Translations under genes and position numbers: made by a program | The notes under the pieces: model-generated | The model's database searches: none | Told to the model about the DNA's origin: nothing | Seen by the model: only the letters and a program-made list of their open reading frames with translations | Shown here: piece by piece, positions 1 through 64,000 of the stretch | Layout: every line of letters starts with the position of its first letter | Position numbering within the stretch: position 1 is the stretch's first letter | DNA from: Arthrobacter luteolus NBRC 107841 | Lineage (GTDB): Bacteria; Actinomycetota; Actinomycetes; Actinomycetales; Micrococcaceae | Length of the DNA stretch: 64,000 nt | Assembly: GCF_001552075.1 (NCBI RefSeq) | Contig: NZ_BCQM01000008.1 | Coordinates: 62,001-126,000, forward strand | Direction: 5' to 3'

Positions 1-1
1 C

Positions 2-655
2 GCCGTCGTTCATTACCGTTCCGTAGTTGCGGTTGACGACGACGTTCCGCCGGCAGTTGCCGCCCTGCTGGGCTGCGCGGTGCTCACCGGGGGAGGGGCA
101 GTGCTCAACGTTGCCCGTCCGGGGCCAGGCGATGACGTTGCCGTCGTTGGACTGGGTGGAGTGGGGATGGCGGCCCTGCTGGCGGCACGGTCGCTGGAGG
201 TGCGCAGCGTGGTGGGCATTGACGCGCTGGAGGAGAAGCTGAAGCGGGCCCTTGACCTGGGTGCGGACGCTGCCTATTCCCCGGAGCAGGCGCTCGAGGC
301 CGGAATCCGGCCGCACCTGGTGGTCGAGGCGGCCGGGCATCCCCGGGCCTTTGAAACCGCCGTCCAACTCACCGCGCCGGGCGGAACCACTGTCACTGTT
401 GGGTTGCCGGCGCCGGACCAGCGGGCCGAAATCGCGCCGCTCACGCTCACCGCGGAAGCCCGGACGATCATCGGCAGCTATCTGGGATCGGCGGTGCCCG
501 TGCGGGACATTCCGGTTTACGCGGAGCTGTGGCGGCAGGGAAAGCTGCCGGTCCAGGAGTTGGTCTCCGCCGAAGTGGGGCTTCAGGACATTAACCAGGC
601 GATGGATACCCTGGCGGACGGACGGGCCGTCCGCCAGGTAATCCTGTTCGACTGA
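2..655 (+). CDS. Zinc-type alcohol dehydrogenase (MDR family), C-terminal part
   Basis: The reading frame is open from the first bases, so the gene starts upstream of the window. What remains is the NAD-binding Rossmann half and the C-terminal fold of a medium-chain dehydrogenase. The nucleotide-binding motif GLGGVGMAAL is clear, followed by a segment with an acidic residue (VVGID) where the cofactor ribose is normally bound, and by VVEAAGHPRAFETA and PGGTTVTVG, as in class III-like alcohol dehydrogenases. The N-terminal catalytic zinc ligands lie outside the window, so the substrate cannot be judged. It converges on aceB, with 17 bases between the two stop codons. Confidence 0.85.
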   Translation, partial: AVVHYRSVVAVDDDVPPAVAALLGCAVLTGGGAVLNVARPGPGDDVAVVGLGGVGMAALLAARSLEVRSVVGIDALEEKLKRALDLGADAAYSPEQALEAGIRPHLVVEAAGHPRAFETAVQLTAPGGTTVTVGLPAPDQRAEIAPLTLTAEARTIIGSYLGSAVPVRDIPVYAELWRQGKLPVQELVSAEVGLQDINQAMDTLADGRAVRQVILFD

Positions 656-672
656 GGAATTCGACTAAGGAA

Positions 673-2271
673 CTAGTCCACCAGCTCGTAGGCGGGAAGG
701 GTGAGGAAGTCCGGGTAGTCCGGGGCGAGGCTGATCCGGCCAATCAGTTCGCTGGCCGGGGCGTAGAAGCGGTTGAATTTCTCCTCATCCACTTCAGAGC
801 GCAGCCGCTCGGTTTCCTCCGCCAGGAGCCGCGTGACCAGTTCCTCGGTCACGGTTTCCCCGGTGTCTTCGAGCACCACGCCGTTGCGGACCTGCTGCCA
901 GACCTGGGAGCGGGAGATTTCCGCTGTGGCGGCGTCTTCCATGAGGTTGTGGATCGCCACTGCGCCATTGCCCGAAAGCCAGACCGCGGTGTAGGCGACG
1001 GCGACGTACAGGTTGGAGCGCAGCCCGGCTTCGGTGATGGAGCCCTGGGCGGTGGTGACGTTGAGCAGGTCCTTCGCGGTGACGGAGACGTCCTCCCGAA
1101 GCCGGTCCACCTGGTTCGGCTTGTCGCCGAGGATGGAATCGAAGACCTCACGGCAGGTGGCGACCATGTCCGGGTGGGCAACCCAGGAGCCGTCGAAGCC
1201 GTCGTTGGCTTCCCGGGTCTTGTCCGCAGTGACCTTCTCGAACGCCTTCGCCGTGATTTCCGGTTCGCGGCGGTTCGGGATGAACGCGGCCATCCCGCCC
1301 ATGGCGAAGGCTCCGCGCCGGTGGCAGGTCTTGACCAGCAGTTCGGTGTAGGCGCGCATAAACGGTGCGGTCATGGCGACGTCGGCCCGGTCCGGCAGCA
1401 GGAAGTCCTTGCCGGCGTCCCGGAAGACCTTGATGATGCTGAAAAGGTAATCCCAGCGCCCGGCGTTAAGGCCGGAGGCATGGTCCCGCAGTTCGTAGAG
1501 GATTTCCTCCATCTCGAAGGCGGCCGGGATGGTTTCGATGAGGACGGTGGCCCGCACCGAACCCTGCGGGATGCCCACGTAGTCCTGTGCGAACACGAAA
1601 ACGTCGTTCCAGAGCCGGGCTTCCAGATGGCTTTCCATCTTGGGCAGGTAGTAGTAGGGCCCCTGGCCGTTTTCCAGGAGCTGCTTGGCGTTGTGGAAGA
1701 AGTGCAGGCCGAAGTCGACCAGGGCTCCCACGGCCCGTTCGCCGTCGATCAGCACGTGCTTTTCCGGCAGGTGCCAGCCGCGCGGGCGCATCACGACGAC
1801 GGCGAGGGGCGCGTCGGTGCGCAGCGCGTATTCCTTGCCCTCGGGGGAGGTGAAGGACAGCTCACCGCGTGCGGCCTGGTACAGGTTGTACTCCGCGTCC
1901 ACCACGTTGTGCCAGGTGGGAGTGGAAGCATCTTCCAGGTCGGCCAGCCAGACCTTGGCCCCCGAGTTCAGCGCGTTGATTGCCATCTTCGCGGGGGACG
2001 CGGGGCCGGTCATTTCGACCCGGCGGTCCTGGAGTGCGGGCGGTGCGGCGGCGACCTTCCAGTCCCCTTCGCGGACTGCGGCGGTTTCGGGCAGGAAGTC
2101 CAGCGATCCGCCGGCGGCGATGGATTCCCGGCGGGCGGTGCGGGCGGCAAGGAGGTCGTTGCGGGTCGGCGCAAAGCGTCTGTGCAGTTCTTCGACGAAG
2201 GCCAGTGCTTCGGGGGTGAGGATGGTTTCGCCACCCTTGGCAGGGTTCGGATCAGTTACTTCAATGGCCAT
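673..2271 (-). CDS. aceB: Malate synthase A
   Basis: Condenses glyoxylate with acetyl-CoA to malate, the second step of the glyoxylate bypass. At 532 residues it matches the usual length of malate synthase A. Family hallmarks are MRPRGWHL (the arginine that binds glyoxylate), [15 protein letters not shown] with metal-binding glutamate, and [10 protein letters not shown] with the metal-binding aspartate. The start is ATG at 2271. Isocitrate lyase is not next to it, so the two bypass genes are not in one operon here. Its glyoxylate could also come from the purine breakdown genes at 29-33 kb, which is an inference. The 290 bases upstream carry the inverted repeat at 2361-2379 and no gene. Confidence 0.95.
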
Positions 2272-2360
2272 GGCCTAACTCCCTCTTGCAGGTCTGCTTC
2301 GTCGCGCTGGTCCGCCAGTTAATGTAACCGAGGACTTCAATGAAAAATGAAAAAGTTCTT

Positions 2361-2379
2361 CCGTATCGTGATAATACGG
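2361..2379. promoter_or_regulatory. Inverted repeat upstream of aceB, candidate operator
   Basis: CCGTATCGTGATAATACGG has perfect 6-base arms (CCGTAT/ATACGG) around 7 bases and lies about 90 bases before the aceB start, in an AT-rich patch. The 19-base geometry fits a dimeric regulator. I cannot assign a family. Confidence 0.4.
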
Positions 2380-2561
2380 TGCCGGGTGAGGGAATAGCAA
2401 GGGTCTCTGGTGTGCTTTCGGGAGATCCGTGCTTGGGAGAACACTGGCACGGCTGGGAGCCACGCGTGGCCGTCCTGGCCCGACAATGACAGGCGAGAAT
2501 CGTGCGGCGTCCGGAGGGAAAACTGCGCCAAGACGGCCGGTACGTCCCAAACCGGAGGGAG

Positions 2562-2972
2562 TTAGGTTTCGCCGGCACGCTCAATCGCCAGCACGGTGAC
2601 GTTCACCGGACCCGCGGCAACACCGGTGGCGCGCAGGGCCTGGGCCACCCGGTCCTGCACGTTGGCCGCGACGTCGAGCGCGTTGTAGGCAGCGTCGGTG
2701 GCGAGGTCCACCTCGATCGTTGCCGTGCCGCCATGGATCACAGCGACGACGCCGTCCCGCAGGTTTGGGGCATCCGGGTCTTCGGGGCGGCGCGCAGCCC
2801 AGCCCGCCGTCGTACGCCAGGACCGTGCGGCACCCGTCCGCAGGCGGGAGAGGACATGGCTGCGGGCTGTAGCCAGCCGCAGCACCCCCGGTGTCTCACG
2901 CGCCGCACGTGCGGCGATGCCTGCCACCAGGGCACTGTCCACCAGCTGGCCGCGGAGGGGCTTGTCGGACAT
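2562..2972 (-). CDS. Asp23/Gls24-type envelope stress protein, divergent paralogue
   Basis: A 136-residue protein related to the Asp23 family. It has the characteristic alternating pattern: ALVAGIAARAARETPGVLRL near the N terminus, a central strand DGVVAVIHGGTATIEVDLAT, and a C-terminal PVNVTVLAIE. I start it at the ATG at 2972 because GGAAAGG sits about 8 bases upstream; a longer frame to 3017 lacks a ribosome binding site. It is transcribed away from the other five genes of the locus across a 280-base gap and probably shares their stress control. Asp23 proteins are soluble and attach to the membrane through AmaP. Role here is inferred from family and context. Confidence 0.7.
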   Translation of the reverse strand: MSDKPLRGQLVDSALVAGIAARAARETPGVLRLATARSHVLSRLRTGAARSWRTTAGWAARRPEDPDAPNLRDGVVAVIHGGTATIEVDLATDAAYNALDVAANVQDRVAQALRATGVAAGPVNVTVLAIERAGET

Positions 2973-3252
2973 GGTCCCCGCCTTTCCAAGTACGGCCCCG
3001 GTTCCCAGCCGCTTCACCCCGCAGTGTTGCAGCGCGGTGTTTCAGCCGGGTGTTTCTGCAGAGGCCCCCGGATGCTGCCGGTCCTGCAAATATCCCACCC
3101 GCACGGCAGCAGCGGAACCTCCTCCGTGGAATGGGAATATCCGGGGTCAAAGGCCCGAATAGTTCCGCCGGGAGTGACGGTACGGGCTTTCGGCCGTCTT
3201 AATGGAGATAGGCGATCCGGCCCGGATCCCGATCGAGCAGGAGATGAGTGTC

Positions 3253-3780
3253 ATGGCAGAAACCGCCAGAAACCCTGGACCATCATCCGCCCCGACCGCA
3301 GAAGCGGTGTCCGGTGAACGCACCGGCAGCGAACACGAGATTGAACAGCAGCGGCGCTCGGGGCCGCTCCACACGCCCAGGGGAGATACAACAATCGAAG
3401 AAACCGTGGTGCAGAAACTGGCCGGCATGGCCACCCGGGAAGTTCCCGGAGTCTACGCCATGGGTAACGCGGCCCGGCGGGCTTTCAGCGCCGTCACTGA
3501 CCGGATCCCCGGTTCACAAACCAACGTCAGCAACGGCGTCACTGTGGAAAAGGGCGAACGGCAGGCGGCTATCGACGTGAGCATCGTCGTCGAGTACGGC
3601 TACTCAATCGTGGAAGTCAGCCAGGGTATCCGCCGGAACGTCATCCGCTCAGTGGAGAACGCTACCGGCCTGGAAGTGCTGGAAGTGAACGTCAACGTCA
3701 CCGATGTGCAGCTGCCCGGAGATTCCAGTGACGACGGAGACGACGGCGGCAAGAAGGCGCCCTCGAACCGTTTGGAGTAG
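3253..3780 (+). CDS. Asp23/Gls24 family envelope stress response protein
   Basis: The main Asp23 protein of the locus, 175 residues. Residues about 35-160 carry the domain: TIEETVVQKLAGMATREVPGVY, then GVTVEKGERQAAIDVSIVVEYG and a C-terminal strand VLEVNVNVTDV. The N terminus is polar and disordered-looking, and the tail is acidic (DSSDDGDDGG). ATG codons occur at 3202, 3244 and 3253. The last is preceded by AGGAG at the right distance and is chosen. It heads a five-gene run to 5661 with overlaps or short gaps. In firmicutes Asp23 lies under the membrane and its loss induces the cell-wall stress response; the actinobacterial role is less defined. Confidence 0.9.
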   Translation: MAETARNPGPSSAPTAEAVSGERTGSEHEIEQQRRSGPLHTPRGDTTIEETVVQKLAGMATREVPGVYAMGNAARRAFSAVTDRIPGSQTNVSNGVTVEKGERQAAIDVSIVVEYGYSIVEVSQGIRRNVIRSVENATGLEVLEVNVNVTDVQLPGDSSDDGDDGGKKAPSNRLE

Positions 3781-3836
3781 CGGGTATCCGCCCGGTGCAC
3801 TGCGGCGGATTCAACTAGGGAACTAAGGAGAACACC

Positions 3837-4016
3837 ATGTCTGCAACAAGATGGTGCCTGGCTGTTGGTCTGGTTCTGGGGATCGTGCTGGCCTTCGGTG
3901 GGTGGTTCGCCTTTTTGGTCACCCTCCTCTTCGGCCTGATCGGCCTGCTGGTGGGGCTCACGGCTGACGGCAAGCTCGACATGGCCGGGTTGTTTGGCCG
4001 GGCCTCGAGCCGATGA
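3837..4016 (+). CDS. Small two-helix membrane protein of the Asp23 locus (DUF2273-like)
   Basis: A 59-residue protein, ATG at 3837 with AAGGAG 8 bases upstream, ending in TGA at 4014-4016. It is almost entirely hydrophobic: two membrane segments (about residues 7-22 and 25-42, rich in Gly/Leu/Val) followed by a short polar tail. Small DUF2273-type membrane proteins commonly sit between Asp23 genes, and the size and position fit. The stop overlaps the ATG of the next gene (ATGA), which suggests translational coupling. Family membership is inferred from position and topology rather than a clear motif. Confidence 0.75.
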   Translation: MSATRWCLAVGLVLGIVLAFGGWFAFLVTLLFGLIGLLVGLTADGKLDMAGLFGRASSR

Positions 4017-4417
4017 CCACCACGGAGGTGCCCGCTGCCGGCCGCTCCCGCCGTGACGTGGGCAGCCGGGGCAGCACATCCATGTCCAAGAAGGTCCTGG
4101 AAAAGATCGCCAGCCAGGTGGCCCGGGATGAGACGCAAGCAGGCGGAACCTCCGGCGGTTTCCTCGGCATCGGCTCGCGGGTGGACTTCACGGCCCGCCC
4201 GGATGCCGACGTCGAACTGGCCGGGAACATCGCCAGCCTCAAGGTGACGGTGGGGCTTCCGTACCCGCTGCCGCTGCGCCGGGCAACGGACCAGCTGCGC
4301 CAGCGGATCGCAGAACGGGTCACGGACCTCACCGGGGTGCAGGTGCGGCAGGTGGACATCACCGTCGCCTGGCTGCGGCCGAAGGCCCTCACCTCCGGCC
4401 GAAGGCAGCTGCTGTGA
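4013..4417 (+). CDS. Second Asp23/Gls24-like protein
   Basis: A 134-residue paralogue. After a basic, Ser/Gly-rich N terminus of about 25 residues comes an Asp23-like segment: KKVLEKIASQVARDE, a strand pair ASLKVTVGLPYPLPLRRAT, helix QLRQRIAERVTDLTG and the closing strand VRQVDITVAWL. Helix followed by a terminal V-x-V-x-V strand is the same arrangement as in the paralogues at 2562 and 3253. It overlaps its upstream neighbour by 4 bases and its downstream neighbour by 4, so it is surely cotranslated. Three Asp23 relatives in one locus may form mixed assemblies under the membrane; this is inference. Confidence 0.75.
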   Translation: MTTTEVPAAGRSRRDVGSRGSTSMSKKVLEKIASQVARDETQAGGTSGGFLGIGSRVDFTARPDADVELAGNIASLKVTVGLPYPLPLRRATDQLRQRIAERVTDLTGVQVRQVDITVAWLRPKALTSGRRQLL

Positions 4418-5004
4418 GCCGGCCGGGCGCGCCTCCGGTGGCGCTGCGCCAGCGTCCGAGCAGATCGGTTCCGGCAACCATTTGTGCCGCCGTGCTCCTT
4501 GCCCTGGGAATCGTGCTGGTTTGGGTGGCCCTGGTCCGCCTGACCTCCGGGTCCTGGCCGGAGGCATTTATTGCTCCGTTCACCTGGGTTGCGGGGGTGA
4601 GCTGGAACGATCCCGCCGTCTGGACCATCGGCGCCGCCGTGGCCGCGGCCGGGCTGATTCTGCTGCTGGCCGGCATCCTTCCCGGCCGGTTCCGCGACCT
4701 TGGCGTACGTCTCCCTGCTGCTGATGAAGCTGATTCGGAAGCAGCAGTGGAAGGTGACGCCTCAGTGGTGATGTCCAGCCGGGCCGTGGCGCAGCTTGCC
4801 GCGGCAACCTGCGAACACATCGACGGCGTCTCTTCCGCATCAGCGACGGCAACGGACCGGGAAGTGCGGGTGTCAGTTAACACGGCCCTGCATGACACCA
4901 GGGACCTCCACCGCTGGGTGGGCGACGGCGTCCGGTCACGGCTGGTTGCCTCGGGCCTGGACCCGGCACCCCGCGTCAAGGTATTCATCCGCTCCCGGGA
5001 CTGA
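4414..5004 (+). CDS. DUF6286-type membrane protein of the Asp23 locus
   Basis: A 196-residue protein starting at GTG 4414, overlapping the previous stop. Two predicted membrane segments (about residues 20-40 and 68-88) flank a loop, followed by a C-terminal soluble domain with VMSSRAVAQLAAATCEHIDGV and a final strand VKVFIRSRD that resembles the Asp23/AmaP fold. Proteins of this layout accompany AmaP in actinobacterial Asp23 loci. It probably provides another membrane anchor for the soluble Asp23 proteins. The DUF number is from memory of similar loci and should be confirmed. Confidence 0.65.
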   Translation: MSRPGAPPVALRQRPSRSVPATICAAVLLALGIVLVWVALVRLTSGSWPEAFIAPFTWVAGVSWNDPAVWTIGAAVAAAGLILLLAGILPGRFRDLGVRLPAADEADSEAAVEGDASVVMSSRAVAQLAAATCEHIDGVSSASATATDREVRVSVNTALHDTRDLHRWVGDGVRSRLVASGLDPAPRVKVFIRSRD

Positions 5005-5037
5005 CCCGGGACCGGCCAGGAACGGAAAGGACGCGCC

Positions 5038-5661
5038 ATGCGACACCATGCGGGGGCGATGAACCGGACGTGGCTGATCATCATCGGCGTGCTGCTTCTG
5101 GCCGCTGGAATCTTCGCACTGCTGGTTTCCGCGGGATTCCTGAACCAGGTCACCGGGGGAGCGGTCTCCGGCGCCCAGTCACCGGTGCTGCAGCAGGACC
5201 CCGATACCCTGCTGGCACCGGACTGGGTGGCTCCCGCCGTACTGATTGGCGGGCTGATCCTTGGAATCCTGGGCCTGTGGTGGATCCTCGCCGAAATCCC
5301 CCGCCGGCGCGAAGCTGCGGGCTACCGGCTGCAGGAGGACCCGGCCCGCGGCATCACCCGATGCGACCCCGGGGTGCTGGCCGCCGCCGTCGAGTACGAC
5401 GTCAACCGGATGCCCGGCGTCGTCAATTCCTCCGCGCTGCTTCGGGGCACGGCCGGGGCACCGGACCTCGCCCTGCGCGTCACGGTCAATGAGCGCGCGG
5501 ATATCCAGGAATCCCTGCGCCGGATCCGCTCGGAGGTCCTGCCCAACCTCAGTCTTGCGTTAGAGGCCCCGCTGCACTCCGTGGGCATCCAGCTGGACGT
5601 CAGCGGCAAGCCGGCCCAGCTGGGCAGCACCGTCGGATCGACCGGAACGGTGGTCTACTGA
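5038..5661 (+). CDS. amaP: Alkaline shock response membrane anchor protein AmaP
   Basis: A 207-residue protein with two membrane helices (about residues 10-30 and 61-83) and a C-terminal cytoplasmic domain of about 110 residues with Asp23-like strand pattern (PDLALRVTVNERADIQESLRRI). AmaP anchors Asp23 to the cytoplasmic membrane. ATG 5038 is preceded by GGAAAGG at 8 bases. It ends the operon. Just after the stop, TCTACTGAACAA occurs twice in 18 bases, the first copy overlapping the last codons, which looks like a small tandem duplication. Confidence 0.75.
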   Translation: MRHHAGAMNRTWLIIIGVLLLAAGIFALLVSAGFLNQVTGGAVSGAQSPVLQQDPDTLLAPDWVAPAVLIGGLILGILGLWWILAEIPRRREAAGYRLQEDPARGITRCDPGVLAAAVEYDVNRMPGVVNSSALLRGTAGAPDLALRVTVNERADIQESLRRIRSEVLPNLSLALEAPLHSVGIQLDVSGKPAQLGSTVGSTGTVVY

Positions 5662-5827
5662 ACAAGTCATCTACTGAACAAACAGTGGTCCAGCGAGCAG
5701 GGGCGAGTCCAAATCGTTACTCGGACAGGTGCCCGGATTCTGCCTGATCAGGTGTTGCCCGCGGGACTGAGACGGTAGCGTGACCGGCACTTCGGCAAAA
5801 AACCTGCTCACGAACGGGTCCACGACG

Positions 5828-6661
5828 ATGGTGCAGCACTACAAAGAAGCGCTTCCTCCCAACGACTACCCGATCTGCGTCACCTGCGGCACGCAGTACT
5901 CGGAACCGCGCGCCACCTGTCCGGTGTGCCTGGACGAACGTCAGTACGTGCCGCTGTCCGGCCAGGCCTGGACCACGCTTTCCAGACTCCGCTCAGGAGC
6001 CCGGCGGGCCAGCGTGCACCCGCAGGGACCCGGTGTGCTCGGCATCGGCTGCGAACCAAAGTTTGCGATCGGGCAGCGGGCCCTGCTGGTCAAGGCCGCG
6101 GACGGCAATGTGCTGTGGGACTGCGTGCCCTATCTCGACGAGGAACTCATCGACATCGTCAACGCCGAAGGCGGGCTGTCAGCCATCGCCATCAGCCATC
6201 CGCACTACTACTCGACCATGGTGGACTGGGCCCGTGAATTCGAGGTCCCGGTCTACCTGCACACCGCGGACCGGCAGTGGGTGGGCCGCAGCGACCCGGT
6301 GCTGCAGTTCTGGGACGGAGACCGGCTGGAGCTGGCATCGGGCCTGGTCCTGTACCGCCCGGGCATCCATTTCCCGGGCGGCACAGTCATGCACTGGGAC
6401 GAGGACCCCGACGGCGTGGGCGCCCTCTTCAGCGGCGACATCATCCAGGTCATCCCCGACTTCACGCATGTGGCCTTTATGTACAGCTATCCCAATCTCA
6501 TCCCGGAGCGTCCCGACGTCGTCGAGGCCGCCGCGGAGCTGCTGGCCCCGCTGGCCTACGAGCGGCTGTACGGCGCCTGGTGGGACTTCATCCTGCCGCG
6601 GGCAGCGGACCGGATTGTCCAGGACTCCGCTACCCGCTACCTGAAGTTCACCCGCGGCTAA
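5828..6661 (+). CDS. MBL-fold protein with N-terminal zinc ribbon
   Basis: A 277-residue protein. Residues about 15-35 contain CVTC and CPVC, a small zinc ribbon. The rest is metallo-beta-lactamase-like: ISHPHYYSTM occupies the place of the usual HxHxDH, and GGTVMHW and FSGDIIQV supply the later histidine and aspartate. The Asp-His half of the first motif is replaced by Tyr-Ser, so the standard dinuclear site is incomplete. I prefer ATG 5828 (MVQHYKEAL) to a GTG at 5780; neither has a strong ribosome site. Its last 14 bases overlap the 3' end of the convergent cycA gene. Substrate unknown. Confidence 0.75.
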   Translation: MVQHYKEALPPNDYPICVTCGTQYSEPRATCPVCLDERQYVPLSGQAWTTLSRLRSGARRASVHPQGPGVLGIGCEPKFAIGQRALLVKAADGNVLWDCVPYLDEELIDIVNAEGGLSAIAISHPHYYSTMVDWAREFEVPVYLHTADRQWVGRSDPVLQFWDGDRLELASGLVLYRPGIHFPGGTVMHWDEDPDGVGALFSGDIIQVIPDFTHVAFMYSYPNLIPERPDVVEAAAELLAPLAYERLYGAWWDFILPRAADRIVQDSATRYLKFTRG

Positions 6662-8138
6662 AGGACTCCGCGGCTTCCCGCTCTCCGGCGGCCATCGCTT
6701 GGTATTCGGCCACCCGGGCCTGGTGCAGCGGAGTGCGGCGCAGCACGGCGTAAATACCGCCCAGGAGGGCAAACCAGATGGGTGTGACGAGCAGGGCCAT
6801 CAGGGTGTCCGGCTGCGTCGTCAGGGCCCACACGATGAACACGAAGAAGGCCAGCACCACGTAGACCATGACCCGGCCGCCGGGAAGCTTGAACGTCGAT
6901 TCCGCATGCAGGTGCGGACGGCGGCGCCGGTAGGCGAGGTAGCTGAACAGGATGATGGTCCAGACAAACATGAAGCAGAGCGCGGAGATCGTGGTCACCA
7001 GTGTGAAGGCCGCGCTCACCGACTCGCCCGCGTACAGCAGCACCACGCCGGCGAGCAGGAAGGTGCAGGAGAAGAACAGTGCGTTCTGCGGAACCTTGCG
7101 CCGGGACAGGCGGCTGAAGGGGCGGGGGGCATCGCCGTCGCGCGCCAGGCCGTAGACCATGCGCGAGGTCGAGTAGATGCCGGAGTTCGCCGAGGACGCC
7201 GCGGACGTCAGCACCACGAAGTTCACGACGGCGGCAGCCGTACCCAGCCCGGCGAGGGTGAACATACCCACGAACGGACTTTCGTCCGCGCTGAAATCGG
7301 TCCAGGGGATCACCGACATGAGGATGACCAGGGCGCCTACGTAGAACAGCATGATGCGCAGCGGGATCGAGTTGATCGCCTTGGGCAGGTTCTTGGTCGG
7401 ATCCTTGGTCTCGGCCGCGGCGGTGCCCACCAGTTCGATGCCCACGAAGGCAAAAACGGCGATCTGGAAGCCTGCCACGAAGCCCATGGGACCGGTGGGG
7501 AAGAACCCGCCGTTTTCCCAGAGATTGCCGAAGCTGGCTGTCTCGGCCGGCCCGGACTGGAATCCGGTGAGGATCATCACCAGGCCCACCACGATCAGGG
7601 TCATGATGGCCACGATCTTGATCAGGGCGAACCAGAACTCGGTTTCACCAAACGCCTTCACGGTGGGAAGGTTCAGCGCCAGCAGCAGTGCGATGCAGGC
7701 CAGGGCCGGAATCCAGAGCGGCGCACCGGCCCACCAGTAGGTGACATAGTGGGCGATCGCCACCACATCGGCGATGCCGGTAACCACCCAGCAGAACCAG
7801 TAGGTCCAGCCGGTGAAGAAACCGGCCCACGGGCCCAGCAGGTCAGCGGCGAAATCGCTGAAGGACTTGTACTCCAGGTTGGAGAGCAGCAGCTCGCCCA
7901 TGGCCCGCATCACGAAGTACAGCATGAAGCCGATGATCATGTAGACGAAGATGACCGAGGGGCCCGCAACGGAGATGGTCTTACCGGAGCCCATGAACAG
8001 GCCGGTGCCGATGGCACCGCCGATCGCGAGCAGCTGGATATGGCGGCTGGACAGCGACCGGGAGAGGTCCGGGTCCTTGGAACTGGAAACAGCTGCGGAC
8101 TGCGCACTGCTGGACGGGCGGGTGGAGCTACCTGACAT
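6648..8138 (-). CDS. cycA: D-serine/D-alanine/glycine:proton symporter
   Basis: A 496-residue APC-superfamily permease with 12 predicted membrane helices. Long stretches match the CycA pattern: HIQLLAIGGAIGTGLFMGSG in helix 1, VMRAMGELLLSNLEYKSFSD, GWTYWFCWVVTGIADVV, AVFAFVGIELVGTAAAETKD and LTSAASSANSGIYSTSRM. The start at 8138 follows an AGAAAG site; a frame to 8186 exists but has no support. It is divergent from the glycine riboswitch and gcv genes, which fits a role in supplying glycine and D-amino acids. An inverted repeat at 8194-8209 lies in its leader. Confidence 0.93.
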   Translation of the reverse strand: MSGSSTRPSSSAQSAAVSSSKDPDLSRSLSSRHIQLLAIGGAIGTGLFMGSGKTISVAGPSVIFVYMIIGFMLYFVMRAMGELLLSNLEYKSFSDFAADLLGPWAGFFTGWTYWFCWVVTGIADVVAIAHYVTYWWAGAPLWIPALACIALLLALNLPTVKAFGETEFWFALIKIVAIMTLIVVGLVMILTGFQSGPAETASFGNLWENGGFFPTGPMGFVAGFQIAVFAFVGIELVGTAAAETKDPTKNLPKAINSIPLRIMLFYVGALVILMSVIPWTDFSADESPFVGMFTLAGLGTAAAVVNFVVLTSAASSANSGIYSTSRMVYGLARDGDAPRPFSRLSRRKVPQNALFFSCTFLLAGVVLLYAGESVSAAFTLVTTISALCFMFVWTIILFSYLAYRRRRPHLHAESTFKLPGGRVMVYVVLAFFVFIVWALTTQPDTLMALLVTPIWFALLGGIYAVLRRTPLHQARVAEYQAMAAGEREAAESFSRG

Positions 8139-8193
8139 GGAGTTCTTTCTCGTAGGCACCAATTCGAGGCGCCGCCGCCAAGACACGCTGCGC

Positions 8194-8209
8194 TCACCGT
8201 TACCGGTGA
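8194..8209. promoter_or_regulatory. Inverted repeat upstream of cycA
   Basis: TCACCGTTACCGGTGA has perfect 6-base arms and a 4-base centre, 56 bases before the cycA start. It may be an operator or a hairpin in the cycA leader. The remaining 130 bases up to the gcv promoter include an AT-rich TTTATATA run but no gene. Confidence 0.35.
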
Positions 8210-8342
8210 AGCTTCATGAGATGCGGCGTCACCGCCGATCATTTCAGTTTCGGGAGTGCCTGCGGACATGTCAATTTGGGAGTTTGCGGCGGCTGGTTTA
8301 TATACGGGCGCGCCCGGGTTGGCAAGGGTCCTGCGTCATACC

Positions 8343-8371
8343 TTGAAGGCGCAGGTGCGGCCGACTAGAGT
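8343..8371 (+). promoter_or_regulatory. Sigma-70-type promoter of the gcv genes
   Basis: TTGAAG and TAGAGT are separated by exactly 17 bases. Transcription would begin near 8378, about 30 bases before the riboswitch. Good hexamers, spacing and position make this the likely main promoter. Confidence 0.6.
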
Positions 8372-8409
8372 CAGCTACGCAGCTACAACTGAATATGCCT
8401 TTATCAGCC

Positions 8410-8612
8410 GTGGCGGGAGAGTCCTGCAGCAGCGAACATCCGACGCCGCGGGCGCCGTAGGAGCAAACCCTCCCCGGGAATCTCTCAGGCCCCTGTACCG
8501 CCACAGCGAGGCAACTCTGGAAAGCAGGACCGGATCACTCCGGATCCTCACCGACGGTGCAAGCGGGCCATTCCCGCGGAATCTCTCAGGTCCAATACAG
8601 AGCGGGGAGGAA
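8410..8612 (+). promoter_or_regulatory. Tandem glycine riboswitch upstream of gcvP
   Basis: Two aptamers in series. The first is closed by a perfect 7-base P1 helix (GTGGCGG at 8410-8416 with CCGCCAC at 8498-8504) and holds CGGGAGAG, GCCGTAGGAGCAA and GGGAATCTCTCAGG, the conserved glycine aptamer core. The second starts near 8513 (CAACTCTGGAAAG) and ends with GGAATCTCTCAGG and ACAGAG, with a conserved GACGGTGCAA joining segment. Glycine riboswitches usually turn the cleavage system on when glycine is plentiful. No clear intrinsic terminator follows, so control may act on translation or by another mechanism. Confidence 0.93.
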
Positions 8613-8658
8613 CCAATCGTCTCATCGGCGTACCCTCGCCCGCCTTTTGGAGCCTCCC

Positions 8659-11493
8659 ATGACAGCAGTTCCGTCCACCGCAGCCTTCGTCGACCGCCAC
8701 ATTGGTGCGCGCGCGACTGAAACCGACGCCATGCTCAAGGCCGTCGGATATGACACCCTCGACAACCTCGTGGACGCTGCCGTTCCGGCCGCCATCCGCC
8801 AGGACACCCCGCTGGTGCTGGGCACGGCCCAGAGCGAGCAGGAAACGCTGGCCGAGCTCCGCCGCATTGCCGCGAAGAACAAAACCGCCGTGCAGATGAT
8901 CGGCCAGGGTTATTTCGACACCCACACTCCTCCGGTGATCCTGCGCAATGTCGTGGAGGATCCCGCCTGGTACACGGCCTACACGCCGTACCAGCCTGAA
9001 ATCTCCCAGGGCCGGCTGGAGGCCCTGCTGAACTTCCAGACCATGGTCCAGGACCTCACTGCCCTGCCCGTCGCCAACGCCTCGCTGCTGGATGAAGCCA
9101 CCGCCGTCGCGGAGGCCGTGCTGCTGATGCGCCGCTCCAACAAGGCCAAGTCGGAGGGCAAAATCGTCCTGGACGCCGACGCCCTGCCGCAGACCATCGC
9201 GATCGTCCGCGGCCGGGCCAAGGCCCTCGGGTTCGACGTCGAGGTCGCTGACCTTTCCGCCGGCCTGCCCGACGGCGAGATCACCGGTGTTGTCCTGCAG
9301 CAGCCCGGCGTCTCCGGCGCCGTCCGGAACCAGGCCGCCGTTATCGCCGAGGCCAAGGAGCGCGGTGCCCTGGTCACCGTGGCAGCCGACCTCCTGGCCC
9401 TGACCCTGCTGACTCCTCCCGGAGAGCAGGGCGCGGACATCGCCGTCGGCTCCGTGCAGCGCTTTGGCGTTCCGCTCTTCTTCGGCGGCCCGCACGCCGC
9501 GTACATGGCCGTGCGCAAGGGCCTCGAGCGCTCGCTGCCCGGCCGGCTGGTCGGCGTCTCCAAGGACTCCGCCGGCACCCCGGCCTACCGCCTGGCACTG
9601 CAGACCCGCGAGCAGCACATCCGCCGGGAAAAGGCGACCTCCAACATCTGCACCGCGCAGGCGCTGCTGGCGATCGTGGCCTCCATGTACGCCGTTTACC
9701 ACGGTCCGGAAGGCCTGAAGGCAATTGCCCTGCGCGTCAACGGCCACGCCCGTGCCCTGGCCGGCGCCCTATCCGCGGCCGGCATCGAGCTGGTCTCCGA
9801 CACCTTCTTCGACACCGTCACCGCCCGGGTTCCCGGCCGCGCAGCCGACATCGTTGCCGCTGCGGAGGCGAAGGGTATCAACCTGCGGCTGGTCGACGCA
9901 GACACAGTCGGTGTGTCCGCTGACGAGACCACCACGGACGCAGTGATTGCCGACGTCGCCGCCGCCTTCGGCGCCGAGCCGGCTGAAGCCGCCGGGTTCG
10001 AACTCCCGACGGAGCTGCTGCGCACCTCGGAATTTATGACCCACCCGGTGTTCTCCTCCTACCGCTCCGAAACCCAGATGCTGCGCTACCTGCGCCGCCT
10101 CTCGGACCGCGACCTGGCCCTGGACCGGACCATGATCCCGCTGGGCTCCTGCACCATGAAGCTCAACGCCACCGCCGAAATGCAGGCCATGACCTGGCCC
10201 GAATTCGCCTCGATCCACCCCTTCGCCCCGGATTCCCAGACCGAGGGCTGGCGTGAACTCATCTCCGACCTCGAGGCCCAGCTGGCCACCATCACCGGCT
10301 ACGACCAGGTGTCCATCCAGCCCAACGCCGGTTCCCAGGGCGAGCTGGCGGGCCTGCTCGCCATCCGCGGCTACCACCACTCCCGCGGCGACGTGCAGCG
10401 CAACATCTGCCTGATCCCGGCTTCCGCCCACGGCACCAACGCCGCCTCCGCTGTCCTGGCCGGCATGAAGGTCGTGGTCGTCGGAACCGCCGGCGACGGC
10501 GCGATCGACCACGCGGATCTGCGCGCCAAGATCGATGCGCACCGCGAGAACCTCGCCGCGATCATGATCACCTACCCCTCCACCCACGGTGTGTACGACG
10601 ACGACGTCCGCGACGTCTGCGACGCCATCCATGAAGCAGGCGGCCAGGTCTACATCGACGGCGCCAACCTCAACGCCCTGGTCGGGCTGGCCCAGCCGGG
10701 CGAGTTCGGCGGCGACGTCTCCCACCTGAACCTGCACAAAACCTTCTGCATCCCGCACGGCGGCGGCGGCCCCGGCGTCGGACCGGTGGCTGCCAAGGCC
10801 CACCTGGCTCCGTTTATGCCCGGCAACGCCGCGGCCTGGGACGGCGGGGAGGATATCCCGATCTCAGCCTCCCGCTTCGGGTCCGCCGGCGTCCTGCCGA
10901 TCTCCTGGGCCTACGTCCGCCTGATGGGTGGGGACGGCCTGACCTCCGCCACCAAGAGTGCACTGCTGGCCGCGAACTACGTTGCCGCCCGCCTGAACGA
11001 CTACTTCCCGGTGCTCTACACCGGCAAGGGCGGGCTGGTGGCCCACGAGTGCATCCTGGACCTGCGCGACCTCACCGCCAAGACCGGCGTCACCGCAGAG
11101 GATGTGGCCAAGCGCCTGGTCGACTACGGCTTCCACGCCCCCACACTCTCCTTCCCGGTGGCAGGAACCCTCATGGTTGAACCCACCGAGTCCGAGGACC
11201 AGGGCGAGATTGACCGGTTCATCGACGCGATGATCGCCATCCGCGCCGAGATCGACCAGGTTGCCGCCGGCGACTTCACGGTCGAGGCCAGCCCGCTGCG
11301 GAACGCCCCGCACACCGCCACCGTGGTGGCCGGCAACGACTGGGACCGCTCCTACCCGCGCGAACAGGCCGCCTTCCCGCTGCGCAGCCTGCGGACGGAC
11401 AAGTACTTCCCGCCCGTGGGCCGCATCGACGGCGCCGCAGGGGACCGCAACCTGATTTGCTCCTGCCCGCCGATCGAAGAGTTCGAGAACTAG
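8659..11493 (+). CDS. gcvP: Glycine dehydrogenase (decarboxylating), P protein
   Basis: Pyridoxal-phosphate enzyme that decarboxylates glycine and passes the aminomethyl group to lipoyl-GcvH. The chain is 944 residues, the fused homodimeric form. The PLP lysine is K694 in [16 protein letters not shown]; other hallmarks are AFVDRHIGA at the N terminus, [17 protein letters not shown] and [16 protein letters not shown] 8659 has GGAG six bases upstream; a longer open frame back to 8557 runs through the riboswitch and is not used. It is first of gcvP-gcvT-gcvH-glyA-sdaA. Confidence 0.97.
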
Positions 11494-11505
11494 GAGACTT
11501 TGACA

Positions 11506-12627
11506 ATGACCGAGCAGTACACCGCGCTTTTTGAAGAGCACAAGCGCCTCGGCGCCTCCTTCACCGACTTCGGCGGCTGGCAGATGCCGCTGAAGTACAG
11601 CTCCGAACTGGCTGAGCACCACGCCGTCCGCAAGGCCGCAGGCCTGTTCGACCTCTCCCACATGGGCGAAGTCCGGGTCTCGGGCCCGCAGGCGGGCGCG
11701 TTCCTGGACTACGCGCTTACCGGCAAACTCTCCGCTGTGGCCGTGGGCCGGGCCAAGTACTCGCTGATCACGAACGCCGACGGCGGGATCATCGATGACC
11801 TGATCAGCTACCGGCTGGGGGACAATGAGTACCTGGTGGTCCCCAACGCCGGGAACGCCGCCGTCGTCGCCGCCGAACTCACCGCCCGCGCCGAAGGATT
11901 CGACGTCACGGTCAAGGATGAAACGGCGGCCACCTCGCTGGTGGCCATCCAGGGGCCTGTTGCCGAAGCAATCCTGCTGGATCTGGTCCCTGCCGGGCAG
12001 CAGGAGCTTGTCACGGGCATGAAGTACTACGCCGCCGCTCCGGTTGAGCTGAACGTGGACGGCAGTGCGCACAGCCTGCTCGTGGCCCGCACCGGCTACA
12101 CCGGTGAAGACGGGTTCGAGGTCTACGTGCCCAACGACGCCGCACCGGCGCTGTGGCAGGCGCTGCTCGCCGCCGGAGCGGACCGGGGCCTGGTTCCTGC
12201 CGGTCTGGCCTGCCGCGACTCGCTGCGCCTCGAAGCCGGGATGCCGCTCTACGGCAATGAACTCAGCCTGGACCTGGACCCCTATGCAGCCGGCCTCGGC
12301 GGTGTGGTGGCCCTGTCCAAGGACGGCGACTTCGTCGGCCGCACGGCGCTGGAAGCCAAAAAGCAGCAGGTCCCGGCCCGCAAGCTCGTCGGCTTGAAGG
12401 GCTCGGGCCGCCGTTCGGCCCGCTCGCACTACCCGGTCCTGAAAGACGGCCAAGTGGTCGGCGAAGTGACCTCCGGTGCTCCCAGCCCGACCCTCGGCTT
12501 CCCGATCGCCCTTGCCTACGTCGATGCCGCCCTCTCCGAACCCGGCACCCCTCTCGACGTCGACCTCCGCGGTAAACCCGAACCGTTCGAAGTGGTTCAG
12601 CTCCCGTTCTACAAGCGCGAAAAGTAA
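11506..12627 (+). CDS. gcvT: Aminomethyltransferase, glycine cleavage T protein
   Basis: Transfers the aminomethyl carbon from GcvH to tetrahydrofolate, releasing ammonia. 373 residues, normal for GcvT. Conserved segments are FTDFGGWQMPLKY, GLFDLSHMGEV with the catalytic-region aspartate, ARTGYTGEDGFEVY and GLACRDSLRLEAGMPLYG. The ATG at 11506 is preferred over an upstream TTG (11500) because GGAG lies 9-10 bases before it. The gap to gcvP is 12 bases. The gap to gcvH is 154 bases and contains a palindromic repeat. Confidence 0.96.
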   Translation: MTEQYTALFEEHKRLGASFTDFGGWQMPLKYSSELAEHHAVRKAAGLFDLSHMGEVRVSGPQAGAFLDYALTGKLSAVAVGRAKYSLITNADGGIIDDLISYRLGDNEYLVVPNAGNAAVVAAELTARAEGFDVTVKDETAATSLVAIQGPVAEAILLDLVPAGQQELVTGMKYYAAAPVELNVDGSAHSLLVARTGYTGEDGFEVYVPNDAAPALWQALLAAGADRGLVPAGLACRDSLRLEAGMPLYGNELSLDLDPYAAGLGGVVALSKDGDFVGRTALEAKKQQVPARKLVGLKGSGRRSARSHYPVLKDGQVVGEVTSGAPSPTLGFPIALAYVDAALSEPGTPLDVDLRGKPEPFEVVQLPFYKREK

Positions 12628-12642
12628 GCAGTACCAAACTTG

Positions 12643-12732
12643 GGCGGTGGCGGAACGTTCCGTGTAGCCCCGCATCGCCGAGCGAGGAACGAGCGAGGTG
12701 TCTAAGGGGCGGCGGAGCGTTCTGCCACCGCC
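12643..12732. repeat. REP-like palindromic element between gcvT and gcvH
   Basis: Arms at 12643-12662 (GGCGGTGGCGGAACGTTCCG) and 12713-12732 are inverted copies with two mismatches over 20 bases. The 50-base core contains GAGCGAGGAACGAGCGAGG, itself a short internal repeat, and CCCC/GGGG complementarity. Folded RNA would form a long hairpin inside the operon between gcvT and gcvH. It looks like a non-autonomous interspersed element rather than a terminator (no U tract). Confidence 0.6.
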
Positions 12733-12781
12733 TCACACCTAGACTTTGAACCAGTTGTTCACCACTTGAAAGGCACACACC

Positions 12782-13159
12782 ATGAGCAAAGTAATTGAAG
12801 GTCTCCGCTACTCGGCCGAACACGAATGGGTGGATGGCTCCAGCCCCGTGAAAGTTGGCATCTCCGCCGTCGCCGCTGACGCGCTGGGCGATGTTGTCTA
12901 CGTTGACCTCCCCGCCGTCGGCGACACCGTGACTGCCGGCGAGACCTGCGGCGAGGTGGAGTCCACCAAGTCCGTTTCAGACCTCTACGCACCGGTGTCC
13001 GGCACGATCGTGGAAATCAACCAGGAAGCCGTGGACAACCCGGCCATCCTGAACGAGGATCCGTACGGCGCCGGCTGGCTGTTCACCGTTGAGGTCTCGG
13101 AGGAGGGCGAGCTGCTGAGCGCTGCCGAGTACGCGGAGAAGAACGGCGGCGAGCTGTGA
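12782..13159 (+). CDS. gcvH: Glycine cleavage system H protein
   Basis: Lipoyl carrier that shuttles the aminomethyl group between GcvP, GcvT and the lipoamide dehydrogenase. 125 residues. The lipoylated lysine is K63 in [18 protein letters not shown]. The N-terminal RYSAEHEWV and C-terminal [10 protein letters not shown] are typical. It starts at ATG 12782 and its stop overlaps the GTG of glyA by 4 bases, so glyA is translationally coupled to it. No lipoate synthesis or ligase gene is present in the window. Confidence 0.97.
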
Positions 13160-14457
13160 CCGATTATCTGAACGCACACCTGTCGGAGATCGATCCGGAG
13201 GTTGCCGAGCAGATCGACAACGAGCGGCGCCGCCAGCAGGACGGCCTGGAGATGATCGCGTCCGAAAACCACACTTCGGTCGCGGTTATGGAAGCCCAGG
13301 GCTCCGTGCTGACCAACAAGTACGCCGAGGGTTACCCCGGGCGCCGCTACTACGGTGGCTGCGAGTACGTGGACGTGATCGAAAAGCTGGCGATCGAGCG
13401 GGCCAAGGCCCTGTTCGGTGCCGGGTTCGCCAACGTCCAGCCGCACTCCGGTGCGCAGGCCAACGCTGCGGTGATGCACGCGCTGATCCGCCCCGGTGAC
13501 ACCGTCCTGGGTCTCTCACTGGCCGACGGCGGCCACCTGACGCACGGTATGAAGCTGAACTTCTCCGGCCGGCTGTACAACATCGTCCCCTACGGTGTGG
13601 ACGAAACCACCCACACCGTGCGGATGGAGGAAGTGGAGCGCCTGGCGCGCGAACACCAGCCCAAACTGATCGTGGCCGGCTGGTCCGCCTACGCCAGGCA
13701 GCTGGACTTCGCGGAGTTCCGCCGGATCGCGGACGAGGTTGGCGCTTACCTGATGGTGGACATGGCGCACTTCGCCGGACTGGTGGCCGCCGGCCTGCAT
13801 CCCAGCCCGGTACCGCACGCCCACGTGGTCACTTCCACCACGCACAAGACCCTGGCCGGTCCGCGCGGCGGCATCATCCTCTCCAACGAGGCGGAGATCG
13901 CCAAGAAGCTGAACTCGGCCGTCTTCCCGGGCCAGCAGGGCGGCCCACTGGAACACGTGATTGCCGGTAAGGCCACCGCGCTGAAGATCGCCGGGACCCC
14001 GGAGTTCCGGGAACGCCAGGAACGCACTCTGGCCGGCTCCCGCATCCTCGCCGAGCGGCTGCTCGCCGAGGACGTGGCGGCCAAGGGTATTTCCGTGGTT
14101 TCCGGCGGCACCGATGTGCACCTGGTCCTGGTGGACCTGCGCAACGCTGAGCTTGACGGCCAGCAGGGCGAAGACCGGCTGGCGCAGATCGACATCACGG
14201 TCAACCGCAATGCTGTTCCGTTCGACCCGCGTCCGCCCATGGTCACCTCCGGCCTGCGGATCGGAACACCGGCGCTGGCTACCCGCGGTTTCGATGAGGC
14301 AGCGTTCCGTGAGGTCGCGGACATCATTGCCCAGGCACTGATCGCCGGGGCGGACGAGGACCTCAGCTCGCTGAAGGACCGGGTCCACGCGCTGGCCGCG
14401 GCCCATCCGCTCTACCCGCAGGTCGCCGACCTTGCCGGAGCACCCACCCGCGTCTAG
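13156..14457 (+). CDS. glyA: Serine hydroxymethyltransferase
   Basis: Interconverts glycine plus methylene-tetrahydrofolate and serine. 433 residues from a GTG start. The PLP lysine is K231 in [32 protein letters not shown] and [16 protein letters not shown] are also diagnostic. Coupled to gcvH, it can use the methylene group made by the cleavage system to convert a second glycine to serine, which sdaA then deaminates. A second, housekeeping glyA elsewhere in the genome is possible. Confidence 0.97.
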
Positions 14458-14479
14458 GCGCGAACCAAAGGACACCCGC

Positions 14480-15886
14480 ATGGCTGTTGGCGTTTTCGAT
14501 CTCTTCACCGTTGGCATCGGCCCCTCCAGTTCCCACACCGTGGGACCCATGCGGGCTGCCGCTGCCTTCGCTGGTGAATTGGCGGAGGCCGGCGTCCTGG
14601 AGTCCGTGGCCGGCCTCCGCGTGGACCTGTACGGGTCCCTCGCGGCGACCGGCCGCGGGCACGGCACCTTCCCTGCGGTCCTGTTGGGACTAGAGGGTTT
14701 TGCTCCGGAAGAGATTCGTCCGGAGCAGATGGAGGAGCGGCTGGCCGCCATCGAGTCCGCGGGGAAGATCCATCTGGGCGGCCAGGACGGTGGGGTCCTT
14801 CTGGACTACGGGATCGCGGACATGGTCCTGCACCCGCTGACCGTCCTGCCGCGGCACACCAACGGCATCCGCTTCGCTGTCAGCGGCTCCGGCGGGGGCG
14901 TGCTTCATGAAGCCACGTTCTTCTCCGTCGGCGGCGGTTTTATCGTGCGCGACGGCGAGGAAGACACCGCCGCGCAGGAGCTCGCCGCGTCCAAGCAGCA
15001 GCTCCCGTACCCGTTCCGCACGGCGGCCGAGCTGCTGGCGCACTGCACCTCCTCCGGCCTGGACATCAGCGGGGTGATGCTGGCCAACGAGCTGGTGTCC
15101 CGCCCGGAGGAAGAGATCCGGTCCGGGCTGCTGCACATCCGGGACGTGATGGATGACTGCAAGGATTCCGCGATCGCCCGCACCGGCCTGCTGCCCGGAG
15201 GGCTGAAGGTCCGCCGCCGGGCACCCCAGTGGCACACCCGCCTGCGCCAGGAGGACCCCAACCGGGATCCGCGGTTCTGGCAGGAATGGGTCAACCTGGT
15301 CGCGCTGGCCGTCAACGAGGAGAACGCCTCCGGCGGACGGGTGGTCACCGCGCCCACCAACGGCGCCGCCGGCATCATTCCCGCCGTCCTCTTCTATGCA
15401 ACGCATTACGCTCCGGGCATGGACACGGCCACGCCGGAGGAAAAGGACGACGCCGTGGTCCGCTTCCTGCTCGCCGCCGGTGCCGTGGGGGTGCTCTACA
15501 AGGAGCAGGCCTCCATTTCCGGCGCAGAGGTGGGCTGTCAGGGCGAGGTGGGGTCGGCGTCGTCCATGGCCGCCGCCGGGCTGGCCGAAATCCTGGGCGG
15601 CACACCCGAACAGGTGGAAAACGCCGCAGAGATCGCGATGGAGCACAACCTGGGGCTGACCTGCGATCCGATTGGCGGCTTGGTGCAGGTCCCGTGCATC
15701 GAACGCAACGCCATCGGCGCCGGCAAAGCGGTGAACGCCGCAAAAATGGCGCTCTGGGGCGATGGGGAGCACCGGGTCTCACTCGATGAAGTCATTGTGA
15801 CCATGCGGGAGACCGGCAAGGACATGAGTTCCAAGTACAAGGAAACCGCACTGGGCGGCCTCGCCGTGAATGTGGTGGAGTGCTGA
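14480..15886 (+). CDS. sdaA: L-serine ammonia-lyase, iron-sulfur type, single chain
   Basis: Deaminates L-serine to pyruvate with a [4Fe-4S] cluster. 468 residues with both domains in one chain. N-terminal [20 protein letters not shown] and C-terminal [19 protein letters not shown] are diagnostic. Cluster cysteines are C353, C395 and C406, and the chain ends in Cys (C468). The spacing 42/11/62 is the same as in the structurally known Legionella enzyme, whose C-terminal cysteine reaches the fourth iron. The start at ATG 14480 has AAAGGA upstream. It follows glyA by 22 bases. Confidence 0.95.
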
Positions 15887-15935
15887 CACGCGGCATGGTC
15901 CGCGGCTTGAGCGGCTCCTTGAAGGGTGATAGACC

Positions 15936-15949
15936 GTAAGGACGCTTAG
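15936..15949. promoter_or_regulatory. Imperfect GTAAG/CTTA dyad before the ChaB pair
   Basis: GTAAGGACGCTTAG, about 30 bases before the small gene at 15977, resembles the perfect palindrome at 40916-40929 (GTAAGCATGCTTAC) ahead of another stress-type gene. A shared regulatory element is possible but unproven. Confidence 0.3.
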
Positions 15950-15976
15950 TAACTTGCCGACCGGAAGGAAAGCACC

Positions 15977-16210
15977 ATGGCCGAACGCGGAAACAGCACC
16001 CACGGACGCCGCATGGACGAGGAGCTGAAGCACGAAACGCAGAACCTCACCCGCAGCGCCGTCCCTGACCACACGCAGGAATGGCGGAACCCCGAACCCA
16101 TGGCGGATGACACGGACAGTGCCGAGGTCCAGGCGGCCATGGGCGTTGTGTCGATGGAAGCCGCTCCGGAAACGGAAGCGTGGGCCGGCGTGCCGGAGGG
16201 GGAGGACTAG
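15977..16210 (+). CDS. Small hydrophilic stress-type protein
   Basis: A 77-residue, highly charged protein without membrane segments. The N terminus HGRRMDEELKHETQNLTRS followed by HTQEWRNPEP resembles a widespread actinobacterial N-terminal motif (HGPR-DE-hE---L-R, HAEEW--pEP) often fused to or next to DUF2795 domains. This copy lacks that domain and ends in an acidic tail. It starts at ATG 15977 after GGAAGGAAAG and lies 2 bases before the ChaB-like gene, so the two are an operon. Function unknown. Confidence 0.75.
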   Translation: MAERGNSTHGRRMDEELKHETQNLTRSAVPDHTQEWRNPEPMADDTDSAEVQAAMGVVSMEAAPETEAWAGVPEGED

Positions 16211-16212
16211 GA

Positions 16213-16635
16213 GTGCCAAAGACCTCCCAGCGCGGCAACGCGAAAAAGAGCGAGCTGCCCTCGACCCTGCAGCGGTCGGACAAAAAGGCGCAGGACACCT
16301 TTGCGAAGACCTACGACTCAGCGATCGAGGAATACGGTGACGAGCAGCGGGCGGCACAGACTGCCTACGCCTCGCTCAAACACACCTATGAAAAGATCGG
16401 CGACCACTGGGAGCCCAAGGCCTCCAGCGGACCGTCTGACCAAAAAGCGGCGGAGGGCAGGAACTCCACTGCGGACACTGCCGGCGGGGTGGACGCGAAC
16501 GCGTCCAAAGAGCATCTCTATGAGGTTGCGTCGAAGCTGGACGTTTCCGGGCGTTCCAAGATGACCAAGGATGAGCTGGTCACCGCTATCCAGCAGGCCA
16601 ACGAAAAGAAGACCCGGGAAGCCCGGGGGGACTAG
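16213..16635 (+). CDS. ChaB family protein with C-terminal Rho-N-like motif
   Basis: A 140-residue protein from GTG 16213. The ChaB-like part is residues about 10-75: SELPSTLQRSDKKAQDTFAKTYDSAIEEYG, then ASLKHTYEKIGDHWEPK. After a flexible linker the C terminus (DANASKEHLYEVASKLDVSGRSKMTKDELVTAIQQAN) resembles a Rho N-terminal or SAP-like helix-extended-helix nucleic-acid binding motif. ChaB was named as a regulator of the ChaA cation antiporter, but these actinobacterial proteins are of unknown function. It forms a two-gene operon with 15977. Confidence 0.8.
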   Translation: MPKTSQRGNAKKSELPSTLQRSDKKAQDTFAKTYDSAIEEYGDEQRAAQTAYASLKHTYEKIGDHWEPKASSGPSDQKAAEGRNSTADTAGGVDANASKEHLYEVASKLDVSGRSKMTKDELVTAIQQANEKKTREARGD

Positions 16636-16679
16636 CCCGGACACACCCGGCGCATCCAGGGCGTCCCCGCCGCGCCGGT

Positions 16680-17432
16680 TTAGCCCCGGCCCAGGAAGGG
16701 CATGCCGGCTGCGGTCAGAACCACCGAACCGGGGTTTGCTGAGGCCGGCAGCCCGGCCATAAACAGGACCGTCCGGGCAGCCTCCTCCACCGGGAATGTC
16801 GGTTCCACCCGGCGGGAGCCATCCGGTTGCAGGGCCCCGCCAGTGGTGATCCCGTCCAGCAGCCCGGTGGCGGCGTTGCCGATGTCGATCTGGGCGCAGC
16901 TGATTCCGAAGCTGCGCCCGTCCAGGTCGATGGACTTCGTCAAGCCGGTGACGGCGTGCTTGGTCGCGGTGTACGCGGCCGCCAGCGGGCGCGGCGCGAT
17001 CGCGGAGACCGAGCCGTTGTTGATGATCCGGCCGCCCTGCGGCTCCTGCCGTTTCATCTGCCGCATTGCCGCGGCGGCGCAGAGCATGGTCCCGGTGAGA
17101 TTCACGGCGAGCGTGTTGTTCCAGTCGCTCAGGCTGATTTCGTCCACGGACCCGGCGGGCCCGAAGCTGCCGGCGTTGTTGAATAGCACATCCACCCGCC
17201 CAAACGCGCTGGCGGCGGCGCTGAACAGGCGCTCGACGTCGTCGGGCAGCGTGACATCCGCCGGTACCACCAGGGCGCGCGGATTAGCTTCGGCCGTTTC
17301 AACCAGCGCTTCTTCGCGCCGGCCGGCCAGTGCCACCTGCCAGCCGGCGGCGAGGAAGGCGCGGGCCGTGGCCCGGCCAATACCGGAGCCGGCCCCGGTA
17401 ATTACGGCGGTGCGGGAATTGTTTGAACTCAT
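16680..17432 (-). CDS. SDR family oxidoreductase
   Basis: A 250-residue short-chain dehydrogenase. The cofactor motif is TGAGSGIG near the N terminus, with GRR following strand 2, which favours NADP. Then NNAG, the catalytic serine in NNGSVSA and the YxxxK pair in YTATK. The C-terminal region has a non-standard segment ([20 protein letters not shown]) in place of the usual P-G-x-v-x-T. Substrate cannot be inferred. It stands alone on the minus strand, convergent with the ChaB pair. Confidence 0.9.
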
Positions 17433-17643
17433 GAATACATCCTGCCCCAGCCCGGCAAAAGGCGTGCCGCTGGAATAGCGGAAATGGGTCTATTAGGCAC
17501 CCAAAGGAAGAGTTTCTGGTGTTTCGCCGGCAAAAGGAGACGGGAAAGCGTTGACCCGCCCGAAGCGCAAGCCTAGGGTCAACCCAACCTAAGTCCCGAT
17601 GCGGACCGGAGCGATCCGGCCGAGCAAAAACAAGGGAGTTTTT

Positions 17644-19398
17644 GTGGGTATTCCTACGGCGCAGTTTGAACAGGTCCTCGATCCGGTCGGCAGTTCCCTG
17701 GTACTTTCAGCCATCCTGGCTGCGCTGCCGCTCCTCCTGCTTTTCGTCCTGCTGGGCGTCTTCCGCCTCAAGGCGTACCAGGCGGGAATCATTGCCCTGG
17801 TGCTGTCCATTCTGCTGGCGGTCTTCGGCTGGGGAATGCCCGTGGACCAGACATTGTCAGCCACGGCACTGGGCGCGTTCTACGCGGTATTCCCCATCCT
17901 GTGGATCCTCATCAACGCGCTCTGGATTTACAACCTGACGGTGGCAACCCCCTGGTTCGACGTCCTGGGCAGGACAATCCGCTCCATCTCGGATGACCTG
18001 CGCATCCTTTCCATCCTGATCGCGTTCTGTTTTGGTGCCCTGCTCGAATCCCTGGCCGGATTCGGCGCGCCGGTGGCGATTGCGGCGGCCATGCTGATGG
18101 CCGCAGGGATGAAACCGCTGAAGGCGGCCATGGTGTCGCTGCTGGCCAACACCGCGCCGGTGGCGTTCGGTGCGATGGCCGCCCCGATTATCGCGCTGAA
18201 TGGGGTCACCGGGATCCCGCTGCACGAACTGTCCTCCATGACCGGCCGGCAGACGCCGTTCATCGCCCTGGTTGTCCCGCTGATTCTGGTGTTCCTGGTC
18301 GACGGCAAACGGGGCGTCCGGCAGACCTGGCCGGTGGCGCTGGTGGCGGGGTTCGTTTTCGGGCTAGCCCAGTTTGTGGCCTCGAACTTCTTCGTGGTCG
18401 AGCTGACCGACGTGGTGGCCGCCGTGGCAACCGTGATCGCCGTCCTGGCCATGCTCCGGGTCTGGCAGCCCAAGGAACTCATCAGCATGTCTGGGGAAGC
18501 CGTTAACGACGACGCCGCCGAGGGGCTCCGCGGCGAGGGCACGAGACTGGGCGCCGCGGAGGCAACGGCCACTTTGACCCGGACCGGAGGCGGGAGCAAA
18601 CCCGGATCCCGGGCGGACGGCGGGGACGGCGGGGAACAGGCCCCGGCCCGGCCTCCGGGCCGCAGTGTGTGGCTCGCCGTCGCTCCGTACCTGATCATCA
18701 TCGTGATCTTCTCCCTGGCGCAGATCCCGCCAATCAAAGCATGGCTGACCGCCGTCGGCGGCGTTACCTTCCACTGGCCCGGCCTGGACGTGGTGAACTC
18801 CGCAGGGGATCCCGTGGGGGCGCAGAACCTGCGGTTCGACCATCTGAAGGCGACCGGCACGCTGCTGCTGTTTTCCGGCCTCCTGACCATGCTGCTCTAC
18901 CGCGTCAAGCCCTCCGCGGGCATACGCATCTACGGGGAAACCCTCAAGACGCTGCGCTGGACCATCGTGACGGTGTGTTCGGTGCTTGCGCTGTCCTTCG
19001 TGATGAACCTGTCCGGCCAGACCACCACCCTGGGTGTGGCACTGGCTTCGGCCGGCGGTTTCTTCGCCCTGCTGTCACCGCTCCTGGGGTGGATCGGTGT
19101 GGCCCTGACGGGCTCGGATACCTCCTCCAACTCGCTTTTCGGCCAGCTGCAGGTGGCCGCCGCCAATGAAACCGGGCTGTCGCCCACGCTGATGGCCGCT
19201 TCCAACTCCTCAGCAGGCGTCCTGGGCAAAATGCTCTCACTGCAGAACCTGGCCATTGCGGCAGCGGCGGTGGGCCTGAACGGCGTCGAAGGCACACTGC
19301 TGCGCAAACTCATCGGCTGGAGCCTGGGCCTCCTGGTCCTGATGACCCTGCTCATCTGGCTGCAGTCCACGCCCGTCCTGGGCTGGATGGTGCCGTAG
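17644..19398 (+). CDS. lctP: L-lactate permease
   Basis: A 584-residue LctP-family transporter with about 13-14 predicted membrane helices. Diagnostic stretches are GALLESLAGFGAPVAIAAAML, LLANTAPVAFGAMAAPIIAL, GSDTSSNSLFGQLQ and ASNSSAGVLGKMLSLQN. The start is GTG 17644 with AAGGGAG upstream. A long hydrophilic loop around residues 285-335 is rich in Gly, Asp and Arg. Its stop shares one base with the start of the FAD-linked dehydrogenase, so uptake and oxidation of lactate or glycolate are linked. No regulator of the usual GntR or IclR kind is adjacent. Confidence 0.93.
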   Translation: MGIPTAQFEQVLDPVGSSLVLSAILAALPLLLLFVLLGVFRLKAYQAGIIALVLSILLAVFGWGMPVDQTLSATALGAFYAVFPILWILINALWIYNLTVATPWFDVLGRTIRSISDDLRILSILIAFCFGALLESLAGFGAPVAIAAAMLMAAGMKPLKAAMVSLLANTAPVAFGAMAAPIIALNGVTGIPLHELSSMTGRQTPFIALVVPLILVFLVDGKRGVRQTWPVALVAGFVFGLAQFVASNFFVVELTDVVAAVATVIAVLAMLRVWQPKELISMSGEAVNDDAAEGLRGEGTRLGAAEATATLTRTGGGSKPGSRADGGDGGEQAPARPPGRSVWLAVAPYLIIIVIFSLAQIPPIKAWLTAVGGVTFHWPGLDVVNSAGDPVGAQNLRFDHLKATGTLLLFSGLLTMLLYRVKPSAGIRIYGETLKTLRWTIVTVCSVLALSFVMNLSGQTTTLGVALASAGGFFALLSPLLGWIGVALTGSDTSSNSLFGQLQVAAANETGLSPTLMAASNSSAGVLGKMLSLQNLAIAAAAVGLNGVEGTLLRKLIGWSLGLLVLMTLLIWLQSTPVLGWMVP

Positions 19399-20792
19399 TG
19401 AGCACCGAATCCCTGCCGTCCCGCACAGCTTCCGGGCCGGCCGCCGGACGGACGGCGGCGCTGCTGGCGGAAGCGGCGCATGCTTCAGTCCTCTCCTCGG
19501 ACCGGGAGGCCGCCGGCACGGACCGGTCCGGGTATCAGCCGCCCAGCCTGCCGGACGGAGTGGTTTTCGCGCACGACGCCGGGGAGGTTGCCAGCGCCCT
19601 CCGGCTCGCCACTGCGCACCGGGTTCCTGTGGTGCCCCGCGGTGCCGGAACCGGGCTGGCCGCAGGTTCCACGGCGCGGGCCGGGGAAGTGGTGCTGGAT
19701 CTCTCCCGGATGAACAAGATTCTGCGGATCGATCCGGAGGAGCAGCTGGCAGTGGTCCAGCCCGGCGTCCTGAATGCTGAGCTGAATGCGGCAGCGGGGG
19801 AGTACGGACTCTTCTACGCTCCGGATCCGGCGAGCACCGCCATCTGTTTCATCGGAGGGAACATCGCCACGAACGCCGGCGGAATGCGCTGCGCCAAGTA
19901 CGGTGTCACCCGGGAGGCGGTCCTGGCGCTGCGCGTCATCCTCGCCGACGGGCGGGAACTGCGCACCGGGCGCGAAACCATCAAGGGGGTCAGCGGCTAC
20001 GACCTCAACGCACTGATTATCGGTTCGGAAGGCACCCTCGGCATCGTGGTGGAGGCGACCCTGCGGCTGCGGCCGCTCCCGGTCCAGACGGCTACGGTCG
20101 CGGCGTTCTTCCCCTCCGTGGAGCAGGCTGCGCGCGCTGCCTCGGCGGTTGTTGCGTCCCGGATCCAGCCCTCGATGATGGAACTGATGGATGGACAGAC
20201 CCTGGAGGCCGTGGATGCCGCGCTGGGCACGGATTACCGTTCCCGCGGCGCCTCCTTCCTCCTGGTGCAGACCGACGGGCACGGCGCGTTCCTGGAACAG
20301 GATGTGGTGATGGACGCCGTCGCGCCCTTTGGCACCTGTGAAAAGGCGGTCGATGACGCCCAGGCAGCCGCCCTGGTCACAGCCCGGCGGGAAGCAATTC
20401 CGTCGCTGGAAAAGCTGGGCCGGGTCTCGATCGGTGACATCGGCGTGCCCCGCGGCAAGCTGGCGGAGGTGGTGGCCGGGCTGGAGGAGATATCAGCGCG
20501 GACCGGGGTGCGGATCTTCACCGTTGCCCACGCCTCGGACGGGAACCTGCATCCGATGATCGTGATGGATCCGGAGGATTCAGTCACGGAAGGACCGCCG
20601 AAAGCGGCGCTGGGGGAGATGTTCCACCTGGCCAAGTCCCTGGGCGGCACCCTCACCGGTGAACACGGCATCGGCCTGCTCAAGCGGGACTGGCTGGAAG
20701 AGGAGCTTGGCAGTGTCTCCCTGGAGGTAATGCACGCGGTCCGGCAGGCACTGGACCCGCTGGGCATCCTGAACCCGGGCAAGGCGATCTAG
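19398..20792 (+). CDS. FAD-linked oxidase, D-lactate dehydrogenase/GlcD type
   Basis: A 464-residue flavoprotein of the GlcD/Dld family, GTG start. The FAD-binding half contains VVPRGAGTGLAAGS, GGNIATNAGGMRCAKYG, and GVSGYDLNALIIGSEGTLG; the C-terminal half has VAHASDGNLHPMIV and TGEHGIGLLKRDWL. These enzymes oxidise D-2-hydroxyacids (D-lactate, glycolate) and pass electrons to the respiratory chain. Coupling to the lactate permease makes D-lactate the likeliest substrate; glycolate is the alternative, and no glcE/glcF partners follow. It ends 127 bases before the next gene. Confidence 0.88.
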   Translation: MSTESLPSRTASGPAAGRTAALLAEAAHASVLSSDREAAGTDRSGYQPPSLPDGVVFAHDAGEVASALRLATAHRVPVVPRGAGTGLAAGSTARAGEVVLDLSRMNKILRIDPEEQLAVVQPGVLNAELNAAAGEYGLFYAPDPASTAICFIGGNIATNAGGMRCAKYGVTREAVLALRVILADGRELRTGRETIKGVSGYDLNALIIGSEGTLGIVVEATLRLRPLPVQTATVAAFFPSVEQAARAASAVVASRIQPSMMELMDGQTLEAVDAALGTDYRSRGASFLLVQTDGHGAFLEQDVVMDAVAPFGTCEKAVDDAQAAALVTARREAIPSLEKLGRVSIGDIGVPRGKLAEVVAGLEEISARTGVRIFTVAHASDGNLHPMIVMDPEDSVTEGPPKAALGEMFHLAKSLGGTLTGEHGIGLLKRDWLEEELGSVSLEVMHAVRQALDPLGILNPGKAI

Positions 20793-20854
20793 GCTGACGG
20801 TTTGTCCGCCCGCCCACTTCCGGGAATACCCGGCCGGGGAATTGGCTTCTATTC

Positions 20855-20891
20855 ATGCATATGCATACAGTTGGATTGGCTGCAGCCAATC
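20855..20891. promoter_or_regulatory. Two adjacent perfect palindromes before the LLM flavoprotein gene
   Basis: ATGCATATGCAT (20855-20866) and GATTGGCTGCAGCCAATC (20874-20891) are both perfect palindromes, 7 bases apart, ending 28 bases before the ATG at 20920. A perfect 18-base palindrome at this place is most easily explained as a repressor operator. No regulator gene is adjacent. Confidence 0.55.
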
Positions 20892-20919
20892 TGCCGCACC
20901 AGCATGAAAGGCCCTATCC

Positions 20920-21939
20920 ATGCCCAAGAAAATCGGCTTCCTCTCCTTCGGTCACTACCGGGACGTGCCAGGCGCCCGCGTGGGCACAGCGGGGGCCTCG
21001 CTGCGCGACAGCGTGGAACTGGCCGTGGCTGCCGAGGAGGCAGGGTTCGACGGCGCCTGGGTCCGGGTCCACCACTTTGATCAGTCACTCGCAGCCCCGT
21101 TCCCGCTGCTCGCCGCGATGGCAGCGCGGACCACCACGCTCGACGTCGGTACCGGCGTCGTCGACCTTCGCTACGAAAACCCGCTCTACATGGCAGAGGA
21201 AGCAGCGGCCGTTGATCTGCTCAGCAACGGACGGCTGCAGCTGGGGATCAGCCGGGGATCACCCGAACCTGCCGCCGATGGGCAGGCTGTCTTCGGGTAC
21301 ACCCTCGGTGAGAACGAAACCTGGGCCGAAAACACGCGGGCGCGGGCCAGTCTTTTCCGCCGCGCAATCAGCGGCCAGCCAGTGGCTCATTCGCAGCCCG
21401 CCCTCAGCCGGGGGCTGGCGCCGGACCTGGCGGTCCAGCCCCAGTCGCCGGGGCTCCCGGACCGGATTTGGTGGGGAGCGGCCAGCTACGATTCGGGCCT
21501 GTGGACTGCCCGCTCCGGCATGAATCTGCTGAGCTCCACGCTGCTGCTGGCGGACGACGGGCGTCCCTTCCATGTCCAGCAGGCTGACCAGGTGCGGGAC
21601 TACCGCAAGGCCTACGCTGAGTGCGGGCATACCGGACCTGGGCTTTCCGCAGTGACCCGCAGTGCGTTCCCAATCACCACGGATGCGGACCGGCGGTACT
21701 TCGGCCTGCGGAACGAGGCGCAGGAAGGTGTTGGTGTGATCGACGGCCTGGCCGCGCGCTCCGGGCCGACCTTTGCCGGCGCTCCGGAACAGGTAGCCCG
21801 GCAGCTGGCCGCCGATGATGCCGTGACGGAGGCCGACTACGTGCTGTTCGCGCTGCCCAGCCAGCTCGGCGTGGATTACAACGCGCATCTGATGCGAAAC
21901 ATCGCCGATGTTGCCCGGGAACTGGGCTGGAAGGACTAG
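20920..21939 (+). CDS. LLM class flavin-dependent oxidoreductase
   Basis: A 339-residue luciferase-like (beta/alpha)8 protein. The N terminus KKIGFLSFGHY, AAEEAGFDGAWVRVHHF, and LDVGTGVVDLRYENPLYMAEEAAAVDLLSNGRLQLGISRGSP are typical of group 1 LLM monooxygenases and F420 relatives. The EEAGFDGAW-R-HHF stretch resembles bacterial luciferase-type FMN enzymes. Substrate unknown. It is monocistronic: palindromic operators lie upstream and a strong terminator follows at 21958. Confidence 0.9.
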   Translation: MPKKIGFLSFGHYRDVPGARVGTAGASLRDSVELAVAAEEAGFDGAWVRVHHFDQSLAAPFPLLAAMAARTTTLDVGTGVVDLRYENPLYMAEEAAAVDLLSNGRLQLGISRGSPEPAADGQAVFGYTLGENETWAENTRARASLFRRAISGQPVAHSQPALSRGLAPDLAVQPQSPGLPDRIWWGAASYDSGLWTARSGMNLLSSTLLLADDGRPFHVQQADQVRDYRKAYAECGHTGPGLSAVTRSAFPITTDADRRYFGLRNEAQEGVGVIDGLAARSGPTFAGAPEQVARQLAADDAVTEADYVLFALPSQLGVDYNAHLMRNIADVARELGWKD

Positions 21940-21957
21940 CCCGCTCGGCTGGATCCG

Positions 21958-21997
21958 TGGTGCCCGCTTCTCTGCGGAGAAACGGGCACCATGTTTT
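21958..21997 (+). terminator. Rho-independent terminator after the LLM gene
   Basis: TGGTGCCCG pairs with CGGGCACCA, and an inner TTCTC/GAGAA stem extends it. The hairpin is followed by TGTTTTTG. It also ends near the convergent tail-collar gene at 22033. Confidence 0.8.
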
Positions 21998-22032
21998 TGC
22001 TTCAGCGGGACGCCGCTAGGCTCCCGGGCGTC

Positions 22033-22533
22033 CTAACTCCGCGGCGGGAAGATGCCTTGCAGGGCGATGATGAAATTGATTGCCAGATACGGGGGCATGT
22101 TGTTATGCGGCTGGTTGCCGCCCACTACCCCTGTCGGTGCCATGTCAGCGCCTGAGTTGATGGGCCCGTAACTGCCCCCGCGGGCGGGGACCTTTCCTGC
22201 GGGCCGGTCGGAAACCTGCTCAACCGACCCGTACTGAGCATGTGCGTGGGCAGGCATCTCCTGGTGATTAAGCACAACCGCTTCCTGGCCTCCCCGCTGC
22301 CCCTGGTTGTAATAGGAGCCGCTGGGAGATGCTCCCATATGGAGCGGAAAGGTGCCCTGGAGATTCGGCAGTGCAAAGGTGTTCATTCCATCCCCGCCGT
22401 ACGTGGTTCCAAGCAGTGAAAACAGTGCCGAGTTCTGCTGGATCGGCAGGATCTGTCCGTTGCAGTGTGCCCAGCCAACGGGGGCGAACTGGAAACCAAC
22501 CATGCGGATCTCACCGAGATACTGATCGCTCAT
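22033..22533 (-). CDS. Phage tail-collar domain protein (microcystin-dependent protein type)
   Basis: A 166-residue protein. The tail collar fold is evident from YLGEIRMVGFQFAPVGWAHCNGQILPI, ALFSLLGTTYGGDGMNTFALPNLQG, and the end motif PYLAINFIIALQGIFP. Similar free-standing proteins, called microcystin-dependent proteins, occur in many bacteria without other phage genes. It is the last gene of a three-gene operon and overlaps the preceding stop by 4 bases (ATGA). It carries no signal peptide of its own. Partnership with an exported collagen-like lipoprotein suggests a surface fibre or adhesin, which is inference. Confidence 0.88.
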   Translation of the reverse strand: MSDQYLGEIRMVGFQFAPVGWAHCNGQILPIQQNSALFSLLGTTYGGDGMNTFALPNLQGTFPLHMGASPSGSYYNQGQRGGQEAVVLNHQEMPAHAHAQYGSVEQVSDRPAGKVPARGGSYGPINSGADMAPTGVVGGNQPHNNMPPYLAINFIIALQGIFPPRS

Positions 22534-22895
22534 AACTGCTGTCCTTTGGGTAGGTGGGTAAAGACGGCCAGCGCACGCCGCCCGTATGAGGTCAGGAAGA
22601 GGTCCACCGGACCGATTCCCGGGTGGCGGACGCAGTGCAGGCCTTCGGTCATGTCCGCGGAATCGGATTCCATCACCAGCCGGAAGCCCGCTGTGGAGCG
22701 CTCGACGCCGGCGAGTCGAACCTGCAGGCCGCCGACGGACAGGGTTTCACCGACCAGCGGCTCCCACGTCTGAGCCGCATAGGGATCGGGCTTCCCGGTG
22801 GCGGCGTATGCCGGCACCCCGCTGGCTGCGACTGCTGCCAGCGCAGCCGTCCCGGCCAGGAAAACCCGCCGGCTGGGCCTCTTGGCCGGGATCAC
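22530..22895 (-). CDS. Tat-exported small protein (DUF6916-like)
   Basis: A 121-residue protein with a twin-arginine signal (PSRRVFLAGTAALAAVAASG, cleavage likely after AYA). The mature part (WEPLVGETLSVGGLQVRLAGVE, then RLVMES and LHCVRHPGIGPVDLFLTSYGR) resembles the short DUF6916 domain often encoded beside tail-collar proteins. It overlaps both neighbours by 4 bases: its ATG overlaps the collagen gene stop, and its stop overlaps the tail-collar start. Export folded through Tat suggests it works outside the membrane with the collagen-like lipoprotein. The DUF assignment is from memory. Confidence 0.7.
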   Translation of the reverse strand: MIPAKRPSRRVFLAGTAALAAVAASGVPAYAATGKPDPYAAQTWEPLVGETLSVGGLQVRLAGVERSTAGFRLVMESDSADMTEGLHCVRHPGIGPVDLFLTSYGRRALAVFTHLPKGQQL

Positions 22896-24247
22896 GGCTG
22901 CGCGCCGTTGAAGCCAAGTGCGTACCGGAGGTTCTTCACCGGCAGCCCGCCGGTGGAAGCGTAGCCGATGCTGACCGAGTCCCCGGCGGAGACAGTGACC
23001 GGTGTGGCCGGGGCGGTGCAGGCAGCGATCATATTCGCAAGCGTGCAGGCCAGACCGGTGTCCGAGCCGTTGACCCGGACAGTGAGGGTCACCGTGCCGG
23101 CCCGTGGGGTGACGGCGCCGGTGAAACCGGACAGGGTGCCGCCCAGGGGCAGTGCGGTTGCTGCGTCAGGCTCAGCGGCGACCGCCGAGGTCCCGGACAG
23201 CGGGATGAAGGCGGCGGTGTCCGAAGGATCGATGAACGTCAGGGACCCGGTGAAAACCGATCCGTCGCCGGGGGCTCCCTGAGGCCCCTGCGCCCCGGCC
23301 GGTCCTGCCGGTCCGACGGCTCCTATGACGCCGGTTGGACCCTGAATGCCCGGCACACCCTGAGTGCCCTGGGCCCCTTCCGGGCCAGTCTGCCCCTGCG
23401 GCCCCTCCGGACCTATTGGTCCCTGCGGTCCGATAAGGCTTTGGGTTCCTCCGGGCCATGTGCCGGAGGATTTTGGTCCGTAGACGGCGAAGGTTGTTGT
23501 CTCCAGGTAAAAATCGCCGTCCACACCAAAGTTGGCAGCTGGCGCACCCACGCCATTGCGGATGGTATTTCCGTCGCGGCCGGGAAGTCCGGCAGCCCCG
23601 TCGGTTCCGTCCGCCCCATCAGCGCCGTTGGCTCCGTCAGCGCCGTTGGCCCCGGCGGGGCCTGTTGCTCCGGCGGGTCCCGGTGCCCCGTCAGCGCCGT
23701 CAGCGCCGTCGGTCCCATCGGCACCGGCCGGTCCTGCTGCTCCCGGTGCCCCGTCAGTTCCAGCCGCTCCAGCCGCTCCAACCGTCCCGGCTGCCCCGTC
23801 AGCTCCAGCTGTTCCGCCGGCGCCGTCGGCGCCGTTGGATCCAGCCGTTCCGTTGGATCCGGCCGGACCCTGTGCTCCGGAAGCGCCAGCCTCGCCCTTC
23901 ACGCCGGCCTCGCCCTTCTCGCCGGCGTCGCCCTTTTCGCCCTTGTCTCCGGGTTTGCCTGACGCGCCGTCGGCGCCGTTGGACGGCCCGGCGGTCGCGG
24001 CGAAAGTGGGTACTGTTCCGTCAACAGGCCCAGCAGCCAGCCATGACACCGGCAGCTCATTCGGGCCACAGGACAACGTGCCGGCCTCCGAGGTGATGCT
24101 GGAGAAATCCAGTGTTGAACTGTCGAGGCAGGCATGGATTGATGCGGCATCCTCAGCTGACGATGCTGGTGTGCAGGCGCCGAGTGCAAGGACTGCGGCT
24201 GCCGCTGCGGCGGCTAATGAGAGATGTTTGGGGCGCAGGCGGTTCAA
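22892..24247 (-). CDS. Collagen-like lipoprotein
   Basis: A 451-residue lipoprotein. I start it at TTG 24247 because GAGGAG lies 8-9 bases upstream and the chain then opens with a lipoprotein signal ending in lipobox LALGAC. A short globular N-terminal part is followed by 46 unbroken Gly-X-Y triplets, a break (ANFGVDGDFYLETTTFAVYG), 19 more triplets, and a C-terminal beta-rich domain of about 110 residues. The first triplets carry KGE/KGD sequences, the type of charge pairing that stabilises bacterial collagens without hydroxyproline. It heads the operon with the Tat protein and the tail-collar protein. Confidence 0.85.
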   Translation of the reverse strand: MNRLRPKHLSLAAAAAAAVLALGACTPASSAEDAASIHACLDSSTLDFSSITSEAGTLSCGPNELPVSWLAAGPVDGTVPTFAATAGPSNGADGASGKPGDKGEKGDAGEKGEAGVKGEAGASGAQGPAGSNGTAGSNGADGAGGTAGADGAAGTVGAAGAAGTDGAPGAAGPAGADGTDGADGADGAPGPAGATGPAGANGADGANGADGADGTDGAAGLPGRDGNTIRNGVGAPAANFGVDGDFYLETTTFAVYGPKSSGTWPGGTQSLIGPQGPIGPEGPQGQTGPEGAQGTQGVPGIQGPTGVIGAVGPAGPAGAQGPQGAPGDGSVFTGSLTFIDPSDTAAFIPLSGTSAVAAEPDAATALPLGGTLSGFTGAVTPRAGTVTLTVRVNGSDTGLACTLANMIAACTAPATPVTVSAGDSVSIGYASTGGLPVKNLRYALGFNGAQP

Positions 24248-24470
24248 GCTGGCTTCTCCTCGGTCGGCAGAAATGATGTGCCGGGGGAGAGGCGGGGTGG
24301 GAAGCCGCAGTGCATGGGAATTCGTCCCCCCAGGGTCATCCACTGCCGATGCCAAGCGTAAAACGTTTTGGACCCAGTCCAATATTTTATTTCGAAAAGC
24401 GGGCGCAATATGACGGGGACGCCACCGCCACACCGCCCCCGCCAAAAGGTTCCCCAAATAGGACCCGCCA

Positions 24471-24514
24471 AACAGCAGCTGCCCCCGGCCGGGGCCGGGG
24501 GCAGCTGCTGTTTT
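24471..24514 (-). terminator. Strong hairpin after the MMPL gene
   Basis: AACAGCAGCTGCCCCCGGCC (24471-24490) is perfectly complementary to 24493-24512. T-rich bases flank both sides (TTTT on plus, TTT on minus), so it can act in either direction. It lies 27 bases past the MMPL stop codon. The rest of 24248-24538 is leader for the collagen gene, with no coding frame supported. Confidence 0.75.
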
Positions 24515-24538
24515 ATCTGAAGGGGGAAATGCGGGCGG

Positions 24539-27037
24539 CTAGGCCTGCTTCACCGGTTCGGCCTGCTCAGGGACCTCGTGCGGGTGCCGGCGTTCCAGCG
24601 AAGCACCCTCGACGTCGACGTCCGGCAGGATCTTGTCCAGCCACTTCGGCAGCCACCAGGCCTTGTCCCCGGCCAGGTGCATCAGCGCCGGGATCAGCAG
24701 CATCCGCACCACAAAGGCGTCCAGCAGCACGCCGAAGGCGAGGGCAAAACCGATGGGCCGGATCATCGCACTGTGGGAGAAGACGAAGCCGCCGAAGACC
24801 GAGACCATGATGATGGCCGCGGCGGTCACCACGGACCTCCCAGCCCGGACACCCTGGACCACGGCGACGCGCGACGGCGCTCCGTGGGCATACGCTTCCC
24901 GCATCCCGGAGCCGATGAACAGCATGTAGTCCATGGCCAGGCCGAACAGGATGCCCACCAGGATGGTCGGCAGGAAGTTCAGGATCGGGCCGGGGGTCTC
25001 CACGTTGAAGACTCCTGCGAGCCAGCCCCACTGGTAGATCGCCACCACGCCGCCGAGGGCCGCGAAGTAGGAGAGCACAAACCCGAGCGTGGCGATGACC
25101 GGCACATAGATGGACCGGAACACCAGGATCAGGATCAGCAGGGAGAGGCCGACGACGACGCCCAGGTAGATCGGCAGCGCATCGGAGAGCTTGTCTGAGA
25201 TGTCGATGTTCCCGCTCGCGGAGCCGGCCACGCCGATCTCATACGTTCCATCCAGCGGGGACATATCCCGCAGGGTGTGGACCAGGTTCTCGGTGGACTC
25301 ACTGGTGGGCCCTTCGGTCGGGACCACCTGGAAGGCCACGGTGCTGCCGTCTTCGGAGGAGCCGACGGGCGCTACTGCGGAAACGCCGTCCTGCTCGAAG
25401 AGGATCTGGGCAATCTCGGCCTGCGCGGCCGTAGCTTCAGCCTCGGTCGGTTCGGACGGGAGTTCGGCGACAACCAGCAGGGTGCCGTTCTGTCCCTCGC
25501 CGAACTTCTCCGACAGGGCCGAGTACGCCTGGTACTGCGTGGAGTCATGCGGTTCGGAGGAGCCGTCCGGCAGCCCGGTCCGCAGATCAAGTGCAGGAAC
25601 GGCGATAACCAGCAGGGCAGCGATCGCCGCCACCGCGGTCAGCACCGCGCTGAGCGTGGACATGGGCTTCACCGGGGCGGCTGCGGCGGCGGGCTGGCCG
25701 GCCTCGGCTGCGGAGGAGATGGAGGCCCGCTCCTTCTTGCTCAGGATCCGCATGCCAACGAGCTTCAGCAGCGCCGGCGTCAGGGTCACGGCGATCAGCA
25801 CGGCGATCGCAATACACGCAGCGCCCACGGTGCCCATCAGGCCCAGGAACGGAATACCGCTGATATTCAGGGCCAGCAGTGCAATCAGCACGGTCGCGCC
25901 GGCGAAGACGACGGCGTTGCCGGACGTGCCGTTGGCCAGGCCGATGGACTCTTCGAGCTCGAAGCCGTTTTTGAGCTGGCGGCGGTGCCGGTTGACGATG
26001 AACAGGGTGTAGTCGATGCCCACGGCCAGGCCGAGCATCAGGCCCAGTACGGGAGTCACGGAGATCATTTCGACGACGCCGGAGAACGCCAGGGCACCGA
26101 GGGCGCCGATGCCGACGCCGATGAGGGCGGTTACCAGCGGAAGTCCGGCACCGACGAGGGTACCGAGCATAACCACCAGGACGATTGCCGCGATGACCAG
26201 GCCGACAACTTCGCCCACGCCCACGATGCTGGGGATGCCCTGGGTGATGTCAGCGGAGAAATCAGCGGTTACGCCGTCCACCGGTGCGCCGTCGAACACC
26301 GCAACGACAGCATCCTTGGTCTCCTGCGGGATCTCCATCTGGGTGTCCTCGAAGACCACGGTCAGGACCGCGGTGCTGCCGTCCTCGGAGACCATGCGGA
26401 TTTCCTTGGCCATGTTCAGCAGGGCAGCGCCCTGCTCCAGCTGCGGCGCCTGTTCCTCGGCTGCGGCGGCCTGGGCTTCCAGCTCCGCCCGGCCGGCGTC
26501 GAGCTGGGCCTGCTGCGCGTCCAGCTGCGGTGCGGCCATAGCGAGCATGCCCGCCGCCTCGGCCTGGGCCCGGGCGGCGTCCAGCTGCGCCTGGCCGGCG
26601 TCGAGTTCGGCCCGCGCTGCCTCGATCTGCTGCAGCCCGGCCTCGAGCTGGGCCTGTCCATCGGCGAGCTGCCGGGACTGCTCCTCCCGCTGCGCCTCGG
26701 TGGCGAAGGGGTCGACGGCGTTTTCCACGCCGTCCACGGCCTTGGTTTCCTCGACCAGCGCACTGATGGCGTCACGCTGTTCGGCGGTGAACGCCGAACC
26801 GTCCTCGGTCTGCAGCACGATCGAGCCGGTGCCTCCCGATGCCTCGGGAAGTTCCTGCTGCAGCCGGTCGGTGACCTGGGTGGTGGGGGTATTGGGAATG
26901 GAGATCGCGGAGGAGAGCGTGCCGCCGAACAGCGCGAACGCTATTCCGGCGACAGCCAGCACGGCGATCCACACCGCCAGTACGGTGCGGGCACGCCGCG
27001 CGGCGGCCTGTCCGAGGCGGTACAGGAATTCAGCCAT
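24539..27037 (-). CDS. MMPL/RND family transporter
   Basis: An 832-residue export protein with the duplicated RND layout: one helix, a large external loop, then five to six helices, repeated. The proton-relay Asp-Tyr pairs are visible as GIDYTLFIVNRHR in the first half and AMDYMLFIGSGMREA in the second, as in MmpL lipid exporters. The first external loop holds a coiled coil of Gln/Ala/Glu heptads (QLEAGLQQIEAARAELDAG and similar, about residues 120-195). ATG 27037 follows AAGGA. The TetR gene 58 bases upstream on the same strand is the probable regulator. Substrate is unknown. Confidence 0.92.
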   Translation of the reverse strand: MAEFLYRLGQAAARRARTVLAVWIAVLAVAGIAFALFGGTLSSAISIPNTPTTQVTDRLQQELPEASGGTGSIVLQTEDGSAFTAEQRDAISALVEETKAVDGVENAVDPFATEAQREEQSRQLADGQAQLEAGLQQIEAARAELDAGQAQLDAARAQAEAAGMLAMAAPQLDAQQAQLDAGRAELEAQAAAAEEQAPQLEQGAALLNMAKEIRMVSEDGSTAVLTVVFEDTQMEIPQETKDAVVAVFDGAPVDGVTADFSADITQGIPSIVGVGEVVGLVIAAIVLVVMLGTLVGAGLPLVTALIGVGIGALGALAFSGVVEMISVTPVLGLMLGLAVGIDYTLFIVNRHRRQLKNGFELEESIGLANGTSGNAVVFAGATVLIALLALNISGIPFLGLMGTVGAACIAIAVLIAVTLTPALLKLVGMRILSKKERASISSAAEAGQPAAAAAPVKPMSTLSAVLTAVAAIAALLVIAVPALDLRTGLPDGSSEPHDSTQYQAYSALSEKFGEGQNGTLLVVAELPSEPTEAEATAAQAEIAQILFEQDGVSAVAPVGSSEDGSTVAFQVVPTEGPTSESTENLVHTLRDMSPLDGTYEIGVAGSASGNIDISDKLSDALPIYLGVVVGLSLLILILVFRSIYVPVIATLGFVLSYFAALGGVVAIYQWGWLAGVFNVETPGPILNFLPTILVGILFGLAMDYMLFIGSGMREAYAHGAPSRVAVVQGVRAGRSVVTAAAIIMVSVFGGFVFSHSAMIRPIGFALAFGVLLDAFVVRMLLIPALMHLAGDKAWWLPKWLDKILPDVDVEGASLERRHPHEVPEQAEPVKQA

Positions 27038-27095
27038 TGGAGGTCCTTGTCGGAGGATGTTGGTTTGCTGCGGGGAAGTTGGTCAGTTGGGGGGG

Positions 27096-27740
27096 TCAGG
27101 CAGTGCTGGGCGGTGTTCCAGAGCCGTGGCCGGTGCGGAGGGCAGCAATCAGGCGCTGGAGCAGTTCCAGCCAGGCGCCGCGGGATTCGGGTGTGTCGAC
27201 GGCGCCGGTTTGCGCGCTCCAGCGTTCGTAGATGACGCTCACGCCGCCGGCGAAACTGCCGACGAGGAGCTCGATGTCCAGTGGGTCAGCATCCGGGTGG
27301 CGGGACAGGAGGCCGCCGATGACCTGGTTTCCTGCCATGGTGACGGAGCGGAACGCCAGGATTGCCTTTTGCGGTGTTGACCGGCTGTCGGCACGGCCCA
27401 GGACCTGGGTCAGGTAGGAGACAGCCTCGATGAACGCCGGCGAGCTGACCAGATCCACCAGGTCATCCAGCGGGGACCGGCCCTCCGGGGCCGTGCCTGG
27501 CGGCAGGGCGAGTACAGCGCCCACGATGCCGGTTCCCACTTCGGTGACCACGTCATCCAGGGAGGAGAAATGGTTAAACACCGTCCGGCGGGAGACATCG
27601 GCGCGCTGGGCGAGTTCATCCACTGAGAAGTCCGTGCCGCGCCGTTCGGAGAGGAGGGCTGCGCAGGCATCGACGATCGCCTGCCGGTGGCGGCTTTTAA
27701 GGGCCGCCCGGCGGTCCGGGACAGAACAGGCTGGAAGCAC
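27096..27740 (-). CDS. TetR family regulator of the MMPL exporter
   Basis: A 214-residue TetR repressor. The helix-turn-helix is residues about 37-58: FSVDELAQRADVSRRTVFNHFSS. The C-terminal ligand domain is unremarkable. The only suitable start is GTG 27740; no ribosome binding site precedes it. The promoter at 27747-27776 predicts transcription starting at that same GTG, so the mRNA is probably leaderless, which is common in actinobacteria. The dyads in the promoter spacer suggest autoregulation, and with the MMPL gene 58 bases downstream, control of export. Confidence 0.88.
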   Translation of the reverse strand: MLPACSVPDRRAALKSRHRQAIVDACAALLSERRGTDFSVDELAQRADVSRRTVFNHFSSLDDVVTEVGTGIVGAVLALPPGTAPEGRSPLDDLVDLVSSPAFIEAVSYLTQVLGRADSRSTPQKAILAFRSVTMAGNQVIGGLLSRHPDADPLDIELLVGSFAGGVSVIYERWSAQTGAVDTPESRGAWLELLQRLIAALRTGHGSGTPPSTA

Positions 27741-27746
27741 ATAACT

Positions 27747-27776
27747 ACACTAAGTGCACCGTTGCACTCGGTGCAA
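27747..27776 (-). promoter_or_regulatory. Promoter with overlapping operator dyads for tetR-mmpL
   Basis: On the minus strand TTGCAC (27776-27771) and TAGTGT (27752-27747) are 18 bases apart. The spacer and -35 contain AGTGCA/TGCACT (27753-27768) and TTGCA/TGCAA (27762-27776), two overlapping inverted repeats. The GTG start is 7 bases after the -10. Confidence 0.55.
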
Positions 27777-27802
27777 ACGGCGCGGTCCGGTGCCGGCGCC
27801 GG

Positions 27803-28646
27803 TCATTGTGGCGTCGGCATTCCCTGTGGATCCTGCGCCAGTTCGGCGCGGATCTCCTCGCTGAGCCGTTCGGTCATGTACTGCCGCCACTGCGGCAGCC
27901 CGTGGACGTCGTCGTGGTACAGGGCGAAGGGAATCGCGGCATCGACCGCCCCGCGCAGTTCGGCACGGCCGGGAACACTGCCGAACCGCAGCTGGACCGG
28001 GCGCACGGTGGCAGCGGTGACCGTGAGGACGAAGGTGCCGCCCGGATCGAGCCTGCCGATGATCAGGACTCCGGCCCAGGTTGGACAGGGACAGCCGCCG
28101 CATCGCGGTGCGTGCCTGCAGGGCCCTGGCCGGAAGGCTCACGCTCCGCAGCAGCTCGCCGGGGGTGAGGGACGTTTGCCCGTCGCCGGTGACCAGGTCC
28201 GTGACCGGCAGGGTGCGCGATGTGCCGTCCGGCGAGAGCACCAGGGCCTGGCCGTCCAGCGCCGCGGTCAGGGAGGTCATCGGACCGGCGGGCAGTGCAG
28301 TGCAGAGGTTGCCGCCCACCGTGGACACGTTCCAGACCTTGAACGACGCCACAAAAGCGTCACAGCAGGGGCGGAGCAGTTCCAATGCGGTCCAGCCGGC
28401 GGCGGCGGCCGGCAGGTCACCGGCAAAGGCATAGAGCTCGGCAACGGTGCAGGTGGCCGCGATCTCCAGACCGCTGTCCGAGGCGCTGAGCGGTTCCCAG
28501 CCGGCCCGGGTGATGTCCAGGACCCGCTGCAGGCTCTGGCTGCCGGAGGAGAACAGCACCGTGCCTCCGCCCAGCCAGGCGTCTCCGGGACGCCAGTGCG
28601 CCGGGTCGCCGGTAGGGACCAGGTCCGGAATGGTGTTGATGTCCAC
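27803..28646 (-). pseudogene. Xanthine dehydrogenase FAD-binding subunit, frameshifted
   Basis: Reads as a molybdopterin-dehydrogenase FAD subunit from GTG 28646 (AGGAG upstream): GGGTVLFSSG, NVSTVGGNLCTALPAGP and TPGELLRSVSLPA are typical. Near 28071-28076 the frame breaks. The protein continues in another frame as GVLIIGRLDPGGTFVLTVTA and on to a normal C terminus (PQWRQYMTERLSEEIRAEL) ending at 27803. The break can be explained by loss of one GCCGG from a GCCGGGCCGG repeat, which would restore LGRAGVLIIGR. No iron-sulfur or molybdopterin subunit follows; the next gene downstream is the unrelated tetR. An assembly error cannot be excluded. Confidence 0.75.
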
Positions 28647-28659
28647 GCGCAGGGATCTC

Positions 28660-28940
28660 CTAGCTGGCTGTGAGGTGTTTGATTGATCGGGATGAGGCGT
28701 GGACAGGGCCGGTGAGGCCGGACAGTGGCAGGCCGGCGGCGCCGATGTGGCGGCGGCCGTCGCTCCGGCCAAGACTGACGGTGTCACTTCTCCGGGGGGT
28801 GGCAGCATCAAGCTTCGGTCCCGGGAGTTCCCTCGGCAATCGCCTCGACGGGGGCGTGCAGGTGGCGTGCAGCGCGGCGGTCTCCACGCATCCGCCGCTC
28901 ACCGACCCCCACACCCCGCCACCGCTGCCGATCACCCGTG
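28660..28940 (-). pseudogene. XdhC/CoxI-type maturation factor remnant
   Basis: One frame contains GSVSGGCVETAALHA, the XdhC/CoxI signature. About 30 bases later a different frame has VEAIAEGTPGTEA, which fits the helix that normally follows it. No frame holds a full XdhC (usually 300 or more residues), and the front part is absent. The residual frame ends in TAG at 28660-28662, inside the ribosome binding site of the FAD subunit, so the two were probably coupled genes once. Heavily decayed. Confidence 0.5.
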
Positions 28941-29294
28941 AGGTTCCGGGTGGGCCCTAAATCTGCGCTTCCAATTCTTTTTCCTATTGCCGCTATGCCG
29001 CGTTGCCGAATACATTTCGTGTCCATTGCATGTCCGAAGAAATGCACACGGCAGCATATCGGGCCGGAATTGGAAGGAGCCTACCACGGGATACCCGCCG
29101 CATCACCTGGACGCCGCTAACCGGTTGAAAGAAATATTCTTGACCGCTTCACGGGCCGCGGCCTACGCTGGCGGCCAAGTGCCGGCGGCCGCCGGACTTC
29201 TTGGATCAGCAGACAAGTTCCACTGAGCTGGCCGCCTTTTATGGTGTCCGGCAACTGCGGCATCACAGCGGCATTGACCCGCAAAGGATCCGCC
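28941..29294. other. Gene-free stretch with a distant inverted repeat
   Basis: No supported gene. It begins with an AT-richer patch (about 28960-29050). CTTCCAATTC (28968-28977) and GAATTGGAAG (29067-29076) are perfect 10-base inverted copies about 90 bases apart. The promoter of the 8-oxoguanine deaminase gene must lie in the second half. Confidence 0.5.
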
Positions 29295-30677
29295 ATGCAG
29301 ACCTCCTCCCCAGCCGCCTTCCCAGCCGCCCGCATCTGGATTCGGAATCCGCTGGCCGTCTTCACCGCCAACCGCCTCGATGCCAGCGGGGGACTGGTCA
29401 TCGAGGCGGGCCGGATCACCGAGCTGGTGGCTGCCGGGGGCCGGCCCGCGGCGCCGGTCACCTCCACCTTCGATGCGTCGGCCCACGTGCTGCTGCCGGG
29501 TCTCATCAACACCCATCACCACTTCTACCAAACGCTCACCCGGGCCTGGGCTCCCGTGGTGAATACGCCGTTATTCCCCTGGCTGAAGAACCTGTACCCG
29601 GTGTGGGCCCGGTTGTCCCCGGAGGATCTGGAACTGGCCACCACCGTGGCGCTCGCCGAACTGCTGCGCTCCGGCTGCACCACCGCCGCCGACCACCACT
29701 ACCTGTTCCCGGACGGGCTGGAACAGGCCGTGGATGTGCAGGTTTCCGCGGTCCGGCGGCTGGGTATGCGGGCCATGCTGACCCGCGGATCCATGACCTT
29801 GGGGGAGGACGACGGCGGCCTGCCGCCACGCGCAACCGTCCAGGCCGCGGAGGTGATCCTGGCGGACAGTGAGCGGCTGATCGGCGCCTATCACGAGCGC
29901 GGCGACGGCGCCGTCATCCAGATCGGGCTCGCCCCGTGCTCACCGTTTTCGGTGACGCAGGAGATCATGAAGGCCAGCGCAGCCCTGGCGGAGGCCCATG
30001 ATGTCCGCCTGCACACGCACCTCGCCGAAACCATGGATGAGGAAGCGTTCTGCCTGGAAATGTTCGGCCTGCGGACGGTGGATTATCTGGAGAGCGTGGG
30101 CTGGCTCGGGGACCGCACCTGGCTGGCGCACGGCGTGCACTTCAACGACAGCGAGATAGCCCGGCTGGGGGCCGCCGGCACCGCCGTCGCGCACTGCCCG
30201 ACGTCGAACATGCGGCTGGCCTCCGGCATCGGACGGATGGCCGAACTCGAGGACGCCGGAGTGCCGGTGGGCCTGGGCGTGGACGGCTCGGCATCCAACG
30301 ATGCCTCCAACCTGATCCTGGAAGCCCGGCAGGCGCTGTACCTGCAGCGGCTGCGCTACGGAGCCGAAGCCATCACGCCGGAGCGGGCCCTGGGCTGGGC
30401 CACCCGCGGGTCCGCCCGGGCGCTGGGACGGAGCGATATCGGCGAACTGGCGCCGGGCAGGCAGGCGGACCTGGCCCTCTTCCGGCTCGATGACCTGCGG
30501 TTCTCCGGCTCCCACGATCCCCTCTCCGCGCTGCTGCTGTGCGGCGCGGACCGTGCGGACCGGGTCATGGTGGGCGGGGAATGGAAAGTGGTCGACGGCG
30601 AACTGCCGGGCCTTGACCTGGAAGAGCTCACCGCACGGCATTCCGAAGCGGCCCGCCGCCTGGTCGCGGGCGGCTGA
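29295..30677 (+). CDS. 8-oxoguanine deaminase
   Basis: A 460-residue amidohydrolase of the cytosine/guanine deaminase group. Metal ligands are in GLINTHHHFYQTLTRA (HxH), RLHTHLAETMDE, LAHGVHFND and GVDGSASNDASN. INTHHHFYQTLTR with the DGSASND ending is the pattern I associate with 8-oxoguanine deaminase, which makes urate directly. ATG 29295 has AAAGGA upstream. Its place before uraD-uraH-pucL fits urate supply. Other amidohydrolase activities (guanine or chlorinated s-triazine deamination) are less likely but not excluded. Confidence 0.85.
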   Translation: MQTSSPAAFPAARIWIRNPLAVFTANRLDASGGLVIEAGRITELVAAGGRPAAPVTSTFDASAHVLLPGLINTHHHFYQTLTRAWAPVVNTPLFPWLKNLYPVWARLSPEDLELATTVALAELLRSGCTTAADHHYLFPDGLEQAVDVQVSAVRRLGMRAMLTRGSMTLGEDDGGLPPRATVQAAEVILADSERLIGAYHERGDGAVIQIGLAPCSPFSVTQEIMKASAALAEAHDVRLHTHLAETMDEEAFCLEMFGLRTVDYLESVGWLGDRTWLAHGVHFNDSEIARLGAAGTAVAHCPTSNMRLASGIGRMAELEDAGVPVGLGVDGSASNDASNLILEARQALYLQRLRYGAEAITPERALGWATRGSARALGRSDIGELAPGRQADLALFRLDDLRFSGSHDPLSALLLCGADRADRVMVGGEWKVVDGELPGLDLEELTARHSEAARRLVAGG

Positions 30678-30685
30678 CGGCCGGT

Positions 30686-30721
30686 GCGGCGGGAAGCGCA
30701 GATATTATGCGCTGCCGCCGC
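30686..30721 (+). terminator. Hairpin after the 8-oxoguanine deaminase gene
   Basis: GCGGCGG/CCGCCGC outer and AGCGCA/TGCGCT inner stems enclose a 7-base loop, 9 bases past the stop. There is no U tract, so termination may be partial or Rho-assisted. Confidence 0.5.
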
Positions 30722-30833
30722 GAAAAGGGCAATCCCTATTTCGGAACTTTTTGCGTTTGTTTGTAAAATCCACATCACGGCCCAGGTACAGGGTTACGCG
30801 CGGGTTAAAAGGAAAGCGTAAAAATGCAAACCC

Positions 30834-30893
30834 TTGACACGCTGGAGGGCGGACTCCAGACTGTTCGAAATAGAATTTCCGCATCGAGGAAAT
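30834..30893 (+). promoter_or_regulatory. Promoter and IclR-like operator of the uricase operon
   Basis: TTGACA (30834-30839) with CAGACT about 17 bases on gives a plausible promoter. Just downstream is ATTTCCGCATCGAGGAAAT (30875-30893), a palindrome with 6-base arms and a TTCCGCAnnnnGGAA core like those bound by IclR-family regulators. A regulator sitting there would block transcription. The rest of the 353-base gap (30678-31030) has no gene I can support; a coding frame extends back from uraD but shows no family similarity before 31031. Confidence 0.5.
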
Positions 30894-31030
30894 CCTCTCC
30901 AGCATCTTTAACAGAAACATCAACAGGAACTTCACCGGAACATCGAATCAAGTCGGCCATGGCCGATGGTCAAGGGTGTTCAGCGCCGGGAAGTCCTCTC
31001 CCTCTGACCTCTGACCGAAAGCTGACACCC

Positions 31031-31570
31031 GTGGCCCTGCCTCTTTCTTCGGACCCGTCTTTGAACGTTTCCCCGGACTTCCTCTCCGCCTTCAACGCAG
31101 CGTCCATCTCCGACGCCCAGGCGGCGCTGAAGCCCTGCGTCGACATCCCCCGGTGGACCTCGGAAATCGCGCTGGCCCGGCCCTTTGGGACAGCCGCGGA
31201 ACTGCTTTCCTTCGCTGAACTGGCCGCTCCCGGCTGGACCGAAGCCGAAATTGACGCCGCACTCGCGCATCATCCCCGCATTGGTGAGCGGGCGGCCGGC
31301 AGCGGCAGCGAAGCGGAAATGTCCCGCCGTGAACAGTCCGGCGTCGAGACCTCAGCGGATGTCCAGGCCCAGCTGGCGGCGGGCAACCGCGCCTACGAGT
31401 CCCGGTTCGGCCGGGTGTTCCTGATCCGCGCCGCCGGCCGCAGTGCCGAAGAAGTCCTGGCCGCGCTTGGCGCCCGCCTGGAGAACTCTCCGGAAGAGGA
31501 ACTCGAAGTCATCGCCGCGCAGCTGCGCGAAATCGCCATCCTCCGACTCGAAGGGCTCCTGAACCAGTGA
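31031..31570 (+). CDS. uraD: OHCU decarboxylase
   Basis: Decarboxylates 2-oxo-4-hydroxy-4-carboxy-5-ureidoimidazoline to S-allantoin, the last step from urate. 179 residues from GTG 31031, close to the usual 165-175. The catalytic histidine is in AHHPRIGER, followed by the family helix SRREQSGV, and the ending NRAYESRFGRVFLIRAAGRS is diagnostic. The frame stays open upstream to 30824 (with ATG 30958) but that part is not conserved-looking. It overlaps uraH by 4 bases (GTGA). Confidence 0.9.
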   Translation: MALPLSSDPSLNVSPDFLSAFNAASISDAQAALKPCVDIPRWTSEIALARPFGTAAELLSFAELAAPGWTEAEIDAALAHHPRIGERAAGSGSEAEMSRREQSGVETSADVQAQLAAGNRAYESRFGRVFLIRAAGRSAEEVLAALGARLENSPEEELEVIAAQLREIAILRLEGLLNQ

Positions 31571-31905
31571 AAAGCCAGATCACCACGCACATCCTGGACA
31601 CAGCCGCCGGCCGGCCGGCCCAGGGCATCCCGGTCTCCCTGCAGGCCCAAACGGCGCAGGGCTGGCAGGAGATCGCCACCGGCACCACCGATGCAGACGG
31701 ACGCGTCACCGACCTCGGCCCGGACCGGCTCGAGGCAGGGGCCTATCGGATCGAGTTCACCACCGCGGCCTGGTACGAAGCCGCCGGAACGCCGTCGTTC
31801 TTCCCCTCCGTCACCCTCACTTTCAATGTTGCTGGAACCGGGGAGCACTACCACGTTCCCCTGCTGCTGAGCCCGTTCGCCTATTCCACCTATCGAGGAA
31901 GCTGA
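31567..31905 (+). CDS. uraH: 5-hydroxyisourate hydrolase
   Basis: Transthyretin-like enzyme that hydrolyses 5-hydroxyisourate, the uricase product. 112 residues. N-terminal TTHILDTAAGRPAQGIPV with its active-site histidine and the C-terminal tetrapeptide Y-R-G-S are the family signatures, with HYHVPLLLSPFAYSTY before the end. GTG start inside the uraD stop. The next gene, pucL, follows after 3 bases. The order uraD-uraH-pucL matches the pathway enzymes working in reverse order. Confidence 0.95.
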   Translation: MKSQITTHILDTAAGRPAQGIPVSLQAQTAQGWQEIATGTTDADGRVTDLGPDRLEAGAYRIEFTTAAWYEAAGTPSFFPSVTLTFNVAGTGEHYHVPLLLSPFAYSTYRGS

Positions 31906-31908
31906 GCC

Positions 31909-32835
31909 ATGACCTCTACAACGCACCCCGCCGGAGCCAGCGGACCCGGTACCTCACGGGTCGTGCTGGGCCCCAACCAATACGGCAAGGCAGAAGTCCG
32001 GCTGGTTAAGGTCACCCGGGACACGGCACGCCACAGCCTGGAGGACCTCAGCATCACCTCCCAGCTGCACGGCGGGTTCGAGGCCGCCCACACCGAGGGC
32101 GACAACGCCCGGGTGGTTGCCACCGACACACAGAAGAACACCATCTATGCCTTCGCCCGGGACGGCGTCGGCTCCCCGGAGGAGTTCCTGCTCCGCCTGG
32201 CCGGCCACTTCACCGGAGAATTCGACTGGGTCACCGGCGGACGCTGGGCCGCCGAACAGTACTTCTGGAACCGGATCAGCGACCACGACCACGCCTTCGC
32301 CAAGGACAAAAGCGAAGTCCGCACCGCCGTCCTGCTGGCCGCCGGAAGCCAGCGGCACCTGGTGGCTGGAATCTCGGATCTGACCGTCCTGAAATCCACC
32401 GGCTCCGAATTCCACGGCTTTCCGCGGGACCGGTACACCACCCTCGCCGAAACCACCGACCGGATCCTGGCCACCGATGTGACGGCCAAGTGGCGCTACA
32501 ACACTCTTGACGGCGTCGACTTCAACTCCGCCTACGCCTCGGTGCGCACCGCCCTGCGGGACACCTTCGCCAACACCCATTCACTGGCACTGCAGCAGAC
32601 CATGTTCGAAATGGGCCGGGCCGTGCTGGATAGGCACCCGGAAATCGATGAAGTGCGGCTTTCTCTGCCGAACAACCACCACTTCCTGGTCGACCTCGAA
32701 CCCTTCGGCCTGGACAACCCCGGCGAAGTCTTCTTCGCCGCGGACCGTCCCTACGGGCTGATCGAAGCCGCGGTCCAGCGGGAGGGCAGCACCGGGGACA
32801 GCCCCGTGTGGAACAGCATTGCGGGGTTCTGCTGA
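31909..32835 (+). CDS. pucL: Urate oxidase (uricase)
   Basis: Cofactor-free oxidation of urate to 5-hydroxyisourate. 308 residues in two T-fold repeats. Conserved parts are GPNQYGKAEVRLVKV with the active-site lysine, ATDTQKNTIYAFARD with the threonine of the catalytic pair, GSEFHGFPRDRYTTL, and LPNNHHFLVDL. It starts at ATG 31909 and its TGA shares a base with the permease ATG. Product goes to UraH and UraD. Confidence 0.95.
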   Translation: MTSTTHPAGASGPGTSRVVLGPNQYGKAEVRLVKVTRDTARHSLEDLSITSQLHGGFEAAHTEGDNARVVATDTQKNTIYAFARDGVGSPEEFLLRLAGHFTGEFDWVTGGRWAAEQYFWNRISDHDHAFAKDKSEVRTAVLLAAGSQRHLVAGISDLTVLKSTGSEFHGFPRDRYTTLAETTDRILATDVTAKWRYNTLDGVDFNSAYASVRTALRDTFANTHSLALQQTMFEMGRAVLDRHPEIDEVRLSLPNNHHFLVDLEPFGLDNPGEVFFAADRPYGLIEAAVQREGSTGDSPVWNSIAGFC

Positions 32836-34340
32836 TGATCCGGCGCAGGGCCGCTGCGGCCAAGGGATCCCGGCCGGGCCGGCCGGAGGATGAGGTGCTT
32901 CCGCTCGGCAGCATGTTTGCCTACGGATTCCAGCACGTCCTGACCATGTACGGCGGCATCATCGCCCCGCCGCTGATCATCGGCACCGCCGCCGGCATGG
33001 ACTCGGCGGACATTGGCCTGCTGATCGCTGCGTGCCTCTTCGTCGGCGGTGCGGCCACCCTGCTGCAGACCATTGGCGTGCCCTTCTTCGGCTCCCAGCT
33101 TCCGCTTGTCCAGGGTGTCTCCTTCGCCGGTGTCGCCACCATGACCGCGATCCTCAGCGGCGGCGGCGGCATCCAGGCTGTGTTCGGAGCCGTGATCGCA
33201 GCGTCGGTGATCGGCCTGCTCATCACACCGATCTTCGCCAAGGTGATCCGCTTCTTCCCGCCGGTGGTCAACGGCGTCGTTATCACCACCATCGGGCTGA
33301 CGCTGATGCCCGTGGCCGCGAACTGGGCCATGGGCGGCAACTCCAAGGCCGACGGCTACGGCAGCGTCTCCAACATTGGGCTGGCGGCACTCACCCTGGC
33401 GGTGGTCCTGCTGCTCAGCAAGGTGGGAGTCAGCGCCATTTCCCGGCTGTCCATCCTCCTGGCGATCGTGATCGGCACAATCTTCGCCGTGTTCGTCGGC
33501 AAGGCGGACTTCTCCAGCGTGGGAGAGGGCCCGGTCTTCGCCCTGCCCAGCCCGTTCGCCTTCGGGATGCCGACCTTTGAGATCGCCGCAATCATTTCCA
33601 TGTGCATCGTCATCCTGGTGACCCTGACGGAGACGACGGCGGACATCTTCGCCGTCGGGGAAATCGTGGATACCAAGGTTGATTCCAAGCGCATCGCCGA
33701 CGGGCTGCGGGCCGACATGCTCTCCAGCGCCCTCTCCCCGGTGTTCAACTCCTTCACTCAGAGCGCCTTCGCCCAGAACGTGGGACTGGTGGCCATCACC
33801 GGCGTGAAGAGCCGCTTCGTCGTCAGTGCCGGCGGCCTGATCCTGGTGATCCTGGGCCTGCTCCCGGTCCTGGGCCGCGTCGTTGCCGCCGTCCCCACCC
33901 CGGTGCTGGGCGGCGCTGGCATCGTGCTCTTCGGCACCGTGGCCGCCAGCGGCATCCGCACCCTGGCCAAGGTCGAATACAAGAACAACATGAACCTGAT
34001 CATCGTGGCCGCCTCCCTGGGCTTCGGCATGATTCCGATTGCCGCGCCGGCGTTCTACGACCAGTTCCCCTCCTGGTTCAGCACCATCTTCCACTCCGGC
34101 ATCAGCTCCGCCGCCGTGATGGCGATCCTGCTCAATATCCTGTTCAACCACATCAAGGCGGGGAATTCGGAAGACCCGAGCGTCTTCGCCGAGGCGCCGG
34201 TCCGGGCGATCCGGACCGACCAGCTCCGGATCCTGCGCGAAGGGGACCACATCAAGGATGGAAAGCTGATGGATGCGGAAGGCCAGGAGATCGCCGTCGT
34301 GCCTCCAGGCCAGCCACAGGGCAGTCCGGATATGAAGTAA
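32835..34340 (+). CDS. Uracil-xanthine (NCS2) permease
   Basis: A 501-residue NCS2 transporter with about 14 membrane segments. FAYGFQHVLTMYGGIIAPPLIIG at the N terminus, the QGVSFAGVATMTAI segment, VILVTLTETTADIFAVGEIV and NSFTQSAFAQNVGLVAITGV are typical of the urate/xanthine branch. ATG 32835 overlaps the uricase stop by one base, so urate or xanthine is the likely substrate. The C-terminal 60 residues are polar and cytoplasmic. Confidence 0.92.
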   Translation: MIRRRAAAAKGSRPGRPEDEVLPLGSMFAYGFQHVLTMYGGIIAPPLIIGTAAGMDSADIGLLIAACLFVGGAATLLQTIGVPFFGSQLPLVQGVSFAGVATMTAILSGGGGIQAVFGAVIAASVIGLLITPIFAKVIRFFPPVVNGVVITTIGLTLMPVAANWAMGGNSKADGYGSVSNIGLAALTLAVVLLLSKVGVSAISRLSILLAIVIGTIFAVFVGKADFSSVGEGPVFALPSPFAFGMPTFEIAAIISMCIVILVTLTETTADIFAVGEIVDTKVDSKRIADGLRADMLSSALSPVFNSFTQSAFAQNVGLVAITGVKSRFVVSAGGLILVILGLLPVLGRVVAAVPTPVLGGAGIVLFGTVAASGIRTLAKVEYKNNMNLIIVAASLGFGMIPIAAPAFYDQFPSWFSTIFHSGISSAAVMAILLNILFNHIKAGNSEDPSVFAEAPVRAIRTDQLRILREGDHIKDGKLMDAEGQEIAVVPPGQPQGSPDMK

Positions 34341-34404
34341 CCGCCGTCACATCAACAGACCCTGCGTTGGGATAACTCAGGGGCTGGAAAGTAGTCTCGT
34401 TCCT

Positions 34405-35250
34405 ATGGCTCCATTCCGAAACAGCCGCGCTGCCGCGCTGCCTGCGAAACTGTCCCGCTCCTGGCTCCTGGCATCTGCCGCGGACGAATCAAATTTCGGG
34501 CCTGCCCTGGCCTCCGAAGCGGACTCGGTCATCTTCGATATGGAAGACGCCGTCCCCTCCGATGGCAAGGCCGCAGCCCGTGAACGCGTGGTCGAGGCCC
34601 TGTCCACCGGAATGACGGCCTGGGTCCGCGTCAACGGGATCGAAACCGATTTCTGGGCAGACGATCTCGCGGCCCTGTCCAAGGCTCCGGGCCTGCGCGG
34701 AGTCATGCTGGCCATGACCGAAAAACCGGAGCAGGTCACGCATACGGCCATGCGGCTGCAGGCCGGCACCCCGGTCCTCGCCCTGGTCGAATCGGCGCTC
34801 GGCATCGAGAACGCGACGGCGATCGCCAGCGCTCCCGGTACGTTCCGACTGGCCTTCGGTGTAGGCGACTTCCGCCGCGACACCGGCGCTTCGGATGATC
34901 CGATGGCGCTGGCCTACGCCCGCTCCAAGCTTGTGGTGGCATCCCGCGTGGGTCAGCTGCCGGGCCCGATCGACGGTCCGACGGTGGGAACCCTGGGCGA
35001 GAAACTGTTGGAGGCCTGCAAGGTCACCGCTTCGATGGGCATGACCGGCAAGCTGTGCCTCATGCCCGAAGCCGCGGACACCATCAACCAGGGCCTGTCC
35101 CCGAGCGAGTCGGAAATCGTGTGGGCGCACGAACTGCTGGAGGCACACGCCGCCGGTGCCGTGGTCGGTGACGGTTCCTACCTTCCCCGCCTGGCCCGCG
35201 CACAGAAGATCTCTTCGCTGGCGGATTCCTACGGTCTCTGGAACGCGTAG
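34405..35250 (+). CDS. HpcH/HpaI-type CoA ester lyase (CitE-like)
   Basis: A 281-residue TIM-barrel lyase of the citrate lyase beta family. RSWLLASAADESNFGPALASEADSVIFDMEDAVP carries the magnesium-binding aspartate/glutamate region, VRVNGIET the CoA-binding arginine, LALVESALGIENA the second metal glutamate, and FGVGDFRRD the usual fold-defining segment. Malyl-CoA or citramalyl-CoA type substrates are likely; no citrate lyase alpha/gamma subunits are near. It lies 64 bases after the permease and may be cotranscribed, which would tie it to glyoxylate from purine breakdown. That link is inference. Confidence 0.85.
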   Translation: MAPFRNSRAAALPAKLSRSWLLASAADESNFGPALASEADSVIFDMEDAVPSDGKAAARERVVEALSTGMTAWVRVNGIETDFWADDLAALSKAPGLRGVMLAMTEKPEQVTHTAMRLQAGTPVLALVESALGIENATAIASAPGTFRLAFGVGDFRRDTGASDDPMALAYARSKLVVASRVGQLPGPIDGPTVGTLGEKLLEACKVTASMGMTGKLCLMPEAADTINQGLSPSESEIVWAHELLEAHAAGAVVGDGSYLPRLARAQKISSLADSYGLWNA

Positions 35251-35274
35251 CGGTTCCCCGCCTCAACTGCCGAA

Positions 35275-35312
35275 AGCCGCAGCCTGCTCCTCCTCAGGGG
35301 CGGGCTGCGGCT
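35275..35312. terminator. Hairpin between convergent genes
   Basis: AGCCGCAGCC (35275-35284) pairs with GGCTGCGGCT (35303-35312). It separates the CitE-like gene from the convergent dienelactone hydrolase gene and probably serves both. The T run is poor. Confidence 0.6.
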
Positions 35313-35313
35313 G

Positions 35314-35949
35314 TTAGCCGTCCATCCCGTCGTTGATGCCGGCCAGCAGCTCCAGGACGCTGAACGTCAGGGCATGGGCATAGTCCTCGTCATAGTCCGG
35401 TGAACTGATGTCCACGAAGAAATGGGAACTGCCCGGATAGAGGATGAGCTTGACGGACGCGTCGTTGAGTGTGTCAGCGGCGGCCCAGTCTGCGTCCCCG
35501 GCTATCGAGTCGACGAGGTTGCGGGCGGCGTCCAGATCCCCTTCCTCTACAAAAACCGGGTCATCGGCCATGGCATGGATCTGCAGGGGAACGCCGGCCG
35601 GCCAGGTGTAGGCGTAGGCGCCAGGCGGAACGCAGGAGCTCACCAGGACGGCGCCCCGCGCTCCCGGCCGGGTTTGCGCCAGCCGCTGGGCCGGGAGAAC
35701 GCCCAGTGAAAAACCGATGTAGACCAGGTCCTCCGGCAGCTGCTCGGCGATCCGCACGCCCAGGGCCTCGATTGTCTCCAGCCCGATCTCCCCGGCATAC
35801 TCCAGTCCGGCCTCCAAGGTACCGAAGACCTGCCCGTCATAGAGGTCGGGCGCGGTGACGGTGTGGCCGGCGTCCCGGAGCAGATCAGCGAAGGCATCCG
35901 TTCCCGGGGTCAAGCCCAGTTCGGAGTGGAACAGCAGGACGTCGGCCAC
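35314..35949 (-). CDS. Dienelactone hydrolase family protein
   Basis: A 211-residue alpha/beta hydrolase. The nucleophile elbow is GFSLG, so serine replaces the cysteine of true dienelactone hydrolases; the histidine is in GSSHFF and the acid in the segment VFVEEGDLDAA. N-terminal VLLFHSELGLTPGTDAFADLLRDAGHTV is typical. It follows rraA by 9 bases on the same strand, so they form an operon. Substrate unknown. Confidence 0.88.
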   Translation of the reverse strand: MADVLLFHSELGLTPGTDAFADLLRDAGHTVTAPDLYDGQVFGTLEAGLEYAGEIGLETIEALGVRIAEQLPEDLVYIGFSLGVLPAQRLAQTRPGARGAVLVSSCVPPGAYAYTWPAGVPLQIHAMADDPVFVEEGDLDAARNLVDSIAGDADWAAADTLNDASVKLILYPGSSHFFVDISSPDYDEDYAHALTFSVLELLAGINDGMDG

Positions 35950-35958
35950 GCTGTGCTC

Positions 35959-36426
35959 CTACCATTCGACCAGGATGCCGTCTTCATCGGCCCAGAGCCT
36001 GGCGCCGGGGCGGAACGTCACGCCGCCGAACTCCACCGGCACGTCCACTTCGCCCGCCGATTCCTTGGCACTCTTGCGCGGATTGGAGCCCAGCGCCTTG
36101 ACGCCCAGGGGCAGCTTGGCGACGGCGGCACGGTCGCGGATGGGGCCGTTGATCACGACGCCGGCCCAGCCGTTGGCCACGGCGGCTTCGGCGATCATGT
36201 CCCCCATCAGGGCCGTGTTGAGTGAGCCGGCACCATCCACCACCAAGACCGCACCATTGCCGGGGGAGTTGAGGACGGACTTCACCAGCCCGTTGTCCTC
36301 CAGGCAGCGGACGGTGCGCACCGTCCCGGTGAAGCGGGTCTGTCCGCCCAGATCCTGGAACTGCAGGGAGACCGATGCCAGCGCCTCGCCCTGTTCGTCA
36401 TAAAGGTCAGCTGTGCTCATTTCCAT
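35959..36426 (-). CDS. rraA: RraA family protein (HMG aldolase-like)
   Basis: A 155-residue RraA-fold protein. The family signature is GNGAVLVVDGAGSLNTALMGDMIAEAAVANGWAG with ING-PIRDRAAV following; the arginine and aspartate of PIRDR match the residues used by 4-hydroxy-4-methyl-2-oxoglutarate aldolases. Members either regulate RNase E or cleave oxaloacetate/HMG, and the sequence alone does not decide. ATG codons at 36426 and 36420 are both possible; neither has a clear ribosome site. First gene of the rraA-DLH pair. Confidence 0.9.
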   Translation of the reverse strand: MEMSTADLYDEQGEALASVSLQFQDLGGQTRFTGTVRTVRCLEDNGLVKSVLNSPGNGAVLVVDGAGSLNTALMGDMIAEAAVANGWAGVVINGPIRDRAAVAKLPLGVKALGSNPRKSAKESAGEVDVPVEFGGVTFRPGARLWADEDGILVEW

Positions 36427-36515
36427 GGCACAACTGTGTCACACCGCACCCTGCCAGCCCGGGCAGGCACGGCCAGGCAGAGCCAGGCCAGGAAGTTCCG
36501 GGCATCCCGGGCAGC

Positions 36516-37100
36516 TCAGATACGGCAGGCGGGGGCCTGGGCCTTGAGGACGTCGACGATCTCCAGCAGTTCCTCCACCGGCCCCGAGGTCGGCGAGTTC
36601 TTCTCCTGGGGCCAGCCGCCGGGAAGGCCTTCGTTGTAGTACAGGCCGTCACCCAGGAGCATGATGGCCCGCGCGATCGGCCGGTCCCCGACTTCGTCCA
36701 GCACCAGGTCAAACCAGTCACGGTGGATCTGCTGCAGCAGTTCCGAGGCCGCGGCATCGGATCCCTGGGCCAGCCGTACGGCTGCGATCAGTGCCCGGTC
36801 CAGGGGGCTGCCGACATAAAGCGAGGTGCGGACCAGGTACCGGGCCGGACCTTCGGGATCGGTGCGCATCTGCTCCAGGTCCGCGGCGGCCAGTTCCTTC
36901 AGCCGTTCAATCACCCCGGCGGCGAGGGCTTCCTTGTTCTTGAAGTGGTAGAGCAGCCCGCCTTTGGAGACTCCGGCCAGCGCCGTCACGGCGTCGAGCG
37001 TGGCCCCGCGCGGACCTTCATTAATCAGCAGTTCCTCGTACGCGGACAGGACGCGGTCCCGGGCGGATGTCTGTGCAGGCATGGCTTTACGGTACGCCAT
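36516..37100 (-). CDS. TetR/AcrR family repressor
   Basis: A 194-residue regulator. HTH residues about 33-55: ATLDAVTALAGVSKGGLLYHFKNKEAL, a form common among regulators of divergent MFS pumps. C-terminal segment is of the TetR_C33-like kind. ATG 37100 has AGGA five bases upstream. A near-perfect 22-base palindrome lies 7 bases before the start and faces the divergent MFS gene, so it almost certainly controls itself and the pump. Confidence 0.92.
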   Translation of the reverse strand: MAYRKAMPAQTSARDRVLSAYEELLINEGPRGATLDAVTALAGVSKGGLLYHFKNKEALAAGVIERLKELAAADLEQMRTDPEGPARYLVRTSLYVGSPLDRALIAAVRLAQGSDAAASELLQQIHRDWFDLVLDEVGDRPIARAIMLLGDGLYYNEGLPGGWPQEKNSPTSGPVEELLEIVDVLKAQAPACRI

Positions 37101-37106
37101 GCCATC

Positions 37107-37128
37107 CTGTACAGTCTAGACGGTACAG
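37107..37128. promoter_or_regulatory. TetR operator between tetR and MFS gene
   Basis: A 22-base dyad: outer arms CTGTAC/GTACAG and a central perfect GTCTAGAC, with a single mismatched pair between them. It abuts the tetR ribosome site and lies about 95 bases before the MFS start. Confidence 0.75.
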
Positions 37129-37221
37129 TAACGTTCAGCCGGTTTCGGTGACGTGCTGCCGCGTCTTTTTAACCCACAAGTTTTCGGCAGGCGAAGCCCT
37201 GCCAGCTTCCAAGGAGGAATT

Positions 37222-38826
37222 GTGCCTGCGGTACAGGAACGGCCCGTGCTTGCGCGGGCTGGACAACGTGAATGGCTGGGACTGGCGGTCCTGATGCTCG
37301 CCGTCCTGCTGGTGGCGGTGGATAACACCGTGCTGAGCTTTGCCGTGCCTTCACTGTCCCGGGCACTGGCTCCCTCCGGTACGGAGCTGCTGTGGATCAT
37401 CGACATCTACGCGCTGATCCTGGCCGGCCTCCTGGTGCCCATGGGCAGCCTCGGGGACAGGTTCGGCCGGCGGAAACTGCTGATGATCGGCACCGCCGGT
37501 TTCGGCCTGGTCTCCGTGGCGGCGGCCTTCGCTCCGTCCGCTGAGGTCCTGATCGGTGCCCGGGCACTGCTCGGCTTCTTCGGTGCCATGCTGATGCCCG
37601 CCACGCTGTCCATCATCCGGAACATGTTCGTGATTCCCAGCCAGCGCCGGATCGCCATTGCCGTCTGGGCTGCCGGGTTCTCCGGCGGCGCAGCCCTGGG
37701 TCCGATTGTCGGCGGCACCCTGCTGGAACACTTCTGGTGGGGCTCGGTCTTCCTGCTGGCCGTCCCGGTGCTCATTCCGCTGCTGGTCTTCGGCCCGCGT
37801 CTGCTGCCGGAGTCCCGGGATCCGAAGCCGGGCAAGATCGACCCGCTCAGCATCGGACTGATCATGGCCACCATGTTCCCGCTGGTCTACGGCATCAAGA
37901 CCGTGTCCACCCACGGGATCGGCGTCGACTCCCTGACGCCAACGGCCGTGGCACTGGTCTTCGGTGCCGCCTTCGTCCGGCGCCAGCTGCGCCGGGACGA
38001 GCCGATGCTCGACGTCCGGCTGTTCCGCAATCCGGTGTTCAGCGGCTCCATCTCGGCCAACCTGCTCAGCGTCTTCGCGCAGGTGGGATTCATCTTCTTC
38101 TTCTCCCAGCACCTGCAGCTGGTCCTGGGGCAGACGCCGCGGGAAGCCGGCGTGATGATGCTGCCCGGGCTGATGCTCACCATCGTTGCCGGCCTGGCCG
38201 TGGTGAAGGTGGTGCGCCGGGTGCGCCCCGCCTACGCAGTGGCCGGCGGGCTGCTCTTCAGTGCCGTCGGATACACCGTGGTGCTGTTCACCGGACACCA
38301 GGAAAGCCCGCTGGGCCTGATCATCGCCTTTATGATTCTCGGCATCGGCGTCGGGTCGGCGGAGACCATTTCCAACGACCTCATCCTCTCCAGCGTCCCG
38401 TCCGAGAAGGCGGGAGCGGCGTCGGCCATCTCCGAAACCGCGTATGAAGTGGGTGCGGTCCTCGGCACCGCAGTGCTGGGCAGCATCCTGACGGCGGGCT
38501 ACCGCAACGGCGTTGTGCTCCCGGAAGGCCTGGACCCCGCCGCGGCCTCCGCGGCATCGGAAACCCTGGGCGGTGCCGTGGAAGCAGCAAACAGCCTGCC
38601 CGGCCCGCAGGCCGCGGAGCTGCTGGCCTCGGCCCAGGCCGCGTTCGACTCCGGTGTGGTGGCGACGTCGGCCATCGGCATCGCCCTGATGGTTGCCGCT
38701 GCTGCCGCCGCCCTGGTGGCACTGCGCCGCGTGGCACCTGACCGCGGTGAGCCGGCAGTCGAAGCTGGAGCTGAACAGTCCGCAGCTGAACAGCCTGCGC
38801 CGGCCGCCGCCGGACACAAGGCTTAA
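37222..38826 (+). CDS. MFS transporter, DHA2 (14-helix) drug efflux type
   Basis: A 534-residue transporter from GTG 37222, chosen for AAGGAGG just upstream. Motif A is GSLGDRFGRRKLLMIG; motif D1-like AVDNTVLSFAVPSL and the 14-helix length place it in the DHA2 group with QacA and SmvA. Residues 480-534 include a last helix and an Ala/Glu-rich cytoplasmic tail. Divergent from its TetR. Likely exports lipophilic cations or antiseptics, but the substrate is not shown by sequence. Confidence 0.92.
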   Translation: MPAVQERPVLARAGQREWLGLAVLMLAVLLVAVDNTVLSFAVPSLSRALAPSGTELLWIIDIYALILAGLLVPMGSLGDRFGRRKLLMIGTAGFGLVSVAAAFAPSAEVLIGARALLGFFGAMLMPATLSIIRNMFVIPSQRRIAIAVWAAGFSGGAALGPIVGGTLLEHFWWGSVFLLAVPVLIPLLVFGPRLLPESRDPKPGKIDPLSIGLIMATMFPLVYGIKTVSTHGIGVDSLTPTAVALVFGAAFVRRQLRRDEPMLDVRLFRNPVFSGSISANLLSVFAQVGFIFFFSQHLQLVLGQTPREAGVMMLPGLMLTIVAGLAVVKVVRRVRPAYAVAGGLLFSAVGYTVVLFTGHQESPLGLIIAFMILGIGVGSAETISNDLILSSVPSEKAGAASAISETAYEVGAVLGTAVLGSILTAGYRNGVVLPEGLDPAAASAASETLGGAVEAANSLPGPQAAELLASAQAAFDSGVVATSAIGIALMVAAAAAALVALRRVAPDRGEPAVEAGAEQSAAEQPAPAAAGHKA

Positions 38827-38921
38827 CTGCCGCGCAGGCGGGGCGCACTGCAGGCAAGTGCCCGTGCAGGCTAGTGCCCGCGCAGGCCTACGTGCGTACG
38901 GGCAGGCACCCCGGCGGGAGA

Positions 38922-39362
38922 CTAAGAGTCTGATTCGCCGGGGTGCACAATCAGCACCGGGCAGTGGGCATGAGCGGCCGCTGCGGAGCTGACCGAGCCG
39001 AGCAGCAGCCCTTTGAAGCCTCCCCGGCCGCGGCTGCCCACCACCAGCATTTCCGCACCCCTGCTGGCCTCAATAAGCACCTGAACCGGCTGTCCGGCGA
39101 CCACTGTTTTTGTCAGCCCTTCCGGAAGGTCCTTGCCAAAGGCGGCCTGAAGGGTTTCGTCCAGCGCCGTTTCCGCTTCGACCCGGGGAGTCCATTCCGT
39201 GGACGGAATGGGAACGGCCAGGGCAACCGGATAGGACCACACCGTCACTGCCTGGATGTGGCAGCCGAGCAGGCCGGCAAGCCGGTCGGCAGTCCTCAGC
39301 GCGACCAGGGAGAGCGAGGACCCGTCCACCCCAACCACAATGCGTTTGTGTTCCGCGTTCAT
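38922..39362 (-). CDS. Universal stress protein (UspA family)
   Basis: A 146-residue single Usp domain. RIVVGVDGSSLSLVALRTA at the N terminus and VVGSRGRGGFKGLLLGSVSSA at the C terminus form the ATP-binding motif (G-x2-G-x9-G-S/T). No membrane or second domain. It stands alone. Just past its 3' end (38860-38900) AGTGCCCGnGCAGGC occurs twice in tandem. Confidence 0.93.
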   Translation of the reverse strand: MNAEHKRIVVGVDGSSLSLVALRTADRLAGLLGCHIQAVTVWSYPVALAVPIPSTEWTPRVEAETALDETLQAAFGKDLPEGLTKTVVAGQPVQVLIEASRGAEMLVVGSRGRGGFKGLLLGSVSSAAAAHAHCPVLIVHPGESDS

Positions 39363-39532
39363 AGCTCTGCTTCCTGTCTGTCACCGGGCATGGGAAAACT
39401 CCCGCCCAGTCTGCCTTGTGGCCAGCCGGTGCACTAGGTCCGGCACGTGTTCTCCGGGCAGAACGGCGCAGAGGCAACCACAGTGGGCGTCATGGATTCT
39501 CCAGTCAAGGTGCCGGTCCGTAGGATCAGGAG

Positions 39533-40735
39533 GTGCCTCCCACACCCGCCCCGCAAGCCAGCAAAGCTCCCCTGGGCACCGGCCTGCTGCTGGTGCTGGC
39601 GTTCCTTGCCGCCACCGGTCCGTTCACCACGGACCTGTACCTGCCGTCCTTTCCCGAGATTGCCGGGGATTTGGGATCTTCCGCATCCGGTGTCCAGCTC
39701 ACGCTGACCGCCTTCCTGATCGGTATGGCCGCAGGGCAGCTGGCCTTCGGCCCGATTTCCGACCGCTACGGCAGGTTCCGGCCGCTGATGCTGGGCTCCG
39801 GCGCGTTCGTCCTCGCCTCGGTGGTGTGTGCGGCTGCGCCGAACCTGGAGGTCCTGATCGGAGCGCGGTTTGTGCAGGGATTATGTGCAGCTGCCGGGCC
39901 TGTGATCGCCCGGGCCGTGGCCTCGGACCTGACCTCCGGTGCCGCCGCCGCCCGGACCTTTAGCCTGCTGATGACCATTGGCGGAGTTGCGCCGGTGCTG
40001 GCCCCCGCACTCGGCGGTGTGCTCACCGGACTGTGGGGCTGGCGCGGAGTCCTGTGGACGCTGGCCGGGATCGCCGCCCTGATGTTCGCCTGTGCCGCCG
40101 CGGTGGTGCGGGAAACCCTGCCCGCGGAGAAGCGCACGCCGGGGCCGGCCTTTAAGGGGCTGGGACTCGTGGTCCGCCGCCGTCGCTTCCTGGGTTATGT
40201 GCTGCTCTTCGCCAGCTCCTTCGGGGTGCTGATGGGCTACATTTCGGCGTCGCCCTTTATCTACCAAAGTCTCATGGGTCTTTCCCCGGAGACCTACGGC
40301 CTGATGTTTGGCCTTAACGCCGCCGGCATGGTGAGTGCAGGGTTTATTGCCGCCCGCCTCACCCGCCGCGTTCCCGCCCGATGGATGGTGGTCCGGGCGG
40401 TGGCGGTGCTGATTGGATTCTCCGCGGCCATGCTGGTGCTGGTCCTGGCGGGGGTACCGCCGCTGCTGCTGGCTGTTCCGCTGTTCTGCTCGGTCTGTTC
40501 GCTGGGATTCATCATGGGCAACACCACGGCGCTGGCCCTCGCCGAGGCGGCCGGCGCCACCGGCAGCGGTTCCGCCGTCCTTGGCGGAGCACAGTTCCTG
40601 ATGGGCGCCGCCGTCTCACCCCTGACCGGCCTGGGCGGCGAGTATTCGGCACTGCCGCTGGCCCTGGTGATGCTCGGATCCGCGCTGATTGCCGGTTCTG
40701 CCGTCGTCCTCACCCGCGAGCGGCGTCCCACGTAG
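39533..40735 (+). CDS. Bcr/CflA family multidrug MFS transporter
   Basis: A 400-residue, 12-helix transporter. TTDLYLPSFPEIAGDLGSS in helix 1 and its loop, GQLAFGPISDRYGRFRPLMLG (motif A) and RFVQGLCAAAGPVIARAVASD (motif B) are the Bcr/CflA signatures. GTG 39533 lies within a purine-rich TAGGATCAGGAG stretch. The 32-residue gene at 40748 follows 12 bases after its stop and may be cotranscribed. Exports drugs such as bicyclomycin or florfenicol in relatives. Confidence 0.9.
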   Translation: MPPTPAPQASKAPLGTGLLLVLAFLAATGPFTTDLYLPSFPEIAGDLGSSASGVQLTLTAFLIGMAAGQLAFGPISDRYGRFRPLMLGSGAFVLASVVCAAAPNLEVLIGARFVQGLCAAAGPVIARAVASDLTSGAAAARTFSLLMTIGGVAPVLAPALGGVLTGLWGWRGVLWTLAGIAALMFACAAAVVRETLPAEKRTPGPAFKGLGLVVRRRRFLGYVLLFASSFGVLMGYISASPFIYQSLMGLSPETYGLMFGLNAAGMVSAGFIAARLTRRVPARWMVVRAVAVLIGFSAAMLVLVLAGVPPLLLAVPLFCSVCSLGFIMGNTTALALAEAAGATGSGSAVLGGAQFLMGAAVSPLTGLGGEYSALPLALVMLGSALIAGSAVVLTRERRPT

Positions 40736-40747
40736 ACTGAGAAGACC

Positions 40748-40846
40748 ATGCGACACATGAACAAGTACCGCACGCCCATTGTCTGGCTCCTCATCATCGG
40801 CCTGGTGGGAAGCATCAGCGTCGGCTTCCTGGGCCTCTTCTTTTAG
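40748..40846 (+). CDS. Small single-helix membrane protein
   Basis: A 32-residue frame: ATG 40748, TAG 40844-40846. After MRHMNKYRTP comes a hydrophobic stretch of about 20 residues (IVWLLIIGLVGSISVGFLGL). Lys/Arg before the helix favours an N-in orientation. No strong ribosome site, but it follows the Bcr-type pump closely and could be an accessory peptide, as small membrane proteins are for some pumps. Unknown family. Confidence 0.5.
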   Translation: MRHMNKYRTPIVWLLIIGLVGSISVGFLGLFF

Positions 40847-40915
40847 CGGGCTTTCCCGCGGGCCTTCGAGCGGGTCCGCCCGGGTTGAACCCGGCCCCTC
40901 CGCCGCCCTAGGGTA

Positions 40916-40929
40916 GTAAGCATGCTTAC
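40916..40929. promoter_or_regulatory. Perfect palindrome before the SDR stress gene
   Basis: GTAAGCATGCTTAC, a perfect 14-base palindrome directly after CTAGGGTA, about 65 bases before the start at 40996. Related dyads lie at 15936 and 43121. Confidence 0.4.
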
Positions 40930-40995
40930 CTAAAGGGTTGGCGGGCCGCTGCGTGCGGCTCCACGTCCAAGAACTGTGGAAAGTTGGGATAGTCA

Positions 40996-41904
40996 ATGGC
41001 CAATAAGCAGACCGCGGACCAGTACACCTTCCAGAATCCGGTCACCCGGTATCCGTCCATCTCGCCGCCCAAGCAGGACCAGCCGGAACCGGGCCTGGAC
41101 GCAGATCTGGAGCCGCAGACCGACCGCGGCGAGGATTCCTACCGCGGCACCGGACGGCTTGAAGGCCGCAGGGCGTTGATCACCGGGGCTGACTCCGGGA
41201 TTGGTGCGGCGGTTGCCATCGCCTTCGCCCGGGAAGGGGCCGACGTCGCCCTCGCCTATCTGCCGGAGGAAGAGGAAGACGCCGCGCACGTTATGGAGGT
41301 CATCCGGAAGGCCGGGCGCACCGCCGTCGGGCTCCCCGGAGACGTCCGGGACGCGGCGTACTGCGCCCAGGTGGTCCAGGATGCGGTGGACGGGCTCGGC
41401 GGCCTCGACATTCTGGTAAACAACGCCGGCAAGCAGATCGCGGTGGAGGGCCTCGAAAACCTCAGCGATGAGCAGCTGGATGACACGTTCAAAACCAACA
41501 TCTACTCCTTCTTCCGCATCACCAAGGCGGCCCTGCCGCATCTGCCTGCGGGCTCCAGCATCATCAACTCGACGTCGATCCAGGCCTACAGCCCGTCTCC
41601 GCACCTGCTGGACTACGCGAGCACCAAGGCCGCAATCAACAACTTCACCAAGGGCCTCGCCCAGCAGCTGGCTCCCAAGGGCATCCGGGTAAATGCCGTC
41701 GCCCCGGGTCCGTTCTGGACGCCGCTGCAGGTTTCCGACGGCCAGCCTAAGGAGGCCCTGCCGGAGTTCGGCAAGGACACCCCGCTTGGCCGCGCCGGGC
41801 AGCCGACGGAGCTCGCCCCGGCCTACGTGTTCCTGGCCTCCTCGGAATCCAGTTATGTGGTGGGGGAGACCCTGAACGTCAACGGCGGTATGCCCAGCCC
41901 GTAA
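40996..41904 (+). CDS. SDR family oxidoreductase, YghA/general-stress type
   Basis: A 302-residue classical SDR with an N-terminal extension of about 55 residues (TADQYTFQNPVTRYPSISPP), the layout of YghA, YdaD and similar general stress proteins. Cofactor motif TGADSGIGAAVAIAFAREG, then NNAGKQ, catalytic serine in NSTSIQAY, YASTK, and C-terminal GRAGQPTELAPAYVFLASSESSYVVGETLNVNGG. Substrate unknown. A strong terminator follows at 41923. Confidence 0.92.
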   Translation: MANKQTADQYTFQNPVTRYPSISPPKQDQPEPGLDADLEPQTDRGEDSYRGTGRLEGRRALITGADSGIGAAVAIAFAREGADVALAYLPEEEEDAAHVMEVIRKAGRTAVGLPGDVRDAAYCAQVVQDAVDGLGGLDILVNNAGKQIAVEGLENLSDEQLDDTFKTNIYSFFRITKAALPHLPAGSSIINSTSIQAYSPSPHLLDYASTKAAINNFTKGLAQQLAPKGIRVNAVAPGPFWTPLQVSDGQPKEALPEFGKDTPLGRAGQPTELAPAYVFLASSESSYVVGETLNVNGGMPSP

Positions 41905-41922
41905 GTTTGTCTAACTACAGCG

Positions 41923-41958
41923 AAACGGGGCCGTCTCCAGGAGGAGGCGGCCCCGTTT
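41923..41958. terminator. Terminator between convergent SDR and YrzE-like genes
   Basis: AAACGGGGCCG pairs with CGGCCCCGTTT around a 14-base loop; T and A runs on the two sides make it bidirectional. Confidence 0.8.
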
Positions 41959-41989
41959 GGCGTTGGAAGCGGCTGGAAGCCGGCGCCGG

Positions 41990-43069
41990 TTAGACGGTTT
42001 CCTGAACCGGCGGGAAGTGGGCGCGGTCCACGCGGCGGTGGAACCGCATGCCCGCCAGGCCGCCCAGGAGTGCGCCGATCAGGCTCACGGCCACGCTGGC
42101 GATCACGGCCAGCCAGGTTCCGGCGGAAATGGCACCCAGGTCCTCGGGCAGCGGCGCCACCGAGTTCAGCTGGGTAATGCTGCGGATGTCGTTGCCGAAG
42201 ATCAGGCCCACAATAATGACGACGGCGGCCGCGGCCAGCGCCCACAGCCACACGGCGAGGCCCTGCTTCAGTCCGTTGAAGCGGGCCATCCGCCCGGCCA
42301 CGTAGCCGCCGGCGTAGTACGCCAGCAGCAGCACGGCCAGGGTGATGATCGCGCCGGCCAGGCCAGCGGACTGATTCGCCGCCGCCTGGTCCAGGGCCGC
42401 CCCGAGGTCTGTATCGGTGGAGACGCCGACGGCGGCACCAATCGCGGCCGCCGCAGCTGACAACAGGACCACCATGCCGGTTGCGGTCAGCCAGCCGAAG
42501 AAAGCCGCGCCGAACTTAAAGCCGCCAAAACGTTCGCGTTCCGCGGCCAGCAGGGCTTCGCGGTTGGGCAGCCCCTGCGCCCGCGGGCCGCGGCCGGTGC
42601 GTCCGGCGTCTTGACCGGCGGCGTTTCGGCCAACGCGTCCGGGCCTGGTTCCGTCCTGCCCAGCTGCGTCCTGTCCGGGTGCGTCCTGCCCAGGTGTGGC
42701 CTGCCCGGTACGGTAGGCCGCATCGCTGGGGTCGCGGGTGCCGGTGACTTCGGCGTCGTAACGCCTCGTGTCAGCGGTCCCCAACACCTGGGTGTCGTTT
42801 TGGCGGGTGCCGCTGTTCCCGGTGTTTCCCAAAACCTGGGTGTCGTTCTGCCGGGTGCCCAGTACTTCGGTGTCGTTTTGGGTGCCGGGGTTCCCCAACA
42901 CCTCGGTGTTGTTATGCGGGGTTCCGGCGGCTCCGCTGGTGTTCAGCGGGCGGGTCGCATCCGGCTCGGTGCTGCTGGTGCTGCTGGTGCTGCTGTCCTC
43001 ACGTGCGGCGACATCCTCTGCCCGCCGCCGGCGTTCGCCTGCGGCTGTGCTGCCTGAATCCGTGCTCAT
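41990..43069 (-). CDS. YrzE-like membrane protein with repetitive N terminus
   Basis: A 359-residue protein. The C-terminal 200 residues have four to five membrane helices (FKFGAAFFGWLTATGMVVLL, AGAIITLAVLLLAYYAGGYVAGRMARFNG and others) like the YrzE family. The first 175 residues are cytoplasmic and low-complexity: Ser/Thr-rich, then several copies of a (N)DT[QE]VLG motif between residues about 50 and 100, then Gly/Gln/Asp repeats. Repeated Thr followed by hydrophobic residues would suit phosphorylation by Ser/Thr kinases, which is inference. ATG start with GGAG upstream. Confidence 0.8.
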   Translation of the reverse strand: MSTDSGSTAAGERRRRAEDVAAREDSSTSSTSSTEPDATRPLNTSGAAGTPHNNTEVLGNPGTQNDTEVLGTRQNDTQVLGNTGNSGTRQNDTQVLGTADTRRYDAEVTGTRDPSDAAYRTGQATPGQDAPGQDAAGQDGTRPGRVGRNAAGQDAGRTGRGPRAQGLPNREALLAAERERFGGFKFGAAFFGWLTATGMVVLLSAAAAAIGAAVGVSTDTDLGAALDQAAANQSAGLAGAIITLAVLLLAYYAGGYVAGRMARFNGLKQGLAVWLWALAAAAVVIIVGLIFGNDIRSITQLNSVAPLPEDLGAISAGTWLAVIASVAVSLIGALLGGLAGMRFHRRVDRAHFPPVQETV

Positions 43070-43120
43070 CTGCTGCTCCTTGCCGTCGGGTGCTGGCTGG
43101 CTGAAGGTGATGACTTCATA

Positions 43121-43132
43121 AGTAACCTTACT
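43121..43132. promoter_or_regulatory. AGTAA/TTACT dyad before the YrzE-like gene
   Basis: AGTAACCTTACT has perfect 5-base arms around CC, 52 bases ahead of the minus-strand start at 43069. It is similar in form to the dyads at 15936 and 40916. Confidence 0.35.
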
Positions 43133-43140
43133 GTATGGGT

Positions 43141-43260
43141 GTATCGGGGCGGATCGCGGTGGATCGGCAGGCTGAGGGGGTGGACCGCGGCGGATCGGAG
43201 TGGGTCGGGGCGCTACCGAGGCGGATCGGAGTGGACCGGGGCGGATCGGCAGGTTGGCGG
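43141..43260. repeat. Cluster of short GGCGGATCGG direct repeats
   Basis: The best pair is a 24-base unit at 43189-43212 and 43220-43243 with two differences (period 31), beginning GGCGGATCGGAGTGG. Further partial copies of GGCGGATCG lie at 43148 and 43239. An open frame runs through it but codes only for repeat-derived Gly/Arg/Trp residues and is not believed. Confidence 0.6.
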
Positions 43261-43273
43261 GGCGTGGCGTGGC

Positions 43274-43461
43274 GCACGCAGTTTCCCAGGCAGTGTTGTC
43301 CCCGTGACTGATGGGGCCACGTGTCTCACTCCAGTAACGAAGGGTGGGAAACTGTGCGGGTTACGTGCCGTCGCGGCACGCGTTCCCAGTCTTTGTAGCC
43401 TCCCGTGGCTGGTGGGACCACGCGCGTCACTCCAGTAACGAACAGTGGGAACCCGTGTCGC
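43274..43461. repeat. Two tandem copies of an 85-90 base palindromic element
   Basis: Copy 1 (43274-43357) has arms containing CAGTTTCCCA (43279-43288) and TGGGAAACTG (43345-43354). Copy 2 (43373-43461) has 16-base arms at 43373-43388 and 43446-43461 with two mismatches. Inside, both share the order CCCGTGnCTGnTGGGnCCACG followed by TCACTCCAGTAACGAA and GTGGGAA. Same orientation, 15 bases apart. The element is not a coding sequence; it lies between the YrzE-like and DUF456 genes. Confidence 0.7.
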
Positions 43462-43539
43462 GAGCGGGGGGGGGATAGCGATCTGGAGGCGCCTGGCTCG
43501 AAAGCTGTCCCCGAACCAGCAGGTGAAAGACTGTCCTGC

Positions 43540-44040
43540 ATGGACACCGACCTTTTTATTACCGTCATAGCCGGCCTGCTGATTGCAGTGGGAGTGGCGG
43601 GCATTGTGGTGCCGGTGCTGCCGGGGAGCATCCTGATCCTGCTCACCTTCCTGGGCTGGGCGATCGGGGTCAGCAGCGGTGCCGGCTGGTGGTCCTTCGC
43701 CTTTGGGGCGCTGTTTGCCGTGACCGGAATGTCCGCCAGCGCCGTCCTCACCGGGCGCCGGTTGAAGCAGCGGCAGATCCCTAACCGGTCGGTGCTGATC
43801 GGGCTCATCGCCGGGATTGTCGGAATGTTCGTGATTCCGGTTGTCGGGCTGATCGTCGGATTCGCCGGAGGCCTGCTGATCAGCGAGTTCGCCCGCCAGC
43901 GCAGCCTCTCCGCAGCAGCGTCCTCCTCCTGGGCAGCCCTGAAGGCAACCGGCCTGGGGCTGTTGGTGGAACTGGCGCTCGCCCTCGCCGCAGGAACCGC
44001 CTGGATCATCGGCGTCTGGGTCCATTTCGCGACCCGCTAG
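43540..44040 (+). CDS. DUF456 family membrane protein
   Basis: A 166-residue protein with four to five membrane segments. DLFITVIAGLLIAVGVAGIVVPVLPGSILILLTFLGWAIG and the glycine-rich IVGMFVIPVVGLIVGFAGGLLISEF are the family pattern. I start it at ATG 43540 (MDTDLF); a frame back to 43405 runs through the palindromic element and is not used. Function of the family is unknown. Its last codon and stop are the first bases of a 40-base tandem repeat. Confidence 0.85.
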   Translation: MDTDLFITVIAGLLIAVGVAGIVVPVLPGSILILLTFLGWAIGVSSGAGWWSFAFGALFAVTGMSASAVLTGRRLKQRQIPNRSVLIGLIAGIVGMFVIPVVGLIVGFAGGLLISEFARQRSLSAAASSSWAALKATGLGLLVELALALAAGTAWIIGVWVHFATR

Positions 44041-44152
44041 GGCGTTCGGCAAAACCCCGCGCCCCGTCTCGGCCCGCTAGGGTGTTCGGCTCAACCCCGC
44101 GCCCCGTCACGGCCCGCTAGGGCGTTCGGCTCAAACCCACGCCCCACGTGCC
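44035..44152. repeat. Three tandem copies of a 40-base unit
   Basis: Units begin CGCTAGGGCGTTCGGC at 44035, 44075 and 44115. The first two differ at about four positions and the third diverges at its end. The first unit contains the final Arg codon and stop of the DUF456 gene, so the array arose by duplication of that 3' end. Up to 44207 nothing else is seen. Confidence 0.8.
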
Positions 44153-44207
44153 CCGCTGGCAATGCACCCCAACCCGCCAGCGCATCCAGCGACACCAGGC
44201 CCGCACT

Positions 44208-44780
44208 TCACGACGGCGAAGCCCGCCTGGGGCGGTACGTCCGGCCGAAGCTGCGTTCGGCCCCCTCATGGATCTCGACGAGCTCCCAGTCGTAGCGCCG
44301 CCCGCCGGGAACGTCGAAGATGCGGATGCCGTCACCCAGGAAGACCGGCGCCACGAACACCTGAAGCTCATCAATCAGATCGTGTTCCAGGGCCTGCCGG
44401 GCAATGTCGGCGCTGATGATCTGCACGTCCCTGTCGCCGGCGATTTCCCGGGCGCGGCCGATGGCCTCCACGATGCCGCAGTTCAGCGCGGTGATGGACT
44501 CGTCGCCGGCAAGCTCTTCCGGCCGGTGGGTGAGGATGAACTCGGTACCCGACCAGGCGCCGCCGTACGCCTCGGAGGTCGTTTCGTCCCGCTCGTCCCG
44601 CTGGGCCTTGGCGGCGTCGTACCCGTCCCGGCCGGCGATGATCACCCCGACCTCACCGGCCAGACGCTCCGTCATCCCCTCCGGCAGGGGTTCAGCGGCA
44701 GAGAACCAGGTCATGTCGTGGCCCGGCCCCGCCAGGAAACCATCGAGCGAACTGGTAAATCCCCAGGCGACTTTGCCCAT
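44208..44780 (-). CDS. RibD C-terminal/dihydrofolate reductase-like protein
   Basis: A 190-residue protein of the RibD_C/DHFR-like group. GKVAWGFTSSLDGFLAGPGHDMTWF opens the fold; VGVIIAGRDGYDAAKA, TEFILTHRP and DVQIISADIARQALEHDLIDELQVFVAPVFLGDG are typical. ATG 44780 follows AAGGAGGGG; a longer frame to 44912 has no support. These stand-alone proteins are of unknown substrate and probably use NADPH. Confidence 0.88.
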   Translation of the reverse strand: MGKVAWGFTSSLDGFLAGPGHDMTWFSAAEPLPEGMTERLAGEVGVIIAGRDGYDAAKAQRDERDETTSEAYGGAWSGTEFILTHRPEELAGDESITALNCGIVEAIGRAREIAGDRDVQIISADIARQALEHDLIDELQVFVAPVFLGDGIRIFDVPGGRRYDWELVEIHEGAERSFGRTYRPRRASPS

Positions 44781-44987
44781 GATCCCCTCCTTGGCTGAAC
44801 GCCGGGTCCGGCAGTGGCTAGCCGCAGTTCCCGGGATCAGTTGACTGCCATGCCCGGCACTGCGCCCCGACGTCTGAGGGTGAACGTATCGAAACAGCCA
44901 GCCCCGGCACAAGGTCCGCGGCTGTCATAAAGCGACGCCAGTCACCTGGGCTTGTGCGCCGCGTCACATTCAATTATGGTTCCATTA

Positions 44988-45022
44988 GTTCTCTATACGA
45001 AACACATGTTCGATTATCGAAC
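44988..45022. promoter_or_regulatory. Tandem IclR-type operators before hpaC
   Basis: GTTCGATTATCGAAC (45008-45022) is a perfect palindrome with one central base, close to the 15-base boxes of PcaR/PobR-type IclR regulators. GTTCTCTATACGAAA (44988-45002), a weaker copy, is 5 bases before it. They lie 40-70 bases before the hpaC start. No IclR gene is in the window. Confidence 0.6.
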
Positions 45023-45060
45023 TAGCGGCCGGTTGGCCGCCAAGGTCCAAAGGATTGCCA

Positions 45061-45606
45061 ATGATTGCCAGCCCGAAAGACAGCACGCCGGAGCGCGTGC
45101 CCAACTACCCGCCCGCCGTCCTGCGGCCCCGCGAGCATCACTTCCGCGGCAGCCTGGGCCGCTTCGCCACCGGCGTCGCCATTGTGACGTTCGACGGCGT
45201 TTCCAAGCGCCACGGCCTGACCGTCAACTCCTTCACCTCGGTGTCCATGGATCCGCCGCTGGTGCTGGTGAGCATCGCCCGCACCACCAAGGCCCATGAC
45301 GAGCTCGCGGACCGCCCCTTCACCGTGAATATCCTCGGCGCTGAGCAGCAGGCCCTGGCCATGCACTTCGCCGGCCGCCCGGGCTTCGAGCCCACCTGGA
45401 TCGAGGGCGACGTCGCACCCCGGCTGAGCAACGTCCTGGCCTATTTCGAGTGCAAGCCCTGGGCTGCGTACGACGGCGGCGACCACACCCTGTATCTCGG
45501 CGAAGTCGCAGACTTCAACTACCGCAGCGGCGACGCCCTGTGCTTCGCCAACAGCACCTTCACCACCATTCCGGAAAGCCAGCTCGGCATCGAAGAGCTG
45601 CTCTAA
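45061..45606 (+). CDS. hpaC: Flavin reductase component of 4-hydroxyphenylacetate 3-monooxygenase
   Basis: A 181-residue flavin reductase-like protein. FRGSLGRFATGVAIVTFDG, HGLTVNSFTSVSMDPPLVLVSIARTTKAH, and FTVNILGAEQQALAMHFAG are the HpaC/flavin_Reduct signatures. It supplies reduced FAD to HpaB. ATG 45061 is preceded by AAAGGA; a TTG two codons earlier is less likely. It stands 93 bases before hpaB, with no promoter obvious between them. Confidence 0.88.
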   Translation: MIASPKDSTPERVPNYPPAVLRPREHHFRGSLGRFATGVAIVTFDGVSKRHGLTVNSFTSVSMDPPLVLVSIARTTKAHDELADRPFTVNILGAEQQALAMHFAGRPGFEPTWIEGDVAPRLSNVLAYFECKPWAAYDGGDHTLYLGEVADFNYRSGDALCFANSTFTTIPESQLGIEELL

Positions 45607-45699
45607 GCAGTCCGCCGGTCCCGGACCACCAGCACCACCTGCCGTAAATCACCAAAACAGCCTCAGCGCAGAAGCTACAAACAGAACTGGAGAAAGCCC

Positions 45700-47154
45700 A
45701 TGGGCATCCGCACCGGACAGCAGTACCTCGACGCAATCAACGCCATGCGTCCCCACGTTGTGATCGACGGCGAAGTCGTCACCGAGAACATTGCCGAGCA
45801 CCCGGCCTTCCGCAACAACGCGCGGACCTACGCCAAGCTCTTCGACATGCAGCACGATCCGGCCTACCAGGACCGGCTGACCTACACCTCCCCGTCCACG
45901 GGTGACCTGGTGAACTCCTCCTTTATGGTGCCGCGCAGCCTGGAAGACCTGGAAAAGCGCCGCGACGCCATTTCCTGCTGGGCCGAATACTCCAACGGCT
46001 TCCTGGGCCGCTCCGGCGACTACATGAACTCCTCGCTGACCGCCCTGGCCACCGCCAAGAAGTTCTTCTCCAAGGCTGATCCGGTTTTCGGTGAGCGCAT
46101 CGAGGCGTACTACGAGAAGGCCCGCGAGCAGGACCTCCTGGCTACCCACACCCTGATCCCGCCGCAGGTCAACCGTTCCGTCTCCGGCTCCGAGCAGCTC
46201 GGCGGCCAGCTGGCTGCGCGCATCACCGAAGAGCGTGAAGACGGCATTGTCATCAACGGTGCCCGTATGCTCGCCACGATCGCCCCGATCGCCGACGAAA
46301 TCCTGGTCTTCCCCTCCACCGTGCTCCGCGGCACCCCGGAAGACGCTCCGTACTCCTTCGCCTTCGCGCTGCCCAACGACGCCCCCGGCATGCGCTACCT
46401 CTGCCGCACCTCGCTGCACAACGGCGGCAGCACGCACGACGAGCCGCTGGCCAGCCGCTTCGAAGAGATGGACGCCGTCGTGGTCTTCGAAGACTGCTTC
46501 GTGCCGAACGAGCGCATCTTTATGCTCGGCCACCCGGAACTCTGCAACGCCTGGTACGCCGAGACCGGTGCCGGCCACCTGATGACCCACCAGGTGGTCA
46601 CCCGCACCATCGCCAAGAGCACCTTCTTCCTGGGCCTGGCCTCGGAGCTGGCCGCATCGATCGGCATCGACGGCTTCCAGCACATCCAGGAGGACATTGC
46701 GGAACTGATTGTCGACGTCGAAATCGGCAAGGCGCTCATCCGCGCCGCCGAGGTGGACGGTGAACTGAACGACGAAGGTGTTTACCTGCCGAAGTGGGAC
46801 ACGCTGAACGCCGCCCGCAACTGGTACCCGAAGATCGCGCAGCGCTTCCCGCAGATCATCCGCAAGTTCTCCGCTTCCGGGCTGATGGCTCTGCCGGGTG
46901 AGGCTGACGTGAACTCGGATGCCCGCGGCGACATCGAGAAGTACCTGCAGGGTAAAACCCTCACCGGCCCCGAGCGTGTGCGCCTGTTCAAGCTGGCCTA
47001 CGACGCCTCGATCTCCGGGTTCTCCGGCCGCCAGTCGCTCTACGAGTACTTCTTCTTCGGCGATCCGGTCCGCATGGCCGGCGCCCTGGTCAAGAGCTAC
47101 GACGCCGGGCCCGCCCGGGCCCGCGTACGTGAATTCCTGACCCGCGAAGACTAG
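45700..47154 (+). CDS. hpaB: 4-hydroxyphenylacetate 3-monooxygenase, oxygenase component
   Basis: A 484-residue FADH2-dependent aromatic hydroxylase. RTGQQYLDAINAMRP at the N terminus, NSSLTALATAKKFF, the FAD-contact region LATHTLIPPQVNRS, VVVFEDCFVPNERIFMLG, and the C-terminal FSGRQSLYEYFFFGDPVRM are diagnostic. It ortho-hydroxylates 4-hydroxyphenylacetate (or another phenol) to the catechol. Ring-cleavage genes are not in the window, so the catechol is handled elsewhere or the real substrate is different. A terminator follows. Confidence 0.92.
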   Translation: MGIRTGQQYLDAINAMRPHVVIDGEVVTENIAEHPAFRNNARTYAKLFDMQHDPAYQDRLTYTSPSTGDLVNSSFMVPRSLEDLEKRRDAISCWAEYSNGFLGRSGDYMNSSLTALATAKKFFSKADPVFGERIEAYYEKAREQDLLATHTLIPPQVNRSVSGSEQLGGQLAARITEEREDGIVINGARMLATIAPIADEILVFPSTVLRGTPEDAPYSFAFALPNDAPGMRYLCRTSLHNGGSTHDEPLASRFEEMDAVVVFEDCFVPNERIFMLGHPELCNAWYAETGAGHLMTHQVVTRTIAKSTFFLGLASELAASIGIDGFQHIQEDIAELIVDVEIGKALIRAAEVDGELNDEGVYLPKWDTLNAARNWYPKIAQRFPQIIRKFSASGLMALPGEADVNSDARGDIEKYLQGKTLTGPERVRLFKLAYDASISGFSGRQSLYEYFFFGDPVRMAGALVKSYDAGPARARVREFLTRED

Positions 47155-47164
47155 GCACTAACCG

Positions 47165-47207
47165 GACAAAACCCGGTCCGCGGATCGTTCGCGGGCCGGG
47201 TTTTGTC
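47165..47207 (+). terminator. Terminator after hpaB
   Basis: GACAAAACCCGG at the left pairs with CCGGGTTTTGTC at the right, with an inner CCGCG/CGCGG stem; TTTTGTCATAAAAAG follows. Confidence 0.85.
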
Positions 47208-47317
47208 ATAAAAAGAAAAAGCTGTGTCGTCCATCACAGTTAACGGTATCTTTGGGCGACTGGTTACCGACCGTTCTTTCAGTTAATACTGTCCAGGCCT
47301 TAAACAACGGAGTTTCA

Positions 47318-48664
47318 ATGACTACAAAAAGCGCGTCTGCTGAGCCGTCCCAGCGGATGAGCCGGGAGGAACGCAAGGTACTTGCGGGCACCCTGGTTGG
47401 TACCACCATTGAGTGGTACGACTTCTTCATCTACGCCCAGGCTGCCGGCTTTGTCCTGGCCACCCTCTACTTCGCACCGGTAGGTGAGGGCACTGCCCTG
47501 GCGCAGATTGTCTCCTTCGCCTCCATCGGCATCAGCTTCCTGTTCCGTCCGCTGGGCGCCATCGTCGCCGGCCACCTGGGCGACAAGCTCGGCCGCAAGC
47601 AGATGCTTGTGTTCACCCTCATCATGATGGGTGCCGCCACGGCCTTGATCGGTGTGCTCCCGACCTACGCGCAGATCGGCGTTGCTGCCCCGATCCTGCT
47701 GCTGGTCCTGCGTATCCTGCAGGGCTTCTCCGCCGGTGGCGAATGGGGCGGTGCTGCCCTGCTCTCCGTTGAGCACGCACCCGTGAACAAGCGCGGCTTC
47801 TTCGGCGCCTACCCGCAGATCGGTGTTCCGGTCGGCATGATCCTGGCGACGTTCGTTATGTTTGTCATCTCCAGCACCCTCAGCGAAGAGGCCTTCCTGG
47901 AGTGGGGCTGGCGTATCCCGTTCCTGTTCTCCGTGGTCCTGATCTTCGTGGGCTACTTCATCCGCCGCTCGGTCGATGAGAGCCCGGTTTTCAAGGAGAT
48001 GCAGCAGCGCAAGAAGGAGTCCTCCGCTCCGCTGGGCCAGCTGTTCAAGTACAACTCCCGCGAAGTTATCCTGGCCGCACTGATCTTCATCGCCAACAAC
48101 GCTGCCGGTTACCTGGTCATCGCGTTCTTCGCCTCCTACGCAGGCAAGGCCCTGGGCATGGAGCGTCCGGCAGTACTGCTGGCAACCACGGTCGGTTCCT
48201 TCGGCTGGCTGATCTTCACCATGTACGGCGGTATGCTCTCCGACAAGATCGGCCGTATCCGCACCTTCCAGATTGGCTATGCCTGGGTGTTCCTGTGGGC
48301 TATTCCGATGTTCCTGCTGATCGACACCGCCAACATCTTCCTGTTCGGCCTCTCGATCTTCGTGCTGACCATCGGCCTTGGTCTGTCCTACGGTCCGCAG
48401 TCCGCCCTGTACGCCGAAATGTTCCCGGCCCGCGTCCGCTACTCCGGCGTCTCCATCGGCTACGCGCTCGGTGCCATCCTGGGCGGCGCATTTGCGCCCA
48501 TGATTGCCGAGATGCTGCTGAACGCGACCGGCTGGTCCGGCTCGATCGGCATCTACATCATGGTTCTCTGCGTCATCTCCTTCGTGGCAGTGACCATGGT
48601 CAAGGAAACCAAGGGCGCCGATCTTGGCGTCGAGGAGTCCCACCGGGCTCCGAAGGCTGGCTAA
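47318..48664 (+). CDS. MFS transporter, metabolite:H+ symporter (MHS) family
   Basis: A 448-residue, 12-helix symporter like ShiA, ProP and KgtP. LAGTLVGTTIEWYDFFIYAQAAGFV in helix 1, FLFRPLGAIVAGHLGDKLGRKQMLVFTL (motif A), LRILQGFSAGGEWGGAALLSVEHAP and GGMLSDKIGRIRTFQIG are family hallmarks. ATG 47318 follows GGAG. It lies after the hpaB terminator and has its own leader. Aromatic or dicarboxylic acids are plausible substrates, and uptake of the HpaB substrate is a reasonable guess. Confidence 0.92.
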   Translation: MTTKSASAEPSQRMSREERKVLAGTLVGTTIEWYDFFIYAQAAGFVLATLYFAPVGEGTALAQIVSFASIGISFLFRPLGAIVAGHLGDKLGRKQMLVFTLIMMGAATALIGVLPTYAQIGVAAPILLLVLRILQGFSAGGEWGGAALLSVEHAPVNKRGFFGAYPQIGVPVGMILATFVMFVISSTLSEEAFLEWGWRIPFLFSVVLIFVGYFIRRSVDESPVFKEMQQRKKESSAPLGQLFKYNSREVILAALIFIANNAAGYLVIAFFASYAGKALGMERPAVLLATTVGSFGWLIFTMYGGMLSDKIGRIRTFQIGYAWVFLWAIPMFLLIDTANIFLFGLSIFVLTIGLGLSYGPQSALYAEMFPARVRYSGVSIGYALGAILGGAFAPMIAEMLLNATGWSGSIGIYIMVLCVISFVAVTMVKETKGADLGVEESHRAPKAG

Positions 48665-48723
48665 CCAGTCCGCTTTCTGCCCCCGGTAAAAACCTCACAG
48701 TAAAAACGCAGTAAAGAACAGAG

Positions 48724-48755
48724 GACCGGCCCCTTGGAGCGTCAAGGGGCCGGTC
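48724..48755 (+). terminator. Terminator after the MHS transporter
   Basis: GACCGGCCCCTTG pairs with CAAGGGGCCGGTC around GAGCGT; TTCTGTCT follows. Confidence 0.8.
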
Positions 48756-48926
48756 TTCTGTCTGCGGCAAGGGGTCCCGGCCGGGTGTTGGCCGCGGTGG
48801 CTGGCCGCAGCCCAACGCCCTGCCGGATTCCAGCGAAGCAACATGATAGACATGGACGTTTAGCCTGCGCTGACGCCAGCGGCGGTTCAGGGTGCGGGCT
48901 TTTCCGATGGATGGAAGGACGCAACG

Positions 48927-50144
48927 ATGCTCGGTACCTCCCGGCAAGTACAACGGCAGGAACGCACTGCACGGTTCGGGTTCGCCTTCATCGGCGTCCT
49001 GCTGATTGCTGCCAACCTTCGGGGATCGTTCGTCAGCGTTGGCCCGGTCCTGTCAAACATCAGCGCCGACCTGGATCTGAGCACCACCGCAGCCGGGTTC
49101 CTGACCGGCCTTCCACTGATCGCGTTTGCGGTCTTCTCACCGATGGCTCCCGGTGTGGCCGCCCGGCTCGGCCTCGACCGGACCATGTGGGTGTCCCTGC
49201 TCATCCTCGCCGCAGGCATCGTGCTCCGCTCCCTGCCGGTGCCCGGGTTCATCTGGGCCGGCACCGCAATGATCGGGCTGGCCATCGCCTTCCTCAACGT
49301 TCTGGTGCCATCGCTGGTAAAGCGGGACTTTCCCCTCAAGGTCAGCCAGATCACGGGCAAATACACCGCGGTGCAGGCCGGGGTCGCCGCGCTCGGTGCC
49401 GCCGTCGTCGTTCCGGTGGCCCAGACCTCCCCGGCGGGATGGCGGCTGGCCCTCGGGATCTGGGTGGGTGTCGCGCTCATCGCGATGGCCGTCCTGCTGC
49501 CCTGGCTGCGCCGCGGGCCGTCCGACGCCGGCACCCGGCAGGCGCCCGCAGAAGCGGAGGAAGCCTACCGGTCGCCGTGGGGATCGGCCTTGGGCTGGCA
49601 GGTGACGCTCTTTATGGGGCTGCAGTCGGTCGCGTTCTACGTCCTTATGGCCTGGCTGCCCACCATCGAGCAGGATCACGGGGTTTCCGCCACCACAGCC
49701 GGCATCCACCTGTCCGTTTTTCTCCTGGTCAACGTCTTCGCCAGCCTCGCCGCCGGAAGCCTGCTGCACCGGGGAACGGATCAGCGGCTCATTTCCTTCG
49801 TCAGCGGCGCGCTGATGGTGGTGACGTTCCTCGGACTGGCTGTGGCGCCGGACCTGACACTGCTGTGGGTCCTGCTCGGCTCCATCGGATGCGGCAGCCT
49901 CATTGTGATCGCCCTGTCCCTGTTCAGCCTGCGGAGCGTGAACTACCCCCAGGCAGCGTCGCTCTCCGGTATGGCGCAGTCTGTCGGCTACACCCTGGGC
50001 GCGATGGGCCCGGTCATGTTCGGCGGTCTGCGGGAGCTGAGGGGGGACTGGACGCTGCCGCTGCTGGCAGCGGCAGCCATCATGGCGGTCCTCGCGGTGA
50101 CGTGCCTTTTTGCGGGCCGGAACCGGGTCATCAGCGCCGCCTGA
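48927..50144 (+). CDS. MFS transporter, CynX/NimT family
   Basis: A 405-residue, 12-helix transporter. FAFIGVLLIAANLRGSFVSVGPVLSNISADLDLS and TTAAGFLTGLPLIAFAVFSPMAPGVAARLG are the CynX/NimT pattern (cyanate and 2-nitroimidazole transporters). ATG 48927 has GGAAGGAC upstream. A cyanate operon starts 14 kb away at 63.2 kb, but linkage is not shown. After the stop, GAGCAGCC-GGGGCGCTGCCGC occurs twice at 50180 and 50207. Confidence 0.88.
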   Translation: MLGTSRQVQRQERTARFGFAFIGVLLIAANLRGSFVSVGPVLSNISADLDLSTTAAGFLTGLPLIAFAVFSPMAPGVAARLGLDRTMWVSLLILAAGIVLRSLPVPGFIWAGTAMIGLAIAFLNVLVPSLVKRDFPLKVSQITGKYTAVQAGVAALGAAVVVPVAQTSPAGWRLALGIWVGVALIAMAVLLPWLRRGPSDAGTRQAPAEAEEAYRSPWGSALGWQVTLFMGLQSVAFYVLMAWLPTIEQDHGVSATTAGIHLSVFLLVNVFASLAAGSLLHRGTDQRLISFVSGALMVVTFLGLAVAPDLTLLWVLLGSIGCGSLIVIALSLFSLRSVNYPQAASLSGMAQSVGYTLGAMGPVMFGGLRELRGDWTLPLLAAAAIMAVLAVTCLFAGRNRVISAA

Positions 50145-50239
50145 GCTGCCGACCGCCGAACCGGCGGCGCGGCCGCCCGGAGCAGCCTGGGGCGCTGCCG
50201 CCCTGGGAGCAGCCCGGGGCGCTGCCGCGCAGGAGGGCG

Positions 50240-50659
50240 CTACCGGGTGAGGGTACCGATTTCCTTACCCGCGCCGTCGTAAATCCGGAGCGTGTCAGCT
50301 TCCGGCACGGCGGTGACGGCGCCGCCGAGCCACTGGTCGACGTCGGGGCAGGCCATCATGGTCATGCCCATTTCGGAGAAGTGAACCGTGCCGTCCTCGA
50401 ACGTCCAGCTGCCCATCAGGCGGTTGCAGCCGTCCGTTCCGCTGATCCGGCCGTCGGAACCGAGGTTCAGGGACGGTTCGCGCATGTTGTCCGGGTTTCC
50501 CCAGGTGCCTTCCACACCCTCGGCGGAGGCGGCAGGTGCTTCAGTGGAGGGCTTGGACGACGGCGGTTCCGAACCGGTGGAGCCTGAGCCGGCGTCGGTG
50601 GCGCAGGCGGAAAGGCCCAGTGCAAGTGCCAGGGCGAGGATGAGGTAACGGGGACGCAT
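50240..50659 (-). CDS. META domain lipoprotein
   Basis: A 139-residue lipoprotein: signal with lipobox GLSAC, a Ser/Pro/Glu-rich linker to about residue 47, then a META (HslJ-like) domain of about 90 residues with GTWGNP, the GTDGCNRLMGSWTFEDGTVHF core and ending DTLRIYDGAGKEIGTLTR. META proteins are linked to heat or novobiocin response and outer-surface location in other species. It follows corA by 11 bases on the same strand and is cotranscribed. Confidence 0.88.
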   Translation of the reverse strand: MRPRYLILALALALGLSACATDAGSGSTGSEPPSSKPSTEAPAASAEGVEGTWGNPDNMREPSLNLGSDGRISGTDGCNRLMGSWTFEDGTVHFSEMGMTMMACPDVDQWLGGAVTAVPEADTLRIYDGAGKEIGTLTR

Positions 50660-50670
50660 ATCGGGGCCTC

Positions 50671-51666
50671 CTAGAGCCAGTTGTTCCGCTTGAACGCGGC
50701 GTAAAGCATGATGCCCAGCACGACCATGAGGCCGAGGGCCATGGGGTAGCCGAGCTCCCAGTTGAGCTCGGGCATGTTCTCGAAGTTCATTCCGTACACC
50801 GTGCCCACAAGGGTAGGCGCAAAAAGGATGGCGGCCCAGGCGGAGATTTTCTTGGTCTGCTCATTCTGTGCCACGGAGGTTTCCGCCAGCCGGTTGGACG
50901 CCAGGGTGGAGCTCAGCTGCAGGGCGTTGTCCAGCAGGGCACGGTAGGAGGAGATCCGGTCGGTGAGCCGCAGGACGTGGTCCAGCACGTCGCCGAGGTT
51001 GTCACGCAGCTCATCCGGCATGCCGTAGCCGCCGGGGTTGCGCTGCAGCTCGCCCACCACGGATTCCAGCGGGGTGATGGCCCGCTGGCAGGCGATCACC
51101 TCGCGGGAGAGTTCGTAGATCCGGCGGGAGACTTCAGCATCTCCGCCGAACAGCTCATCCTCTATCTCATCGATGTCGTTCTCCAGGCCGATGGCCACCG
51201 GAGCGTATTCGTCCACCACCTGGTCCAGGATCGCGTACAGCACGGCGTGCGGGCCGAGGGCCAGCAGCGCCTCATCCTGTTCCATCCGCTTGCGGACCCG
51301 GGCCAGGTCCGGGGATTCCGCGTGCCGCACCGTCACCACGAAGTTCGGTCCCACAAACAGGTGCAGCTCACCTAGTTCCACGCGTTCGACGTCGTCCAGG
51401 TAGCGGGCCGGGCGGAGCACCACAAACAGCTGGTCACCATACTGCTCCAGCTTGGAGCGCTGGTGGAGGGCCAGTGCATCTTCAACGCTCAGCAGGTTCA
51501 GGCCGAATTCTTCGGCCACGGCCAGCAGCTCCACACTGTCCGGGCGGTACAGCCCGATCCAGGCCATGCCGCCGGTCTCGCGGGTGAGCTCGAAGGTCTC
51601 CTCGAGCGTCTGGGGGCTGTGCAGGCGCTGACCGTCCACGTACACCGCGTTGTCGACCAGCGTCAC
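50671..51666 (-). CDS. corA: CorA family magnesium/cobalt transporter
   Basis: A 331-residue divalent cation channel. The large cytoplasmic N-terminal domain is followed by two C-terminal helices with the selectivity motif YGMNFENMPELNW (GMN) and the basic tail KRNNWL. Acidic IENDIDEIEDELF-like segment (GLENDIDEIEDELFGG) is typical of the long helix region. GTG 51666 has AAGGAGG upstream. Operon with the META lipoprotein. Confidence 0.95.
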   Translation of the reverse strand: MTLVDNAVYVDGQRLHSPQTLEETFELTRETGGMAWIGLYRPDSVELLAVAEEFGLNLLSVEDALALHQRSKLEQYGDQLFVVLRPARYLDDVERVELGELHLFVGPNFVVTVRHAESPDLARVRKRMEQDEALLALGPHAVLYAILDQVVDEYAPVAIGLENDIDEIEDELFGGDAEVSRRIYELSREVIACQRAITPLESVVGELQRNPGGYGMPDELRDNLGDVLDHVLRLTDRISSYRALLDNALQLSSTLASNRLAETSVAQNEQTKKISAWAAILFAPTLVGTVYGMNFENMPELNWELGYPMALGLMVVLGIMLYAAFKRNNWL

Positions 51667-51923
51667 AGTTCCTCCTTGGGGGTGGGACCGGCCAACGCGG
51701 GAAATTGCCGGGCCGGATTCCCGGGGTGATAGTTCAAAAAGCTTACTTGGCCTGCACCGGGAAGTCCGATTGTGCGCCTAAAGACAAGTTGCTTTCACTC
51801 GCGCACAAGTGGAAGTCCGGGCCCACGGCCATCCTTGGTCTTAGAGTCCACTCGGCCGGCCGGGCACGGACGCACCTGGGGATGAACCGCCGGCACCAGT
51901 GCAACAGTACAAAGGGGTACGAC

Positions 51924-53228
51924 ATGGCATCACAATGGATCCGGGTTTCACTCGCCGCCTGTTCCGCGCTTGCGCTGGCCTTCAGCGTGAGCGCCTGCGT
52001 GCCGGAGGAGGAAGGCGCCAGTAACGCTCAGGGCGGCACCGAGAAGACAGAACTGCAGTGCGGTATGGCCAACGGCGAAGCCGCCTCCGGCGAACCGATT
52101 GTGGTGCGGGCCGTCGCGACGGCGTCCGGCGGCGTCGACTTCTCCTCCTCGCCGGTGGCAGCGGCCGCCTACTTCGACTGCGTGAATGAGAATGGCGGGA
52201 TCAACGGCCGTCCCATCGACTACAAGTTCGAGGACGATGCCCTCGATCCCGGGAAAACGGCCCAGATTGCCTCCGGCTTTGCGGCCAACCCGGACATTGT
52301 TGGCCTGGTCGGCGATGCCACGTTCGTGGGCTGCGACGTCGCCAACGCCGAGTACGTGAAGGCGGGCCTCTACTCCATCACCGGGGTGGGTGTGCCCCAG
52401 GCCTGCTTCGAGTCCTCCAACATCGCGCCGATTAACACCGGCCCCCGGCTCAGTGCGATCGCCTCCCTGCAGTATCTGGAAGGCGAAGGTTATGCCGACC
52501 GCTTCTTCACCGTGGGCCTGAACACCCAGGGCAACGGTGACTGGGTTGCTGCCGGCATCAACGACTATGCGGCTGCCAACGGCATCGAAATTGTCGGCGA
52601 GGAACTCAGCGACCCGGCCGAAAGCAACTGGCTGCCCTTGATCCAAAAGCTGAAGGCCTCCGGCGCCACATCGCTGAACATCGCCGATCCGGCTCCGATT
52701 GCCGCGTCTATCCTTTCGGCCGCTGAACAGCAGGACGCCCGTGGGGACATGATGTGGACCTGCACCGCCTCCTGCTACGACGCCCAGTTCGGCGAGCAGA
52801 TCGGCAGCTACTGGGACGGTTTCATCGTGAACTCCGAGCTCCAGTTCGTGGACGCCGACGGCGAGGACAACGAACTGTGGCGCTCAGTCCTGGACGCCTA
52901 CGCCCCGGATGCCATCCGCGATAGTTTCAGCCAGGCGGGCTTCCTGGCCGCGAAGATCTTCACGGACGCCCTGCTGGAGCTGGATGTGGAGCAGATCAAC
53001 CGGGAGACCGTCTCCGAAGCAATGGTCGGCGTCACCAACTACTCCTCCGACCTGCTGTGCTCCCCCTGGTACTTCGGCGAGGGGGACGCCCACAATGCCA
53101 ACCACGCCTCACGGATGGCGATCATCCAGGAGGGCAAGTTCGAGAAGCTCTCCGAGTGCATTGAAATCAACGATCCGGCCCTGGCCCCGATCCTTGAGCA
53201 GGAAAAGGCGCTGGGGCTTGCTGACTAG
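51924..53228 (+). CDS. Branched-chain amino acid-type ABC transporter, substrate-binding lipoprotein
   Basis: A 434-residue lipoprotein with signal and lipobox SVSAC, then a type 1 periplasmic binding (Leu/Ile/Val) fold: AAAYFDCVNENGGINGRPIDYKFEDDALDPGKTAQIA is diagnostic. ATG 51924 follows AAAGGGG; the frame is open much further upstream but noncoding there. It captures the substrate for the importer encoded by the next four genes. The ligand is unknown; members bind amino acids, amides, urea or aromatic acids. About 255 bases upstream, shared with divergent corA, show nothing distinct. Confidence 0.92.
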   Translation: MASQWIRVSLAACSALALAFSVSACVPEEEGASNAQGGTEKTELQCGMANGEAASGEPIVVRAVATASGGVDFSSSPVAAAAYFDCVNENGGINGRPIDYKFEDDALDPGKTAQIASGFAANPDIVGLVGDATFVGCDVANAEYVKAGLYSITGVGVPQACFESSNIAPINTGPRLSAIASLQYLEGEGYADRFFTVGLNTQGNGDWVAAGINDYAAANGIEIVGEELSDPAESNWLPLIQKLKASGATSLNIADPAPIAASILSAAEQQDARGDMMWTCTASCYDAQFGEQIGSYWDGFIVNSELQFVDADGEDNELWRSVLDAYAPDAIRDSFSQAGFLAAKIFTDALLELDVEQINRETVSEAMVGVTNYSSDLLCSPWYFGEGDAHNANHASRMAIIQEGKFEKLSECIEINDPALAPILEQEKALGLAD

Positions 53229-53267
53229 CAGCCGGCTGCCAGGTTACCGGGGAGATGGGCCACTGAG

Positions 53268-54134
53268 ATGATTCTTCCGTTTATCGTCGCCGGGCTTGTC
53301 ACGGGTGCCCTCTTTGCCCTCTGCGGGGTGGGAATGCTGGTGCTGTACCGCACCACCGGGGTCCTCAACCTGGGCTACGGGGCTCTGGGTGCGATCTCCG
53401 CGATGGTGGCCTGGCAGCTGGTGGAGATGCGGCTGCAGCCCGTCCTGGCATACCTCATCGGGGTGCTCTGCGCGACGCTGCTTTCGCTGGCCTTCGGCTG
53501 GCTGGCCGGCCCCTACATCGCTTCCGTGCCAACAGTCGTGAAGGCAACATCAACGCTGGGGCTGGCCCTGGTCATTCTGGGAACGATGCTCTTCCTCTGG
53601 AATGACAAGGCCCGGACACTCCGCCTCCCAACAGACACCGTGGGCTTCACCGTCTTTGATACCCGGGTGACGCTGACGCAGCTGGTCTGCCTGGGCCTGG
53701 CCCTGGCTGTGGTGATCGGCACCTCGCTGTTCCTGCGGACCAGCTCCACCGGCGCGTCAATGCGGGCCCTGGCCAGCGACCGTGAGCTCGCGGCGATGCT
53801 CGGGGTGCCGGTCCGCCGGGTGGAGCTCCAGGCCTGGACCGTTTCGGGTGCCCTTGCTGGGCTCTCCGGCATCCTGCTGGCCAGCCAGACCCGGCTGGAA
53901 CCGGGGTTCCTGACCTTCCTGATCATCCCGATCCTGGCCGCCGTGGTGATCGGCAGGTTCCACTCCCTGGCCGGAACCCTGGCCGGCGGACTGATCGTGG
54001 GGGTGATGCAGGCCGTCGCGTCCGCCTACCCGGCCACGGCGTCGTTCAGCAATGCGACGCCGTTTGTGGTGGCCACCATCGTCATCCTTTACCTGCAGCG
54101 CAAAAAAGTGGTCAAGATCGAGGTGACGGCATGA
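53268..54134 (+). CDS. ABC transporter permease, LivH type
   Basis: A 288-residue permease with eight membrane helices. GLVTGALFALCGVGMLVLYRTTGVLNLGYGALGAISAM is the LivH N-terminal signature; MRALASDRELAAMLGVPVRRVELQAWTVSGALAGLSGIL is the conserved loop that contacts the ATPase. It starts 39 bases after the binding-protein gene and overlaps the next permease by 4 bases. Confidence 0.93.
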   Translation: MILPFIVAGLVTGALFALCGVGMLVLYRTTGVLNLGYGALGAISAMVAWQLVEMRLQPVLAYLIGVLCATLLSLAFGWLAGPYIASVPTVVKATSTLGLALVILGTMLFLWNDKARTLRLPTDTVGFTVFDTRVTLTQLVCLGLALAVVIGTSLFLRTSSTGASMRALASDRELAAMLGVPVRRVELQAWTVSGALAGLSGILLASQTRLEPGFLTFLIIPILAAVVIGRFHSLAGTLAGGLIVGVMQAVASAYPATASFSNATPFVVATIVILYLQRKKVVKIEVTA

Positions 54135-55363
54135 GCCGTGAACAGCTGAGCCCCGGGGCAGCAAAACTGCTGACCGGGAGGAACGCCGCGCTGGTGGTCA
54201 TCATCGGAGCCGTACTGATCGCGGGTCCGTCCCAGGCCGGAGCCTATTGGACCCGGGTACTGACGTCGGTGGCGATCTACGCCATCGTGGCCGCCGGCGT
54301 CGCGCTGCTCTATGGCCGCCTTGGCCTGGTTTCCCTGGGCCAGATCTCTTTGGTGGGCGTCGGAGGGTGGCTCACCCTGCGGATTGGGCATGCCACGTCC
54401 CTGCCCTTCGAGGTGCTGCTTCTCCTGGCAGCTGTGGGGACCGCCGTCATCGGGGTGCTCGTGGGGCTTCCGGCGCTGCGGCTCTCCGGCCTAAACCTGG
54501 CAATTGTCACGCTGATGCTGGCCGGGGCCTTTGAAATCGTTTTCACCTACCTGGGCTTTCCCAATGGCGGAACCGGTTTCCGGGGCCGAGCAGAGGGAGG
54601 TGTGCTGCAGCAGCCGCTGCCGCGGCCGGTGCTCGGGGGCGACGACGCCGCCTACTTCCGCTATGTGGTGGTGGCCGCGGTCCTCTGCTTTGCGCTTCTC
54701 GCCTGGCACCTTCGCGGGAGGCCGGGCCGTGCGTGGGCTGCGCTGCGGCAGAGCGAGGCAGGTGCCCTGGCCGCCGGGGTGAACACCGTCGGCTACCGGT
54801 TGTGGGCGCTCGCCCTGGCGTCGTTCGTCACCGGGCTCGCGGGTGGACTGCTGGCGGGAACCACAGGTTTCCTGGATCCCATTTCGTTCAAGGCCTCGCA
54901 GTCCATCCTGTTGTTCGCGACAGTGCTGATCGGGGGAGCGTTCAGCCTCTCCGGCGCCGTGATCGCCGGACTGTTCTTTCAGGGAGTCCCGCCGCTGCTG
55001 GACAGCTTCGGGCTCAACGGGAACCTGATCTTCGTGCTGCTGGGGCTGGGAATGATCCAGACCATTGCGACGGCGCCAAAGGGTATCGCCGGCCAGCTCG
55101 AGGGCCTGGCGCGGCGGCTTCGCCGAAAACCGGGGCCGGAGCCAGCGTCCTCCGCGGAGCCCGCCGAGCCCGCAGAGCCTGCGGATCCCGCGGAGCCGGC
55201 GTCCCCCGCCGAGCCCGCGGCCGGACCGCCGGAACCGCTGCCGTCCCCGCAGGCGGCCCTGGAAACCACCGCCGCACGGGAAGCCGGCAGCACCCCCGGA
55301 AAAGCCGGTGCTCCGGAAACCGCCGGCGCTCCGGAACGCGTCAGGAAGGGCCACGCCGAATGA
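54131..55363 (+). CDS. ABC transporter permease, LivM type, with Ala/Pro/Glu tail
   Basis: A 410-residue permease. GRLGLVSLGQISLVGVGGWL and the EAGALAAGVNTVGYRLWALALASFVTGLAGGLLAG loop are LivM hallmarks. The membrane part ends near residue 325. After that comes an unusual tail of about 85 residues made of PAEPAEPADPAEPASPAEP-like repeats, absent from standard LivM and predicted disordered and cytoplasmic. Overlaps both neighbours by 4 bases. Confidence 0.9.
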   Translation: MSREQLSPGAAKLLTGRNAALVVIIGAVLIAGPSQAGAYWTRVLTSVAIYAIVAAGVALLYGRLGLVSLGQISLVGVGGWLTLRIGHATSLPFEVLLLLAAVGTAVIGVLVGLPALRLSGLNLAIVTLMLAGAFEIVFTYLGFPNGGTGFRGRAEGGVLQQPLPRPVLGGDDAAYFRYVVVAAVLCFALLAWHLRGRPGRAWAALRQSEAGALAAGVNTVGYRLWALALASFVTGLAGGLLAGTTGFLDPISFKASQSILLFATVLIGGAFSLSGAVIAGLFFQGVPPLLDSFGLNGNLIFVLLGLGMIQTIATAPKGIAGQLEGLARRLRRKPGPEPASSAEPAEPAEPADPAEPASPAEPAAGPPEPLPSPQAALETTAAREAGSTPGKAGAPETAGAPERVRKGHAE

Positions 55364-56091
55364 ACACGGACAATCAGCTGATCGTGGAGGGCCTTACCGT
55401 TCAGTTCGGCGGGGTCAAGCCGCTGAACGATGTCTCGCTGGAGTTCGTCTCCGGTGTCTGCGGCCTGATCGGACCCAACGGAGCCGGCAAAACGACGTTC
55501 TTCAACGTCCTGTCCGGTTTTGCGGCACCGGTCAGCGGCCGCGTGCGGGCCGGCGGTGTCGACCTGCTGGGACTCTCCGCCTATAAACGGGCCAAATGGG
55601 GCCTCCGGCGGACCTTCCAGCAGGAACAGGTGATTCACACCCTCAGCGGGTGGGAGAACATCCTGGTTGCGTCCGAGCACACCGGCAGCGACCGGGAGTC
55701 GGTGGAGAAAGCCATCCGGTTTACCGGTCTCACCGGATTGGCCCGGCCGGGGTCTGAACTGACCATGATGGAACGGAGGCTGGTGGAAATGGCCAAGGCC
55801 GTCTGCGGCTCGCCCCGGATCGTGGTCCTGGACGAACCGGCCGCCGGGCTGGACGTTGCCGAGACCCAGTATCTGACGGACCTGATCGCCCGGATCCCCG
55901 AAGAGTTCGGTGCCCTGGTGGTGCTGGTTGACCACGACATGGACCTGGTCTCCACCGTGTGCTCCACCACCGCCGTCCTGGACTTCGGCAAACGCATTGC
56001 CCTTGGGCCGACCCTGGAGGTGCTGGCATCAGCCGAAGTGAAACGTGCCTACCTTGGCACGGCTGATGTGGAACCGGAGGAGGCCGCATGA
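55360..56091 (+). CDS. ABC transporter ATP-binding protein, LivG type
   Basis: A 243-residue ATPase. Walker A is GPNGAGKTTFF, Walker B is IVVLDEPAAGLD, with the switch histidine in VDHDMDLV. The ABC signature LSGGQ is replaced by LTMMERR, a degenerate form, while the LivF partner has a perfect LSGGQQ. That implies one canonical composite ATP site per heterodimer. ATG 55360 overlaps the LivM stop; the frame is open further upstream only by chance. Stop overlaps the LivF start. Confidence 0.92.
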   Translation: MNTDNQLIVEGLTVQFGGVKPLNDVSLEFVSGVCGLIGPNGAGKTTFFNVLSGFAAPVSGRVRAGGVDLLGLSAYKRAKWGLRRTFQQEQVIHTLSGWENILVASEHTGSDRESVEKAIRFTGLTGLARPGSELTMMERRLVEMAKAVCGSPRIVVLDEPAAGLDVAETQYLTDLIARIPEEFGALVVLVDHDMDLVSTVCSTTAVLDFGKRIALGPTLEVLASAEVKRAYLGTADVEPEEAA

Positions 56092-56807
56092 GCAGCCCCG
56101 ATGCCCTGGCCATCTCGGGCCTGACGATCAAACGCGGTGGGCGCCAGGTGGTCCACGGCGTGGACATCACCGCCCAGCCGGGAGTGATCACGTCCCTGCT
56201 GGGTCCGAACGGCGCCGGGAAGTCCACCCTGGTGCTGGCGCTCGCCGGCGTGCTCCGGCCGGCGGCGGGAAGCGTGGTCCTGGCCGGAAAGGACATCACC
56301 GGCAGGAGCCCCGCGGAGATCCGGGCCGCCGGCCTGGCCACGGTGCCGGAGGGGCACCGGGTGCTGAAGGACCTCACTGTCGCTGACAACCTTCGGGTGG
56401 CCTCGCTGCTGTCTCCGGCCGCCGGGCGCCGGGAGGGGCTGGACCGGGTCCACAGCCTGTTCGAGGAGCTCAGCCCATTGGGCTCACGGATGGCAGGGTC
56501 CCTCTCCGGCGGGCAGCAGCAGATGCTTGCCATCGCGCAGGCCCTGGTCCATCAGCCGCGGTTCCTGGTCATCGACGAAATGTCCCTGGGCCTGGCCCCC
56601 ATTGTGGTCCGGCGGCTGATACCCACCCTGCGCAGGATCGCTGAGGACGGGGTGGGAGTGCTGTTGATCGAGCAGTTCACGCAGGTGGCGCTGGGGTTGT
56701 CCACCGAGGCCTTTGCGCTGGCCCAGGGGCGGGTGGTCCTGGAAGCACCGTCCGCAGATCTGCTCGCCGAACCCAGGCTGCTGGAGCAGGCCTACCGGCT
56801 GCGCTGA
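56088..56807 (+). CDS. ABC transporter ATP-binding protein, LivF type
   Basis: A 239-residue ATPase: Walker A GPNGAGKSTL, signature SLSGGQQQMLAIAQAL, Walker B LVIDEMSLGLAP, and EGHRVLKDLTVADNL, all typical of LivF. The residue after Walker B aspartate-glutamate is normal, so it should hydrolyse ATP. Last gene of the five-gene import operon. An AraC regulator follows after about 105 bases. Confidence 0.93.
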   Translation: MSSPDALAISGLTIKRGGRQVVHGVDITAQPGVITSLLGPNGAGKSTLVLALAGVLRPAAGSVVLAGKDITGRSPAEIRAAGLATVPEGHRVLKDLTVADNLRVASLLSPAAGRREGLDRVHSLFEELSPLGSRMAGSLSGGQQQMLAIAQALVHQPRFLVIDEMSLGLAPIVVRRLIPTLRRIAEDGVGVLLIEQFTQVALGLSTEAFALAQGRVVLEAPSADLLAEPRLLEQAYRLR

Positions 56808-56913
56808 CCGGGCCTGGACACCCCATGACCCCCGGGATGTGCTCTGGTATGGTCTGGGACTTGAACCGGGACGACGACGTTGTGGTTCTTCACTCTTTCG
56901 GAGGTGGTTTTCT

Positions 56914-57975
56914 GTGGCGGCTTTAGGCATGGAGAAAATGAAATCTGCGACAAAGATAACATCCAGCAATCTCGCTGAATTCCAGGATTCGATTCTCAAG
57001 TCCTTTGTTCCGCTCAAAGTCCGCTCCCCGCATCACCTTACTTTCGGCGGGCAGATCAAAACCCGCTCCCTGGGTGAGATAAGCGTTTCCGAGATCTGCG
57101 CTGCCGGCCATAACGTCGAACGGACCCAGGCGCTGATCGCGCAGGGGGACATCAACAGCTACAAGGTCAGCCTGCTGCTCTCCGGTGAGCAGGCGGTCTC
57201 CCAGGACTCCCGGGAGGCGATTCTGCAGCCCGGAGACATCGCGGTCTATGACACGAGCCGGCCGTACCACCTCTCGCACCGCGAGGACGTCCGGCTGGTG
57301 GTTCTGCGGTTTCCCAAGAAACTGCTGGGACTTCCGGAATCCATGGTGCGCCGGTTGACCGCCGTCCGCCTGTCCGGCGACTCCGCAGCGGGGGCATTGA
57401 TCAGCCCCTTCCTGATCCAGCTGGCCAACAGCATGGACCAGTTGGGCGACGCGGCGGCCAGCCGGCTTTCCTACAGTGCTCTGGACCTGATTACGGCCAT
57501 GATGAGCAGCGAGCTGGACCTATCCGCTGACACCGTGAACCCCCGGGACGTGCTGCTCGAAAAGATCCGGACCTACATCAAAGGCAATTTGTCCTCGCCG
57601 GATCTTTGTCCGGCGGAGATTGCTGCGGCGCATTTCATTTCCGTCCGGCATTTGCACGGTATTTTCCATGAACAGGGCACAACGGTTTCGGCCTGGATCC
57701 GCGCCCGCCGCCTGGAAAACTGCCGCCGGGATTTGCGGGATCCGCTGTTCAGCCACGAGTCGGTGACCGAGATTTCTTCGCGCTGGGGATTCCTCGACTC
57801 CGCCCATTTCAGTCGGGTTTACAAGGCACGGTTCAGCATTTCGCCGAGCGAAGAGCGGCACACCGCGCTGGGCCGTTCCCCGGGGCTGCCCAGCGCTTCC
57901 GGAACGCCCCGGACCAGCAGCGGCCGGTCACTGCACGGACAGACAACTCCTGTGCTGGCTAAATCAATACGTTGA
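56914..57975 (+). CDS. AraC family regulator with AraC-binding-like N-terminal domain
   Basis: A 353-residue regulator. Residues 1-200 form the cupin-like domain of the AraC_binding_2 kind (SLLLSGEQAVSQDSREAILQPGDIAVYDTSRPYHL). Residues about 215-320 hold two HTH motifs: SPDLCPAEIAAAHFISVRHLHGIFHEQG and ESVTEISSRWGFLDSAHFSRVYKARFSISPSE. GTG 56914 has GGAGG 9 bases upstream; an ATG at 56929 is the alternative. Between the ABC importer and the dehydrogenase, it probably controls one or both. Confidence 0.9.
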   Translation: MAALGMEKMKSATKITSSNLAEFQDSILKSFVPLKVRSPHHLTFGGQIKTRSLGEISVSEICAAGHNVERTQALIAQGDINSYKVSLLLSGEQAVSQDSREAILQPGDIAVYDTSRPYHLSHREDVRLVVLRFPKKLLGLPESMVRRLTAVRLSGDSAAGALISPFLIQLANSMDQLGDAAASRLSYSALDLITAMMSSELDLSADTVNPRDVLLEKIRTYIKGNLSSPDLCPAEIAAAHFISVRHLHGIFHEQGTTVSAWIRARRLENCRRDLRDPLFSHESVTEISSRWGFLDSAHFSRVYKARFSISPSEERHTALGRSPGLPSASGTPRTSSGRSLHGQTTPVLAKSIR

Positions 57976-58000
57976 GCTGCCGTTCGCCAATGATGGGGGC

Positions 58001-59158
58001 ATGACCCAACACTCTCTGCCTGCGGCCAGCCGCCAAGTAGTTTTTCCCCGTCCGGGGGAGATGGAACTCGTCAAGACGGAGCTGCCGCCGCCCGGGAAGG
58101 ATGAGGTGCTTGTCCGTATCCACCGGGTCGGGGTCTGCGCAACGGACCTCCACCTGCTGGCCGGGCATATCGGGGATCCGTTTCCCCTGGTCCCGGGGCA
58201 CGAATTCGTCGGTGAAGTCGCAGCGCTGGGCGAGGACGCGGCCCGGACGCGCCCACTCGCCGTCGGGGACCGGGTTGCGGTGGAGATGCTGGTTCCCTGC
58301 CGGACGTGTGAAAGGTGCCGGGAGGGACGGTACAACCTTTGCGAGCAGGACGATCCGGGGCCCGGAAAGCCCGGCGGCCGGCAGCTGGGCGTCAACATTC
58401 CGCAGACGGTGCTGCCGGGGCTGTGGGGCGGTTACTCGGAGTACCTGATGGCACCGGGAGAAGCCATCATCCACGTCCTGCCTGAGGACCTGGACTGGGA
58501 CATTGCGGCCCTGGTGGAGCCCCTGGCAGTCGCCTACCGCTGCCTGGCCCGGGGCAGGGTGGAGCCCGGAAACCGGGTGGTTGTGATCGGCCCGGGGCCC
58601 GTCGGGCTGCTCGCAACAGCCGCGGCGCGGGCCGCCGGTGCCAACGTGATGCTGATCGGAACCCGCGACGAAAGGCTCCGCCACGCGATCGCCTTTGGCG
58701 CCTCCGCGGCGGTGAACTCCCGGCTGGAGGATCCGGCAGCGGCAGTGCAGAGCCACTTTGGCGGGCTGGCCGACGTCGTTATTGAGATCGCCGGAGTGCC
58801 CGCGGCCCAGCAGCTGGCGGTTTCGCTGGTCCGCCGGGGCGGCCGGGTGGTGCTGGCCGGCGCCTGCGGAAGCAATGCCCCGGTCACCTTCCTCGCTGAC
58901 GAGGAGCTGCTGACCCGGGAGATCGACATTCTTCCCTCGTTCCTTTCAGCCGGCGGGTACGAACCGTCGGTGGAACTGCTTAGCCGGGGCGGGTTTCCGT
59001 TCGCCGACCTGATCAGCCACAGCTTTCCCCTGGAAGACGCCGCGGAAGCCTTCCGGGTGATCGAAGCCCGGGAAGGGAATGTGCTCAAAGTCCTCCTGGA
59101 TCCAACCTCGATTCCCGTTTCAAACGAAAGGCAAGTCCATGCCCAAGGTCTCTACTGA
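58001..59158 (+). CDS. Zinc-binding alcohol/polyol dehydrogenase (MDR)
   Basis: A 385-residue medium-chain dehydrogenase. Catalytic zinc ligands: C in VGVCATDLHLL, HE in PGHEFVGEV, and E in LVEPLAV. Structural zinc cysteines: PCRTCERCREGRYNLC. Cofactor motif GPGPVGLLATAAARAAG. It resembles threonine/sorbitol dehydrogenases more than simple alcohol dehydrogenases. Its end overlaps the next gene start by 20 bases. Part of a three-gene set with the MoaF-like and SnoaL-like genes. Confidence 0.9.
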   Translation: MTQHSLPAASRQVVFPRPGEMELVKTELPPPGKDEVLVRIHRVGVCATDLHLLAGHIGDPFPLVPGHEFVGEVAALGEDAARTRPLAVGDRVAVEMLVPCRTCERCREGRYNLCEQDDPGPGKPGGRQLGVNIPQTVLPGLWGGYSEYLMAPGEAIIHVLPEDLDWDIAALVEPLAVAYRCLARGRVEPGNRVVVIGPGPVGLLATAAARAAGANVMLIGTRDERLRHAIAFGASAAVNSRLEDPAAAVQSHFGGLADVVIEIAGVPAAQQLAVSLVRRGGRVVLAGACGSNAPVTFLADEELLTREIDILPSFLSAGGYEPSVELLSRGGFPFADLISHSFPLEDAAEAFRVIEAREGNVLKVLLDPTSIPVSNERQVHAQGLY

Positions 59159-59954
59159 TCGACTCACCGCTGCGCCCGCTGATCAGTGGCGCAGCTACGA
59201 CGAATTCGCCGCCGGAATCGACACCTACCGGCTGCCGCCGCTGGACCTGGGCGGAACCACGGTGACCGTCGTGCTGGAGGGCGGGCCGGAGCTGTTCCTG
59301 GAGTTCCTCGACGGGGAGTCGGTCCGCTGGAACGCCAGCGGGGACCTCGATACCGGCGGGTTTGTGGAGGACCGGTATGACGCCGTCGCGGTCCGGGACG
59401 ATGTCCACTTCGTGAACCTGCTCTGCGGATTTGCCGACGGCGAGGCGCTGACGGTGGTGTACTCGACCACCTCGCACCGCGCCATGGCGGTGCGGTCACA
59501 GATCCAGGGCGAGGCAACCGAGGGCGTTCCGCAGGTCCGGCAGACCTTCTGGGCCGGCACCACGGGCGCTGACGCGGCGGGAGACGTGCCTGGGCCGTCG
59601 CGGGATCTCATCGGCCAGCGCAATGTGTACCGGTACAGCCCGTACCACCTCTACGAACACGTGTACCTGTCCTCGGAGCGGTACGCCTGGCAGTGCCTGC
59701 AGGGGGTGCAGCGGGGCCACGGGGACGTGGACCTGTCCACGGTGTGGAAGTTCGAGGACGGCCTGTACCTGTTCTGTTTCCGCGAATTCAAAATTGCTGT
59801 CGCCAGCGTCTGGGTGCATGACCTGGGCTATGACCTGCGGACCACCGGCATCTTCCTGGGCCTGAACGGCCAGGGCCAATCCGAGCATTCACGCGCCGGC
59901 GGGCACATTTACCCGCTGGGCTCGGTCCGGTACCCCGATGTGCAGCCGATCTAG
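59139..59954 (+). CDS. MoaF-like protein
   Basis: A 271-residue soluble protein without signal or membrane segments. DEFAAGIDTYRLPPLDLGGTTVTVVLEGG, the strand-rich centre VHFVNLLCGFADGEALTVVYSTTSHRAM and the C-terminal LYLFCFREFKIAVASVWVHDL resemble the two-domain MoaF family, first seen in a Klebsiella moa operon; its biochemical role is not established. ATG 59139 is set by GAAAGG upstream and makes a 20-base overlap with the dehydrogenase gene. No molybdenum cofactor gene is near, so a cofactor role is doubtful here. Confidence 0.6.
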   Translation: MPKVSTDRLTAAPADQWRSYDEFAAGIDTYRLPPLDLGGTTVTVVLEGGPELFLEFLDGESVRWNASGDLDTGGFVEDRYDAVAVRDDVHFVNLLCGFADGEALTVVYSTTSHRAMAVRSQIQGEATEGVPQVRQTFWAGTTGADAAGDVPGPSRDLIGQRNVYRYSPYHLYEHVYLSSERYAWQCLQGVQRGHGDVDLSTVWKFEDGLYLFCFREFKIAVASVWVHDLGYDLRTTGIFLGLNGQGQSEHSRAGGHIYPLGSVRYPDVQPI

Positions 59955-59979
59955 GGAACTCCAGGAAGGGAGACAGGCC

Positions 59980-60366
59980 ATGAGCAGGAACAAGGATGTT
60001 ATCGATGCCCACTATGCGGCGTCGGACCGCGGCGACCTCGCCGGTATGGTTGCGGACTTCGCCCCGGATATCCGGTGGACGGAGGCTGCGGGTTTTCCGC
60101 TGGCAGGCACCTTCACCGGGCCGGACGCGGTGATCGAGCAGGTATTCAAGAAGCTGCCCGAGACGTGGGCCGACTGGTCCGTCTCGATTGACGAGGTCCT
60201 CGACGCCGGCAACACCGTCATCGGCGTGGGCACGTACTCCGGGGTGAACCGGGTTACCGGCCGGGACTTCACCGCCAGGGTCGCGCACCTGTGGCGGCTG
60301 GACGCCGGAAAGGTGGTTGCGTTCGAACAGATTCCGGATTCCGCAGTGGTCCGGGAGGCCATGTAA
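59980..60366 (+). CDS. SnoaL-like/ketosteroid isomerase-fold protein
   Basis: A 128-residue NTF2-like protein: VIDAHYAASDRGDLAGMVADFAPDIRWTEA opens the fold, then GPDAVIEQVFKKLPETW, and a last strand pair ARVAHLWRLDAGKVVAFEQ. ATG 59980 has GGAAGGGAG upstream. Such proteins act as isomerases, cyclases or binding proteins; catalytic identity is open. It ends the dehydrogenase/MoaF-like/SnoaL-like set, 25 bases after the MoaF-like gene. Confidence 0.88.
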   Translation: MSRNKDVIDAHYAASDRGDLAGMVADFAPDIRWTEAAGFPLAGTFTGPDAVIEQVFKKLPETWADWSVSIDEVLDAGNTVIGVGTYSGVNRVTGRDFTARVAHLWRLDAGKVVAFEQIPDSAVVREAM

Positions 60367-60379
60367 TCACCTGCGGATG

Positions 60380-60450
60380 CGCCGTGGCCGAGCACATGAG
60401 CTCGACCACGGCGTGTGGTGTTCGATGCGCCTCCGGCCGGGGCCGGAGGC
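60380..60450. terminator. Two hairpins between convergent SnoaL-like and DUF5692 genes
   Basis: CGCCGTGG (60380-60387)/CCACGGCG (60406-60413) with inner CGAG/CTCG, then GCCTCCGGCC (60429-60438)/GGCCGGAGGC (60441-60450). No U tract, but the position fits transcription end for both genes. Confidence 0.55.
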
Positions 60451-60460
60451 ATGCAACGGG

Positions 60461-61438
60461 CTAGACGGTGACCGCTCGGCCCGACTCCGGGGACCCCGGC
60501 AGGACAGTCGAGGACGCGCCCGGAAGATTCGCGTCGCGCACCTCCCGATACGGGCGCAGGTGGGTGTACAGCTCGTCGCGCAGCGGGTTGCGGTGCCGCT
60601 TGACGATGGTGAATACCTGGTAGACCGCTACCGCGATGTTGGCAGCCAGCGAGATGGCCGAGACGACGAACAGTGCGGTCGGGTTGTGGGAGGACTCGAC
60701 GGCGAACGGTGAGGTGCTCACGAAAGTCGGGACCGCCATGGTGAACATCATCCACAGCGCCAGCGTGTGGGCGCGGTGCTGCAGCCAGGCGCCCTTCTTG
60801 AGGAAGAACGCGGGGATGGTGCAGGAGATGAGCAAGGCCGCTCCGGCGTAGAACGAGTGGTCGCCGACGCAGTTGTAGACATAGGCGAAGTTCCACAGGT
60901 CGTAGGCGATGATCCAGAACCACATCATGTCCGGCCAGATCATGTCCTTGGACTTGTCACGGGAGACGATGATGCCCGTCCAGCCGCAGATGGTGAGCAG
61001 GTTCAGGATGCCGGCGATGGCGTTCATGTAGTTCCACGGACCGCCGACCATAAAGACGCCGTCGTGCATGCCCTGCAGGCCAGCCACCTCAAAGTCGCGG
61101 ATGACAGCTTCGGCGATGTTGATCGCCAGGATCAGCGCAGGGAACATCAGCATCCAGCGGTTCTTCGCCAGGCGCGGGACGTAGCGGATGAGCATAAAGC
61201 CCAGGCACCCGAGGAGCGCCGAGTACACCTTCACCCAGTGGAACCAGGTGCCTGTGGACGACCCTTCTCCGGCCGTCGAGGGCCACACGAACACGGTCAG
61301 GAGGATGGGCAGTGCCACGAAGAAGGCCAGACCGGCCCACTTCCAGCGTCGCGTCACCTCGTTGAGTGCGATGAGGGCAACCAGGACGACGACGAACATC
61401 GCCCAGGAGTACCAGGGAATGGATTCGAACAAGAACAT
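60461..61438 (-). CDS. DUF5692 family membrane protein
   Basis: A 325-residue protein with about nine membrane helices. MFLFESIPWYSWAMFVVVLVALIALNE, IAEAVIRDFEVAGLQGMHDGVFMVGGPWNYMNAIAGILN, and DMIWPDMMWFWIIAYDLWNFAYVYNC fit DUF5692, whose function is unknown. I start at ATG 61438 with GGAG upstream; the frame to 61570 crosses the divergent promoter. Divergent from a TetR gene, with a dyad between them, so it is probably induced by a small molecule. Confidence 0.75.
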   Translation of the reverse strand: MFLFESIPWYSWAMFVVVLVALIALNEVTRRWKWAGLAFFVALPILLTVFVWPSTAGEGSSTGTWFHWVKVYSALLGCLGFMLIRYVPRLAKNRWMLMFPALILAINIAEAVIRDFEVAGLQGMHDGVFMVGGPWNYMNAIAGILNLLTICGWTGIIVSRDKSKDMIWPDMMWFWIIAYDLWNFAYVYNCVGDHSFYAGAALLISCTIPAFFLKKGAWLQHRAHTLALWMMFTMAVPTFVSTSPFAVESSHNPTALFVVSAISLAANIAVAVYQVFTIVKRHRNPLRDELYTHLRPYREVRDANLPGASSTVLPGSPESGRAVTV

Positions 61439-61514
61439 CTTGGGGGACCTCTCCTTAGCGGCCCGCGGCATGCGTGCCGTCTGATTCCACGGTAGAAAAG
61501 GCCCGGATGATGGG

Positions 61515-61547
61515 TCATTAGACATCTGGGGCGATGTGTCCAAATGA
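61515..61547. promoter_or_regulatory. Dyad between DUF5692 and tetR genes
   Basis: TCATTAGACA (61515-61524) and TGTCCAAATGA (61537-61547) are imperfect inverted copies; an inner ACATC/GATGT pair (61522-61526, 61533-61537) continues the symmetry. It is the likely TetR operator for both genes. Confidence 0.55.
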
Positions 61548-61568
61548 GGCCCGGTGGTACGGTCGGGC

Positions 61569-62180
61569 ATGACCGGTGAGGGCTCCGAGGCGCAGCGTCA
61601 TACGGATGCACGGGCGGCCCTGGTAGCCGCGCTCAAGGTCAGGCTTCGCACCCAGCCCCTCGATAAGGTGACGGTCACGCAGCTCACGCGCGACTGCGGT
61701 GTGACGCGGCAGGCGTTCTATTACCACTTCCCCGATGTGCGGCACCTCGCCGCATGGGTCTTTGAGACCGAGGTAGCCCGGCAGGTCCGCGCCTTTGCCG
61801 CTGAAGTGGGGTGGGCCGACGGGCTGGTTCGGTTGATGCTGTACATGCGCCAGAACCGCTCAGCGACGCTGGGGGTGCTCAACGGGGTGGGCCAGCCGGG
61901 GCTTGAACGTTTCCTGTTCCGGCAGATGCGGCCCGTCACCGAGGCCGTGATGGAACAGGACGGCGGGGGACCGGCCCGCCCGCAGGACCGCGTGATGGTG
62001 GTCGACTTCTACACCTCTGCCGTGCTTGCCGTGGTGCTGCGATGGGTTGCGGACGGCATGGCCGAACACCCGTACCGCTTGGTTGGCGATCTGGAGATCA
62101 TGCTGCACGGCGCCGTGCGGGAGTCCGTCCGCCGGCTCGACGCACGTGCCGCGCCGCCGGGCAGAAATCGGCCGCAGTGA
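61569..62180 (+). CDS. TetR/AcrR regulator (DhaS-like)
   Basis: A 203-residue regulator. HTH: DKVTVTQLTRDCGVTRQAFYYHFPDVRHLAAWVFE, the form seen in DhaS-type TetR proteins, whose C-terminal part (TetR_C_8-like, here LMLYMRQNRSATLGVLNGVG) lacks the usual TetR dimer features. ATG 61569 is 22 bases after the dyad. It most likely represses or activates the divergent DUF5692 gene. DhaS relatives activate dihydroxyacetone kinase operons; no such genes are near. Confidence 0.88.
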   Translation: MTGEGSEAQRHTDARAALVAALKVRLRTQPLDKVTVTQLTRDCGVTRQAFYYHFPDVRHLAAWVFETEVARQVRAFAAEVGWADGLVRLMLYMRQNRSATLGVLNGVGQPGLERFLFRQMRPVTEAVMEQDGGGPARPQDRVMVVDFYTSAVLAVVLRWVADGMAEHPYRLVGDLEIMLHGAVRESVRRLDARAAPPGRNRPQ

Positions 62181-62233
62181 GCGTGCTCAGTGCCCGGCGT
62201 GAAGCCGGCCGGAGGAGGCGGCGGGGAACGCCC

Positions 62234-63145
62234 CTAGGGTGAGGCCAGGGAACCGCCGGACCCATCAGATGACTGGCTCCAGGCCAGTGCCAGCTCACCA
62301 AAAGCGCGGCTGGCCGCACTCTGGTAGGCGCCCTCCCGCCGGAGCAGGGCAGCAGTGCGGTGCGGTATGACCGGTGACAGTTCCACCAGATGAAGCCCCG
62401 CCTGCGTCCGGGTAATACCTTCGGGCAGCAGGGCGGCAAGCTGGCCCCGGCGGATAATTTCCACGATTGCGCTGATGGAATCCGCCTCGATCACTATGCG
62501 GGGAGCAATGCCGTGGTCCCGGAAATACGCGTCGAGATGCCGCCGGGTGGCAAAGTCACTGCTGAGCAGCACCAGACGCTCCTGTTCCACCTCATGCAGG
62601 GCCATGGGCGCAGCCGTACCGGCGCGGCGGTGGTGGCTTCCCACCACCAGTCCGAGAGTTTCCACAAACAGGGCCTCCGCCTCAATCCCGGAAGAATGTG
62701 CCGGGGCAAACGCGATGCCCAGATCCAGGGCATCCGCGGCCAGCGCTGCCTCGATGCGGTCCTGGGTCATTTCCTGCACGCTCAGGGTGATCCCGGGGTG
62801 GCGGACATTGAAGCGCTCAATCAGCGGGCCAATCAGGTAGGCGGTGAACGTGGGCGTCACCGCCAGGCGCAGGGAACCGCGGCTCAGGTCCTGCACATCG
62901 TGCACTGCCCGGGTTCCGGCGTCGAGCTCCTGCAGTGCGCGCCGGGCGTAGACCAGGAAGTTTTCACCGGCGTCCGTCAGCCGCACGGTTCTCCCGGACC
63001 TGTCCAGCAGCTGGACGTTCAGCTGCTTTTCCAGTTGTTTGATCTGCTGGGAGAGCGTGGGCTGCGAAACGCGCAGGGCTTCCGCAGCCCGGGTGAAGTT
63101 CTCATACTCCACCACCGCGGTGAGGTAACGGATCTGCTGCAGCAT
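62234..63145 (-). CDS. cynR: LysR family regulator, CynR-like
   Basis: A 303-residue LysR protein. The HTH is near the N terminus (FTRAAEALRVSQPTLSQQIKQLEKQLNVQLLDR), followed by the effector domain with SLRLAVTPTFTAYLIGPLIERF, a CynR-type sequence. It is divergent from cynT, exactly as in E. coli where CynR activates cynTSX in response to cyanate. The 112-base gap carries a T-N11-A dyad. Confidence 0.88.
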   Translation of the reverse strand: MLQQIRYLTAVVEYENFTRAAEALRVSQPTLSQQIKQLEKQLNVQLLDRSGRTVRLTDAGENFLVYARRALQELDAGTRAVHDVQDLSRGSLRLAVTPTFTAYLIGPLIERFNVRHPGITLSVQEMTQDRIEAALAADALDLGIAFAPAHSSGIEAEALFVETLGLVVGSHHRRAGTAAPMALHEVEQERLVLLSSDFATRRHLDAYFRDHGIAPRIVIEADSISAIVEIIRRGQLAALLPEGITRTQAGLHLVELSPVIPHRTAALLRREGAYQSAASRAFGELALAWSQSSDGSGGSLASP

Positions 63146-63158
63146 TCCATCTCCAACT

Positions 63159-63173
63159 ATAGGTTTTTTCTAT
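63159..63173. promoter_or_regulatory. LysR-type dyad between cynR and cynT
   Basis: ATAGGTTTTTTCTAT: ATAG and CTAT separated by 7 bases, giving the T-N11-A pattern bound by LysR regulators. It is 14 bases before the cynR start and about 85 before cynT. Confidence 0.5.
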
Positions 63174-63257
63174 TGAAACCATCGTAAGTGATTCTTGGAC
63201 ACTATCGCTGATTTCAGTCAGTCTTGAGGTGTTCGACAATCAACAAGGAGACGGCCC

Positions 63258-63944
63258 ATGCAAGAGATCATCGACGGCGTTCTGAAATTCCAGAGGGAAG
63301 CTTTCCCCCAGCGCTCAGGGCTCTTCAAAGAACTGTCCACTGCGCAGAAACCCAAGGCCCTGTTCATTGCCTGCTCCGACAGCCGGGTTGTTCCGGAGCT
63401 GCTGACCCAGCAGGAACCCGGCGACCTGTTTGTGATCCGCAACGCCGGAAATATTGTTCCCGCCAACGGCCCTCAGCCCGGCGGCGTCACGGCCAGCGTG
63501 GAATATGCGGTCTCCGTTCTGGGGGTCACAGACATCATTATCTGCGGCCATTCCGACTGCGGCGCCATGACTGCCATCGCCTCCGACGCCGATATGGGAC
63601 ATCTGCCGGCCGTAGCCGGCTGGTTGGCCCACGCCGATGCCGCCAAGGCTGTTAACGCGGCCCGCACCCATGCGTCAGACAGCGAACGGCTGGACGGAAT
63701 GGTCCGCGGGAACGTCCTGGCCCAGCTGAACAACATCAAGACCCACCCCTCGGTGTCCCTGGCGCTGGATCAGCACCGGGTCACCCTTCACGGCTGGGTC
63801 TATGACATTGAAACCGGCTCCATCGACACGCTGGACGGTGCCAGCGGAAACTTTGTTTCCCTGGCCCAAAACCCCGGCGCCAGCGCCACCGCCGGCGCCG
63901 CCCAGAGCAGCGCCGCACCGGCCACCACCGCACCGGCCGCCTGA
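63258..63944 (+). CDS. cynT: Beta-class carbonic anhydrase of the cyanate operon
   Basis: A 228-residue beta carbonic anhydrase closely following the E. coli CynT pattern ([19 protein letters not shown] at the N terminus, [32 protein letters not shown] near the end). Zinc ligands C39, H98 and C101, with the D41-R43 dyad in CSDSR. It supplies bicarbonate for cyanase. The last 25 residues are an Ala/Pro/Thr-rich tail. ATG 63258 follows AAGGAG. cynS starts 41 bases later. Confidence 0.95.
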
Positions 63945-63984
63945 TTTTCCCCTCACACCCCACAAAGAAAAGGAAGAACACCCC

Positions 63985-64000
63985 ATGATTCACTCCCAGA
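63985..64000 (+). CDS. cynS: Cyanase, first five codons
   Basis: ATG 63985 with AAGGAAG upstream begins M-I-H-S-Q before the window ends. E. coli cyanase begins M-I-Q-S-Q, and the cynR-cynT-cynS order supports the call. Most of the gene is outside the window. Confidence 0.65.

What the first reader, a model, noticed from the sequence alone, without database searches (positions are those of the whole stretch)
22033..24247. Collagen-like lipoprotein, Tat-exported protein and phage tail-collar protein in one overlapped operon
Seen: three genes joined by two ATGA overlaps, a lipobox and 46 plus 19 Gly-X-Y triplets in the first, a twin-arginine signal in the second, and a tail-collar fold in the third. 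Known: tail-collar proteins form trimeric fibre ends in phages, and collagen domains are trimeric. Inference: a surface stalk capped or assembled with a tail-collar head, with no other phage genes nearby. The tail-collar protein has no signal of its own, so how it meets the stalk is a puzzle; it might ride with the folded Tat substrate.
Basis: partly seen in the sequence, partly recalled or inferred. Interest (0 to 1): 0.7.

Follow-up and report, generated by a model that had tools for sequence, protein, structure and literature searches.

The report
Collagen stalk with phage-like tip
Some Arthrobacter carry a small gene set that pairs a surface collagen-like stalk with an exported helper protein and a phage-fibre-tip protein, and related bacteria have stalk and tip fused in one protein, so bacteria seem to have turned a phage fibre tip into part of their own surface fibres.

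Summary
The genes are real: a collagen-like lipoprotein (46+19 Gly-X-Y), a Tat-signal protein that belongs to DUF6916, and a signal-less Collar protein; the overlaps are GTGA and ATGA. The set is rare in Micrococcaceae (Collar in 2 of 149 sampled genomes) but not accidental. Collagen-DUF6916-collar recurs in another Micrococcaceae genus and in a distant actinomycete. Collagen genes adjoin 8 of 15 single-collar loci but 1 of 65 multi-collar loci. In one actinomycete family (197 genomes sampled), 11 genomes have signal-like start, at least 20 Gly-X-Y triplets and Collar in one chain. Five sister Arthrobacter have the stalk gene alone at the same place, with another head. The collar belongs to a bacterial family that usually comes as three paralogues, often beside DUF6916 and long secreted Ig/cadherin-like proteins. 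Best reading: a surface fibre tipped by a domesticated collar, with DUF6916 as exported helper. The genetic linkage is supported; docking and the collar's export route are inferred. New variant of a known kind.

The parts
22892..24247 (-). collagen-like lipoprotein gene (451 aa, TTG start)
   Evidence: PF01391 E 5.5e-29
24255..24261 (-). ribosome-binding-like GAGGAGA upstream of the TTG start
   Evidence: sequence
24173..24247 (-). signal peptide with lipobox LGAC (Cys 25)
   Evidence: sequence; motif recalled
23564..23977 (-). first collagen run, 46 Gly-X-Y triplets
23432..23563 (-). non-collagen linker (..VDGDFYLETTTFAVYGPK..), 72-75% identical in the two solo genes of sister Arthrobacter compared
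23261..23431 (-). second collagen run, 19 Gly-X-Y triplets
22895..23263 (-). C-terminal head, type A: 28-29% identical to the heads of the two solo genes of sister Arthrobacter compared, 34-38% to the heads of the G023 and G530 operons
22530..22895 (-). DUF6916 protein with Tat-type signal (SRRVFL), GTGA overlap with the collagen gene
   Evidence: PF21880; AF2 mean pLDDT 92.8 for the mature part
22033..22533 (-). Collar-domain protein, 166 aa, no signal peptide seen, ATGA overlap with the DUF6916 gene
   Evidence: PF07484 E 2.9e-27

Best explanation
The operon makes one cell-surface assembly. The collagen-like chain is exported by Sec, lipid-anchored, and trimerises into a rigid stalk with a C-terminal head. 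The collar protein folds as a trimer in the way of phage fibre tips and supplies the binding tip, attached to the stalk head. DUF6916, a small beta barrel exported folded by Tat, is the helper or connector that brings or holds the collar. Shown here: the genes, the conserved collagen/DUF6916 overlap, their co-occurrence, and natural single-chain collagen-Collar proteins. Inferred: trimers, docking, surface location of the collar, its route across the membrane (Tat piggyback is one candidate), and ligand binding.
For: Fusions: of 197 genomes sampled in one actinomycete family 31 carry a Collar; 13 proteins from 13 of these genomes form one clade with signal-like start and C-terminal Collar, 11 of the 13 with a run of at least 20 Gly-X-Y. 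Pfam calls Collagen over cut-off plus Collar in 8 of 10 of them scanned. Recurrence: collagen-DUF6916-collar in G154, G023, G530; Tat-like RR signal in 4 of 4 operons. Association: collagen (>=12 Gly-X-Y) adjoins 8 of 15 single-collar loci against 1 of 65 multi-collar, Fisher p 1.8e-6, and 9 of 10 such frames lie within 1 kb; 0 of 40 control regions hold one. Module change: same-locus solo stalk genes in 5 sister genomes have a homologous N-terminus; in the two compared in detail N-terminus (67-74%) and linker (72-75%) are close but the head only 28-29%, and none of the 5 has DUF6916 or collar there. DUF6916 lies within 2 kb in 37 of 80 collar loci, in 0 of 40 controls.
Against: No direct evidence that the collar leaves the cell or touches the collagen. 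The stalk has its own head, so it does not need a cap. DUF6916 goes mainly with multi-collar loci (34 of 65) and less with single ones (3 of 15; 1 of the 8 with collagen, Arthrobacter); 43 of 80 collar loci have none detected. The Myxococcus collagen and collar genes are divergent, and fused proteins have no need of it. The 8 of 15 come from three genera, so the p value overstates independence, and some single-collar loci are cut by a contig end (L077). Collagen-model matches occur in 10 of 10 actinomycete genomes searched, so such genes are not rare there. The head-A cosegregation rests on four loci that were used to build the profile. Fused rows fill under half of the tree columns, so their clade may partly reflect length. 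The head model failed (pLDDT 50.5).
Confidence: 0.5

Rival explanations
1. DUF6916 and collar act together as a separate secreted or envelope complex; the collagen lipoprotein is merely coexpressed with it and not its carrier.
For: DUF6916 goes with collars in 37 of 80 loci, mostly without collagen; a Ruegeria pomeroyi Collar protein was found in the exoproteome (PMC4949626, passages); collar loci commonly flank unrelated long secreted proteins.
Against: Collagen-Collar fusions; collagen preferentially at single-collar loci; solo stalk genes at the same locus lack both partners and have another head.
Confidence: 0.25
2. The collar protein stays in the cytosol, for example as a folding or trimerisation helper, and only the collagen protein and DUF6916 are exported.
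For: No signal peptide seen on the collar.
Against: Fused Collar domains sit behind a signal-like start and collagen, with cysteines before and after the domain seen by eye; exoproteome report for one Collar protein.
Confidence: 0.15
3. Chance or hitch-hiking: a horizontally gained cassette whose genes have no joint function.
For: Patchy presence: collar in 2 of 149 family genomes and 2 of 29 in the genus.
Against: The 4-base collagen/DUF6916 overlap kept in 4 of 4 operons and dN/dS of 0.10-0.33; same order in another actinomycete family; fusions.
Confidence: 0.08
4. Remnant of a prophage, tailocin or injection machine tail fibre.
For: Collar and collagen families both occur among phage tail proteins.
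Against: The 80 kept relatives in bacterial genome contigs are 42-84% identical, while all 272 phage records with a match are under 60% (the 25 listed 31-39%) and the 36 viral contigs mostly 27-40%; the DUF6916 protein had no tblastn match at E <= 0.01 in 50,697 phage records and no PHROG match; lipobox and Tat signal; five neighbours are metabolic, transport or regulatory genes.
Confidence: 0.02

Closest known systems
EPclA-type prophage collagens of E. coli (PMC3368898, passages read)
   Same: A collagen stalk capped by a phage fibre C-terminal domain that was shown there to trimerise.
   Different: Prophage-encoded, one chain, cap listed as PF06820; the word 'collar' does not occur in the main text held.
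COG4675 / 'microcystin-dependent' / RhiB-type Collar proteins
   Same: Same Pfam domain and full-length similarity to bacterial relatives; RhiB is listed as COG4675 in PMC6969944 (table passage).
   Different: The relatives held here usually come as several paralogues, often beside DUF6916 and long Ig/cadherin-like proteins, without collagen. That P0003 itself is COG4675 was not tested.
Bacterial collagen-like adhesins (Scl, Lcl) and BclA-like spore filaments
   Same: Surface collagen stalk with a globular part (recalled); Scl2/SclB, Lcl and Scl1 models match the repeats.
   Different: Scores are far under the equivalog cut-offs (88.2 of 325, 63.6 of 500, 57.5 of 400); head not recognised in PDB sequences; lipid anchor; BclA likeness is recalled only.
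T4 short tail fibre gp12 / gp10 collar fold
   Same: Collar domain; weak PDB sequence match 1ocy E 0.31, Gp10_C under its cut-off.
   Different: No virion genes beside it among those scanned; fold not modelled here.

Membership tests
Phage Tail Collar domain (PF07484) | score over the curated cut-off | tested here: met
   94.8 bits against 24
Phage Tail Collar domain (PF07484) | trimeric fibre-tip fold | not tested
   no collar model was made; no complex predictor available
DUF6916 (PF21880) | score over the curated cut-off | tested here: met
   32.6 bits against 27; G530 also met; in G023 only my iterated profile finds it, Pfam does not
Bacterial collagen-like protein (PF01391) | long uninterrupted Gly-X-Y | tested here: met
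   runs of 46 and 19; shuffles at most 8
Scl/Lcl collagen adhesin equivalogs | NCBIfam equivalog cut-off | tested here: not met
BclA-type head | sequence or fold match of the head to BclA | tested here: inconclusive
   no convincing PDB sequence match; model pLDDT 50.5, not searched
Tat substrate | twin-arginine motif plus hydrophobic stretch, and TatC in the genome | tested here: met
   SRRVFL (consensus recalled); TatC present in 4 of 4 genomes
Tat substrate | transport by Tat | not testable with these tools
   needs an experiment
Bacterial lipoprotein | lipobox ending in Cys after a hydrophobic stretch | tested here: met
   LALGAC, read; consensus recalled, no predictor run
Phage/tailocin tail module | other tail genes beside it | tested here: not met
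   Pfam of five neighbouring genes only

The most novel reading that the evidence does not exclude
A widespread, unrecognised class of bacterial surface fibres: domesticated phage collar proteins form the tips of long secreted stalks (giant Ig/cadherin-like proteins with collar triplets, collagen stalks with single collars, or one fused chain), and the DUF6916 barrel is a dedicated export or assembly factor that carries the signal-less collar out by Tat.
Probability: 0.3. Interest if true: 0.78.

Novelty: new variant of a known kind. Interest (0 to 1): 0.55.

Why it matters
Collar proteins are common in bacterial genomes outside phages, and the papers I could see give them no firm role. The operon, the fusions and the recurring neighbours suggest a concrete, testable one: tips of secreted fibres. 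If the collar reaches the surface together with the Tat substrate it would be a natural signal-less passenger system; if it reaches it otherwise, another export route for these proteins has to exist. A natural cap for collagen triple helices could also be of use in engineered collagens (inference).

Full report
Observation. The three genes lie on the minus strand at 24247-22892, 22895-22530 and 22533-22033. Pfam gives Collagen, DUF6916 and Collar, each over its curated cut-off. The Gly-X-Y runs are 46 and 19 long, against a maximum of 8 in 1000 shuffles. The overlaps are GTGA and ATGA. The DUF6916 gene, the collar gene and the collagen head show dN/dS of 0.33, 0.33 and 0.10 against A. pullicola. 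PF07484 and PF21880 have one match each in the whole genome at E <= 0.001.

How rare. G023 does have a DUF6916 relative by my iterated profile (E 8e-14), although Pfam misses it. In the class sample 18 of 394 genomes have a collar.

The operon elsewhere. Collagen, DUF6916 and collar in this order and orientation occur in G154, G023 and, with three collars, in G530 of another family. The 4-base collagen/DUF6916 overlap is kept in these and the window (4 of 4); the DUF6916/collar junction varies. The DUF6916 protein has a twin-arginine start in all four, and TatC is present in the four genomes. Collagen-model matches occur in 10 of 10 genomes that I searched, the window's included, which has others besides the operon; collagen as such is therefore not rare in these bacteria.

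The locus in sister species. MMPL and FAD oxidase/lactate permease flank the operon in the window (with one extra luciferase-like gene) and in A. pullicola. I fetched the region beside MMPL from 12 of the 29 genus genomes. In 5 of the 12 a single collagen-like gene sits between MMPL and FAD oxidase, with a homologous N-terminus (56-64% in the BLAST matches) but without collar or DUF6916; in 1 (G100) nothing sits there; in 6 neither the FAD oxidase nor a collagen run was found. For two of the five solo genes compared in detail, identity to the window protein is 67-74% (N-terminus), 72-75% (linker) and 28-29% (head), while the window head is 34-38% identical to the heads of G023 and G530. Profile comparison says the two head types are distantly homologous (probability 95). 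The head thus goes with the two partner genes rather than with the species, on a small sample. In the class sample the head-A profile has strong matches in 2 of 394 genomes (window, G530), and both contributed to the profile; two weak ones have no partners.

Wider collar family. A scan of one genome per species gave 114 relatives, of which the best 80 were kept as loci, from many phyla. By my profiles 65 of the 80 loci have two or more collars, mostly three, and 15 have one (some cut by a contig end); 37 of 80 have a DUF6916 relative, all within 2 kb: 34 of 65 multi and 3 of 15 single loci. Collagen (>=12 Gly-X-Y) adjoins 8 of 15 single and 1 of 65 multi loci. The eight are Arthrobacter 1, Paenibacillus 4, Myxococcus 3, so three genera; of the eight only the Arthrobacter locus has DUF6916. 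The Paenibacillus and Myxococcus collagen proteins share a Gly-rich C-terminal region, and the Myxococcus ones look like lipoproteins, both judged by eye. None of 40 control regions from 20 actinomycete genomes has collagen, collar or DUF6916.

Fusions. Of 197 genomes sampled in the family of G522, 31 have a Collar. Among the collar proteins held as loci, 13 from 13 genomes form one clade (SH-aLRT 99, quick tree, with under half of the columns filled for these rows). They have an N-terminal hydrophobic signal-like stretch, a small Cys-containing segment, collagen and a short Collar at the end; 11 have a run of 20 or more triplets, one has 9, one fewer than 8. Of 10 scanned with Pfam, 8 have both domains over cut-off, one has Collagen under cut-off, one has Collar alone. 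G601's match had no locus and was not examined.

Paralogues. In a quick tree of 95 hand-picked rows the window collar falls in a clade with the third collar of several triplets and with the first collar of G530 (SH-aLRT 92-94, not starred) and apart from three phage rows. All 272 phage records with a match are under 60% identical. Plasmid records also hold such genes (69 records).

Triplet neighbours. 39 of 65 multi-collar loci have a frame of at least 1000 aa within 1.5 kb, 36 with a signal-like start or running off the stretch, against 13 and 3 of 40 controls. Of 38 long neighbours picked by hand, 9 match Big_9 and 7 each match three cadherin-like models. The four plasmid records that I opened show the same: VCBS, choice-of-anchor or Ig-like proteins beside the collars. 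So the collagen may be one version of a long secreted partner.

DUF6916. Of 45 frames in those 80 loci, 13 have a Tat-like signal by my motif search and 8 loci have one of each form. The mature window protein is predicted with confidence as a small barrel with a helix; no PDB family stands out.

Literature. PMC4949626 (passages) reports a pfam07484 protein in the exoproteome of Ruegeria pomeroyi. PMC5579227 (passages) lists COG4675 proteins in soil metaproteomes. PMC3368898 (passages) shows a prophage collagen with a trimerising phage-fibre cap. No paper naming DUF6916 was found, and none on bacterial collagen-Collar proteins was seen in the listings; in PMC8968730, a review of prokaryotic collagens, the term search found no 'collar'. 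Only open-licence papers are held.

Judgement. Shown: the genes, the conserved overlap, their non-random association and the natural fusions. Inferred: the shared assembly, the position of the collar at the tip, the role of DUF6916. Least certain: how the collar crosses the membrane.

Noticed in passing
L006, L008, L016, L019, L028, L042, L059, L060: DUF6916 occurs in pairs, one signal-less and one with a Tat-type signal, beside collar genes.
   Followed up: partly
L130 4261-5613 (G260): A lipoprotein-like chain of 451 aa with three Collar matches in one protein.
   Followed up: no
L025, L032, L078 and L026, L050, L072, L082: Myxococcus and Paenibacillus share a collagen + Gly-rich C-terminal protein next to a single collar gene.
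   Followed up: partly
L190-L194: Solo collagen-like lipoproteins with another head at the same locus in five Arthrobacter genomes.
   Followed up: yes
L100, L101; G601 and G619 rows: Collar matches in very long open frames (1534-1781 aa), not examined further.
   Followed up: no
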